DNA of 64,000 nucleotides. Source: Sphaerolaimus hirsutus (lineage: Eukaryota > Nematoda > Chromadorea > Monhysterida > Sphaerolaimidae). Location: NCBI GenBank assembly GCA_964036195.1, contig OZ038457.1, positions 20,797,147 through 20,861,146 of the forward strand. Direction: 5' to 3'. Position 1 is the stretch's first letter. Each line of letters opens with the position of its first letter. The notes below the pieces were generated by a model. That model searched no databases and had not been told where the DNA came from. It was given only the letters and a program-made list of their open reading frames with translations. The position numbers and the translations under genes are program-made. Below are positions 1 through 64,000 of this stretch, piece after piece.

Positions 1-180
1 AATGCCGATTAATTTGAACATTTTTCACATCTCCATTCATTAAAAAAAACTAGATCAGATAGCGAAATTATGGCCAAGTTCTCAGTTTCAGTTGCCGTCT
101 GCGCAGTCGGTTACGCGGACCACATGTCAACTGCGACGCTGTGTAAAACAGCGATGAGTTTATTGTTGATGAGTCTGAAA

Positions 181-357
181 GTACCCTGTGGGCACCCTGT
201 AAAAAGCCATGTAAAATGTAGTGCAAAGTGTCAAAAGTCATGGAAAATGCCCTGAAAAATGGCAACCGAGTTGCCATTTTACAGGGCATTTTCTATGACT
301 TTTGACACTTTGCATGACATTTGACATTTTACAGGGCTTTTTACTGGGTCTGGGAGT
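181..357. mobile_element. palindromic MITE, family A
   Basis: This is a near-perfect palindrome of about 177 bp built on the arm CCCTGTAAAA and containing the core TGCAAAGTGTCAAAAGTCAT in both orientations. The right end reads GGTCTGGGAGTGG. At least a dozen relatives occur in the window (near 2282, 2870, 9772, 12946, 17606, 18808, 30388, 31765, 41565, 59996 and 62094), all with the terminal motif CACTCCCAGACCCTGTAAAA. There is no coding capacity, so this is a non-autonomous element. No clear target duplication was found. Confidence 0.8.
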
Positions 358-384
358 GGTACCTAGAGCCAATGCTGTGGCAAG

Positions 385-610
385 TAGTGATGTAAAGGCA
401 CCGGGGCACCGGTGCCCCGGTGCTGGGCACCGAAGGGCACCAGCACCGGTGCTGGTGCGGTGCCATTGCAATCTTCAGGGGTGCCATGCCGGTGCCGGTG
501 CCCTTTTTTTCAGAATAGCACCGGTGCCGGTGCGGTGCGGTGCCATTTTTCTGCCGGTGCCAAAGGTGCTAGCACCGGGCCAAAGTAAAAGGCACCGGGA
601 AAGACACCGG
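385..610. repeat. GGTGCC minisatellite element, copy 1
   Basis: The array is made of variants of GGTGCCGGTGCGGTGCC and its complement. It starts at the edge motif GTAGTGATGTAAAGGCACCG. Copies at 1515-1735 and 32315-32490 end with the complementary edge CCTTTAACATCACTAGT, so these are dispersed elements with defined ends and not free satellites. The long open frames across it are a by-product of the repeat. Confidence 0.7.
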
Positions 611-734
611 CCAAGGCTTCATGTGCTGTGCAATTTTGTCCATAGTATGTGCTTATTCATATTTTTAAAAAACAGCGATATAATTTATTTACACAACCGT
701 TTTTGCTTTTTTTGTAAACCTCCCATCAAATAAA

Positions 735-1140
735 TACCGTATATCCTCGAATAAACCCCCCCTTGAATAACTCCCCACCCTTGAATAACTCCCCCCTCAA
801 AAACACTGACGAAAAAATAACTCCCTCCCTTGAATAACTCCCCACCTTTGAATAACTCCCCCCTCTGTGATGAGTGGAGAGGATACTGGAACAAGTGGAA
901 AAAAACGAAATGCAAATACAGTGCAGTGTGTGAGACAAAAAATACAAAGGATGTTAGCATACGGCAGCGAAAGCAGATGCACAGTGTGTATTACGCAGTG
1001 TATACACACCTATCTACCTGCAAGTTTTCCTGAATATTATGAGGAAAAAATAACTCCCTCCCTTGAATAACTCCCCACCCTTTAATAACTCCCCCCTCAA
1101 AAATAACTCCCCGGGGGACTTATTCAAGGATATACGGTAT
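735..1140. mobile_element. inverted-repeat element, ACCGTATATCC family
   Basis: The element starts ACCGTATATCCTCGAATAA and ends with the complement TTCAAGGATATACGGTAT. The arms carry repeated CTTGAATAACTCCCC units and the centre is about 150 bp of unrelated sequence. A second copy of this subfamily lies at 55591-56016. Related subfamilies start ACCGTATTTCCTCGAAATAC or ACCGTATTTCTTCTAATAGA. Confidence 0.75.
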
Positions 1141-1514
1141 ACCTACTGTGAAATCCATTATACCCAATACGTGATCTGATGAACGAATCTAAAATTTTGT
1201 TGAATTTTAAATCATTTTTATATTTAATATTTATCTTACTTGTTTGTTCAAAATTTGTTGTCAGTTTATGACAGAGATTGTTCCATTCTCAGTACAGCAA
1301 CGATTCCGATCAGTAGACAATAGTGGCTATGGACATTGCAGTGAATTTAATATTTTATCTTTCATTTGTAATCATTGTAATTGCTTCATAAAAGTGATTG
1401 CCACATCATTCTGATCATTTTAAGTGCTCAACCATCAAAATCGGTTGAAAATTCATGGAAATATGCGCTTCCAAAAGTGAGACCACTGAGAAACTGCCCG
1501 ATATTCACTTCAGA
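1141..1514. other. AT-rich intergenic stretch, nothing recognised
   Basis: No supported exon, repeat or RNA gene was seen between the hairpin element and the next GGTGCC array. Confidence 0.5.
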
Positions 1515-1735
1515 AATTCCAGCCCGGTGCGGTGCCTTTCGGTGCTAGCACCGGCAACCCGCCGGTGCCCTTCGGTGCCGGTGCCATTTTTTCCAAAAGG
1601 CACCGGTGCCGGTGCGGTGCGGTGCCATTTTCATGCCGGTGCCCCAGGGTGCCAGGTGCCCTTTTCATGTGTTGGCAAAGGTGCCGGTGCGGTGCGGTGC
1701 CATTTTTCCCGGTGCCTTTAACATCACTAGTGGCA
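1515..1735. repeat. GGTGCC minisatellite element, copy 2
   Basis: This is an array of GGTGCCGGTGCGGTGCGG variants that ends at GGTGCCTTTAACATCACTAG. That edge is also present in the copy at 32315-32490, and its complement begins copy 1. The overlapping predicted open frames are artefacts of the low-complexity motif. Confidence 0.7.
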
Positions 1736-2087
1736 AGTGGCATTTGATTGAGGTCATAACTGGTGCCAATTCAGCAAGTGGAGAAATAAAAAGCAATGTT
1801 GAAGTGAGAAAACAGAGCTTAGGAGAAAAGTCAACTTTTGACTTAATAAATTTGCTTTTCTTGTTAACTTTTAACTCCTTGTGTGGACCCCGGACTACCC
1901 CATAAAGTACGCAATTAGGATCGTCATAATTGAAAAAAAACCCAAAAAACAAGCGCGTCGCATTTGACAAGTCATCTCAAGTCTCCTATTGGTGTCCCTG
2001 ACCACCGAGGCCGGAGACAGCGGTGTGTAGAAGTTTCCTGACTGCACAAAAACGCCGTCCGACTGCACAAAAACCGGCGCCGCGCAG

Positions 2088-2638
2088 GCGAGCTACAGCC
2101 GACCGAGAAAAGCGGCAAGCAGCCATGCAGCTGGTACCACTGCTGCAACGGCGACAGCTACACGCCCAACTACGACATTTGCACCTGGGAGGCGTACGAT
2201 AACGCCGGCTACGGCAAGGACTCGCACCAGAACTACTGCAACAACAGGTGTGATCATATGCACGCGATTCACTGGGCGAGCTGGTGTATTTTACAATGTG
2301 GGAATGATGTGAAATGTAAAAATGATGCAAAGTGTGAAAAGTCTGTAAAATGCTATAAAAATGTCAAACGTCGAGTAAATAGAAAATTTTGCATTTTACA
2401 CGACCTCTGACACTCTACACAATATTTTACTTTTTACAGAGCATTGTACAGGGTCTAGGAGTGGCCTCTGCCACGTTGCATTGCGCCGACTACACGAGAG
2501 TGAACAAATATTTTTACAACGTAAATTTCGCACAGACGCGGCAAGCGCTGCTGCGCGAGCGGCTGCAAGTTCGACGCGATGACACTCATCTGCGGCCACT
2601 GTGACATGTATGAGGATGGCGGCATGGGCAAAAAGTGA
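2088..2638 (+). CDS. Cys-rich secreted protein, last two exons
   Basis: Two exons join in frame. Exon 2088-2247 follows a CGCGCAG acceptor, ends at AACAACAG|gtgtga and encodes a segment with PCSWYHCCNGDSY and NYCNNR. Exon 2536-2638 follows a TTCGCACAG acceptor, encodes RCCASGCKFDAM and ICGHCDMYE, and stops at TGA 2636. The phase-2 join (AG plus A) restores an Arg codon. The intron between them contains a family A palindrome at 2282-2465. The Cys density (nine or more Cys in about 85 residues) points to a disulphide-rich extracellular protein. The family is not recognised. The signal peptide and 5' exons were not found and may lie left of the window or in the TE-rich sequence before 2088. Confidence 0.55.
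2282..2465. mobile_element. palindromic MITE, family A, inside an intron
   Basis: A diverged copy with the arm TTTTACAGGGTCTAGGAGTG at its right end. It occupies most of the intron between the last two exons of the Cys-rich gene at 2088-2638. Confidence 0.6.
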
Positions 2639-2869
2639 ATCGATCCGGAAAAGTTTGTAACATGGTAATTGGATCTTTATTAACATTCCAGTGTGTACAG
2701 TATTATACCTCGATTCGATAGGGAAAATGAACAGTATGCACTGATGAATACGTCAATTCGGTAGACGATCGAGTTCTGCCGTCGCGACATAAATTCCAAT
2801 CGACTATATATTGCCTGCGGAAAAAAACAACAACTAAATACTAAAACTCCAACCAAAAAAGACACCAGG

Positions 2870-3045
2870 GGGCAGTCCCAGACCCTGTAAGATTCCCTGT
2901 AAAGTGTCAAATGTCATGCAAAGTGTCAAAATGCATGTAAAATGCCCTGTAAAATGGTAAACGTTTGCCATTTTACCGTGCATTTACATGACGCTTGACA
3001 TTTTGCATGAAATTTTACATGGCATTTTACAGGGTCTGGGACTGG
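2870..3045. mobile_element. palindromic MITE, family A
   Basis: The element runs from CAGGGGGCAGTCCCAGACCC to GGGTCTGGGACTGGCACCA, with near-complete inverted symmetry around GGTAAACGTTTGCC. It lies just downstream (on the minus strand) of the Cys-rich exon 3095-3244. Confidence 0.8.
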
Positions 3046-3094
3046 CACCAAAATATCCAAACACCACCCCAAAATACCCCCCCCCCTCCCTCAC

Positions 3095-6918
<3,824 letters not shown>

Positions 6919-7234
6919 CTGTCAGAAACATTCTCATATGTTGTTAAACTGCATGCACAGATAGCTTATCACTGACGAAAACTGACCACAGGCACCACAC
7001 AGGCTGGAACACCGATGGTGAGAAACCACAGTGGAAGCATGCCGCAGTAGTAACACGGCATGATGCAATCCGGCGAACCTTCGCTCGCTGTTACGGTGCA
7101 CACAAGAAATGTTAGACGTAGCTCGCTGAAAGATAGATAGCGGTCATATTTGCAGTGTGGGAAAATAAGGGAGGTAAAAAATTAAGGGAAAATAGGATGA
7201 GATGGGTAAATATTTATTTTAATAATTGAGTTAC

Positions 7235-10200
7235 CTGTTGACATATTCCTGCGTGATGTTTCTGATGATCTGTCCATGCGTCAAAATCTGCCGTTTTTTC
7301 CACTGGGTACCATCCCTGTACCGCTCATAGCTGCGTAAAAAAATCAAGCTGAAAGAGCGTTCAAAAATTGAACAAAAAAACCCGTTGCACCTGAATGCCG
7401 GTGTCTCCAAAACAAGTGCCGTATTCCGATCTCCATATTCCTCAGTATCCTTACAACTTTTTACCTCCAAACCAGCCATGAAGCAACATAGCACTTCAAC
7501 CAATCTTTGCCCCAATCCACCATCAAAATGACTGCGCCAGCCAGAAACCACCCAGGTGCCGTTTTCAATGTCCGGCAGCGTGCAGTTCGGCCCCCACTGG
7601 CAAAACTGCGATTTTCAGGTTTCGAGTTTACTGATTTAGATTTCAATTTTTGGAAAGTGACATGGCACGCAGACTGTCGCAGCATTGGCAATATGCAAAA
7701 AGAAACTCAACATAATCATTGGTCAAAAATTCTCTGGTGCCGGTTCCGCAAGTGGAAAAGTTAAGAGTAAAGAGTTAAGAGTTGAGTAAAATGATAAATG
7801 ATAAGTTAAGAGTAAAGTTAAAAGTTAAGAGTTGAGTAAAATCATTTGTCGTTTTATTCAACTCTTAACTCTTAACTTTACTCATAACTTGTCATTTGTC
7901 ATTTTACTCAACTCTTAAGTTTTAACTCTTAACTTTTCCACTTGCGGAACTGGCCCCTGGTTTGACCCAGGGTGTGATCCTAAAGGGGCTGCACACATTA
8001 GTACACCACCGAATTTGGGTAACTCAAAAATTTGTTTTGAAGACATTTGAGTTCACCAGAATGAGGATTCAGTCAACTTCTGTTGATGACGATCAAAAAT
8101 CATTGATTCTGGTAAACTCAAATGTGTACAAACCAGATTTATCAGTTTACAAAATTACGTGGTGTACTAGTGTGCATGGCCACAATATCCCAGAACTAAC
8201 ACAAGCCCTGCTCAAAGTCTGGCACTGTCCTATAAATCTGTAATCGTTCGGCTGGCCACCCCTCCCTCGCAGGGGCCACTTGTAAAGCCGCTGCAGAAAG
8301 TCCCCACTCTCGCACACGTGAAACTGCTCCGCGTAAAGCTCGGTTTGCGTCGAGCTGACCGAATCGTCGCCTGGGTGATTTTTGGGTTTGTGAAGGCGCA
8401 TTGATTTCCATTGTGGCAAAATCAGTGGCTGTTGAAAATGGATGAATGAAAATGACTGAGAAGAGCATGGCGAACGGCGATTTGATGGGCAGAACATATT
8501 TACACAAAAATGCATACTTACACGGTCTGTCTTCCACAGACTTAGGTAGATAGTGTAGGTAGTATTTTCTAGAATAAACCCCACTCGCAAATTAACCCTC
8601 CCCTTAAAATACCCCCAGCCCCAGGTCTGATTGAGCTGGGGAAACATAAGCCCCCTGGGCAGGGTTGGTTTTAGTAAAATTCATTTTACTAAAATTGTAT
8701 AAAAATTGTATTTTATTTTTGTTTTATTCTCAATTTTCCATTTTATTTTTATTATTTTCTTCAATTTTCCAATTTATTTTTATTTTGTTCTTCAATTTTC
8801 CAATTTATTTTAATTTTGTTTAATTTTCCTTTTTAGTTTGTGACCAGGATTGGTTTTAGTAACATTCTTTTTGCTAAAATTGTAGTAAAATTCTATAAAA
8901 ATTGTATTTTATTTTAATTTTATTCATGTTTCATTTTATTTACCGTATTACCTCGAAATACCCCCAGGGGTTCATTATTTCGCCAGCAAAATTTGAGGGG
9001 GGATAATTCGAGGGGGGGTTATTCGAGGGGGGGTCTATTTTTTCGCCAGAAATTTTCGGAAATGCCCCATACTCAGACGTAGAAAAATCAAACAATTACA
9101 TAGATGTGTATGTGTTTATAGGCATATAAATATAACTGTATATACACCCTTCCCTAACAACAACCCTTCCCTAACGTCACTCAATCATCAGTTTTAACGT
9201 GTGTTCTGCATTATACAGACCACAAACTGCGGTATTTGTCATGTACGTTCTCTTTACACTCAATTTTAGGGGGGTATTTCGAGGGGGGGTTATTATTTCC
9301 CCAGCCGAATTTTAGGGGGGTGGTATTTCGAGGAAGGGGGGTTAATTCTAGGGGGGCGGTTAATTCAAGGTAATACGGTATTCTTCAATTTTCTATTCAA
9401 TTTTTATTCTATTTTTCCCCTGAGATTTTGCCAACACTGCTCCTGGGTCTCTAAGAGACTAAGACACGCAATACATGCAGCGGTTGTGAATGAACGTATT
9501 GCTTCCACTGCACAATGAATCCACAGTCCACAATGCACCAACCATTTGTCCTGTATCGCTTGGAATTCTTCCTATCTTTGGGGTCATACCAGCCGTCATC
9601 TGAGTGGCTGGAATTGTGCCAACCCTCGCCGAAAACCGAATGACTCTGCGACGCTGAGTGCTTTGACATTTTGCACATGCCGTCGCTCTCGCCGCGAAGA
9701 CACCCGTAGAAGCTGGCGAATTAGTTGACAGAGTAGTTCCGGGTAATTAAAAAATTGAGTTACGCAACATGTGGCAGTCTCGGACCCTGTAGTGTCGTGT
9801 CAAATGTCATGTAATGTGTCAATCAAAATAAAAAGAAATTTACTGAACTTTTGACACTTTGCAAAAGATTTTGACACTTTACAGGGTACGGGATTGCCCC
9901 CATGTCAATTACAGTTACCTGTCGCATTTTATACTGGGACAGTCGCACACTTTGTTGGGCTCCTTAAAACGCAGCCAGTAAACATCATTCGAAGTGCACA
10001 TGCGCAGTTTAGACGAGCGCCGTTTACTTCGGCGTCCTGAAACGTAAAAAATGATGCAAAATCGAAAGAGAATCCACACGAAATAACTTACCGTCATTAT
10101 AGCGCTGCAGCAGGAATTTCTTGTCCCAATAGCAAACTCGCGCATTACCGTAACCCTGCCTGCATTTCACATATTTTAACAACCAAAACTACAGGTGCCG

Positions 10201-11596
10201 GTTCCGCAAGTGGACAAGTTAAGAGTTAAAAGTTAAGAGTTGAGTAAAATGACAAATGGCGAGTTAAGAGTAAAGTTAAAGTTTAAGAGAAAAGTTTAAG
10301 TTTAAGAGAAAAGTTAAAATTTAAGAGTTGAGTTAAAAGTTGAGTGAAATGTTAAGAGTTGAGTTAAAGGTTAAAAGTTGAGTTAAGAGTTGAGTTAAGA
10401 GTTGAGAGTTAAGAGACAAGTGGAAAATGATGGTAAAAAATATTAAAAAAATAAAAATGTGAAATTGGTATAGATATGGCTGTTTGCTGGCATGCTGCCA
10501 ATGTTGTATGCACGACATTTGAAAATAACGTATCCAAAAAAATTATCGCTAAAAAAAGAAAAAATCGCGGAACGTTGTTTCAAAATGGCCATGCGAGAAC
10601 AAAATATGACCGAAGATCAGCGTATCGCGCTTCTGCAACGAATGACCCATTTGTATTTTGAATCAACTTTTAACTCACCTTTTCACCTTTAACTCAACTC
10701 TTAACATTTAACTCAACTTTTGACTCAACTTTTAACCTTTAACTCAACTCTTAACTTTTAACTCAACTTTTGACTCAACTTTTAACCTTTAACTCAACTC
10801 TTAACTTTTAACTCAACTTTTGACTCAACTTTTAACCTTTAACTCAACTCTTAACTTTTAACTCAACTTTTGTCTCAACTTTTAACCTTTAACTCAACTC
10901 TTAACTTTTAACTCTTAACTTGTCTACTTGCGGAACTGGCCCCTGGGGCCAGTTCAGCAAGTGTCAAAGTAGAGTGAAGTTAAAAGTAATAAGTAAAGTG
11001 AAGATTAGAGAGTTGAGTAAAAAAAAGTAAAATGGTAAACGGAAAGTAATAAGCAAAGTAAAGAGTAAGCAGAAAAGTAAAAATTAAGTTTGATAGTAAA
11101 GAGTAAAGTTAAGAGTAAAGTACTTTGCCACTTGCGAAACTGGCCCTTGTACATCAATCACGCAAAGAGTCAACTCACTGGAAACTCATGCTCTGTATAA
11201 AAGGACCGCCCAACGATGCGACCCTTTCCGGCGCGGCCGCTTCAAAAGTGGACCTGCCGTCGGTGCGGGCGTAGCGCATGCCTGTGTACACGCAGCTGGA
11301 CACGTTGACCAACATGTTCGGCGTCTGGCAGCACCGCTGCTGCACTCTGAGTGGTGCAAATGTAAATATGTATGAATTTGACCCAAAGTGGATTTGACCC
11401 ATCACCACTTCGCAGCCAACAAACCGACGTTCTAATATACCTCCCATCTCGACTGGTAGAAATGGAAGTGTTGAACCCTGACAGATATTCATTGCACTGG
11501 CATCCGAACGTGGTCTCGTCGAAGTCCACCGTGGACGTGGGCAGGTAGAAGCGCGACTGCAGGCGGCACGACGGCACGTACTGCGACGGCAGCAAT
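7235..11596 (-). CDS. Cys-rich secreted protein, eight phase-matched exons
   Basis: Minus-strand exons: 11441-11596, 11179-11346, 10092-10159, 9919-10036, 9468-9712, 8201-8370, 7391-7596 and 7235-7330. Each has AG/GT(GC-free) borders, and the codon phase carries correctly through all seven joins, giving about 410 residues. Recognisable stretches include YVPSCRLQSRFYLPTS, QQRCCQTPNMLVNVSSC, VCYWDKKFLLQRYND, NKVCDCPSIKCD, TNGWCIVDCGFIVQW and YERYRDGTQWKKRQI. The regular Cys spacing and NVS/NGT/NIT-type sequons suggest a glycosylated extracellular protein. I do not recognise the family. The 5' exon with a signal peptide was not found: candidates are the open stretches at 12302-12540 and 13208-13310. 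The 3' continuation into the Thr-rich exon at 6918 fails on phase, so either a small exon was missed or the gene ends nearby. Its introns hold three fold-back elements and one family A palindrome. Confidence 0.6.
7736..7957. mobile_element. fold-back element, family B (short copy)
   Basis: The element starts GGTGCCGGTTCCGCAAGTGG and ends CCACTTGCGGAACTGGCCCC. Almost the whole 220 bp is arrays of AGTTAAGAGTTGAGTAAAAT-like units in inverted orientation. Two further members abut each other at 10194-11148. Confidence 0.9.
8575..8940. repeat. low-complexity TTTTATT-rich tract
   Basis: Repeats of variants of CAATTTTCCATTTTATTTTT are preceded by GGTTGGTTTTAGTAAAATTC. A related tract occurs at 18593-18680 inside the SYF1/XAB2 gene, so it is probably a dispersed element. 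Ends were not defined. Confidence 0.5.
8942..9381. mobile_element. ACCGTATTACC inverted-repeat element
   Basis: The terminal ACCGTATTACCTCGAAATAC is complementary to the end ATTCAAGGTAATACGGTATT. The arms are G-run and C-run rich (GGGGGGTTATTCGAGG units) around about 220 bp of unrelated sequence. Confidence 0.75.
9772..9903. mobile_element. palindromic MITE, family A, in a 206-bp intron
   Basis: A diverged palindrome occupying about 130 bp of the intron 9713-9918 of the Cys-rich gene. The arms read GACCCTGTAGTGTCG and TTACAGGGTACGGGA. Confidence 0.65.
10194..10944. mobile_element. fold-back element, family B (long copy)
   Basis: Termini are GGTGCCGGTTCCGCAAGTGG and CTACTTGCGGAACTGGCCCC. The left half is GTTAAGAGTTGAGTTAAAAG units and the right half their complement (AACTCAACTTTTAACCTTT). 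A unique core of about 240 bp (10430-10670) separates the arms. Confidence 0.9.
10945..11148. mobile_element. fold-back element, family B (third copy, abutting)
   Basis: The element begins GGGGCCAGTTCAGCAAGTG immediately after the previous copy and ends CACTTGCGAAACTGGCCC. The interior repeats AAGAGTAAAGTAAAG-type units. Its tandem abutment suggests insertion into or beside the terminus of the earlier copy. Confidence 0.85.
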
Positions 11597-11854
11597 CTTT
11601 ACAAGGGCGGCGTTCACACGGCCACAGTGTGGCGATAACAATTGAGAGCTTTTTGGTGATGTGATGAAAATTTAAGATTTAGAGCACCGGACACTTCGAT
11701 CTTGATAAGACTCTTTTATGAGCCTTTTTACAATAAATAGGACAAACATAAATTTTCACAGGTTAGAGAATCATGCCCTGCCCACTAGATTGATTTTTCG
11801 CTTGTTTTCAGCGGTGTTGGAGTATTTGTCATTTGCAGCCCCATAATGAATCTA

Positions 11855-12256
11855 CCGTATTTCCTCGAAATACCCCCAGGGTTTTTTTAGAGTGGAAATT
11901 TTGAGGGGGGTATTTCGAGGGGGGGGGGGTTATTATTGCGTCAGAAATTTTCAGGAATTTCATAGTAAAGTATACGCAATTATGTACCCAAAACCGGTAA
12001 TAAATGTTACCAAATAGGATATATTCGGCCATATGAACGTACATCGCTGCACAAACTAAGTAAATGTGTAGCTGCGATGCAAAATGACTGTTATAAATAC
12101 ATTATTTACGTTCTATACATTGATGTACATCATTTCAGACGGGAGTATTTCGAGGGGGGGTTATTATTGCCTCAGCTCGAAAACACCTGGGGGTATTTCG
12201 AGGGGGGGGCGGGGGTTAATTCCTGGGGGGGGGGGGGTATCCCGAGGAAATACGGT
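11855..12256. mobile_element. ACCGTATTTCC inverted-repeat element
   Basis: The element runs from ACCGTATTTCCTCGAAATAC to CCCGAGGAAATACGGTA. Both arms carry GGGGGGTATTTCGAGGGG units, and the interior is about 200 bp of AT-rich sequence. Confidence 0.8.
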
Positions 12257-12301
12257 AAATAGCCATAACAAAAAGTGTCAGACACACCAAATCTTCAATC
12301 C

Positions 12302-12540
12302 TCATGACAAAAAGTTGGCCAAAAGCTCGAACTTTTTGTCATCCCACTTATGCCAGGTGAAGGAAATTATTTTTATAGATGACAATTCTCCATCGCCAAC
12401 CCTGAATTTTCTCTTTCTGAAAGACAGGATATTGCTCGGTTTACAGCGAACTTCGATGGTCTGCTCCTTTGGGTCCAAGTTGTAGCGGCCCTGCAACAGG
12501 TGTAATTTTGGAAGAGCGCCAACACTGGCACTATTTAGTG
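12302..12540 (-). CDS. unassigned coding exon
   Basis: An open stretch on the minus strand begins after an AAATAG acceptor. It encodes SASVGALPKLHLLQGRYNLD, then EVRCKPSNILSFRKRKFRV, WHKWDDKKFEL and a stop. Composition is non-repetitive and protein-like. It may be the terminal exon of a gene lying to the right, or a 5' exon of the Cys-rich gene if a cryptic donor is used. No family was recognised. Confidence 0.35.
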
Positions 12541-12945
12541 TCAATGCGGGAAGCACCGTGTTGAACAAGTTTTCGAGGCAATTGGTTATAAATAGTGTCG
12601 TATTTTTATACAGCACTTACTCAAAGGACCAAATATGATGTGTTACAATTGTGGCTTTTCCGAGGGTTTTCCGTCACATTTTCACATTTCTAAAATTGCG
12701 ACGAGTCGGTTAAAAGGTTCACGATCCAGTTTCCCCTGAACTGGATGTGTCTGATCATGTGACAAATACTCACACAGGAAAAACATGCTCCACCTAGAGC
12801 TGCTTCCACTGAGGGACGTTTCAGCAATAGCACGGCAATGTTTATTTACAATATGGGGTCTTACAGCCCTTACGCGAGTGAATTTTATTCTAAGCAGTAA
12901 CTTTCCAATATCAAGGTATTTTTATAGAGAAGAGACCAGGGTCGC

Positions 12946-13087
12946 AGCCACTCCCACACCCTGTAAAATGTCAATTTGTATGCAACGTGTCAAAAGCCAT
13001 GTGAAATGCCAAAATGTCAAATTTTCTTCTATTTTTTTCACAGGATGCTTGGCAAAAAATGACATTTTACAAGGTCTGGGAGGGCCC
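12946..13087. mobile_element. palindromic MITE, family A
   Basis: The element runs from CCACTCCCACACCCTGTAAAA to CATTTTACAAGGTCTGGGAG with an asymmetric centre. It lies between the coding-like stretches at 12302-12540 and 13208-13310. Confidence 0.7.
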
Positions 13088-13207
13088 CAGGATCTATCGG
13101 AGCGACGACAAAATAACCACGGCCCTAAACCCAGGTGCTGCACCCGCCAGATATGCACACAGAAAAATTAACGGGACATCTGTAAGATATAAAATCTGAA
13201 TCATCTA

Positions 13208-13310
13208 CCTGTTCGAATGTGACGGAGTCTACAACATGGTAATCAGGGCAAAACAATTTAGCATCTCTATCCCTGCCACCTCTCAAAGTCACGATTTTCT
13301 CTGGTTTAAC
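13208..13310 (-). CDS. unassigned coding exon with Cys residues
   Basis: The minus-strand open frame encodes KPEKIVTLRGGRDRDAKLF, CPDYHVVDSVTFEQ and possibly continues to CPVNFSVCISGG. A donor GAACAG|gtagat ends the first part. It could belong with the Cys-rich gene at 7235-11596. The function is not recognised. Confidence 0.3.
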
Positions 13311-13399
13311 TATTTGACATCTAATCACTGATAATTGGTGAAATATACACCACAATACGTTGAATAAATAGACAAAATGACTACAATGCATTATTAGAT

Positions 13400-14290
13400 T
13401 ATTTAGAACGGTTAAATAGTGGGCGGCATCTTGTTATCGGAAGAAAAATGTGTTCGAATCCGAGTTAGTGACGTTGACTTTTGCACTTAATGATACATTA
13501 TCTGGCCGCAGCTGAAATTCCAATCGAATTAACGTTTATTTCTAAACGTGTTTTTTCAATATGTTAAGTAATAATGCACGAGGAACGGTTAATGCGTGAC
13601 TCTTATTTATGTACATGTTTAGATGTTTACATGTTTATATATAGATAACCTCGTAAATAATGATGACTCCAGCGCCGTCACATAAAACTACGCCCAATGT
13701 CAATAATTGAAAATGTTAAATGTTTTTTTCCTCTTTCATGTGAGTGACTTCATAACATGTCATAAGTGCAGTTCACACATGGCAGACACGCCAGGCGTCA
13801 ATTTAAGATAATTGATTCATAAAAGTTGTTAACTATTTATACATACAAAAACACGTATTCGCATGCGTTGCGGTTAAATATAGGTGCCTAGATGGAAATG
13901 GGGAATCGACTTTCTATCTTCCATGTATTGTATGGATTTGCTTCATTTCGTCATAGAAAGATAGCGTCTGTTTACAACCCGGAAATAAAAATAGCGCCGC
14001 GTACATTAGTTGACCATCAAACAGCAATCTATTGAAAAATAGTTTCCTTTTACGTGTTTACTTTTTGGCAACTCACCCAAAATTGCAGTGGCCAATATTT
14101 TTAAACAAGATAGTTCTCGTGCCTTATATTTAATCGAATGTAAACATATTTTAGTTGACCGCTGTTACTCAGTCAACTAGCGTGCGCAGTTTCCGCGTTC
14201 ATGCGAAATCACAAGTTCACTCACATTAATCATGCAAAATATTCACCAATCATTAATGTCGCTCAGTCATCCTGTCGCTCAGTCATCCTG
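13400..14290. other. AT-rich intergenic region, nothing recognised
   Basis: No exon or family member was identified. At 14265-14306 the unit CGCTCAGTCATCCTGT is tandemly repeated about three times. The last copy runs into the stop codon of the SYF1/XAB2 gene. Confidence 0.5.
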
Positions 14291-14294
14291 TCGC

Positions 14295-17200
14295 TCAGTC
14301 ATCCTGTGTCTCGGTGGCTAAGCTTCCAAAAACTTCGCTCGGCACCACCTGCTGCTGCACCTCGATTTCTGTGACAAATGTGAACAATAAAGATTCATAA
14401 AAGGCGTACAACGTTGACGATTTTGTTTTTACTGACCCCTTTTGAATTTTTACTAACCCCTCCACGTTCGACAAAGTCAAACAATTGAATGCACCAGAAA
14501 CCATGGAATAATTCAGGCATCTAGTTCCGAATGTCGGTATCTCCATCATTTGAGGTTTTTCCAAAATCGCATTTGAAACTTCAACGTTGGCCCGAGCGGG
14601 CAATTTTCAAATGAGAACCCTTGCCCAAAACTTTTTGAAAAGCTTATAAATTTCTCTACATTTTCCATATTTACAATCCTGTGGCCGGCGTATATACCTA
14701 GCGTTATAATGATTTGACTGACAGCAGGTCAGCAGATTCAGTGGAGATACCCTGTTTCGAGAGATTTTTTTCAAAAAAAATCACTCGAAACAGGGTATCT
14801 CCACTGAGTCCATGGGATCAACGGGCGCTGTTGTGCTGCCGTTCTGCTGGCCCATGGCCCCACTTGAGAGCAAATTTCTTACCCAGAGCAGTGGAGATAC
14901 CCTGTTTCGGACAAAGACTTTTTGGAGATACCCTGTTTCCGACAAAGATTTTTTTGGAGATACCCTGTTTCGGATGATTTTTTCTGTTTTGTATGGGAAT
15001 TTGGACAGATTGCTTCAAATCTATACCGTAATTCGGATGATTTTTTTCCGTTGGTGGAGATACCCTGTTTCGAGTGAAATTTTTAGTGGCTCTTTTTGGA
15101 GATACCCTGTTTCGAGTGAATTTTTTCCAATTTGAGGGTGGAGATACCCTGTTTCGGATGATTTTTTTTGTTTTTTCTAAAAATCGGCATATATATATCT
15201 CCGGAACGGTATAAGATATTGAAAAAATTCTTTTGCTATCATGAAGAAATAAGTGCACTTATCACAGATCCGCACTTAACTCATTTTTTTACACTTTGGT
15301 CTTTACCGACATTCGGAACTAGATGCCTCAATTCAGGCACCTTGGGTCGACCATTTCAGCACCCATAATTTTTTGAGCCAACACTAAACTATAAACCCCC
15401 TCAAATCCCACACACCACCCAAAACCCCCAAACTCCGCCCCAACGCACTCTTCTTTCTCTGCTTCTCCGCCTGCTCAATGCCCTGGTGCAGTGCAGCCTC
15501 CTCTACCTGCTCGGCATCGTCGTTGTCGCTGTCCTCGTCGTTGTCGTCAAGGGCGATCTCGTCCGGGTTGTTGGTGGTCACCGTACCGCCTTGCGGCTGC
15601 GGGGGGGGGGGGGGTTGAGTGGTGGGGGTATGTAGGGTTTTTTTGAGTGAGAGGTGGAATATAAACGATGTAAAAGATGTTCATAAAAAAAAGTTTGATA
15701 GCTGAAAATACACAAACAATATCGGCGGGAGACGCAAAACACGATAAAAAATGGCCAGCTAATGAGGACGGGGAAGGGTTATATTGGCGATACAAATTTT
15801 GCAGAAAACATAGATGATAAGTTAATGATTTTTGTAGGAACCGTTTACACGCGACTAGATGCTATCCAAACACTGTTACAACACATAATATAACAAAAGC
15901 ATTTTAGCAAAATATGGGTAAGAAGGTTGTCGTGTATAAACTCAGAAAAGTAATACGCAATTGAGCATACCTGCTGGGTCTGCTGACCTCTTACGAACGA
16001 AATGTTAGCGCCAGGTTTCAGGCCCAATTTGGTTGCAGACTGGGCAGCCTCCTCTTCCTGGAGCATTTGCTGCGCTCTGGCTTCCAATACAGCCATGCTG
16101 TCAGCGGAAGCAAGCGCGCCTGTGATAAAAGTGGGCGGAGTCACGTAGGAAAAACTATCCTATAAACACCAATGTCGCTGCACATACTGGTTTATGAACG
16201 AAATTTTAACATTTTTGTAAATCAGCCTTGAATGCACTTGAGTTTGACCACTTGATAGTACTTGAGTGAATATCCGATACCAGTAGTTGACGAATACCCT
16301 ATTCCAGTTAACTCAAATTAGATGAATTAGCACTCTATCAAATTTTCAGTTTACAGGCGGTCAACAGCACAAATTAACAAAATAATCCAGTCTTAAATCG
16401 ATTTAAAAATCAATTTGAAAATAATAAACCGACCACTTTCATCGACCTGACCAACAGTAGTAGCAGCCAACGCGCTCATCAAATTTACTTGAGTGTTAAA
16501 GGCGGCCTGTACGCTGCGCTTGATGCGCAACATCTCGCGCACGGTGTCTTCGCTGCCGTGGGCCACTTCAAAGTCTTTCCACACTCGCCAGAAATCGGGT
16601 TGCAACTGCGGATATATTTTGCACGTTTTTCTGGGACATATTGAGGGGAGTTGACATTGGGTGATAGCACATAACGAGAAAAACAGGGGTGGGTGAGGCG
16701 TGTGCATTACCTTTTCAATACACTGAAAATTTAAATATCTATTTATTTCGAAAATGTTTATTTTGACTAGGATTCTTTTTTGTGCACGCATATTCGTGTA
16801 CAACATGGACGTGTGCAACTACCCCGGCATCATGTTTGAGTACTTTTTCTCCGGCCAAGGTAATTTTCACTGGATGTCTATTTGTTAAATGGAATTACGC
16901 ACACTATTCATATGACATTGGTTTTCATCGGTGTCAATGTGAATCCAGATTTTATCCAACGAACTGAGACCGATGTTCAAATATTTAAAATAAAATGATG
17001 CAAAATTTGTTTCAATACTCAATATTGCGGCATGTGCGTTCAAACATCGTCCTAAAACCCGTCAATTCAAATCTGAATTCACATCGAAACCAGTTGACAC
17101 CCGGAGCGGCCTAGTCTGCGTACAATAGCACCATTCCCCTACACACCCTGGGGTCGCACATCTGACTGCAGTGACTATAAACTGCCCTGGCTCGATCGAT

Positions 17201-20200
17201 CTCGCCCAATTTAGTTTCCAAATCAGCAAAACGAAGACACATGTCCCTCGAATGTGATTCCGGCAATCTCTCAATGGCGTCTTCATAAATCGGCCTGGTT
17301 TGGGTCACGCCGTAACATTCGGCCGCCTTGGACAGGTAAATGTTGAAGATCTGAAAAATGGAGGGTACCGATATTTTGGTTGTGGATTTTGGAATCGCTT
17401 TTTTATAAAACTGGAGTATATAAAGAGGAGGCGATTCATACGCGAGGCGACGTAGATGTAAAACCTTATGACCGCTGCGGTTAGCCGTACAACCAAATAA
17501 CCAATAGCAACAGTTGCGTGGCAAATGTCAACTACAAATACTTCTGAAATCATCATTTCCAGATATTGTCAACTGTAAAAGAAGCACACCCACCAAACCC
17601 AGAGGGAACTCCCAGACCCTGTAAAAATCCCTGTAAAATGTCAATTGTCATGCAAAGTGTCAAAAGTCATGGAAAATGCCCTGCAAAATGGCAACCGAAT
17701 TGCCATTTTTCAGGGCATTTTCCATGACTTTTGACACTTTGCATGACATTTGACATTTTACAGAATATGGGAGTGCGCACGGAGCGACCACCTGATAACT
17801 TATACAAGCCGTAAACAGTACCGTATGCTGGTCTTCTCGCTTCTTGGAAGTTTTTATCAATTTTCTTGTTAAAAAACAACATTTCTCAACCCCTCAATCA
17901 AACCACCATACCTCGTGCATCTGCTCGGGCAGCACGGCTCTCGTAGCCCTGTTATAAATGCTCATAGCGTGTCTCGCAAGACCGTGGTTCTCTTCCAAAT
18001 TGGCATACATCAGGTAGAAATTCTTGCACAAATTAGCCGGGCACGTTTCCAAACACTGTTCAAACAAGTCGCGCGCGCGTTCTAATTTCTTGCCGCCCTG
18101 GGGAATTTGGGGATTTTTTGGGAAAAAATCTATTGGAAAAAGGGTTGATAAATGTTTGACAAACATTAGAAATAACGTACATATCGCTTGACGAATTTTA
18201 CTAGATAAGTGTTCCAGATGTCGTAAACCAGAGGCCACTTGAACAGTCCGATGCCCTTTTCGTATGCCTGCAAATTTCGTGAAGTGAATATTAACAGATT
18301 TATGAATGAAAAAAATAGCGCGCACGCCAAAAATTATCACTTCTGACGTTGAAAATGAACTCACTTTGAAAGCATCCTCAAAGAAGTTATTCTCCTCTAA
18401 AAACAGGGCGTAATTCATAATAATCTGCGGCGTAGCGATCCTCAAATCGATTATCCGATCGTAGACTTTTTTGGTCGATTCAAGCGAGCCAAAAGATTCC
18501 TCCATGTCGGCGTAAAGCGACCACACTTTGAGACTTTTGTACACACGTTTGTCCACAGATTCAGACTGCGATTGTGCGAGGGTGGGTTAATAGCAGGGTT
18601 GGTCTCGGTAAAATTCTTTTCACTATAATTGTATAAAAATTGTATTTAATTTTGTTTTATTCTTCAATTTTCCATTTTATTTATTTGTTTATATCCAGAG
18701 GTTAGAATCTAATTAACCAAACATGTTTTTGCGCTGCCTGGTTTTCATCGAACGCCCAAAAACATGTCGGGCTAATTGGCTAAATATTTCTATTTAATAA
18801 ATACCAGATGCCACTTCCAGAAACTGTAAGATGGCGTGTAAAGTTTCAAATGTTATGCAAATTGTCAAAAGTCCACATCTTAAATTACTTTTACCGGTCG
18901 TCAGACATTTTGCAGGGTCTGAGAAGAAACTACAGACGGAAACCATACCTCATCAAAATAGTGCGTCTTCTGCGGCGGGGGTGCCGTAGCGCGTTTTAAC
19001 AGCTTCACAGCACGCTCCACATTGCTGCGTTGACAAAAAAATGAGTTTTAACCACTGCAGTGGATTAGTACGATTTAGTGCATCCAACATCGACAGATTT
19101 TGACCCGCGAAGTAGTTTTTGAATAGGATACATAAAGATGATGAAAAATACCAAACGTTCTGGCGTGGAATTTTTTCCTCTCGAAATCTACGCTGTAAAA
19201 CTGTCAATCAACACAAACATAATCGCATTTCCAAACATCCAATCAAACACCAAAGAAGCAACATACTCGTGGCTGAGCTCTAACTCAGCATAGGCGCACC
19301 ACACGGCAGCCAAATCTTCCACGCGTCTGTAGGGCACCTTCAACCCTCGCTCGAACACTGTGCGCGCCTGCGATTATTGCGAGATATGATTAGTTGAATT
19401 TGGTTGAAAAACTTCACTTTAATTTAAGTTCCAAGGAATTTTCTGGTGGAAGTTCAATTCTCAGTATGGTTGAGTGGCATAAAAAGTTATATTCCCTTCT
19501 AAAGCACTGAATAAACCAATCCATTTATCTGAACCCAACTAACATCATCGAGTTGATCATTCTGCTCGTAGAATTTCGCAAAGTCGATCCACAGCGAGCA
19601 AAGTTTACCGGTGGCTTGTTTCGGGTCGACCGTTTGCACTGCTTCAGTGTAGGTCGCGATTACCTGTAATGCGGCATAGGTCAACTTTTTCGACATTTAC
19701 GGTGCCTCTAATTTTAAACAGATAAATCAGAGAAAAGATTAAAATCTTTAGAAAAGTTGATGCTTTAGAGTGTCTTACTATGGTTAGGGGATGTGCGCTT
19801 TTCGTGTCGAAAAAAGAGTAACCAGTATTTTCAAATATAAAAATACCATTTTAGGTGTCAAATCCACAAAAAATGCGACAGTCCACATCGAATATTCAGC
19901 AAAATCATAGAAACTCCCCTCTAAAACCCACCCCACCCACCTTATCAGGCTTGCCATCATACAACTGAACCCTCTTCTGCCACTCGTGCACATTGTGCGG
20001 ATTCTGTCGCAGCAGCACGCTGTTTAATAGCAGCGGCCGCCGGTCCATCAAATGCTCGAATCTGGCCAGCCGCAACTCGATTTCCAGGTCTAATTCGGCT
20101 GAGGGCCCACTTGGCGCCGAGCCAGCCAATTCCATTTTGGCGCCGAGAACGCGCTCCTCGAATTGGGCGTACGCGTCGAATACCTGTGATGGGTGGATTG

Positions 20201-23200
20201 ATAGTAGAGTTTATGTTTAGATAGCCAATTTCACTTTCTGGTTTGATTGCCTGCACCGTATCGCCAAAAAGGTAAAAAATACCATACCGTACCGTACCAC
20301 ACTTTTTAGATTTACCGTGCCGTTTACCTCAAAATAGAAAATTTGCCGTACCGTATCGGTTACCACAAAGCTTTGGCACCCTAGCTGACCTGGGTAAAAT
20401 CTCTGACTGTTGTTACAGTCAAAATGGCCTCCTCGTAGATATCGCGCGCCTGTGGTGGTAAAAATGGCACTAGTCGCAGAAAGCGTATGCAAATAACGAT
20501 ACAAGTTCATTAAACAATCCACACTAACTCTTTCAAAATTAGCAGCCCTGATAAAATACTCCGCCAGTGAGCACCACAGCAAGCCAACTTGATCGCTGTA
20601 TTTCTCAATCCCCTGTCTGATAATCGGCTCTGCTTTCAGCGATTTAACTTGAAGTGGATTTTTAGCTATCAATTCACAAAGGTCATTCCACAACTGCGTT
20701 CAGTTTTAAATCAGTTGAGTTGAAATTAATTGCAAAAGATAATATATAAAATAACGTTGCAAAATGCAAACATCAAATCAAACCTGGTACTGCGATTTAT
20801 TCTGCTTGCTGACAAACTTTTCATCGTTCACTATTTTAGCCAGCTCTACAGCGGCATAATCCAACTGGTTGATAGATCTTAGGTAGTCCACAAACTCCTC
20901 CCGTTCGGACGGCATGAGCTAAAAGGAAACAAAAAACTGAGAATGATTTGCCTACTGAGAAACTGAGAAAGAAGGAAAAAGTGAGAATGTTTTGCCTACT
21001 GTCTCCTGAACCCCCCCCCCCCCCCAATCGGGCAGCTATCTAAATTAGGGTTGGCCGATGTTTTTTTTTAAACGTTTTTTATTTAAAAAAAACGTTTAAA
21101 AAAAACATGACGTCCGAAATGTTTAAAAAAAAACATCGACCGAAATTTTTAGTACTAAGCACTAGGTATTTTGCAAAATTTTTGCGCGCAAGCGCGCAAT
21201 TTCACACACAAATTGACATTGGTGGTTGTTTTCATTGGTTTTGTGGCATTTTTAGTATCAAAGTATCCATTTCTATGTGCTACCATGGGTTAATAAGCCG
21301 TCATATGTCGGTGTAGTATATAATATTGAGGTAATGTGCTTCCATGTACCTCCACAGTGTGTAACTTCACTCCCAAAGTAACAACCTCCTTTTATAACCT
21401 TGTTTCATCACTATTCCATGCCAAACTTTACCTGAAGTCACAAACATTCGACTATAAGGCGATATACGAACGTATTGACAAAAAATGGATATTTTTGACA
21501 CAAATCACCACTTATAATGTTATCCCATGGCTCAACAGCCATTATATGGTCATATATAACATCACAGAGTATTGCCACTGTCTGATACACCTATATATGT
21601 TGACACAAGGTCATATCTGGGAGCTTTTTAAAAAAAACGTTTTTTATAAAAAAACACGTTTTTAACAAAAACAACATCGAGTTAAAAAAAGTTTTTTTTC
21701 CAACCCTAATCTAAATACTTATATAGACCGATTTTCGAGAAATCTTCCCGAATTTTTTTGCTCAAATTCGCTATTTTTCAAAATTTTTTATAGATTTTCA
21801 TCTCCAAAATCACTAGTTCATGTTCCTTATCGCCCATCTTTAGCACTAAGTGCTCTTGTACATTTATGTTGAGCTATTTTACAGTTTTACACCTACTTTT
21901 CACCCTTTTCTTCCTTTTACACCTCGAAAAAGCCTATTTATGGAACCCCGGAAACCACCTGAAATTTCTTTCAACTATCTATCCTTCCGGAGGAACTATT
22001 TGATTTATATCCAACCCCCCCCCCGTATGGTCAAAACTAAGAGACCCCTGTTCCAAACCAACCTTCAGATACCTCCTGTACACTCTGACTGCAGTCTCTG
22101 GGATATCATGCGACTTGATAAACTTCAAATACGTCGGCCACAACTTAGCATGTTGCGTAATCGGCAGGGCGCGCAGTGCACGATCGAAAGTTTTTCGCGT
22201 GCGCGTCACCAACCGCTGGTGCGTCACAAACTTGCAATAGTCGATCCAGATTCGGGGCATCTGCGCGCGTGGTGGATATAGTCTGATTGGAGCCAATGTG
22301 CCTGCGCAAACTAGTTTTCACACGAAATTTCGAAAACTCACATCAGCTTAGAACGCATTTGAGTTTTCTACAACGAGGCCGTAACTACAGTTGAAGGGTA
22401 TCAAAAATGACTCATTGTGGAAAACTCAAGCACGTTTAAAACTCATTTATGAGTTTTCGAAATTTCGTGTGAAAAATGTCTGCACAGGGCCAATGTTGTA
22501 CAAAGAATGTTACCGTATTTGTATGAATAAAGAGACGTGGTAAGTTGTGCACTAAAATCACGGATAGTGGGATCAATGTAATCAGAAGGAAGAAAAAACA
22601 AGAAAATTTTAAATTTCCATCGAGACGGAATACGGTAAATTTCATTGCAAGGTACGCGGTCAGCGGATCTTAATTAATTTTCGTCAAACGGCTACGTGTG
22701 AGAAAAGTGAACCCACCTTGTGCATGAACACGATCGCTCTCTCGTGGCAATTGTTCACTAGTTCGTACTCTGGGTCGGTTACTGGTCGCTTTTTTGCTTC
22801 TTTTCGGCGCATTTTCAAGTAAGTATACCAAAGTTTGTAGCTGAAATGTGGTGATATTGCGCGAGTACAGGTGTAATGAAAAGGTACAATAGCTACGATC
22901 ACGTAAGGGGTATTCTATCCTCACGAAAATTGATGATGAATTTAGTTCAGTTCGATAAAATTCACCCAAAGTGAAAAAACTCAATGAAAAAATGCATTCC
23001 AGGATCATAACCACGTCAATATTTCACTTGATATTTTGAATGTGGTGAAATCCCCCATAATGGCTACATAGCTTTCAAAAATACTTGCCATAAAAAGCAA
23101 ACATAAATCACAATCCCCACAAATTCAACCTGCCGGGCAACTGCTGTAGGGCCCTTTCATACACCACACAGAGCTGCCTGAACCCGTTCAAATAGTTCGC

Positions 23201-23308
23201 ATCGCCCGGGATGACCGCCTTCTGCTTGTGCTCAATGTACCTTGTCCAGCAGCGCATTGAGAAAGCATTTCGGAGAATATCCTCTTCATAAGGCAGGTCG
23301 TCTGACGA
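14295..23308 (-). CDS. XAB2: pre-mRNA-splicing factor SYF1 / XAB2
   Basis: This HAT-repeat (half-a-TPR) scaffold belongs to the Prp19-associated NineTeen/NTC complex of the spliceosome and is also known in transcription-coupled repair. Minus-strand exons: 23130-23308, 22717-22840, 22063-22260, 20784-20918, 20529-20693, 20390-20449, 19941-20183, 19544-19663, 19267-19367, 18949-19024, 18365-18565, 18181-18267, 17912-18097, 17147-17350, 16437-16605, 15971-16119, 15449-15596 and 14295-14368. They total 2619 bp, exactly 873 codons in one frame. Landmarks are SSDDLPYEEDILRNAFSMRC, FDRALRALPITQHAKLWPTY, RRPLLLNSVLLRQNPHNVHE, YDRIIDLRIATPQI, GGKKLERARDLFEQCLE, MCLRFADLETKLGEIDRARA and the C-terminal VVPSEVFGSL. 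The length matches the family. The short first coding exon (usually about 20 residues) was not found. An Asp/Glu-rich segment before the C-terminus (NPDEIALDDNDEDSDND) is also family-typical. Introns of 45-1150 bp hold several mobile elements. Confidence 0.95.
14505..15345. mobile_element. inverted-repeat element in the last SYF1 intron
   Basis: The ends carry the complementary segments GGCATCTAGTTCCGAATGTC (left) and GACATTCGGAACTAGATGCC (right). Between them the motif GGAGATACCCTGTTTCG is repeated about eight times in both orientations. The terminal part resembles that of the element at 60435-61077. It sits entirely within the intron 14369-15448. Confidence 0.75.
17606..17775. mobile_element. 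palindromic MITE, family A, in an SYF1 intron
   Basis: The element runs from AACTCCCAGACCCTGTAAAA to TTTACAGAATATGGGAGTG. The symmetry centre is GGCAACCGAATTGCC. It lies in the intron 17351-17911. Confidence 0.85.
18808..18930. mobile_element. palindromic MITE, family A, decayed copy
   Basis: The arms CCACTTCCAGAAACTGTAAG and CATTTTGCAGGGTCTGAGAA flank a shortened centre. It lies in the SYF1 intron 18566-18948, next to a TTTTATT-rich tract. Confidence 0.6.
20263..20388. mobile_element. remnant of the TAGGGTGGCAG family in an SYF1 intron
   Basis: It contains TACCGTACCGTACCACAC units and the terminal-like GGCACCCTAG, matching the interiors and ends of the elements at 33537-34407 and 45317-46936. 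The other terminus is missing, so it is a truncated copy inside the intron 20184-20389. Confidence 0.6.
21046..21708. mobile_element. hAT-like non-autonomous element, TAGGGTTGG family
   Basis: Termini are TAGGGTTGGCCGATG and TTCCAACCCTA. The element is flanked by an exact 8-bp duplication ATCTAAAT at 21038-21045 and 21709-21716, the size made by hAT transposases. Subterminal arrays of AACGTTTTTTTAAA units flank a shared core containing TTGCGCGCAAGCGCGCAA. No transposase gene is present. It lies in the SYF1 intron 20919-22062. Confidence 0.92.
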
Positions 23309-23888
23309 CTGAAACGTGTTTGGCACTTTGCCAATTCGTCGCAAAAAACGCAGACAGCAGAAAGAATACGAAAGCATGGGTTCGAGCCATTTTAGAGAGT
23401 ATTTCGAAACAACTAACAATAACAACGGATGTTTTTCCATCCTGACCCACTGGAGCCCCGATCATCCTTCCGGGTTTTTCGAATATCACACGCTTCTGGA
23501 AATTTTATTTTTTTATTGAAAAATATGTTTTGGATACTGTTGTTCCGCTCGTGGTTGGGCAGCTCACATTTCCGTGACAAATCGGCTCAGGCAGATAAAA
23601 GTATCAACGAATAACAAGAAGTCAGCGTATTGACCCTGTGTATAACCAAAAATGTTGAGTTGTCGGCTCAGTTTTGAGCACTTTCTGGACTAATGATGCT
23701 AAAGCGACACAGCTATGCGCTAGGCGCCATTTTAGGCTTTGGCACTATTGGCAGTGTGATTCAGAAAAGCGGCGTAGTCGAGACAACAAAAAACAATAGC
23801 ATTTATTTGAAAACAAATATGTTTTTCACAAACATAATCTTCCAACGTGACAACAATCACAATAGAATATCCGTCAATCGTCATACCA

Positions 23889-25677
23889 TCACGATTTGCC
23901 ACAAATAAATTTCCAAAACGCGAATGTTTGGAAATGCCACTGCAAACCTTCCCACGCAGCCAAAACACTTTTCACTGCGAGATCACTCACAGACGCAGAA
24001 TCCTGCATAAAAAGTGGGAAACTTACGTCATTTAACTCGTTTAAAAATTTAAAAAAAATAATTTTACAAACCTCGACACATTTTACAGAAGAATCATCAC
24101 AAGCTTGCAGGTCGCATTTGAAAATACCTTTAATTCTCCACAGAAACATATGTCTCAAAGCAGTTGAAAATCGACTTGAACACTGGGGCGCGATAACTTT
24201 TTGTGGATGCAGCGCATACAGAAGTGGAAGCAGCGCCTGTAATATTTACGTGGATACCGTATTACCTCGGAAAAAACCCCAGGGGGTTAATTATTTCGCC
24301 AGCAAATTTTCAGGATGGGTTAATTCGAGTGGGGGCTAATTCGAGGGGGGAGGGGGGCTTTTTCGAGGGGGGTCTATCATTTAACCAGAAATTTTGTGTA
24401 ATTCCACGAGACATAGAAAAATCAAACAATTACATAGACGTATGTGTTTATAGACTTTTAAATTTTAGGGGGGAGGGTATTCAGGGGGGGGGTATTCGAG
24501 GTCATTCAGTAGGTGTATTTTTATCGCATAAGTCAATTAATTGCAATCAACGCACCTGGCAAAATACAAAACCAAAGTCAGCCATGGTTGGATTCATGTG
24601 TAAACTCAACCGCTTGTCGTTTGCATCAGTCTCAAAAGCATGGTCCTTATCAGGATTGCCACCATCGTTTATGAAAACTGTAATCGACCAGATATCTTCA
24701 TTCTGAGCAGCAGCAGTGTGCTGCGGCTGTTTGCCACCACTGGTAGAAATTGCAACAAAATCGACTTGAACACGACCGCTGCAAAATTTTGGATCATGAG
24801 AATAGTCAATTTGCAACAAAAAAATAATGAAAGTAGGAAAAGGTGTACTCAAAAGTGGCGAGTTGTGTGTGGGCATGTTTTTCAGTAAAAACTACCTAGT
24901 GGTGGTGTAAATAAAAGCGCGATGGCGTATTTGGCGCTAAATTCACATGCCGCCTGGGCGCTATTTACATACATCACTACTAATGATAACAGTATGCCAT
25001 TGTGACAAGCCTTGAGATTTCAATCGAGTTCGATTTTGTCAGTGGGAAGAATTAAAAAGGAACTAATGTTTCATCAGAAAATTTGCACAGAATGTGTGGA
25101 ATACACAACAGTGGAGTTAAACAAGGAAGAGTGGAGGCCTTTCAAGGAAGGGTTTAAAACGGTTTCCACTCCGCAATAAATTGATGTTATAATTTTATTG
25201 TAACTTGATCATAATTAATTATAAGTTTACACTCAAAATGCATACCTACTGTCTTAAAGCATACCTAGAGTCACTGCGCTCCAGCTGCTTTTCATCACGC
25301 AACATCGAATGCAATAATTTTCTGTCGCCATCCAACATCCTATCAAACCGTTCTCTGGCTTCAGGTGACAATGGCGGATATAAACCAACTACAGGGTAAG
25401 GAATGTCCATTTCTCTGAGACCATGAAAAGGGGCAATGCGCATTGGCTGCGTTAAAAAATATAAACGTAAATGTAGAGGACAAAATTCACGGGAAATTAT
25501 TGATCATTTCAACACCTTCCAGATATTCTCAGTGCACAATTTGTCTGACTTTGACGCATATTCGTACAACCTCATCGATGCTTCAAAGCTCGCGATGGAA
25601 TATTGTCGTTTGTTGGCAATCTGCCAAACTGTATTTACAACATCGCTGTGCATCCGGCCACTTGCGGTGACTAGTGT
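23889..25677 (-). CDS. unrecognised five-exon protein gene
   Basis: Minus-strand exons: 25516-25677, 25265-25446, 24556-24778, 24072-24236 and 23889-24002. All borders are AG/GT and all phases agree, giving about 281 residues with a stop at 23889. Landmarks are MHSDVVNTVWQIANKRQY, PYPVVGLYPPLSPEARERFD, DGDRKLLHSMLRDEKQLERS, QNEDIWSITVFINDGGNPDK, LSLHMNPTMADFGFVFCQ and SVLAAWEGLQWHFQTFAFWK. The first listed exon is probably not the start: a further exon ending at HSDKWSVKWETLDTSKNH with a GTTAAG donor lies at about 25823-25875, directly beside a fold-back element at 25881. The SYF1 gene begins 0.6 kb downstream on the same strand. I cannot name the family; no catalytic motif or membrane segment is evident. 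Confidence 0.6.
24257..24506. mobile_element. ACCGTATTACC element in an intron
   Basis: It starts ACCGTATTACCTCGGAAAAA and carries GGGGTTAATTATTTCGCCAG and GGGGGGGTATTCGAGG units. The right terminus is poorly preserved. It lies in the intron 24237-24555 of the unrecognised gene. Confidence 0.6.
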
Positions 25678-25880
25678 CTGTAGGAGAAAAACGATTACAA
25701 CAAATCTGTATACTAATAAAGCAACTTGTCCGGCTGCAGAAACAATTAAGATTCAATATCCGTGAAGTTTCAAATACACTGACAAGATCGTCGGAAATAA
25801 AAAACTTCACTTGTCACTTAACATGGTTCTTTGAAGTGTCTAAAGTTTCCCACTTAACAGACCATTTATCAGAGTGCCCA

Positions 25881-28800
25881 GGGGCCAGATTTAATTCTCG
25901 TGTAATGCGCCCTACATGCATGTAATGCGCCCGAAATCGGGCAGCCTCCCTACAGATTGTTTACGGTTGACCGACATGCATGCACCGCCCGAAAACGCAA
26001 TTCAATTGCGTGTCGGGAGGTGCGATTCGGGTGTAGGGCATAGCTGCAATTTGTCAGAATAAAAATAATAAAAATACAAAAAAGAAAAAAGAAAATGGAA
26101 AATATAAAAATACAAAAAAGAAAATGCAGAGAAATAAGAAAGAAAAAACATGAATAACAATCACACAGTATACTCGGCGGACATCACACTTATTATGGCA
26201 ACCTACCGTACCCCATCTGGATAATGAACCAAAAATTAGACATTTTTTTCATCATAACATTTCGTTTTTACTATGGAATAATTGATTACGAAATTTATCA
26301 CAAGATTTTATTCATAAATTTATCATAGGATTCTGCGCGAAGTATGCGCTCCACTCGGTATAATACTATTATTTATTGATCGGTTTTTGCAACATAAGAC
26401 TGATCGGACTAGGTATAAACTGGTGGAAAATATAAATGGGAAAATCACTTAATTGTATTTTACAAATCCCACATGCAAGCTGTTAGGCTTTCATCTTGTG
26501 TGAGGGTGCCCCCCAAGTATTTACTATATATACCCTAGGGGACAACCCCCTCGGTCCACCATTGATGCAGAAAAAAATTTTTCATGTTTTTTTTCTGGCA
26601 AATATAAATGGGACTTCCATACAAATTTTTGTTCCTGATGAAACAAAAATTTGTGATCAATTTTTTTCTGGACATTTGAGACCAAAAAGTTTTTTTTGAC
26701 ATTGGTAGATTGTAATTATGTGCAACTTTTCTACCCAGTCAGAACCCGTGGAAGCCCCACACAATGGTGGCGTTGTTGATCAAACATGAATTTTTTTTGG
26801 AGAAAAACGTAGGTTTTAAAAGTGAACAATCCACTATCCCAAGCTATTCATGGAGGACATGGGGACCAGAATTGGCTTGTTTGGTGTCAGGGGCAACATA
26901 CGGCTGCTCCTGGGCTCCATTTTTGCATTCAAGTATTTTTTATAGCCAATGATAAAAATGGCCCTGCGTAGAGGGGGCACTCACCTGACAGCGTGTCTGG
27001 CGCCTGCAGTGTCTTGATGCAAATGACAAAATACTTGTGCCCATCCAATGTGGACAGTACTTATTTGATAAAAACCTATAGGGGCCAATGGGCAATGTGC
27101 CCTGTATCTAGTGTGACTGGGATAAACAAATGAAGAGGTCATGCCCAGAAAATTGAAAATCAAAGTTTTTCAATCACAACTACAATTTTGATAATCACAA
27201 AGTTTAAAATCATTGTTGTCATGTTTTTGTGGTCCATGCCTGCTTGCTGGGGGCAAGTTTTGTGCGTGTGAGTGGACCAGGGGCGAAATTATACCCCCAA
27301 CTTACCAGCAGTCAAAACATGGCTGTGGGAAAGCCATAAGTAATTTTTATTTTATTTGAAAAGGACCCAACACAAGTGCATTCATTGCTTGTGTTGGCAG
27401 CACACAAAAAAATTGGCTGTGCACTTTACTGCAGCTGTATTTTGTGTGTTTTTTGAAAATTCCCATTTACATTTGCTGAAGAAAAAATTTGGAAAAAAAC
27501 ATTCATCAATCTGTAGCAGCAGAACAGGGGGGTGCCAGGGGGTGCCACTTGGCATATATGTAGGCAAATGTTGTGGGCAGCCCCACATCAAATGGCAGCC
27601 ATATTGGGCTGCACGTTTCCCTGTGAGATAGTTATGAAAAATGAGGTACCTGATTTCCCATTTATATTTGCCTCCAGTTTACGACTATGCGCGTGATGCT
27701 TTAACGAGAATTCTACCGTAGTTTGACGAATAAACTCATGTGATTTATAATTACATATCATAGTAACCAATAATAAAAACAATGTAATGTGATGAAAAAT
27801 ATTACAAAAATGTTGATTTGTTCAGATGAGATATGGTAGACATATTGACTGTGGCACATTCAGTAGATGATCTTCCTTTTGCCTCTGTATTACATAAATA
27901 TTTATGTAGCCAGTGTTGTGAACACTGGGTGTGTGTTTTTAAAACAGTTTGTGCCTAAATATGACCACTTGCTTTCATACACCACACACACACACTGCCT
28001 GCCTGCCATTTGAAGTGTCCATTTGGTACATGGTGGCTCAGATTGTTGTGTGCAGAAAAATATCGTCAATTTTTAAAATTCTATGAGTATAATAAATATT
28101 TGTTTCAGGATCAAACCATATAAACCATATACATACATTAGTTGACATCAAAATTCATGTCAACTGAATTCAGCTAAATATTAGTTTATTATGTGATTTT
28201 ACTTTTCCTATGTGATAAACCATAGTGAAATTTATATTGCGACATGTAATTTTCATTGTTTCTGTTAAGTCTGATGCTTTAAAAATTTGTTTGGTTCTTT
28301 AGTTTCATTCATTTGACACGCATTTGCGATGTCAACTAGTGTGTGTGGGCCGATTCTGAAACATCTATTTATTATACTCATAGAATTTTCATAATTAAAA
28401 AAAATCAACAAAATATTTCTGAATAGAAAATTCTGAACCACCATGTATCAGAATGGCATTTCAGAACATTCACACAGGCAGTAGTGTGTAAAACAAGCAA
28501 ACAGTGGAATTTCCAGGTTTTTTGTTTTTTGGCCAACCTGTATTTGGGGTCGGGCGCTGCCTGCATTGAGATGGGAGGAAAAACGCCTCCAAATCTATCA
28601 TATCAATGAGCTTTAGAATATTTAAGAAAACTTCATAATTTTTTTTTGAAAGTAGGCTTTCTTTATCGTTCCCGACAGCATTTTGCTGTAGGGCAGATTT
28701 TTATTTATTATTTTATTTTGTCGGCCGAGCGCCCGACAAAACGTGAGAATTGAATTTCATATTTGTTTGTAGCGCGCCTTACGCGCATAACTCAGCTATG

Positions 28801-28894
28801 CTTTCTACACGGTTTTGTCGGGCGTGTAGGGAGACGCCTGTAGGGTGTAGTGCATAACTTAAAAATATTTGTAGGGCGAATTAAATCTGGCCCC
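25881..28894. mobile_element. 3-kb inverted-repeat element, GGGGCCAGATTTAAT family
   Basis: The left end is GGGGCCAGATTTAATTC and the right end GAATTAAATCTGGCCCC. Subterminal arms carry repeated GTAGGG and CCCGAC motifs (CGACAAAACG, GGGCAGCCTCCCTACAGA). At least two other inverted-repeat structures lie inside it: about 26415-27678, with ends GGTGGAAAATATAAATGGGA and TCCCATTTATATTTGCC, and 27930-28510. No transposase frame is seen. It abuts a second family member at 28896. Confidence 0.75.
27930..28510. mobile_element. long hairpin nested in the 3-kb element
   Basis: ATTCTATGAGTATAATAAAT at 28077 is complementary to ATTTATTATACTCATAGAAT at about 28367. The complementarity continues outward through CATGGTGGCTCAG / GAACCACCATG and CACTGCCTGCCTGCC / ACAGGCAGTAGTGTG. 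Confidence 0.65.
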
Positions 28895-28895
28895 A

Positions 28896-29528
28896 GGGGC
28901 CAGATTTAATACTCCCTACAGATTTGTAGGGTAGGGCGTACACCCGACATATTTTTTAAAGTTTAGCCGCATCGACGCACATGCACCGAGAGCAAGGAGG
29001 TTCGGCAAATATACAAAACCATCCCTTAAGGTTGCCGATATTGCAATATGACATATATCACTTCGATTTTGGCCCGGAAATCACGATTTCGTCATTTCTT
29101 GGCCGTCTGCCAATTCGTTTTTTATTTTTTTCTGTCGGGCAGGTTACTCGCATAAGTCGCGCTTTTGTACGCTCGTGCATGCATTTCTTTCTTGTCGCTG
29201 CCCTCATGGTTTCGGTTGCAGACAGTGAACACTAAAAAAGTGACCACCTGACTATACAAAAGCGTGACTTATGCGAGTAACCCGCCCGACAAAATAAAAT
29301 AAAAAACGAATTGGCAGACGGCCAAGAAATGACGAAATCGTGATTTCCGGGCCAAAATCGAAGTGATATACGTCATATTGCAATATCGGCGACCTTAAGG
29401 GATAGTTTCGTGTATTTTACAAACCGCCTTGCTCTCGGTGCATGTGCGTCGATGCGGCTGAACTTTAAAAAATCTATCGGGCGTACGCCCTACCCTACAA
29501 ATCTGTAGGGAGTATTTAATCTGGCCCC
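28896..29528. mobile_element. 633-bp near-perfect fold-back element
   Basis: The element starts GGGGCCAGATTTAATACTCC and ends with its complement ATTTAATCTGGCCCC. The arms are complementary for about 300 bp, including GCACCGAGAGCAAGGAGG against CCGCCTTGCTCTCGGTGC. The centre is a short AT-rich loop near 29215-29245. It is the smallest clean member of the family and has no coding potential. Confidence 0.92.
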
Positions 29529-29615
29529 AGGCGGCCGTTCGTCGGACACTTCAAATAAATAGTAAACTACAAAAAAGCAACCACCACGAAACCCCCAGGG
29601 TCCTCCCAAACCAAC

Positions 29616-32600
29616 AGGCAACGCCTCCACACAAAAGTCACGCAAACCGATCACGGTCATGGCCACGGCCAACTCGACGCTGGGCACGAAGTAGCCGCCC
29701 TCGTAGATGGCGCACACCCTGCCCTTGGTGGACGGGACGGAGGTTTTCAATAGACGCGCAGCGTGCGCGTAGGAGAGGGGAGAGAATAGCATTTCACCCT
29801 GTGAAGGTGGGGGGGTGTTGTGTGATGATTCAATTGTCAAGAACTGCTAATGAATGATAGAGCGAAAAAGATGGCTTGTTTTGGAGGAATCGTATTGAAT
29901 GAAAGCGATGTCGCACACCAGTGCAGTATAGTGGCGCCATGGGACCGGCGTCATTTAATGGCGTCAAACGGCGTTAGCGACATGGCACCATTTTTTCTTG
30001 CACTTTTCCACCACTGTGTGATCACGCCCATCACCATTTTACATCGGATAAAGAATTGTATTGTGGAGATTGTCTTTTAGGTCACAAAATTCTTGACACC
30101 ATTCACATGCGCCACTATTTAGATCACAGGATACATCAGTAGATGCGACATACCCCCGCCCCCCGATGTAACTGCAATAAAAAGCTACTTGAGGGTCTCC
30201 AATGGCAGTGTCGTATCCAGCACTGATAAGGATCAGTTCAGGCTTAAATTCGATCGCAGCTGGCAAAATTAGGTGGTGCAAAATGAACATGAATTCAGCG
30301 TCTCCCATGCCGGTGTGATTTAGTGGCACATTTATAGTGTTTTCTGCAAAATGGAAATGATAAGTATAGATCGGATAAAATACAGGGGTCACCCGTAGAT
30401 CCTGTAAAATGCTCTGTAAACTGACGAGTGTCATACAAAGTGTAAAAAGTAATGTAAAATGTAAAGTGTAAATATCATTAAGCCATCTTCCAGGGCATTT
30501 ACATGACTTTTGACACTTTGCATGACATTTTACATTTTACAGGATCTGCAAGTGGCACCAGATTTCACTGAAACACCAAAACAAACCAGTAACATCCCAA
30601 TTGCTTTCGGGCAAGTTGGGCCAAAAAGTGCCACCGCTGAATCTATGCAAGCTGATCAGCAACAATCGCGGATCACCCTGAAATCAAGTGCTGAATCTTT
30701 ATGTGATACCCCCGCTCTTTGCTTGTTGTGTTACAAGATATCTACTGATCAGTTTGCACACTGTACAAAACGTGCGACCGTATTTTTATGAATAAACTAG
30801 AAAAATTAATTAATTACCAAATTCACCACTACTGAGAGCCAGGGACGTACGCAGCGGGGGCGGGGGGGGGGGCGCCCCCCCCCCGCCCGTTCCCGCAACG
30901 GACACAAAAATATGCCAGGAATGGCACTTCGTGAAGGGATTTTGTACCCACTTAGCAAAAATTTTGCGCGCAAGCTCGCATTTCCGCACCTCACGCTGTA
31001 TATAATTGATTTTGTCCTTCTAGACTGAAATCACCACTACAAATGCCGTCAACGCAGTGCCCGGTACCATAAATTTAACCACATGTAAGTACTATATAGT
31101 ACACGTTGGCGTTGGCGCCAATGCCAATAGGGTCATGCCAATGAATGGCGCAAGCGCCATGGCCCCATTTCGTTCCTACTGGAACAAATTTTAGGGCCCC
31201 CCGGCCCCCCCCCCCGTTCGCTGGACTGCGTATACAATCCGCCCCCCGCTCAAACATCCTGCGTACGTCCCTGATGAGAGCAATGTGATTTGATGAGAAA
31301 AAATTATATATATTTTTTATTGAAATTGGATGGTAGACTTCAATTGAGGGTCACCTCACCATAAACAAAGTAAAATTAGACGAGAAAAAACATCTCCAGC
31401 CCCACACAGTCATCCCCAAAACACCCAAGCAACAACTCACTCTAATCACATACTGAGTGCCCTGGGCAGCATGCACATCCCAGTCCACAATGAGCACACG
31501 CTCGAGCCCGAATTTGTCCACTGCCATTTTGGCACAAATGGCCACGTTGTTGAAAAAGCAAAAGCCACACGAGAGGGTTCAAACGAGATTTTGTCCCGAC
31601 GCAAGGACCTCGGTTACAAAACATGATGGAAACATGTCCGGAAAATACTAGTGGGCGCAAAGACTGGGTGTATGGCAAAGATTGGAATGATTTTATTTGT
31701 GCATCGTATCATCATCATCAAAACTCTGTGTTTGCCATCACGTCGACGGCATCACACCTGGGGGGCACTCCCAGACCCTATAAAAAGCCCTGTAAAATGT
31801 AAAATGTCATACAAAGTGTCAAAAGTCATGGAAAATGCCCTGCAAAATGGCATGAAGTTCCATGACTTTCGACACTCTGCATGACATTTAACATTTCATG
31901 GGTCTGGGAGTGGCACCTGACCAAACTGGCGCCAAGGCCCATTAAAAAACATTGCAGGAAATTACTTGAGTGAGCAAAAGCGCCAGGATCGTTCTAGAGC
32001 TACCGCTTTCAAGCGCTGTCTGAATTTGGACAGCTTTTATTCTGGGACGGTGGCGCTGTCCCTTTTTTTTGACAGGCCACCATGACCTGGCTGTTGCACA
32101 TTTGCCAACTAATAATCAGTTGGACAAATCTCGTTTGAACCCTAGGCACATGGGCGGTCGGCGCTCGCGTGGTGCCCCGGCGGTCGGATGAGTGCAAATG
32201 ACGTTTTGCAGGTGCCCTACACGGATGGACTATTGTAAATATTGTGATTTGATCTAAATTTCGTAACGCCGCATCTGGTGGTGTAAAGGCTAGGTGCTGT
32301 AAACCCAGTGCTAGACACAACAACGGTGCTGGTGCGGTGCCTTTTCAATTTTCAGTGGTGGACTACCGGCGCCGGTGCCGTGCCCTTTTTTGCCGGTACC
32401 CCAAAGTGCCAGGTGCCCTTTCTAAGGGATGCCGCCACGAGGTGCCGGTTCAGTGCGGTGCCATATTCCCGGTGCCTTTAACATCACTAGTCGCATCACA
32501 AAATGCATGACACATTCTGACACAAGTCAACAAATTCAAGCCGAGCTCAAACGAACATTCAGAACAGAGGCGCAGGCTTCAATAGCACAGCCAGCGCTAA

Positions 32601-33177
32601 GGAGGGCGCAATCGTATGTGTCATGGTGGATGTAAACGTCTTCTAGTTGCTGACTTATTTCGCGTAATTCCAGCTCGTTCTTTCCCGCAGTCGATGACAG
32701 AAACCTGAAAAATGGTTGAATAGAATAGACAGGAGCGGTGAGCAGCTGTAACATGTGGATAGAATATAGATATGCCTTGCGGCTGGATTATAAAAAAAAC
32801 TTCCCATGACTGCATAGATGTAAAGATATTATAAACTTTTCCATCATCTGGCCAGGCGATCACTGTTTCCGTAGTGTGCACATGCGCGCACCAAAAAGCA
32901 AACAAAATGGATGCAAAATGGACAGCACTGGAACTTTCACATGAACCTAAAAAGTTGAAACAGTATAGAAGGTCCCTTCACTACCTACCAAACACACGAC
33001 CCACACAAAAACCCAGCACACGCATTTAGAAAAACAGCATGCCCACCTGACATACTCCTCCGTGTGCACCAGCGTCAACTCAGCGGGCAGTGCCCTGCGA
33101 GACTGCAAATGCACGGCGCCTTTCAACAGATCGTGCTGTTGCAGAAGTGCCAGTGGTCGCGACAGACGATCGGGGGT
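29616..33177 (-). CDS. class II (HDAC6/HDAC10-like) histone deacetylase, interrupted exon
   Basis: Zn-dependent lysine deacetylase catalytic domain on the minus strand. Exons: 33047-33177 (LVHTEEYVR), 32557-32704 (YIHHDTYDC), 32145-32216 ([13 protein letters not shown]), 31441-31571 ([26 protein letters not shown]), 30587-30677 ([20 protein letters not shown]), 30189-30343 ([12 protein letters not shown]) and 29616-29798 (AIYEGGYF). The active-site His pair, the Zn ligands Asp and His of DWDVH, the Asp of GYD and the GGY tyrosine are present. The usual HHGxGTQ is HAAQGTQ, an unusual substitution beside the Zn ligand. The segment RPPGHHA..GFCFFNN is continuous coding in the family, but here a 573-bp element (31572-32144) splits it with no AG acceptor next to the element. 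The gene is therefore broken or relies on non-canonical splicing. Upstream exons are uncertain. Confidence 0.88.
30388..30556. mobile_element. palindromic MITE, family A, in a deacetylase intron
   Basis: The arms TAGATCCTGTAAAATGCTCT and CATTTTACAGGATCTGCAAG face each other. It lies in the 243-bp intron 30344-30586 and fills most of it. Confidence 0.75.
30838..31275. mobile_element. inverted-repeat element in a deacetylase intron
   Basis: The ends show AGGGACGTACGCAGCGGGGG (left) and the complementary CATCCTGCGTACGTCCCT (right). Inside are C-runs and a core with TTTTGCGCGCAAGCTCGCAT, related to the core shared by several other families. Confidence 0.7.
31572..32144. mobile_element. hAT-like element inside the deacetylase catalytic exon
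   Basis: Termini are AGGGTTCAAACGAGATTTTG and CAAATCTCGTTTGAACCCTA. The flanks GCCACACG (31564-31571) and GGCACATG (32145-32152) match at 6 of 8 positions, consistent with a diverged 8-bp target duplication. Removing the element plus one flank restores the codons for PCGFCFF. A family A palindrome (31765-31917) is nested inside it. The terminus matches the family at 47277 and 50614. Confidence 0.85.
31765..31917. mobile_element. palindromic MITE, family A, nested
   Basis: The element runs from GGGGGCACTCCCAGACCC to GGTCTGGGAGTGGCACCTG within the element 31572-32144. Confidence 0.85.
32315..32490. repeat. GGTGCC minisatellite element, copy 3
   Basis: Short arrays of GGTGCTGGTGCGGTGCC variants end at GGTGCCTTTAACATCACTAG, the same edge as the copy at 1515-1735. 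It lies in the deacetylase intron 32217-32556. Confidence 0.7.
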
Positions 33178-33469
33178 CTTTAGGAGTTGTTTGAAGACGA
33201 TTAAAAGTGATGGAAACACGACACGACGTAATGTAAAATGCACTGTAGAATGGCCAATGGGGCATGACATGATACATTTTACAGGGTCTGAGAGTGCCTC
33301 ATGGTACTATTTAGGTGAACCCCTACACCACGTAAGCTGCTTGGCGCCTGATAGAAAACATTTTATTTGGTAAGTTTACAATCAAATTCTCTGAAAAACG
33401 TTCACTAGGGCTGGGAACGTGTGCAGCAGCGAATATTACGTACACGATATTGTGGCCACACCAGTACAC

Positions 33470-34510
33470 TAGGGCTCGAACTCGACTCGACTTGACTCGA
33501 CTGACTCGTGACTCGAGGGTAAAATGGGGTGCCAACTAGGGTGGCAGAATTTACCGTACCGTACCGTACCGCATTTTTGGAAAATTTACCGTACCGTACT
33601 GTACCGTTTACCGCACTTTTAGAAATTTACCGTACCGTACCGTACCGCGTACGGCATTTTTTAAAATTTACCGTACCGTACCGCGTACCTCACTCATTTA
33701 CCGCAGAAAATGCGGTCAATTTGACTCAGATTGACCTTAAAAATTCACCTTAAAATTGACTTTAAGATGTGGTGTTCTGCAAATTTTTTGCGCGCAAGCG
33801 CGCAAATTTGACAACATTGTTTGGACTGATTTGAAACCCTTCCATTTCCACATGCAATATTGCTGTAACTCTTCATTTACATTAGTATAATGTGTTTTTA
33901 AAATCAAGCCATGTGCTTCAAATCGCACTGTAGTTGTTTTACATCATCCTCAATGTTTTGAGCTTATTTGTTGTAGGTACATATGCATGCACTTAGATAC
34001 TTTTTACCATTTTCACCCACTTAGCAATTTTTCACCCACTTTGTGCAATTTTTCTCCATTTCTTCCTTCTTAACCTTAAAAAGCCTATATATTGAGCCAC
34101 TGCATTGTGGTTAATGTAATTCTATGTTATCACACTGTTATTGTGTTCTAAAGTCCATTAACACATTGCATAATTCAATTTTCTGTCAATTCATGAAGTA
34201 AAAGTTGTCTGTAGTCCGACATTGGTACATTTCTGACAAGCGAAAATTTACCGCACCGTACCGTACCGCGAACCGCACTTTTCAGATTTACTGTACCGTA
34301 CCGTTTACCACAAAATTGAAGATTTACCGTACCGTACCGTTTACCGCAAAAGAGAAAATTTACCGTACCGTACGGTTTACCGCAAGGCCGTACCGTCTGC
34401 CACCCTAGTGCCGACTCGACTCGACTGACTCGACCGGAAAAATATGGCCCTGACTCGAGACTCGAGGTTTTTGCCCAACTCGACTTGAAAATTCAGCAAA
34501 TTTCGAGTCA
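33470..34510. mobile_element. CGACT-repeat element split by a hAT-like insertion
   Basis: Arrays of CGACTCGACTTGACTCGACT-type units at 33478-33515 and 34411-34510 flank a second element (33537-34407). The left edge may be AGGGCTCGAACTCGACTCGA at 33471. The right edge was not located. Confidence 0.55.
33537..34407. mobile_element. hAT-like element, TAGGGTGGCAG family, nested
   Basis: Termini are TAGGGTGGCAG and CTGCCACCCTA. The flanks GTGCCAAC and GTGCCGAC differ at one of 8 bases. Subterminal arrays of TTTACCGTACCGTACCG lie in inverted orientation. The core holds TTGCGCGCAAGCGCGCAA, also found in the TAGGGTTGG family. Confidence 0.9.
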
Positions 34511-34929
34511 GGGTTTCCCATTGAATCATATCAAAAATATCAATTTTAATGACTTTTAAACATATTTTTCAAAAATTTTGCGATCAAGCGCGCATTTCCG
34601 CACCTTTTTTTAGTGAAAACGAAAAAACCGTATGATTTAGTCAGTGTCTCGCGCTTCTGTGATGGGTGAAAAAAGAACACGAATCAAAAACGCACTTCAA
34701 TGTGCTCCGGGTCGAAAAGTGACTCGTGGCGCAGCATTAGACTGTCCGTCACAAAGCCAAAAGGTTCGCTCATAGTTAGCTGTTTAATTGACTGGCTTAA
34801 TCTGAGTTTCCAAGTTTCTTTGCCTTCGTTTCGAGTTAATGTTCACGGAAATTGATGCGCGTAAAACAGTAATTAGTTTTATTGATTTAAAGTTAATTAA
34901 ATACATAAATATTTATGCTATTGATAAGT

Positions 34930-36355
34930 GACTTAGCATTGAAAAAAACGACCAATTTTGAGAAAATATAATTAAATATTATCTCAGAAAATCTCTCAAG
35001 AAAAAAATATAATTAAATCTCTTGGGTCATTTTCGAAAATATAATTAAATCTCTGAGAAAATCTCTTGCAGTTCAAAAAAATCTCATAAAATCTCTCAAC
35101 TTAAAGTATGATTTAATCGATATTTCACGGTGTTTGAACCATTGAGAGTAGATATTAAGCACATTATGTGTTATTTAACCTTTTCATTCATAATATGATA
35201 ACAGCATATTGTCTACTGATGGCACACTTTGTACTACCATGTATATTTCATATCTGAATAATCAACAAAAAGCTGGTTTAGGCACATTTTTCCTTATAGT
35301 AGAATACATTACTTTCACATGTGGTGATCCCTACAGAAGTTATCAGATGACTTTTTCACCAAAATTTGGTAACTATATTTCCATAGCATGCTGTCAACTT
35401 GTTATATGTTAAAACGGCTAGAACCCAGTGCCATAAGTTTACCCGTTGCACAAGTAGCATCCAGTGCCGATGTAGACCCGGTGCGTGGAGACAGCCCTGT
35501 ACTTGAGGACTGGGTCTTCATGGGACTGCAGGGGTTCAGTATGGTCAGGGGTCTCCTAGGGGGGGGGGGCTGGGGGGGGCTGCCCTTTTATACCTTTTTA
35601 TAGTTTTTCACCTTCAAAATCGTGCTATCCAGCTATATGCATGGTTATATGCCTGTTTTTAGCCATTTTAAACCTAGTTTTAGCCACTTTTCACAGATTA
35701 TTAGCGATTTTTTCCCCTTTCGGCTTTCTATGCACTGAAAAAGCCTAATTATTTTGCCCCGGCGAGCCCCCCCCCCAGAAATTGTTTTCAGCTATCTATC
35801 CCTCGGGAGGAGCGATTTGCTATCCATCCAGCCCCCGCGAGGGCCAAAATCTTGGAAACCCCTAGGTATGGTCCAGGGGTTAAAACATATTAACGTTTAC
35901 TCAAAAATTCATATACTTGAGTACAAAGTAAATGCATCTAACATTCCTCTGAAAAAGTACCAGTACTTTCTTTTATGTATACTTCTTGAAAGTACTTGAG
36001 AGTACAGAAAATATATTTCAGATAACTTTTTTATTGGCTCTTTCATGCCATAGAACAGAAAAAGGGGAGGAAAAACTACAAATAGGAGGAAAAAAGCCAA
36101 AAATGGGTATATAAGCAAATATATAGTTAAAATAGATGAAAATTGGTAAAAAAACACATGAACTAGTGAATTGGAAGGTGAAAATGGACAAATATAGAGA
36201 TTTTCTGAGAGAGATTTTCTCAATCAGGAGAAAATATAATTAAATCTCTCTGGAAAACCATGGAAAAAATATAAATCTCAGAAAATCTTATATTTTCTGA
36301 GATTTTCTGAGATTTTTTAAATATAAATCTCCCAGAGATTTTTTCAATGCTAAGT
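34930..36355. mobile_element. 1.4-kb element with CTTAGCATTG ends
   Basis: ACTTAGCATTGAAAAAA at the left and its complement TTTTTTCAATGCTAAGT at the right. Near each end is a repeated AGAAAATATAATTAAATCTC-type motif, in opposite orientations. The interior (35400-35880) includes GTAGACCCGGTGC and CTACTTGTGCACC-like sequence that recurs at 52620-52960. The last 72 bp are duplicated at 40192. Confidence 0.7.
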
Positions 36356-36829
36356 GACATACGCTTATCATGCATTTTACGCTTGCACATGTCTAAGCTA
36401 CTGATAACAGAATTTCTTGATGGTAAATAAAAGCGGAAGAAGTGACCATTCATTCACTGGATTTTTTAGTAAAGAGAAAAATTTAAAAGATCCAACCGTT
36501 GATCACATTATATGTACATATTTAACCAAAATCGTAGATATATACATCCAAGTAGGTAAATATGGCAACTAGAAATGAAACGATATGTAATCAAACTTGA
36601 TCATTGGCGCTGTCATGGATTAATTACATCAATCCGTCTGTAAAAATACCGTATTTCCTCGAAATACCTCAAGGGGGTTTATTATTTCGCCAGCTAAATT
36701 TGCGGGACGGGGGTTATTTCAAGGGGAGTTGATTATTTCGCCAGAATTACCATTCAAGTTCATGACCAATTTTTTGCATGAACACAACTAAGGTAACGAA
36801 ATTGCAACAAATGGGGCCAATCAGTGTAA
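36284..36829. repeat. 546-bp direct repeat, left copy
   Basis: Identical to 40192-40737 except for one noticed substitution (TTGGCGC against TTCGCGC near 36605/40513). It spans the last 72 bp of the CTTAGCATTG element, about 300 bp of unique DNA and a partial ACCGTATTTCC element, so it is host sequence. The repeats frame the Penelope-like element. Confidence 0.97.
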
Positions 36830-36860
36830 TAGATAAAATTGAGTAAAAGTGCATATTTAC

Positions 36861-36899
36861 CTTTCATATCCACAAAAATTGTTGAAAACGTCCGTCCTT
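36861..36899 (-). CDS. possible 39-bp exon
   Basis: It is bordered by TTATTTCAG and GAAAG|gtaaat. Joined in phase 0 to the exon 37158-37268 it reads KDGRFQQFLWI then stops at TGA, so either the gene encodes a peptide of about 49 residues or this exon is not used. Confidence 0.25.
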
Positions 36900-37157
36900 C
36901 TGAAATAATGCAAAATTACAATGAGTAAGAGCGACGTGATAAGGTTGAAGGGAGGGGTAGAGTCCCAGGGGGTGGAGCCGAAACCCAAAAGCACCAGAAC
37001 GTAACAGTCAACATACAAATGCGGCCAATCCTGGTTTCGATCCTCAAGCCAGACCAAGGATTGCCATACCCCTGCCTAGCACTGGATCTCGTCAGTGGTC
37101 AAGTGCTAGGCACTTAAAAAGGATACCCCCCGCCCCCTCTCATTTCACCCAACTCAC

Positions 37158-37268
37158 AGTCTTTTTATCATCCTTCTTGGTGGCGCTGGGCTTTTTCGCT
37201 GGCTGCTCCTTCCTTTGTGTCGGTTCGGGCGTGCCTTTTTCTGCCGCGGTGGGATTCGAGTCGCTCAT
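37158..37268 (-). CDS. first coding exon, Lys/Pro-rich N-terminus
   Basis: The minus-strand ATG at 37268 opens a 37-codon exon (MSDSNPTAAEKGTPEPTQ, then a Lys-rich run ending KKDDKKT) that closes at a strong gtgagt donor. Codon use and the donor look genuine. It may be the 5' exon of the deacetylase gene, whose next recognised exon starts 4 kb downstream, or of a separate short gene. It sits between the retroelement coding region and the left 546-bp repeat. Confidence 0.45.
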
Positions 37269-37660
37269 TGTAAATGCCAATTAGCACGTAGAAAAGGAAA
37301 AGCTGTGAGTGAGGGGTTTATGCCAATGTAAGGGGTTCGTAGATGGAAGCGTCAACGAGCCGTATTTACTGTCACAGAAAATACGGAAAAATCAAGAAAA
37401 AATCTTTTTAGAATATTCAGTGAAAATTCAAAATGCAGCGATTTTGAATTTACCGCGCGCTCATTTATATCGATTTTTCGTGCCTTGATAATCAGGGTAG
37501 ATATTTACGAAAAATCAAAATTGCTCTTTAGGCGTGGAATTCACTTTCAGACAAAAGAAAAACAACAAAAGGCTAGAGAGAAGAGGTTTTTTAGGGGTAC
37601 AGAACTGTAACTGCTCCAAAAAAACCAAAGGAATTGTAAAAAAGCGAATTTTTGTAGGAG

Positions 37661-40195
37661 TTAGGCATCGATAATAAGATTCCTAACTTCCTCTAAAAAT
37701 TCTATATTTAAATCTTTCTGAAGGTACCAAATTAAATCTCTATATTTGGTGCTGCATCTAATAGCTGTTTCGAAAAGAACGTCCACAGGGTAACCATTTT
37801 GTTTGTGCCCTCTAATTATTGGCAAAATTCCAAAGCAAAATTTTACCCAATGCGAGCTGAGTCGCATTCCTCTGAGCCAATGACCAAAAAAGCTACCCCG
37901 TTTTACTTGTTCAGCTTGTCCTGTCGTGTAATTGGTCGCTGTTATGCAATGGAATTTGAAGTCCAATCGCTTGTCATAAAGTTGCCACGTTTGTTCTTGA
38001 AAATCCATTGTAATGTCTAAAAAGTCTGTATTGGAGGTTGTGCGGTGTGTGCGATTTATAGGTAAATTAGAGGGATAAATCTCTTCAATAATTTTACACG
38101 GGTCTATCTGCTCTCTACTATCGTAGCATAAAAGTAAATCGTCAATATAGCGGAAACACCTAAGCATTTTCGCAGTTGTTCCTCTGTTTTTAATTGCCCA
38201 TTCAAATTCGCGATTCATCAGACTGGCACAAGCAAGGCTGGGTGCTGAACTACACCCCATGGGCAACCCTGAAGTTTGATGAAAAAGCTGTCCAGCAAAA
38301 ATAAGGAACGAATTTTTTAACACGGTTCTGACCAGATGGTCTACTTCAAAAGCGTCAAAGCCAAGCTGCGGGGAAGTGAAATTATCAGCATACCAACATC
38401 TACTCCATCCAAGCACAACAAATTTCTTTTTAGCATTATTTAAGCATCTTCTAGTAAGCTTACCAATGTCTCTTATTATCAGTTCATGCTCCATGTTAGG
38501 GTAGAGCGTACTGAAATCTCCGCAGTAACATTTAGCTGTCTTATTCTCCATTTTTAAAGCATCACAGAATTTTGCCACTTCCAATGATGATTCACAAGGC
38601 CAATATGGTGAAAAAGATGTTGTGCCAGAACCTGCGAAGCTGAAACAATATCGTTGCATGTGCTCTTTAAAATGTCTTAAAATTCGATGAAGGACTATGG
38701 CCGCTTTTTTAATTGGTGCTTTACTACCCCCACTTATATAGCGAAATTTCATCGGGTTTTTGTGCATTTTAGGGATTGGAAAAAGACGCGGCACTTCTTG
38801 CCAATCGCTTTTTGGTTCCAGGCCAAGGTTTCTAATTATGATATTTTGCCCATTTATGACATCAATTTCAGTACCGTTCACTGGCTTATAGGTAGAATTT
38901 CCTTTGAACACAAGTTTGTCATGCACTTTACTAATTCCTAATTCTTTACAGATTTGCTCTGCCGCAAAACGTTTGCACATAACAATTAAATTGCTAGTAG
39001 CTTTATCCGCTGGGGCAAAAACAAACTTACTTTGCAGATTCCGTGCTTTTGATATGATGTCTTCTTTACTGTATAAATCAATGGGTGGTGGTATCCAGTT
39101 TTTACATCTTTTTGAAATGTAGTCCACCATCATATGTCGCATTTCAGTCTTCTTGTCACAGGCCATTTTATCTGCGATTCTGTCAACAAGATCTGTAAGT
39201 AAAATTTCACAGGAGTCAATGGAAAAGGATTCTGCGTAGCGAAATTTTGCACCGGATCGTAAAAATTTTTTTAAATTAACGTTTCCGATAACCGAGAGAT
39301 CACCGGTGACAATGTGATTGTGAAAAGTGTCTATGTAGGGAGAATTAGCACAGTCACACGAAAAAGATAGTAAATCTATAATTTCTTGTTCAGTGCAATT
39401 TTTAAATATTTTGTTATGGTTACACAGGTGATTAGACAGGGGCGACTCATATTTATAGCTAACTATAAACTTATTGTTTTTCAACCAATCTGCACCAATA
39501 TTGTCACAGAAGCGCTTACTGTTTAAAAGTTTGCTGGGTCTAATAACGTCCATAATTGGACCTGGGAAAAGAACCGAGTAAAAATTCTTCTTACGATTGT
39601 CTAATTTAAGGGGTTCCACAGGTCTGAGCTTACTTGTCAAAAAGCCAGTCACCGCTAACGCAACAGAAGTCGAAAAGTCACACAAACTTCGATGAACCTT
39701 ACCAATATTTTCATGAAGGAGACGCAGTTCCTGTTTCGTACAACTTCTCAGTTTGCCCAGAGTGCTTCTAAAGTTGCTGGAGCTGACGTTTCCATCTAGC
39801 AGTTGACCAATGAGTTCATTGAGTTGGCGTGTTGCGCGCTTCTTGCCTTTTGTGCGAATTCTATCTGTGTGTTGTCTGGGGAGGGGTCGTGAAAAATATG
39901 GACAGTTTTCAAATTTCGGGAGACAAGTTTTTTCAATATTCCCATACCCTGCAATTCTAGTATTTAAACCAAAGGGCCACGCTGTATTTAAATAAAGGCA
40001 CCATTCTTTTTCAGCTTGTAAAAGCTCTTTTTCATCATAAATTCCCAGAGCTTGAAAAGTAGGATTTTTTCCGCATTGATGAAAATGTTTTACAACTTCT
40101 GTTTTTAAAGTTCCTTTTTGGAAAGAGCGTAAATGTTCCAGTGCCCTATCTTTAAAAGCTCTTTTTGTTTCCCCAACGTAGCTAATTTTACAATC
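37661..40195 (-). CDS. Naiad-type Penelope-like retroelement polyprotein, 5'-truncated
   Basis: One open frame of 844 codons. From N to C: the second half of a GIY-YIG endonuclease (CKISYVGETKR at about 40165-40190, followed by EHL and HFHQCG, fitting the Cys/His pattern of Penelope-like endonucleases), a linker, the motif FSCDCANSPYIDTFHNHIVT with its CxC signature (about 39300-39360), then reverse transcriptase with motif A GDFSTLYPNME (38490-38535), motif B SGLPMGCSSAPS (38230-38280) and the catalytic YIDD (38128-38145). Endonuclease before RT is the permuted order described for the Naiad/Chlamys clade of Penelope-like elements. The GIY half is missing: the frame meets a stop exactly where the right 546-bp repeat begins, so this copy is dead on arrival at its 5' end. 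The rest of the frame is intact, implying a young insertion. Confidence 0.92.
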   Translation of the reverse strand, partial: DCKISYVGETKRAFKDRALEHLRSFQKGTLKTEVVKHFHQCGKNPTFQALGIYDEKELLQAEKEWCLYLNTAWPFGLNTRIAGYGNIEKTCLPKFENCPYFSRPLPRQHTDRIRTKGKKRATRQLNELIGQLLDGNVSSSNFRSTLGKLRSCTKQELRLLHENIGKVHRSLCDFSTSVALAVTGFLTSKLRPVEPLKLDNRKKNFYSVLFPGPIMDVIRPSKLLNSKRFCDNIGADWLKNNKFIVSYKYESPLSNHLCNHNKIFKNCTEQEIIDLLSFSCDCANSPYIDTFHNHIVTGDLSVIGNVNLKKFLRSGAKFRYAESFSIDSCEILLTDLVDRIADKMACDKKTEMRHMMVDYISKRCKNWIPPPIDLYSKEDIISKARNLQSKFVFAPADKATSNLIVMCKRFAAEQICKELGISKVHDKLVFKGNSTYKPVNGTEIDVINGQNIIIRNLGLEPKSDWQEVPRLFPIPKMHKNPMKFRYISGGSKAPIKKAAIVLHRILRHFKEHMQRYCFSFAGSGTTSFSPYWPCESSLEVAKFCDALKMENKTAKCYCGDFSTLYPNMEHELIIRDIGKLTRRCLNNAKKKFVVLGWSRCWYADNFTSPQLGFDAFEVDHLVRTVLKNSFLIFAGQLFHQTSGLPMGCSSAPSLACASLMNREFEWAIKNRGTTAKMLRCFRYIDDLLLCYDSREQIDPCKIIEEIYPSNLPINRTHRTTSNTDFLDITMDFQEQTWQLYDKRLDFKFHCITATNYTTGQAEQVKRGSFFGHWLRGMRLSSHWVKFCFGILPIIRGHKQNGYPVDVLFETAIRCSTKYRDLIWYLQKDLNIEFLEEVRNLIIDA

Positions 40196-40737
40196 TTATA
40201 TTTTCTGAGATTTTCTGAGATTTTTTAAATATAAATCTCCCAGAGATTTTTTCAATGCTAAGTGACATACGCTTATCATGCATTTTACGCTTGCACATGT
40301 CTAAGCTACTGATAACAGAATTTCTTGATGGTAAATAAAAGCGGAAGAAGTGACCATTCATTCACTGGATTTTTTAGTAAAGAGAAAAATTTAAAAGATC
40401 CAACCGTTGATCACATTATATGTACATATTTAACCAAAATCGTAGATATATACATCCAAGTAGGTAAATATGGCAACTAGAAATGAAACGATATGTAATC
40501 AAACTTGATCATTCGCGCTGTCATGGATTAATTACATCAATCCGTCTGTAAAAATACCGTATTTCCTCGAAATACCTCAAGGGGGTTTATTATTTCGCCA
40601 GCTAAATTTGCGGGACGGGGGTTATTTCAAGGGGAGTTGATTATTTCGCCAGAATTACCATTCAAGTTCATGACCAATTTTTTGCATGAACACAACTAAG
40701 GTAACGAAATTGCAACAAATGGGGCCAATCAGTGTAA
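40192..40737. repeat. 546-bp direct repeat, right copy
   Basis: The offset from the left copy is exactly 3908 bp. It abuts the truncated 5' end of the retroelement frame, with shared AATCTTA at the junction, and its outer end is followed by unrelated sequence. It begins 72 bp inside the end of a CTTAGCATTG element whose remainder exists only at the left copy, so the left copy is the source. Confidence 0.97.
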
Positions 40738-41560
40738 AACTATTCGCATGTAAATAGATATGAATCAGCTTGTTTTATGTGTCCTTTGCATAGTTGTAAA
40801 AACGTATTTACGGCTTCTTTACGGCTTCTTTACGGTTACTAGAGTACTGAGTAAAACGTTCACCACGGCGCCATTCTGTGGTAATTCGATGACCCAAAGT
40901 TCCGACTATAGCTTTTACTTTTAATCATAGGTATTTATGTTTTCCTACGTACAAAATCGAAAAACAAACTTCTCGCTTTTACGTTTTCCCAGAGTAAAAA
41001 TACTGGTATTTACGTTTACTCATCTATAACGCAGCGTAAAAGTAAAAAATTACATTCTGTACTCAAGGGTGAGTAACAATAAAATACTTTACGTTTACCT
41101 TGAAAAAAGTTCAGTACTTTTAACAACTCCGGTCCTTTGTTATGTAAATATGTAGATCTTCACAAGCAGGTTATGCAGTTTTCATCATCGATACAAAATT
41201 ACAAATCACAATTTCGAGGCGGGCATTTGAACTCAATACTCACTCAGATCTGAGGTATTTTGAGAAAATACGACAGTAACAAATTTTTCTAATTTACAAG
41301 TTAAAAAACTAAGGAAACAATGAAAGTGTCAACTCTATGGTGATTTCTCTAAAAGGGATATATACGGCAGATGAAAAATGTCAAAAACGAAAGATAACGA
41401 ATTAAAGCGCAAAAATTTTATATGGATTTTGACCATTGGAAGATCGACAAACAAATAAAAACCATTAATTATTTGTGCATGAAATATGAGTAACTATCGC
41501 ATGTTAAACTCGCTGTGCGAAAAAGATCCACAAAATGCAATTGGAGGCAAGAAAATCTAC
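40738..41560. other. intergenic stretch, no gene recognised
   Basis: TE-like fragments with TTTACGTTTACTC and AGTACTTTTAA motifs (40800-41130) recall the sequence near 35895-36005. No exon was supported. Confidence 0.4.
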
Positions 41561-41564
41561 CCGG

Positions 41565-41723
41565 GGCACTCTCAGACCCTGTAAAATGCCCTGCAAAATG
41601 TAAAATGTCATGCGAAGTGTCAAAAGTCATAGAAAATGCCTTGAAAAATTTTGCAGGGAATTTTCCAGGACTTCTGACACTTTGCATGACATTTAACTTT
41701 TTACAGGGTCTGGGAGTGGCACC
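41565..41723. mobile_element. palindromic MITE, family A
   Basis: The element runs from GGCACTCTCAGACCCTGTAAA to TTTACAGGGTCTGGGAGTGG. It is followed directly by the coding-like stretch 41760-41920. Confidence 0.85.
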
Positions 41724-41759
41724 TGAAGGCACTGCTGAATTCAAAAGTTCGAACACAAA

Positions 41760-42773
41760 ACGTGCAAAAATTCATCGGACATGGACCCATCCAATTCAAC
41801 ATACAGATCTTCGCTCTTACGGACCGCAGCCGCCAGCTCAGTGAAAAATGGATCGGGTAAATCTGGGATTTCTTCTGTCTGACAAAAGTCCTCTTTGGTG
41901 GCTATGGGTTCGGTCTGCGAGACAGTTTCACAGTTGTAAATAGTCATTAACGGATACACGAGTCTGATAAGCCGGTCCCATAGGAAGGTGTAAAATGTCA
42001 AGTGAAATGGCTAGAAAAGGGCAAAATAAGACACATTTTACATGACATTTGACAAATTTTTGCGGCTTTTTACGTGTGGGATTTGACCTAGGGGTGCATA
42101 GGCGGTAGGCTCCATCAACCCTTGCTAGCAGTAACCTTTCTATCTGAATTACAGGTTTAGGTTTATTACACAATAATTAAAAATTTTGGCTACTGTATTT
42201 CTTCTAATATAATTACATACCTACAATAGAACGGCGCGTTTTAACACTTTTCCACTCACGAAAAAATAGAACGGCAGCCTCTAATAGAATGGGAGGTAGA
42301 AACTACGTTTGGAACATTGCCAAAACACAAAATAAATATAAATTGACAATGCGGATGGCAAGCGAGCAAGAACGTACAAGAATTAAAATAACGATATCAA
42401 TATAATCAATATCAAGTTTCATATAAATTATTTAGGTATATTGAAATGAAACGTATGATGAATAATATACAACGGCAACCTCCAATAGTACGGTAAATAG
42501 GTTAAAAATAGAACGGTGGTTTTTTATTAGAAGAAATGCGGTATCTGATAGCTTTCTCTGACTTACATTTGGGCAGAAATAGTGGAAAATATGCTTCCAC
42601 TCAAGTCCCGACAAACCTGACAAGCAGAACTTGAACGGCCAGCTTGAAACACGAGCGTTTGCAATGGTCCGCGGCCCACAGCATATGGATCGATATTCGG
42701 TTCGGGAGCGGCGACTTTTCGTGCGTTAACAGGTATTCGACGGAATGCGACAGCTGTAGTTTGTGAACAGTTT
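41760..42773 (-). CDS. fragmentary gene, two exons, unrecognised
   Basis: Exon 42617-42773 (minus) encodes ETVHKLQLSHSVEYLLTHEK, then IHMLWAADHCKRSCFKLAVQ. Exon about 41760-41920 encodes TEPIATKEDFCQTEEIPDLP and DLYVELDGSMSDEFLHV. The first is phase-compatible with an exon at 44740-44836 (GEYPSSMEITLRGKPCKLDI). The join to the second needs a weak donor or a missed exon. An ACCGTATTTCTTC element (42192-42543) lies between the two. No family assignment is possible. Confidence 0.35.
42192..42543. mobile_element. ACCGTATTTCTTCTAAT inverted-repeat element
   Basis: The left end TACTGTATTTCTTCTAATAT and the right end TTAGAAGAAATGCGGTAT are complementary, with AATAGAACGG units in the arms. A sister copy lies at 63037-63388 in the helicase gene. 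Confidence 0.75.
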
Positions 42774-42827
42774 CTTTTGCCAAGGCAATTTAATTAAAAA
42801 CACAAAATTCAATTGAATTCGATAATA

Positions 42828-44066
42828 CACTACCGTGCAGAATAGTTGAGACTTTTCACACATAGAGAAGCAGTAGGCCGTGGGTCCACTGCACTTTTTT
42901 GCTTCCCAAATTCTTGTCCCTTGCCCAATTTTGATGCAGTTTGAGTATGTTGGGGTTTCATGCTGGGGCTACTATGAAAATTATTTGTTTGCTCAAATAA
43001 TCCCCCAGGCCCGCGATAAGGGGGGTCTATAAAAAGATGGTCAATAAATATACAGAAAATGGGCAATCTGGATGAGTGTCTTTGAAGCTTAATAATACGA
43101 TCATTTCTGGGCTCATTCAACACTTAAAATTATTGGGAAAACCTGCAGATACTATTTTTGTGGTTGGTTTAGTGATATCTAAATTCCGTATGTCGATTTG
43201 ACCCAGTTTTTGAACATAAAAAATAAATTTTTCTGGACATGCTATCATATACTTTAGACAACGAGAATTCATTTGAAACAGAAATGAGTTCAATATCTCT
43301 TTCCAATCAAAAGTTATGGCACTTCAAAGTTATCAGTGGTGTCTAAATATTTTTACTGGGGTTGTCAGAATGACAATTTTGTTATTGAACAGTCTATAAA
43401 ATACTTTAGATACATAGAATTAATATGACAAAATTTTTTTTTCAATATCTCTTCTTATCAAAAGTTATAGCACTTACAAACTTCCATCTTCATTCCATAC
43501 AAAAAAATTGCACATTACTGATTCATAGTTGGGCCAACTTTTCTCCCTAATAGAGCAAAGCCAAAACCTCAAATTTACACACCAAATAGCCCCACTCAGT
43601 AGTATGCCCACCCCCATTTCTGAGTTCCTGGCAATGGATGCAAAACTGCAGCAAACATAAATAAACGCTACAGTTCCATATATGCATTGCCATATGCCGT
43701 TCATGCTTAGAATGTTTATTGCTGCACACAGAGCTCAGCGATGCAGGCAAGCAGTTGCCATGGTAAAATTTTTGTAAAAAATTAACATTGGAATTGGATA
43801 AACACTTTAAAGTGAGATACTGGGTGGCTACTGCCCAAAACAAGAAAAGTCTCAACTATTCTGAAACATGAACAAACTGAGTTAATTTCTTTGTACACTA
43901 GGCATATACGCAGATTTGAACTTGGGGGCGGTCATCCCGGGCATGTGTAGTCAACCCCCCAGGGTACCCATGTATAGTATCCAAATGTTTTGCTCCCGAC
44001 CATTTCGAAATTCTGGCAACATTAATCACGCAGCGCAAAAAGTCTCAACTATTCTGCAGGGTAGTG
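42828..44066. mobile_element. Tc1/mariner-like non-autonomous element
   Basis: Ends CACTACCGTGCAGAATAGTT and AACTATTCTGCAGGGTAGTG are flanked by TA on both sides, as expected for TA-targeting mariner-type transposition. The second motif AAAAGTCTCAACTATTCTG also occurs internally at about 43839. No transposase frame survives. Confidence 0.8.
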
Positions 44067-44082
44067 TATATGGTATCTAGCA

Positions 44083-44677
44083 TAGGGATGGCAAAAAATG
44101 TTTTTAACGACCTTGTTTAAAAAAAGCGTTTTTTTAATAAATAAAACGTTTTTTTAAAGCTCACAGATATGGTTTTGGGTCAACATATATAGGTATATCA
44201 GTACTTTGTGATGTTAAATATAGCCATATAATAACTGTGGAGCCACGGGATAGCATCTGTCAAAATACCCATTTTTTGTCGACTTGTTACGTATATCGCC
44301 TGTTGTCGAATGTTCGTGACTTCCAGTCAAGCTTTGCACGGAATAGCGCTCAAATAAGGTTATAAGAAAAGGCTAATACATTGACAGTGATTTTTCACAC
44401 TGTAGAAGTATGTGGGAGCACATGGGCTAGATATTTTATACTACACTAACATATCATGGCTTATTATTACACAATAGCATGAACAAATGAAAGCTTTCAC
44501 ACTAAAAATGCCTCAAGAGCAATGAAAACAACCACAAATGGTAATGTGTATGTGAAATTGCGCGCTTGCGCAAAGTACAAAATTTTTTGGCTGCTGTTAA
44601 AAAAAAGGTTTTGATGCCTGTTTAAAAAAAACCTTTTAAATAAAAAAACGGTTAAAAACACACACAGTTAATCACTA
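44083..44677. mobile_element. hAT-like element, TAGGGATGG variant
   Basis: It is flanked by an exact ATCTAGCA duplication (44075-44082, 44678-44685). The interior matches the TAGGGTTGG family in reverse orientation, including GCGCGCTTGCGCAAAG. The right terminus has decayed to CACTA. Confidence 0.88.
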
Positions 44678-44739
44678 ATCTAGCAGTAATTCAGCTGAAC
44701 TTTGAAGTTTATTCATGATGCAAGATCATAAACACTTAC

Positions 44740-44836
44740 CTTTCGATTCATCACATGCCACTATGTCCAATTTGCACGGCTTTCCGCGCAGTGTAATTTC
44801 CATCGACGAAGGATACTCGCCGAGCTCAGTTGACTG
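44740..44836 (-). CDS. coding exon of an unrecognised gene
   Basis: The acceptor TTTTGCAG and donor AAAG|gtaagt are both strong. It encodes QSTELGEYPSSMEITLRGKP and CKLDIVACDESK. The phase-1 exit matches the exon at 42617-42773, making KETVHKLQL across the join, with the hAT-like and mariner-like elements in the intron. Confidence 0.5.
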
Positions 44837-44911
44837 CTGCAAAATATCATCATTACTAATTAGAATGAAATCAATTAATGAACTTGAACTACTAGATAAA
44901 TCTTAAAAAAA

Positions 44912-45057
44912 TCAACGCAAACAGACTGGAGTACAGGACGCAGGTGTGAAATGTCTGAACCATTTGTCCGCATCTGCGGGCGTCTTGAAGAACACCCACG
45001 CAAGGCTGTCTAACTCGGTCGATTTAACGTGCAGAGACTGCGGCCTTGCACCCCGCG
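44912..45057 (-). CDS. coding exon, unrecognised
   Basis: After a TTTTACAG acceptor the frame reads ARPQSLHVKSTELDSLAWVF and FKTPADADKWFRHFTPAS, then a stop at 44912. The phrase FKTPADADKWFRHF recalls the end of a pleckstrin-homology-type domain, but this is only a resemblance. The phase does not fit the exon at 44836, so it may end a separate gene. Confidence 0.35.
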
Positions 45058-45164
45058 CTGTAAAACGAGAGTAAAATGATTTCGTGTCCAATTCTTTTTG
45101 CATTACATTACATTACATCTTACATTACATTACATTTTACACATTACATTTTATACCAAGATGG

Positions 45165-47240
45165 ATAGACGCAGGTCTATTTGTCATGTAGTCCCGCTCA
45201 TCACGTAAACCCGCTCGTCATGTAAAACAGCTCGTCGTGTATTTTAGGGGGTATTGCCATGGCACAGGGGTTAGCGGCAGCGGGTTTATATGATAAATAG
45301 AGTACATGGCTAAAGCTAGGGTGGCAGACGGTACGGGCTTGCGGTAAACCGTACGGTACGGTAAATTTTCTCTTTTGCGGTAAACGGTACGGTACGGTAA
45401 ATCCTCAATTTTGCGGTAAACGGTACGGTACGGTAAATCTGAAAAGTGCGGTTCGCGGTACGGTACGGTAAATTTTCGCTCATCAGAAATGTACCAATGC
45501 CGGACTACAGACTACTTTTACTTCATGAATTGACACTAAATTGCATTATGCAAACTGTTAATGGACTTTAGAACACAATAACAGTGTGATAACATAGAAT
45601 TGCATTAACCACAATGCAGTGGTTCAATATATAGGCTTTTTCAAGGTTTAGAAGAAAGAAATGGAGAAAAATTGCTAAAAGTGGGTGAAAAATTGCTAAA
45701 AGTGGCTGAAAATGGTAAAAAAGTATTTAAGTGCATATGGCAATGAGCCATGAATTCAATTTGGGTACACACTTCAACCCCCATTGGAGACCCCTGCTGT
45801 GTAGCCATAAGATAGCAACTGATTTCAATTCAACAGCAAAGTTGCTATTTCATTAAAACATTAATTTTTCTTTTGATTACTTTTTGTATACTACCGTACA
45901 TAAAAAATAAACACCTTCCCAGTCACGTCCGGCAGCCATTTTTTGATTTTACTTATTATATCCTATCCCCAGTTCTTGGGCGCCCCTGACGCTGAAACTT
46001 GGGGGAGATATTGGCGCAACCCCCCTCTACTTCTCATGAATTGGAGGGGTCGCGGCGACCCCTCTCTGGGTGGGTCGCCCTAAGTGCAAATTTTTTTGTG
46101 GCTTTTTTGGTGTCCCACAGCAGGTCCGGCACCCGCTGATTTCTGAGCTGTGGGAGGGGTATAAATCTAAAATTTTGGGGATGTGTTACCAACATCACTC
46201 CCCTACTATACACTATTCAATAATGTGAGATAAATGTGAAAAATTTCTCAAAAATTCGCTTATTCTCTAAAAAACACCACTCCCGAATAGATGGATGACA
46301 AAAAATTCACTTTTTGGAACTTTTTTATTAGACACTTGAAGAGCTGGTTTACGATACTTTAAAGGGAAGGGTTTAATGTTTAAAGTTATGTAAAGAACCA
46401 TACCTCTAAAATGCCTGCATTGCAAAATTTACTTAGGGCAAATTGTATGACATCATAATGACATCATCGCAGGAACAAAAATTTAAAAAATTTACACTTT
46501 GAAATTCCCCCAACATTGTTTTGACTGATTTGAAGCTCCTCCATTTCCCCATGCAATATGGCTGCAACTCTTCATTTACACTAGTATAATGTGTTTTTAA
46601 AATCAAGCCATGTGCTTCAAATCGCACTGTAGGTGTTTTACATCACCCTCAATGTTTTGAGCTTATTTGTTGTAGGTACATAAACACCAAAAAATTTGCA
46701 GAACACCACATTTTAAAGTCAATTTTAAGGTGCATTTTTAAGGTCAATCTGAGTAAAATTTACCGCATTTTCTGCGGTAAATGAGTGCGGTACGCGGTAC
46801 GGTAAATTTTGGAAAATGCGGTACGCGGTACGGTACGGTAAATTTCTAAAAGTGCGGTAAACGGTACGGTACGGTACGGTAATTTTTCCGAAAATGCGGT
46901 ATGGTACGGTACGGTACGGTAAATTCTGCCACCCTAGCTAAAGCCGCAGTGCCCGTCTACTTGCATTGTTTTTCACTCTTTTGATGATAGCGATCAAAGG
47001 AAAATTGAAAAACTAAATAAGTTGATACGTATTTGAGTTTTTCAATGTTTCTTTGAGCAGTGTCATCTAAAAAGTGACAGAAACAATGCGAGTGCACACG
47101 TAGGTGGGCCCATGCTATGTACTCTAATTTTCATGTAAACACGCTGCCACTAACCCCTGTGCTGTGTGAATCCCACCTAAATTACATGACTGGCAGGTCT
47201 ACATGACGTGCGGGTTTACATGACGAGAGACACAGGGTCG
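45165..47240. mobile_element. element with CATGTAAACCCG arms, split by insertion
   Basis: The left arm (GTCCCGCTCATCACGTAAAC, TGGCACAGGGGTTAGCGGCA, ATAGAGTACATGGC) is complementary to the right arm (about 47100-47240). A TAGGGTGGCAG element fills 45317-46936. An uninterrupted relative is at 51965-52212. Confidence 0.8.
45317..46936. mobile_element. hAT-like element, TAGGGTGGCAG family, 1.6 kb
   Basis: The exact 8-bp duplication GCTAAAGC occurs at 45309-45316 and 46937-46944. Termini TAGGGTGGCAG/CTGCCACCCTA and GGTACGGTACGGTAAATTT arrays lie at both ends. The centre is AT-rich and has no transposase frame. It is nested in 45165-47240. Confidence 0.93.
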
Positions 47241-47276
47241 ATGGATAAACCGAAAATCACACATCCAATGCATAGG

Positions 47277-47848
47277 TAGGGTTCAAACGGGATCCCGATC
47301 CCGATCCCGGATCCCGTGAAATTCCGGGATTTAGCAGTCCCGATCCCGATCCCGAAACCCCAATCCCGATCCTGATCCCGAAATCCAAAAATACCAATCC
47401 CGATCCCGATCCCGAAAACTTTCAAATCCCGATCCCGATCCCGAGAATCTCCCAAGTCCGGGATCCCGATCCCGGAAAAAATAGTGAAAATTATAAACAG
47501 TGAAAAAATGACATTTTTGCGTGCAATAATGTGAACGCAAACCCCCAGGGTCCATTTTATGTCACTTTTCTGGCATCCAACAGTGTTTTGAGACCTTTAT
47601 GAACAACTGTGAATGCCAGAACAGTGACGAAAATCTCTATCCCTAGACCCCAATCCCGATCCCGAAAAAATGCCAATCCCGATCCCGATCCCGTGACCCC
47701 AATCCCGGCCAATCCCGATCCCGATCCCGAAATCTCAAAATACCAATCCCGATCCCGATCCCGAAACCCCAATCCCGATCCCGATCCCGAAATCTCAAAA
47801 AGTGAATCCCGATCCCGATCCCGAAAAGTCAATCCCGTTTGAACCCTA
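47277..47848. mobile_element. hAT-like element with GATCCC arrays
   Basis: Termini TAGGGTTCAAACG and CGTTTGAACCCTA with exact TGCATAGG duplications at 47269-47276 and 47849-47856. Both arms are dominated by GATCCC hexamer runs. The translated Arg-Asp-rich open frames across it are artefacts. Confidence 0.93.
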
Positions 47849-47862
47849 TGCATAGGCCCAAT

Positions 47863-48566
47863 TAGGGATGGCCAAGGGTTTTTTTCAAAGGTTTTTTTTA
47901 TAAAAATGTTTATTTTAAAATAAAACCCGACCATCGAAACCGTTTTTTTATTTAAATTAACCTTGGCCGAAATTTTTAGTACTAAGCACTAGGTATTTTG
48001 CAATTTTTTTTGCGCGCAAGCGCGCAATTTCACATACCCATAATCTTTGGTGGTTGTTTTCATTGGTTTTGAATCATTATTAGTGTGAAAACTTCCATTT
48101 GTCCATGCTATTGTGTGATAATAAGCCGTGATATGTGAGTGTAGTGTATAATACCCAGTCAAAGTGCCTCCATATACTTGTACACTTGTGAAAAATCACT
48201 GCTAATAGATTAGCGTTCTATTGTAACTTAATTTAAACAGTATTCAATAGCCTACTTCACTTGAAGTCATGAATGTTCCGACAAAAGCCGATAAACGTGA
48301 TAAGTCAACATAAAACGGATATTTTTGACAGAAATCACTACTTATAATAACATCTCATAGCTCCACAGCCATTCTATGGCTATATATAACATCGCAAGGT
48401 ACTGTCACCTGTCTGATTTACCTGTATATGTTGACTCATGACCATATCTGGCAGCTTTTGAAGAAGAAAAAACAGTTTTATTTTAAAATAAAACCGTTTT
48501 TGAAAAAAAAAAATTTTCATTTTAAAAAAACCTTGCGTTGAAAAAAACCTTTTTCGGCCATCCCTA
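47863..48566. mobile_element. hAT-like element, TAGGGATGG variant
   Basis: Termini are TAGGGATGGCCAAGG and GGCCATCCCTA. The flanks GGCCCAAT and GGCCCCAT differ at one base. The core has TTTGCGCGCAAGCGCGCAA. It starts only 7 bp after the right target duplication of the preceding element. Confidence 0.88.
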
Positions 48567-48686
48567 GGCCCCATCAAGGAAAGTTCGCTAATAAACTTCC
48601 ACAGTGAGCTATACACATTTCCGTTTTTTTATTCGGATAGGATACGGTAGATTTCATTGCAATGTGTGTAGGCATTGGACTTTAAA

Positions 48687-49319
48687 CTAACATTTTATAG
48701 ACTCCTCAAATTCTCGCTGCAACGACTCCCGTTCTCTGAGATCCACGTGAGGTAAATTGTGAACAAAAGCGCTACGGCAACCGGACCGGTACAAACCGGG
48801 GTTGGAATAAGCAACACCTGCTCCATCGTGTTTCTGCGTCAAAATGGCGCGCTTTTCGTGAGCGGGGAGTAGTGACAGAAACCAGTCACGCACCCTGTAA
48901 AATGTCACGTAAATTTGTCAAAGGACAGGAAAAATGCAAAGTGGACGATGGAATTTTGATTTTTTATCAAATATTTGGCACTTTGCATATATTTAGCATT
49001 TCACAAAGTTTATGTGGTATTTTGCAGGATGCGGGACTTGTCGATGGATAACATAGAGTAAAACACACGAACCTGCGGCGGTGTTTTTCTTTTGTCATTT
49101 TTCTCCTTTTTGTCAACTTTCTCACTTTCGTCCGCAGCGATGTTTTCCGGGTCAAAAGTGGCTTCATACAATTTCTGTCTCCTTTCCCAAACAGAGGTCA
49201 ATTTGTCAATGCAAAATGGTTCATAACCAATTGAATAAGGGGAATCTCGCCCGTCGCCTGTACCAGCCAATGGGCGGACAGAGACTATTGAGGGTTGGTC
49301 ATAGCCATAGAAATCAGCC
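48687..49319 (-). CDS. two exons of an unrecognised gene, one acceptor inside a MITE
   Basis: Exon 49073-49319 encodes ADFYGYDQPSIVSVRPLAGT, YSIGYEPFCIDKLTSVWERR and a Lys/Asp-rich tail ending TPPQ, with donor CCGCAG|gttcgt. Exon 48687-48894 encodes VRDWFLSLLPAHEKRAILTQ, YRSGCRSAFVHNLPHVDLRE and stops at 48687. Its acceptor TTTTACAG lies inside the terminal repeat of a decayed family A palindrome (about 48885-49045). Joining the two at these borders shifts the frame, so the true join is unresolved. Confidence 0.4.
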
Positions 49320-49588
49320 CTGCGTGGAAACACTAGTCATATGGAGGGCTTGCGTAGAGTTCGAAAAGAGGTTGACTTTTAGGGACTGAAATTGTTTTTT
49401 TTCAAGGGCAGGACTTCTGGTATTCAAGGTTGTTCTTTAATTTTTCACAAATTTTTTTAAAAACACCATTGCACGAGAAGTTGCATAGGTTTCCATTCAA
49501 ATTTCTCAGTGCAACAGAATTCATTTGGCAAATTTTTCCGCGATTGGGGTTCGCGGAAATTCGCGGCATTTCAAATTTACGTTTTCCA

Positions 49589-52500
49589 CTATATATATCC
49601 AAAAACTACCACAGTAATAAGCAGCCCCAAAGCAACCCCAAACCTTATCAAAAACCCCAAAGCCAACCTCAACATGTGCTTGCTCCTGTACGCCTCCACC
49701 AACAAATTTTTGCTGCTATCCTTAACAACACCCATCTGCCAATCTACAGACACAGTGCCATAAGCTTCAGATGCACTTTCTGCCGCTTGCAAAGATTTAA
49801 TATGAACATTTGCGGTGCGTTCACTACCGTCAATACTCGTTACTACCAAAGTATCTGTGGCGAAAAATGTGCGCGCCACATTTGACGGCTGCAAGTCGCC
49901 GCAGGGGGTGGCCGAAGTGGCCAACCAGCACAGGTTGTCGCCTGCAAAAAAGTGCCTTGCGAAAAAGTGCCTTTTTGGGGGGAAAAAATTGAAATTCAGG
50001 CACACCTGGCGAGGCACAGGAAAAAATGGCCGTGAATTTCAAACAGTCGTAACGCTTTTTAACAACGGCTTCAGCGTCGTGAAAATCGACCAGACCGAGG
50101 TGATCATTGTAAATTGACACTTTCGCGACTCCATCATTCGCTGAAGCGTTGAGCTGCAAAACAGTACAGTCATATTTACAGTGGTCCGGCCAGAAAAAAT
50201 GAGCAGCGGAATAGGGTTGGCACTTGATTTTTTTAACTGATGTTTTTTTTTTAAATCAAAGGGGGTAAACTGATTTTAATTTAAAAACATCAAAAGGCGA
50301 AATTTCTGGTAGACTTGCACTATGTATTTTGCAATTTTTTTGCGCGCAAGCGCGCAATTTCTCATGCATATTACTATTTGTAGTGTTTTCATGGGTTTTG
50401 GGACATTTTGAGGGTAAAAGCTTCCATTTATTCATGTTACCGTGTAATTATAAGCCGTGCTATGCTAGTGTAGTATATAATATGCAGCCAATGTGCTCCC
50501 ACATACTTCTACAGTGTGAAACATCACTGTCAATGTATTAGCCTTCTATTACAACATGTATAAGCACTATTCCATGCTGAACTTCACTTGAAGTCACAAA
50601 CGTCCGACAAAAGTAGGGTTCAAACGATATGACTTTTCGATATCGATATTCGATATTTTTTTCTGAAACTCGATAGTCGATATCGATACGACATGGAACC
50701 TCGATATCGATATTCGATATTCGATTAATGGTCGATATTCGATATTTCGATATTTTCGATATTCGATATGCTTTTGGTATAGCAAGGCATATTTCAAGTG
50801 GCATATTGTATTTTCATGTGGTTGCACACATGTTTAATCATCTCTTTACTGAAATTTGAATGGTACAAGTGATTTTAACAAGGTTTACATCACTCAATAG
50901 TAGAAAATAGAAGAAAAACATGATGAATCAAAGTGTATCAGACAAATAACAATTGGTAGATATCACAATTCATCCTAACCTAATTGCTTAAGGGCATGTT
51001 GCAAAAAAAGTATATCAGCGTTTTCTGGCTTCAAATTTAGCACTCCAACAACAATGACATTATAAATACTGTACTTTTACTCATCAAATACAATACTATA
51101 AGCACATCAGATCAACCATAAACATCTCAAAATGAAAATGAAAAGTAAATTTGGGGACAATACAGGTTCGATATATCGAAAAATGGTCGATATTCGATAT
51201 TTTTTCAAAATTTTCGATATCGATATTCGATATTTTTTCAAAATTTTCGATATCAATATTCGATATAAAAAATGGTCGATATTCGATACGATATATCGTT
51301 TGAACCCTAGACAAAAGGCGATATACGTAATAAGTCGACGTAAAATGAATTTTTTCGAAAGAAATCACTGCTTATAATGCTATCCCATGACTCCACAGTC
51401 ATAATATGACCGCAATCGACATAACAATACATTGTCTGACACTTAACATACACATATTTTTTATCTATACACCCATTTTGGACGATTTAAAAAAAATCTG
51501 ATGTTAATTTAAAAAATCAATTTAAAAAAATGATTTTAAAAAATCAAGGCGTTTAAAAAAATTGATTTTTTTCCAACCCTACAGCGGAATTTCGAAAGAA
51601 AATTGAGCTGCAGAAAAAAAGAATTTCAAAGGATGCAACGCTCACCCGTCTCACTGAAATGCCGTAACCGACGGCAAATGTAATTCCATCTAAAACCCCA
51701 ACTCGCAGTGATGACAATCCATCATTATTCGTCTGATCACAACATTTAGTGTGCGATGCAATATATTCCACCGCGTCAAAAACAGCCACATCACTCGGCC
51801 GGTTTGAAACTGTCAATTTTAGCTTGGTGCCGATGGCGCCGGATATGTCGTACCGCCGCAGAGTCGACTGGCTTATTGCCACGGGGCCGAGCATCTGCAG
51901 CCAAATAGACAGATAGGAAAAAGGATTGCTTTTGGAAGCTAGGTTAGCTGTGTAGACGGAGGCATAAATACTAGTCTCGAAACCCGCTAGTCATGTAAAC
52001 CCGCCAGTCATGTATTTTAAGGGATTAGCACAGTATGGTGGATTAGCGCAGCGGATTTACATGATTAGTAGAGTACATAGCGCATCGTTTTTTCAGCTAT
52101 TTTTATACTGGCACATAACGTGCTATGTATTTACTCTACTAATAATGTGACCCCGCTGCCACAAAACCCCAGAATACATGACTGGCGGGTCTACATGACT
52201 ATAGGCACAGGGTCGCTGTGTATCCCTCAAGTCAGGCTCTTAATTTTTTAAGGTAAATAAGGCAACTTGTTACTTCAAAATATGTGGCTGGATAGATTGC
52301 TGGCAATCAAACTGACTATAAAATTATTTCGATCATAACGCCGAAGCCGGGACACGATCCCGAAAATAGAAAAATACACTTACAAACCTTCGAAAAGGCC
52401 AAAAGGTACTCCGAAGTGTCGCAAGATTGGAATTCGCTACTGACAATGAGAGCGGGATAAAACATCCTCTTAGACCCGCTCGCTTCACTGAATGCGTCTT

Positions 52501-55405
52501 CACCCAAACTTCCGCTGGCAGCGCAACTATTCAACGATTCAATACATTCATTGCTTCCATTGAAGCAAGTGTTCCTGCCGCTGTCGGACTGATCTGGAAC
52601 TGGTTAATTGGCACAGGATGTTAGAAGAGGCTGAAACCCGGTGCACAAGTAGCAATATCTGGTGCCAATGTAGACCCGGTGCTTAGGTACGTCTTCATTG
52701 GCACTGCAGCGGTTCAGTATGGGGGTTGGTGGGGGATTACCCCCCAAACGCCGTAGCTATCTACATATATAGCGATTTTTCTCCCTTTTTTCCCTCTAAA
52801 GCTTGAAAAACCCTACATATAGAACCCCTGCGAACCCCCGCTCCAAACACAACAAGAGATGGAATGGCGTCATTTGTGGGCGCCAAAATACGCAGCACCA
52901 TGGCGCCCTTATAATTCTTTTGCTACTTGTGCACCGGGTAAACTTGTGCACCGGCACAGGGCCGTTACAAGAAACTATGCAACTTTAGAAAAGATTAAAA
53001 GTTATACGATCAAGATTGCTTAAGTGATAAAAAGTCATAGTATTTTTGGGACAACTTCGCATATTGGCACTAGGGTTGGCAAGCGATTTTTTTAAGCGAT
53101 TTTTTTCAAAAAAATTCCGATTAAAAAAAAAAAAATCGCAGCCCCTGCGCCGATTTAAAAAAAATCGCTGGGGAAAAAATTTAGTACTCATGCACTAGGT
53201 AAAATGCAAAAATTTTATGCGCGCAGTTTCATGCAAGCAATCCACTAGTTGTTTTGTTTTATGGCTTTTACAAGCAATTTGGTGGTGTAGCACCCATTTC
53301 TGTGTGCTTTTAAGAATGTAAGGTAGGCTGTGAATCATTGGGGGTAGTATACATTGTTTTGCTATGTGTTTTCTTATAAAAAATGAATGGAAATGAATTC
53401 ATGTTCACTTCAAAAATGATTTTATAGTGTTCTCAGTGAAAACAAGCAATTTCTGCAAACAAAATTGCTAATGGTCGATGAAATTTGATTCACACAGCAA
53501 ATACAACAATTTTGTTACTTTTAAACTTCAAGATAATTGACTTTTAAGCTTTTCCACAGCTGTACAGTACTTATATTACCACACAAAGAATAACTGTACA
53601 CTGCATATCAATTTACATGTATTTTATTACCTTCAGAGGCGATTTTCGAGTGAAATGGGACTAATTACGACCCCAGCGATTTTTATTTAAAAAAATCGAT
53701 TTTTTTTTTAAAAATTCGGGGTCGTTAAAAAAATCGATTTTTTTCCAACCCTAATTGGCACACAAACATTTAACGAAATAAATACTTATTTACGTAACTA
53801 AGCTTTACAAGTGACAGTTTACTCACTGATAAGTACATAAAAAGTATATAACAACATGAGCCTTCACTAACCACTTTCCTTATCAAGTTCCACTTTCCCT
53901 GTCACTTGACAAGTCGCAGAGTTGACATTTGGCAGTGTCACGTCGCCCGCCGTGTCACTTGGTTGCTCGCTGTGTTTGACTGTGAAAGCTAGCAACTCCA
54001 CTCCGAGCAGTTCGCGTCTGCAATGGTGCGTCTTGCCGAGCGGCGGGATGCGTATTGTCTGAGTGCACTTTTTATGTGATTTGAACAGTTTTTAATTGAT
54101 TGTATTTACATTAGACACTCCGATTTAATTATCCAAAATTGAATGCTCTTCTCGTAGTTGAATTGGTCACATTCAGGAGATCTAATTGAGACTACCTAGG
54201 GTAGGGTTGGCCGATGTTTTTTTAAACGTTAAAGCGTTTTTTTAATAAAAAAAACTTAGAGTTAAAAAACGTTTTTTTCCAACCCTAATATAGGGTATGT
54301 AAATTTTAATTTTAATTTAATAAAACATTAGCATTTCTCACACTGAACCGAATCAAATACTGATTCTTTGGAATGATTGTGCAGAATAGCTTGAGAATTA
54401 GAATACCTCACTACGAATCGAATTTGAAACTATTTACTAAATCAAATAACATAAATTTAAACTTCAGGAAAAATACCTCACCCTGACTAAGACACTCTGG
54501 CCAACTGAAAAGCCAGACGTGACAGCCTGTCTTTCATCCTTATCTGACTTGAGTACATCCAACCAGAGCTTGCCGTTTGGCCATTCTGATCGACTGCATA
54601 GTGAGAAATATGCCTGCGAATGGCACGGGCATAAATAAGCTAATCCAAGTGTGGGAGTGGGGAATTACTGGGCTTTGACACGAATTTGACAAATTGTTAA
54701 ATACCTAACTAATCTAGGGTTGGCGGATGTTTTTTTAAACGTTTTTTTTAAAAAAACAACGTTTTTTAAATAAAAAAACATGACGTCCGAAATGTTTTTT
54801 TTTAAACATCGACCGAAATTTTTTGTACTAAGCACTAGGTATTTTGCAAAATGTTTGCACGAACGTGTCGACAAAAATGGATATTTTTGACACAAATCAC
54901 CACGTATAATGCTATCCCATGGCTCAACAGCCATTATATGGCCATATATAACATCACAAAGTATTGCCACTGTCTGATATACCTATATAGGTTGACACAA
55001 GGTCATATCTGGGAGCTTTTAAAAAAACAACGTTTTTTATAAAAAAACATCGAGTTAAAAAAACGTTTTACAACCCTAAACAAATCCGCACCAACAATTC
55101 TCGTCTGACTTTATTACATCAATCAGAAACATCATATTTATAAAGACAAAACGCTAACCCCCCCCCCCAAAAAAAAAGCGGCCCAAATCCACCTTCTTGC
55201 CCTTAAATTGACCATCATCCAACTTCACAAGTCCATTCGCTCGGTCCACGAAAACAACTCTCGCGGCGGCTACATCCAAAACGCCCAGTTGCCGCTGGGG
55301 ACACACCGTGATCGCTGTCCACACACCCGGCTGGGATGTGCCCGGTGCCAACTCGTCACCGACGGGCTCGCACACACAGATCACGTTCTCGCCCGACTTG
55401 TAGCG
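49589..55405 (-). CDS. single-pass membrane protein with Cys-containing ectodomain, unrecognised
   Basis: Minus-strand exons: 55193-55405 (KSGENVICVCEPVGDELAPG), 54482-54613 (AYFSLCSRSEWPNGKLWLDV), about 53873-54017 (NVNSATCQVTGKVEL), 52388-52588 (CFNGSNECIESLNSCAASG), 51646-51894 (YDISGAIGTKLKLTVSNRP), 50006-50153 (KVSIYNDHLGLVDFHDAEAV) and 49589-49941 (GDNLCWLATSATPCGD). The last exon ends with a hydrophobic segment LGFLIRFGVALGLLITVVVF right at the C-terminus, as expected for a membrane-anchored protein. Phases agree for the last two exons; one join near 54.0-54.5 kb does not, so an exon is missing there. A possible N-terminal exon with a hydrophobic signal lies at 56582-56830. The family is not recognised. 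Introns contain at least seven element copies. Confidence 0.5.
50212..51581. mobile_element. hAT-like element, TAGGGTTGG family, carrying a nested element
   Basis: The exact CAGCGGAA duplication is at 50204-50211 and 51582-51589. Here the arm motif is TTTTTTAAATCAA-like instead of AACGTTTTTT. A TAGGGTTCAAACG element (50614-51309) is inserted in its middle. Confidence 0.93.
50614..51309. mobile_element. hAT-like element with CGATAT arrays, nested
   Basis: Termini TAGGGTTCAAACGATAT and ATATCGTTTGAACCCTA with an exact GACAAAAG duplication at 50606-50613 and 51310-51317. Arms are arrays of TCGATATTCGATAT. The core is almost identical to that at 59285-59660. Confidence 0.94.
51965..52212. mobile_element. 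element with CATGTAAACCCG arms, uninterrupted
   Basis: The left arm CCCGCCAGTCATGTATTTTA is complementary to AATACATGACTGGCGGGT at the right. The inner arms share GAGTACATAGC / GCTATGTATTTACTC. It is a short relative of 45165-47240. Confidence 0.8.
52620..52965. mobile_element. inverted-repeat element with TTGTGCACCGGG arms
   Basis: CCCGGTGCACAAGTAGCAA at 52639 is complementary to TTGCTACTTGTGCACCGGG near 52920. Its sequence recurs in the element near 35410-35560. It lies in the intron upstream of exon 52388-52588. Confidence 0.65.
53071..53753. mobile_element. hAT-like element, TAGGGTTGG family
   Basis: The exact ATTGGCAC duplication occurs at 53063-53070 and 53754-53761. The arm motif is AAAAAATCGATTTTTTT. 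The core retains ACTAGGTAAAATGCAAAA but a reduced GCGCGC hairpin. Confidence 0.93.
54202..54287. mobile_element. 86-bp minimal TAGGGTTGG element
   Basis: Only termini and arms remain: TAGGGTTGGCCGATG followed by AACGTT and TTTTTT units and CCAACCCTA. The flanks ACCTAGGG and ATATAGGG match at 6 of 8. Confidence 0.8.
54715..55078. mobile_element. hAT-like element, TAGGGTTGG family, internally deleted
   Basis: The flanks AACTAATC and AACAAATC differ at one base. Compared with the 663-bp copy at 21046 about 300 bp of the core is missing (a jump from TTTTGCAAAATGTTTGC to ACGAACGTGTCGAC). Confidence 0.88.
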
Positions 55406-55590
55406 CTGTCTGGATGGTGGTTGAGGGGTTGAATGAATTACACAAGTGCGTCAGGTGTGCATCATCAAACGAAGCGCAATTAGTTTTTGTCTGATATTAC
55501 TGTTGATATTTTAGTTACCACTCTCTGCACTCTTAGTGACCATAGCAATAAGTCACAACACAATACATTACTCTTGTAAATGAGCAATTA

Positions 55591-56016
55591 CCGTATATCC
55601 TTGAATAAGACCCCAGGGGCGTTATTATTTCGTCAGAGGTTTTGGAGGGGGGAGTTATTCAAGGGGGGGTACTATTCAAGGGGGGGAGTTATTTTTTCCT
55701 CAGAACTTCCAGGAAAACTTACACTTTATTCATTGTTTGTATGCATGCCGTCAACACATCTAATGCAGAAAATGACCAGTTCAACAAGAACAAAAACAAC
55801 GTATCCATCCTAAAATTCGTGTTCATCGGCGTCTGAATCATTCAAATACACATTGTCGTTTTACCCAGAGGGGGGACTTATTCAAGAGGGGGGAGTTATT
55901 CAAGGGGGGGGCGTTATTTTTTCCTCACCTGGCCAACAGGGGGGTGTTATTCAAGGGGGGTGTTATTCAAGGGGGGTATTATTCAAGGGGGGGGGTCTTA
56001 TTCAAGGATATACGGT
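55591..56016. mobile_element. ACCGTATATCC inverted-repeat element, second copy
   Basis: It starts ACCGTATATCCTTGAATAAG and ends CTTATTCAAGGATATACGGTA, with GGGGGGAGTTATTCAAGGG units in both arms. Confidence 0.85.
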
Positions 56017-56049
56017 ACTTTGGGTTGACTCAAACAAAGGCCAAAGAAG

Positions 56050-56575
56050 GTCACAAACAAAAAAGCCACAATGTACAGGGTGCGGCAGTTTAGACGGACC
56101 CCATAAAGTTTTAAATAACTTGTCACTGGGTAGTCGGATTAACGTCAAATTTTAGGTCAACATCAACAACTACACAGGAAAGGAGCCCTGAAAATATGGC
56201 TGCGATAGCTCTGCTCGTTCTCAAGTTATTTATGTAAACACAAAAAATTTCGCTTTACTGCCACCTTGCTTTATAACCAAACACGCAAGCGTCTGCAGAT
56301 TTCCTTATCTTAAAACAATCCCAATCACGATCTGGGTCCCAAAAAGTGGATCCCGTTTGAAACCTATCACCGGGTGGTGGTAAAGTGACAATTACGCGTT
56401 TGCATGAATAACTTGAGAACGAGGAGAGCTATCGCAGCCATATTTGCAGGGCTTCTTTCCTATTTAGTTGTAAATGTCGACCTAAAATTTGACGTTAATC
56501 CGACTACCCAGTGACAAGTTATTTAAAACTTTATGGGGTCCGTCTAAATTGCCGCACCCTGTATAACCCACAACT
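56050..56575. mobile_element. large inverted repeat with GGGTGCGGCAGTTTAGACGG ends
   Basis: ACAGGGTGCGGCAGTTTAGA at about 56077 is complementary to TCTAAATTGCCGCACCCTGT near 56545. The complementarity continues inward through GACCCCATAAAGTTTTAAAT and its partner to about 56240/56395. This is another palindromic element of about 485 bp, and TATA flanks the outer right end. Confidence 0.85.
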
Positions 56576-56581
56576 CACAAC

Positions 56582-56830
56582 AGAGTTTCCCCATCACTAT
56601 ATCGATCAGCACTGGTCGATATGTCCACGCGCTTGGAAGAATTTCCTGTCGTACATACGGCTACAGCAGTCGAATTTCCAACTTCACGTAATTTGCATCG
56701 CAGCACTTGCCATTGACGGCGGAAGGCCATGTTCACGGGAACTGAAATCAACCGCGAGAAGTGAATAAACAGCCCTAATAGCGTAATCAAAAATAATAAA
56801 CGATCTGCGAGCCATTGACTATTGTAAATA
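56582..56830 (-). CDS. possible signal-bearing first exon
   Basis: The minus-strand frame from an internal Met reads MIIYNSQWLADRLLFLITLL, GLFIHFSRLISVPVNMAFR and RQWQVLRCKLREVGNSTAVA, ending at a gtgagt donor near 56582. The hydrophobic stretch could be a signal anchor. It may start the membrane protein gene downstream, although the phase at 55405 does not match directly. Confidence 0.3.
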
Positions 56831-56889
56831 ATCATCGCATCGACATCGCGCAGGGCGCGGGATTTTCTTTTTTTCACGTGTGACTTCAT

Positions 56890-57560
56890 GGATGATTATG
56901 ACGTGTCATTGTACACGTGAAAAATGCACCAAATGTTTCCCAAAATTTGGGTCAACGCTGATTTTTGCAGAACTTTCCTACCTGAATTAGGCTGGTACGA
57001 TGATGAGAACGGTGTATACAACATGCATACATGAACCCGGAATGGAACATAAGATTTCTCCGATTTATGTTCCCATTCTATTGTGAAATCATTGGCGAAG
57101 CGCCAATTTCGTAAGACTGTAGAAATGAAATACATTAGCAATATTATACAGACTTCATGTGGGTACGAATCATTTCTACGAGCGTCATTGAACACGTCAG
57201 AAGTGAGTGTCAACACCACACATTCAATTTGGATGTTGCTTTGTGTACTAATGATATTCATGACTTGAATATAAAAACTCGCAAAGCAAACACGGTATCC
57301 GTATAATTTCCCGATCTGAATTTCCCGCACTCCATGGGTGTCCATAACGACAAGAAACTGGCAGGGGTACAAAAAAGCAATCAATGATACTCTGAGTTGA
57401 ATACTAGATTTTAAAACAGCCAGAATATGTTTTCATTCAAACTAGTGTTTAAACTTCACCAAAATTCGAACGCCATGAATCAAAAGCAAACGTCATTTTT
57501 GAGAACGATCTAATTTGAAAAAAATAAAAATAAAATAATTTCATTTTTCTCTGATACGCG
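56890..57560. other. intergenic region with an unproven 162-codon open frame
   Basis: A minus-strand open frame at 56896-57384 is non-repetitive but has no recognisable motif and no obvious splice links. Most of the rest shows nothing interpretable. Confidence 0.4.
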
Positions 57561-57714
57561 AAGTCGAAATCTTTAACAGTCGCGGAGCGTGGAACGTGGA
57601 AAAAATGGAACGCGGCGCAACCGGGAACCCGATGTCGTTATTCGGTTTGTTTTTCAAGCGTTGAATTTCGCTATCAGTATTTTATAGGCGTTGAACTGTG
57701 CTTCCCGATAAAAT

Positions 57715-60700
57715 TGCCGACAGTAAATCGTTTTCTGCTATTGTAGATTCCGCGCCGGCAGCTCTTACTGCATCTCGTCCGACGGTGAGTTAAAAAGCGT
57801 CGATTTTGATTGTTGCCAAAATGTCTTGTTTCTATAGTGTCCGAATTTGAAGAGTTTCGTTCCAATGGTGCAGTTTTTTTTCTAGGTCGCACCGTTCATA
57901 AGTCGTTTTAGCTTTAATCACAGATTGTCCATTTTGTTCCTGAAAAAAATGGCCCGACAAATCTGGACACAACTCCACATAGACTGTACGGCGACAAAAA
58001 ATCAATTATACAAAAAATGTAGGCAATAGTCTCAGATATCTGAAAAGTGCGTGGCAAGCTCTGTCGCTCAAACATGGCGCTGTCGGGCCACCGCTAAACT
58101 TTGAATGCGAATTTTCAAAATTTAAATTGGTGGAGATATGCACTTATGGAACGAAACTCTTCATTTGTCCCTCGTTCGTGTTATGTGGCTTTTTCGTTGC
58201 AGGTGTCAGTCCCGTCGCAACCGACCGGTGGATTCACTCGGCCGGAATTCAATCGCTGCTCAAGGTTCGTTTGCCCCACACACACTAGTCGACGATGGCA
58301 TCGGGTGTAGGGTTCAAAGGTGCACCGCACACTCAAAATTTTCAAGGGCGGTTTGAACGTTTTTGAGTTCCGCCAAGGCAGAACTCCAAGGGCGGTTCGA
58401 ACATTTTTATTTAGGAAAAATGTGGCATTTTTGGGACATACGGATGAAGTTCACACGAATCCGGATGAATTCACACAGTTTTTGTCCATTTGCATATCAT
58501 AACAAAACGTTTCAAAAACATTGGGACACTTTAAATTCCGCCCTTGACTTAAGAGATACGCCCTTAAGAGAAGGTTGTTATGGGAAACACATCTTATTTA
58601 TCTTACCAAACATATTTGTGAAAAAAATTTTATATGTAGATCTAGGCTTTGTCTTCAAAAATGAATAGAGAAATTTTTTTGTAATATCCACTTGTTTAAA
58701 AGATATTGAAGTTCACCATGTGGCATATTTGTGAAAACCGAAACTGAATTCCACCCTCTAGAAAGTGTCCGAATGTTTTCTTGCCTAGATGGCGCACTGA
58801 CACTCAAAATTGTCAAGGGCGGTTCGGACGTTTTTGAGTTCCGCCAAGGCAGAATTCCAAGGGTGGTTCAGACATTGTGCACTTTCCTACCTGTCTGAAA
58901 TAATTTCGCCCATGCACAATCCAAGGCAATACCGCCATCGTGCAAAGTGTTCGAACGTTTCATGTGTGGAATTGAAATCGAGGGCAGTTCGAACGTTTTT
59001 GGATTCCGCCCCGTTTTTAATTCCGCCCTTTTTAATTCCGCCCTTTTTAATTCCGCCCATGAAGAAGTGTTCATACTGCAACTGAAAATTCGAGTGTGCC
59101 GTGCAACAAACGATATGACTTTTTGATATCGATATTCGATATTTTTTCAAAATTTTCGATATCGATATTCGATATTCAATATTTTTTTCTGAAACTCGAT
59201 ATTCGATATCGATACGATATGGAACCTCGATATCGATATTCCATATTGAAAAATGGTCGATATTCGATATTTTCGATATTGCAATATGCTTTTGGTATAG
59301 CAAAGCATATTTCAAGTGGCATATTGTATTTTCATGTGGTTGCACACATGTTTAATCATCTCTTTACTGAAATTTGAATGGTACAAGTGATTTTAACAGG
59401 CTTTACATCACTCAATGGTAGAAAATACAAGAAAAACATGATGAATCAAAGTGTATCAGACAAATAACAATTGGTAGATATTACAGTTCATCCTAACCTA
59501 ATTGCTTAAGGGCATGTTGCAAAAAAAAGTATATCAGCGTTTTCTGGCTTCAAATTTAGCACTCCAACAACAATGACATTATAAATACTGTACTTTTACT
59601 CATCAAATACAATACTATAAGCACATCAGATCAACCATAAACATCTCAAAATGAAAAGTAAATTTGGGGACACAATACAGGTTCGATATATCGAAAAAAT
59701 GGTCGATATCGATATTCGATATTTTTTCAAAATTTTCGATATCGATATTCGATATTTTTTCAAAATTTTCGATATCGATATTTGATATTCAATATTAAAA
59801 AATAATCGATATCCAATATTCAATACGATATATCGTTTGAACCCTAATCGGGTGTCAACTGGGCCGACTGGTTTCAATTCGGATTTTAGTTGACGGGTTG
59901 CGGAGCAATCTCCAAATGCACGTACTAATATTAATTCGTTGCCGCATTTGCACTCGACATGTCCTGCGGACGGTCAACTGAAATCTGAAAACTGGGAGTC
60001 ACTCCCAGACTCTGTCATGTAAATAGAATGAATGCCCTGTAAAATGTCGAATGTCCGGTTAACAGAATAAAATTTGACATTTTAGAAGGCCAGGTTCTTT
60101 TACAGGGTCGGGGTGTGGCACCAGTTGACACCCAGTGTGTGTAGAACCATTATGGACACTTATATTTCAAAGTGTCACTGGATTCTAAAGTGTCGCTACT
60201 CTCAGGTGCGGCAGAGTGCGACCGAAGGGCACGGATTGCGACCACTGCGCCATGAGCATCGCCAACGACGACACGATTTCTCTTTTAAGCGGCAGTGACA
60301 GGGCCAACGCCGCCCCGCCGCGCACGTCTGGGACGGGTAATTTTGGTGAGTGTATTTGGGTTAAATGTGTGTAAATATCGATGATTACTGGAAATTAAGG
60401 ATGGCACTTAATCTTGAAACTTTTTTAAAATGCAATTGAGGCGTCTACTTCTAAAAGTCGACAAGTCCAAAATATGAAAATTTTGCGTTAGGCCCGGAAA
60501 CGTCATCTGAGACAACTCCCGCACATTTTTCATAATTTTCCATAAATTTTTTGTCCTCACATACCCATATGGCATAGTGACAATTTTGACATTTTTTTGT
60601 GAAAAATGCAAAAAAATTCAGCAATAAGTCGACAAGTCCACTTAGTTTAGAGCAAGAAGTCGACAAGTCCATCCTCTTCATCCTTTTTTATGGGAAAAAA

Positions 60701-63700
60701 TAGCAAGAAATGTGATATGTCCGTCATGGACAGCTACTTCTAAAAGTCGACAAGTCCATAAATTGCCCATAAGGGAGAATCATCCAGGCCAGGAACAAAA
60801 ATGTTTGTTAGTGCAAGAAGTCGACAAGTCCATTTCCCTCCCCAAAACAGTTTTGCTCTGTCCAAATGGAATTTTATGGACACCCCATTTTTTACGTTGA
60901 GAGAAGGAGCTGAAAATTTGATACTTTATTGTCAACATTTGGAACTTAATGGTAGGCGCGAGAGAGCCAAATTGGACACGCGGGATGAACCTGGAATCGG
61001 ATCGGAAACTTAAAATGCGATTTACTCTACATCGCATTTTGTGGACTTGTCGACTTGTAGAAGTAGACGCCTCAATTCCAATTTTTCTAGCATCTATTCA
61101 CTAGGTATTTTGTGACTTTGCACGCATGCATGCGTAGGGTTGGAAAAATAACGTTTTTTTAAACTCTATGTTTAAAAAAACAACGTTTTTTTAATAAAAA
61201 AAACGTTCTTTTTCAAAGTTCCCAGATATGACCTTGTGTCAACATATATAGGTATATCAGACAGTGGCAATACTCTGTGATGTTATATATGACCATATAA
61301 TGTCTGTGGAGCCATGGGATAGCATTATAAGTGGTGATTTGTATCAAAAATATCCATTTTTCGTCGACATATCGTTCGTATATCGCCTTATAGTCGAATG
61401 TTCGTGACTTCAGCTAAAGTTTGGCACGGAATAGTGATGAAACAAGGTTATAAAAGGAGGTTGTTACTTTGGGAGTGAAGTTACACACAGTGGTGGTACA
61501 TGGAAGCACATTACCTCAATATTATATACTACAGCAACATATGACGGCTTATTAACCCATGGTAGCACATAGAAATGGATACTTTGATACTAAAAATGCC
61601 ACAAAACCAATGAAAACAACCACCAATGTCAATTTGTGTGTGAAATTGCGCGTCATGTCATTTCGGACGTCATGTTTTCGTGTGTGAATTTCGGACGTCA
61701 TGTTTTGTTTTTTTAAAGGTTTTTTTATTTAAAAAACGTTTTTAAAAAAACATCGGCCAACCCTATGCATGCATTTCTACATGCTAATTTACGGTGGGTT
61801 TTTTATTATTGGTTTAGTGTTTTTCAGTGGCAACCTTACATTTTCTGCATGAAAAATCAAGCAGCCGTGAAAAACTTATCTTCATTCCACGTTCCGCAAA
61901 TGGAATAAGCCATAATTCAACCCCGCGCAGGCAACATCGGCGCGGGTCGCTTCCAGTCGTCCAGCACGATGCCGATGCCGCCGAGGCGCAACAACCAGGA
62001 CAACCAGAACCAGCCAGACAGGGGGCGCCCAAACATTCTCCTCTCACAACCCCCCAATGCGACCAGCGAGCGATCCCCATCTGGTGCCACTCCCATACCC
62101 TGTAAAGAGCCCTGTAAAATGTCATGCAAAGTGTCTCAAGTCATGTAAAATGCCCTGCAAAATGGCAACTCGGTTGCCATTATGCTGGGCATTTTACATG
62201 ACTTTAGACACTTTGTATGACATTTGACATTTTACAGGGCTCTTTACAGGATCTGGGAGTGCCCCCAGGGGAGAACGTGGCTTTGCGCCGCCGGCTGGCT
62301 ACCTATGTGCCAACGGACCAGCCCGTGAATGAAATGTGCTACAGGGCCGTGGTGGCTGGTGATATGTTCCACAGGCTCACCAATGAGATCAGTGTGAGTG
62401 TCGTTTGATTGTGTGGTTTTTGGGTACGGGGCACTGTGCATTTTGTCCTGTTGTTTTAGTTTTTGCGAATAGGTTTTTAAGGGTACTTGTGTTGAAAAAT
62501 GTGAGAAGTTTAATTTAAATTTTAAATCAAAATAAATGTATAAAAAATTTATTAGAAATATAATTTTCAAACCCATTGGTGATCTGCTCTTCTATAGGAG
62601 ATATGCTATTCAAATATTTGAAACAAACATCATTTCTCATCAAATGTTTATCGTTCAAAACTGATAATCATGTACCTTTATTCAAAACTCAGGTGCGGTG
62701 CGAGTCTGTCGGTCGAAATGAAACCATGGACCCTGAAAACTCACAATGGAGCAATTTAGAGCCCAGAACGGACGCAAAAACGATTGAACAGCTGCAGGGG
62801 CTCAACCCCAAGCTCAAGGATATTCTGCTGAGGGTAATGTTAATTGAACACATGACTGCCGCTCAGCAGCATGCCATTCCCTTGATTATGGCTGGGAAAG
62901 AGGTTTTGCTGAGAGCTGAGACCGGTTCGGGAAAAACGGTTTGTTATACTTCGTTTCTTCCGCAAGAAGCGATGTAGAATGATAACCAGTGTACTGTTAT
63001 TTATGTGTGATGCATGAAAAACCTGGAAGTTGGCTACCGTATTTCTTCTAATAGAAGCGCGTCGTTCTATTGTTTCGTAAACTTTTTTACCTGCCGTTCT
63101 ATTGCAGGTGCCGTTCTATAGGAGGCTGACGTTCTATTTCTTTCACCAATTTTTTACACTCATTTTTTATATGAACATATTATTCATTACGTTCATTTAG
63201 AATAAAACATGCGAAATATTTCATTATCAGAGCAACAATCTGAAATATAACATTTAAATGTTTTGAACGTTCATTTACGTTGTCATGTTTTTGTGTTTTA
63301 CACTATCCCAGTGCAATTTCTATCTGCCGTTCTATTGGAGGTGCCGTTCGAGTGGAGGTATGCCGTTCTGTTAGGAGAAATACGGTATTTTCATTTTTGA
63401 AAGTAATAAGTTTATTGTATCTGCTGTGTGAATCACATTTCATCGGGCATTTGCAATTTTGTTGGCGGAAATTGCATGTTCTTGCCAGGAGTCTGGTGGA
63501 GGGGCGGGGCAGCGTAAACTTTAAAACGCGATTTTGAATATTCAGAATTTATTGATACGTGCACTTTTAAAATGAAACACTTCAATTAAGCATATACCCT
63601 ACTTTCAGCTCGCATACCTGGTGCCCATAGTAGACTGGCTGCTCAATAACGCTGGCGACATTCCCGAAAACAGCAAGCAAATTTCCCAATCCGAGCCCAA

Positions 63701-63896
63701 AGTCCTGGTGCTGTGCCCCACCAGAGAACTAGCAAAACAAGTCTATGATGAAGCTAGAAAATTGACTGAAGGTTTGACAGTCAAAATCAGCAAGTGCTAC
63801 GGTGGCATTCACGTCAGGCACAATTTCGAGGAGATGCGAAATGCTGATTTGGTAGTTGGCACTGAGGGCAGGGTGCAGCAGGCGCTGAACGAGTAA
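57715..63896 (+). CDS. DEAD-box RNA helicase, N-terminal half
   Basis: ATP-dependent RNA helicase. Plus-strand exons: about 57715-57784, 58203-58264, 60206-60345, 61931-62093, 62269-62393, 62693-62938 and 63609-63896. Phases agree at all joins. The N-terminal part has a low-complexity Asn/Gln/Pro stretch and a TDCDHC Cys pair. The helicase core shows a Q-motif-like MTAAQQHAIPLIMAG, Walker A AETGSGKTLAYLVP across an intron, motif Ia PTRELAKQV, a GG motif (CYGGIHVRHNF) and VVGTEGR where VATPGR is usual. The frame ends with NE and TAA at 63894, before the DEAD motif and helicase C domain. A gtgcag donor after EGR (63872) is the alternative, with the rest of the gene beyond the window. The start codon was not identified with certainty; ATG at 60253 is in frame but may be internal. 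Intron 62094-62268 is a palindromic element. Confidence 0.85.
58308..59846. mobile_element. chimeric hAT-like element inserted as one unit
   Basis: An exact ATCGGGTG duplication (58300-58307, 59847-59854) flanks a unit whose left end is TAGGGTTCAAAGGTGCACCG, with AAGGGCGGTTCGAACG arrays, and whose right end is CGATATATCGTTTGAACCCTA, with TCGATATTCGATAT arrays. The 3' part (59108-59846) matches the element at 50614-51309. Two families therefore moved as a composite. It lies in a helicase intron. Confidence 0.92.
59996..60121. mobile_element. palindromic MITE, family A, decayed
   Basis: The element runs from CACTCCCAGACTCTGTCATG to TTTACAGGGTCGGGGTGTGG. The centre is shortened. It lies in the intron upstream of helicase exon 60206-60345. 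Confidence 0.7.
60435..61077. mobile_element. inverted-repeat element with GTCGACAAGTCC arrays
   Basis: The left end TTGAGGCGTCTACTTCTAAA is complementary to GAAGTAGACGCCTCAA on the right. AAGTCGACAAGTCCA occurs at least six times. The terminal motif resembles that of 14505-15345. It lies in the helicase intron 60346-61930. Confidence 0.82.
61135..61765. mobile_element. hAT-like element, TAGGGTTGG family
   Basis: The flanks TGCATGCG and TGCATGCA differ at one base. It is in reverse orientation to the copy at 21046 and closely similar through the core (GTGGTGATTTGTATCAAAAA). Confidence 0.9.
62094..62268 (+). mobile_element. palindromic MITE, family A, forming an entire intron
   Basis: The 175-bp intron starts GTGCCACTCCCATACCCTGT and ends ACAGGATCTGGGAGTGCCCC plus CAG. 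Its whole length is one palindrome with loop AACTCGGTT, so the intron RNA can fold end to end. The exons on both sides join in frame (SPSG then GENVAL). Both splice sites lie at or within the element ends. Confidence 0.9.
63037..63388. mobile_element. ACCGTATTTCTTCTAAT inverted-repeat element
   Basis: It starts ACCGTATTTCTTCTAATAGA and ends TTAGGAGAAATACGGTAT. The arms carry GCCGTTCTATTGGAGG units. It lies in the helicase intron that splits the Walker A motif region. Confidence 0.85.
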
Positions 63897-63931
63897 TTTT
63901 TTATTTATCTGTTTGCCTATACTACCATAAC

Positions 63932-64000
63932 TAGGGTTGGAAAAAAACGTTTTTTTAACTCGATGTTTTTTAAAAAAAAACGTTTTTTTAAAATAAAAAA
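63932..64000. mobile_element. hAT-like element, TAGGGTTGG family, cut by the window end
   Basis: The terminal TAGGGTTGGAAAAAAACG and AACGTTTTTTTAAA units are visible. The remainder lies beyond the window, 36 bp after the stop codon of the helicase frame. Confidence 0.85.

Follow-up and report, generated by a model that had tools for sequence, protein, structure and literature searches.

The locus studied here raises the question of how an intron can coincide from end to end with a palindromic transposable element. In the window, by which the whole analysed stretch of 64,000 nucleotides is meant, a DEAD-box (Vasa/DDX3-like) helicase gene is interrupted by a putative intron that consists entirely of one element, of a repeat called family A here, plus one copy of its target site, nothing of an older intron being left. 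This intron is very probably an introner, i.e. a palindromic MITE (a non-autonomous DNA transposon) that landed in a coding exon and is spliced out as an intron; both the splicing of the element and the gain of the intron are deduced from sequence. An introner-like origin had been proposed in the initial annotation, and its main support comes from other copies in the genome, the helicase copy itself contributing less.

All features of the helicase locus lie on the + strand. The coding part of exon 1 extends from the first in-frame ATG to the element (61969..62083; open frame, gene named from the downstream exons), and its final three nucleotides (CTG, 62081..62083) are the left target-site copy, a 3-bp CWG duplication being known in family A. 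The element itself (62084..62265), recognised by its inverted repeats and its genomic copies, begins with GTGCC and ends with GCCCC. It is followed by the right target-site copy (CAG, 62266..62268), whose middle base is not that of the left copy and which, judged from the sequence and the family pattern, would supply the 3' splice site. Element and right copy together form the putative spliceosomal intron of 185 nt (62084..62268, GT...AG), with an open frame across the junction; the unlike triplets on its two sides still leave GT...AG. Exon 2 (62269..62393), read from the sequence with the frame kept, is followed by GTGAGT, and exon 3 (62693..62938, limits by eye) carries the ATP-binding motif GSGKT and a match to PF00270 (DEAD). 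The layout is thus exon ...CCATCTG, then GTGCCACTCCC...GGGAGTGCCCCCAG, then GGGAGAACG... in the following exon. Vasa- and DDX3-type helicases are included in the best PDB matches of the gene.

The earlier claim that the intron runs from terminus to terminus of the palindrome holds in substance, with a corrected start: the GT is located at 62084, and the proposed start at 62094 lies 10 nt inside the element. One end of the element does provide the GT, and the intron ends with CCCCCAG, as had been described. The flanking exons are likewise in frame, since the open frame from the ATG at 61969 continues into exon 2 once 62084-62268 is removed (...SERSPSG^ENVALRRR..., with ^ marking a junction here and below); if the stretch stays in, the same frame runs into a stop codon inside the element. 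Two sets of palindrome arms, 62113-62169/62173-62229 and 62081-62124/62225-62268, are both 91% complementary, and the predicted RNA fold of the 185-nt stretch has an energy of -124.5 kcal/mol (z -19.5), with none of 200 shuffled sequences equally stable. The junction is situated in the N-terminal stretch of the protein, upstream of the Pfam match, so that the evidence at this place consists of the open frame, the GT/AG ends and the pattern of the family. A genome search with the helicase query for an intron-less paralogue returned only the gene's own two exons.

The family was followed through the 348-Mb assembly (762 contigs). Its 20-nt end CTGGGGGCACTCCCAGATCC gave 3,149 matches with at most two mismatches in the 348 Mb, against one for the reversed control, and its two end sequences are GTGCCACTCCC and GGGGCACTCCC. 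Exact patterns for both ends revealed 95 copies of the type GTGCC/GGGGC, three places with GT/GT and one with GGGG/GGGG; the asymmetry of the ends thus belongs to family A as such. Seventy of the 95 copies (30 + 40 loci) were retrieved, without regard to their flanks, and 65 were left once near-duplicate flanks had been removed; the 25 outside the sample include seven apparent duplicates or copies already included. The majority sequence of the 65 copies is 189 nt long and 97% self-complementary; the median divergence is 6%. No match to the exact 20-mer CACTCCCAGACCCTGTAAAA was found in a viral contig collection.

The three base pairs on the two sides of the element were identical in 40 of the 65 copies (CAG/CAG 21, CTG/CTG 14, CAT/CAT 4, CCG/CCG 1), which gives a CWG duplication, CAG/CAG or CTG/CTG, in 35 of 65. 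Unlike triplets were present in the other 25 (CTG/CAG 7, CAG/CTG 2, mixed 16). The triplet was preceded by C in 34 and followed by G in 33 of the 65 copies, pointing to a CCWGG-like target. A strong excess of CTG/CAG over CAG/CTG (16 to 2) was discarded, because loci L009-L038 had been picked with a pattern containing the right CAG; the 65 copies free of this bias give 7 to 2 (p 0.18). The 14 CTG/CTG copies end without AG. Compared with the initial annotation, two elements of the explanation are new: the CWG duplication, whose CAG copy would give the 3' splice site, and the asymmetric ends, only one of which carries GT.

The mechanism that we propose starts from what the sequences show: the element enters a CWG triplet, frequently one inside CCWGG, and duplicates the 3 bp, and one of its ends begins with GTGCC, the other with GGGGC. 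With CAG as the exonic target and the GTGCC end upstream, the product reads exon-CAG^GTGCC...GCCCCCAG^exon. The first CAG would be kept in the exon, and the spliceosome would use a GT donor from the element and an AG acceptor from the duplicated CAG; as the two signals are divided in this way, removal would restore the old coding sequence exactly. The long hairpin may in addition bring both splice sites together in the RNA and so help splicing. Weighing against this reading are the AGs that occur earlier in the element, the CTG/CTG copies, which end without AG and of which one (L028) nevertheless sits in a conserved domain, and the unlike triplets of the helicase copy.

For 99 insertions with both ends recognisable (near-duplicates dropped), the GC content of the flanks was 0.52 beside the element and about 0.39 by some 190 nt on each side, a peak as expected for a small exon. 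Flanks with a GC content of at least 0.48 were found in 39 of the 65 copies, compared with 27% of 1,808 CWG sites and 37% of 83 CCWGG sites of the window. Stops in all three frames were carried by 91 of the 99 copies. For 64 of the 99 insertions, belonging to the three main target classes (19 from L001-L038 and 45 from later loci), the flanks were rejoined, and their longest open frame was translated and compared with Pfam. At E<=0.001, a match was obtained for 13 of 64 peptides in the sense direction and for 1 of 64 in antisense (Fisher p 0.001); the remaining 51 sense peptides gave no match. As the copies were sampled for intact ends, which would be preserved by splicing, and in 19 of the 64 cases the locus had been picked with the right CAG in the query or pattern, the share of introns found here is not the share among all copies. 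The length of the open frames is by itself a weak test of coding direction: for CAG/CAG the mean was 110 aa in sense, 92 in antisense and 68 after shuffling, for CTG/CAG it hardly differed between sense (104) and antisense (102), and for CTG/CTG it was 91 in sense and 80 in antisense.

The Pfam search lists families and not their members, and nine of the 13 families were placed on loci by single scans or PDB matches (trypsin, Munc13, innexin, acetyl-CoA carboxylase, carnitine acyltransferase, chondroitin transferase, COMM, lustrin and MFS). PS decarboxylase was placed by PDB alignment, and Oscp1, KxDL and the sodium:sulfate symporter were placed by reading the peptides, a match over the junction not being seen for these three. 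With families assigned to loci by us, the positive insertions comprise 9 of 31 for CAG/CAG, 3 of 16 for CTG/CAG and 1 of 17 for CTG/CTG; the depletion of CTG/CTG under this assignment (1/17 vs 12/47) is not significant (p 0.16). The single CTG/CTG case, L028, sits in sense direction inside a conserved chondroitin-transferase domain. Four CTG/CTG copies (L028, L047, L053 and L094) lie in sense direction in coding-looking sequence with no AG at the element end, L028 being the only one of them with a Pfam match. The only antisense match, GDT1, was assigned by reading to L031, where the copy appears to lie within an intron, some 55 nt upstream of an apparent acceptor.

At the 13 positive loci, as assigned, the intron would be in phase 0 in six cases, in phase 1 in one and in phase 2 in six. 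PDB alignments of the rejoined peptides were gap-free at the junction in six out of six proteins (Munc13, chymotrypsin C, innexin-6, PS decarboxylase, carnitine octanoyltransferase and acetyl-CoA carboxylase); the alignment of carnitine octanoyltransferase has one gap, away from the junction. Gap-free junctions and the occurrence of all three phases are to be expected if the element enters an exon that was not interrupted before and is then removed exactly.

Within the window, BLAST at E<=1e-3 found 13 other places with family A sequence, fragments included, in agreement with the dozen or more copies counted before. Many of these had been said to lie in or beside introns. Five of the 13 were viewed with 150 nt of flank. 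Judged by eye, three of them seem to be contained in larger introns: one at 2871-3047, one at 17603-17780 (or 17604-17780) in an intron of an SYF1-like gene and one at 30388-30558 (or 30385-30561) in an intron of a histone-deacetylase-like gene, the latter two not being end to end with the intron. In none of the five were exons seen to meet both ends of the element, and no second end-to-end intron was found among them. The window also contains other long inverted repeats, at 28893-29531, 3892-4652, 56074-56563 and 7736-7957 (arms of 277, 217, 166 and 106 nt, more than 90% complementary), which are probably other palindromic elements. An open frame of 844 aa at 37661-40195 (-), with the Pfam domains reverse transcriptase and GIY-YIG in its relatives and 29% identity to its best database relative, is probably a Penelope-like element.

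Copies inside larger introns, as seen in three of the five window copies and at L031 (all by eye), would be expected if the element had entered a pre-existing intron later and had filled or replaced it. For the helicase intron we hold this to be improbable, as no older-intron sequence is found between element and exon, either there or in the nine Pfam-positive copies viewed, most of the flanking triplets represent a target-site duplication, and the GC content of the flanks is highest at the insertion point. Still less probable is an ordinary MITE whose insertions into exons are disabling or are assembly artefacts, with the terminal GT and AG arising as a coincidence of the CWG target. The CTG/CTG copies in coding exons do represent insertions with no evident splice solution; against such a coincidence stand the 13 to 1 bias toward the GT-to-AG direction, the many different conserved genes that are hit and the asymmetric ends of 95 copies.

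Unlikely, and the least so among the alternatives, is an introner with an acceptor at an internal AG, in GGGAG or TTTACAG, in which case a few element codons would stay in the mRNA. Of the 65 copies, 62 contain TTTACAG and every one contains GGGAG, which the search pattern required. Use of GGGAG^TGCCCC together with the triplet would add 9 nt and keep the frame, and from the sequence it would also suit some CTG/CTG copies. L028, however, has no GGGAG, and only the terminal CAG leaves no extra residue, with six of six alignments that assume it gap-free at the junction; since the joined peptides were built on the terminal CAG, these alignments demonstrate consistency and not proof.

Regarding the origin of family A, two of its characters, the CWG target and a second end that starts with GGG, agree with NuwaI, a group within the PIF/Harbinger-like (PHIS) transposons. 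In the part of the 2015 PHIS survey used here, NuwaI is defined by CWG duplications, has inverted repeats that usually start with GGG and was found only in animals (PMC4482050). The CWG target-site duplication is common to NuwaI and family A, and the GGGGC end fits the GGG rule; the GTGCC end differs from it, in 95 copies. That part of the survey does not describe NuwaI elements as introns, unlike the reading of family A given here (PMC4482050). The GTG start of the first end may represent a change from the NuwaI type that created a 5' splice site. At least 163 matches to PF13359 (PIF/Harbinger-type transposase) are present in the genome; most of those listed have several internal TGA and take about 630 nt to cover 147 domain positions, which probably reflects short introns. 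In the two transposase loci that were read (L114 and L115), no family A end was found within 3.6 kb each, and the one readable end in each starts with GGCCCCACGC; a NuwaI transposase with family A ends was not found in these two loci. Innexin and Munc13 genes are among those with insertions, which, given the distribution of these genes, suggests an animal host. From its sequence characters, family A is probably NuwaI-derived.

The introners of Micromonas and Aureococcus are MITE-like and make introns with a duplicated target, as proposed here for family A, and differ from it in their algal hosts, their sequences and their duplication lengths. Introners as treated by Gozashti et al. (2022), in the part of that paper drawn upon, are dispersed similar introns whose similarity reaches near the splice sites, some families having terminal inverted repeats and target-site duplications (PMC9860276). 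In family A, the GT forms the start of the element and a single triplet separates its other end from the exon, and 95 copies share these ends. The introners of Chrysochromulina are described in the same part as having their own 5' splice site and taking the 3' one from the duplication (PMC9860276), which is the arrangement proposed for family A; their duplication is 4 bp long and inverted repeats are not evident in them, whereas family A has a palindrome, a 3-bp CWG duplication and a single GT end. Introners with inverted repeats and target duplications, including the type with its own 5' and a borrowed 3' site, are thus already known, going by that part of the source (PMC9860276). A literature search, judged from its listings, found no work joining NuwaI or Harbinger to introners or intron gain. 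Reportedly, there is also a larger introner survey of 2025, which may already include family A.

A more specific reading has about an even chance of being correct: a NuwaI-type MITE, by a change of one end from GGG to GTG, would have become a one-sided intron maker on a CWG target that already resembles a splice junction (CAG^GT...CAG^), and would have given rise to many hundreds of introns in one animal genome. Copies in CTG would be accommodated by a second route: the T of the right triplet changed to A, an AG inside the element was used with three codons added, or the acceptor is not an AG. We estimate that family A is the source of several hundred or more introns here, if many of the intact copies are introns.

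The origin of new introns is a long-standing question. One large survey shows introners to be rare in animals: in the part considered here, among animals and land plants they occur in only two groups, both of them animals (PMC9860276). Family A offers an anatomy that can be tested: one end bears the donor, the target triplet would supply the acceptor, and conserved genes have received many insertions, from which their pre-insertion sequence would be recoverable exactly. It would also link a named type of transposon, NuwaI, to the gain of introns.
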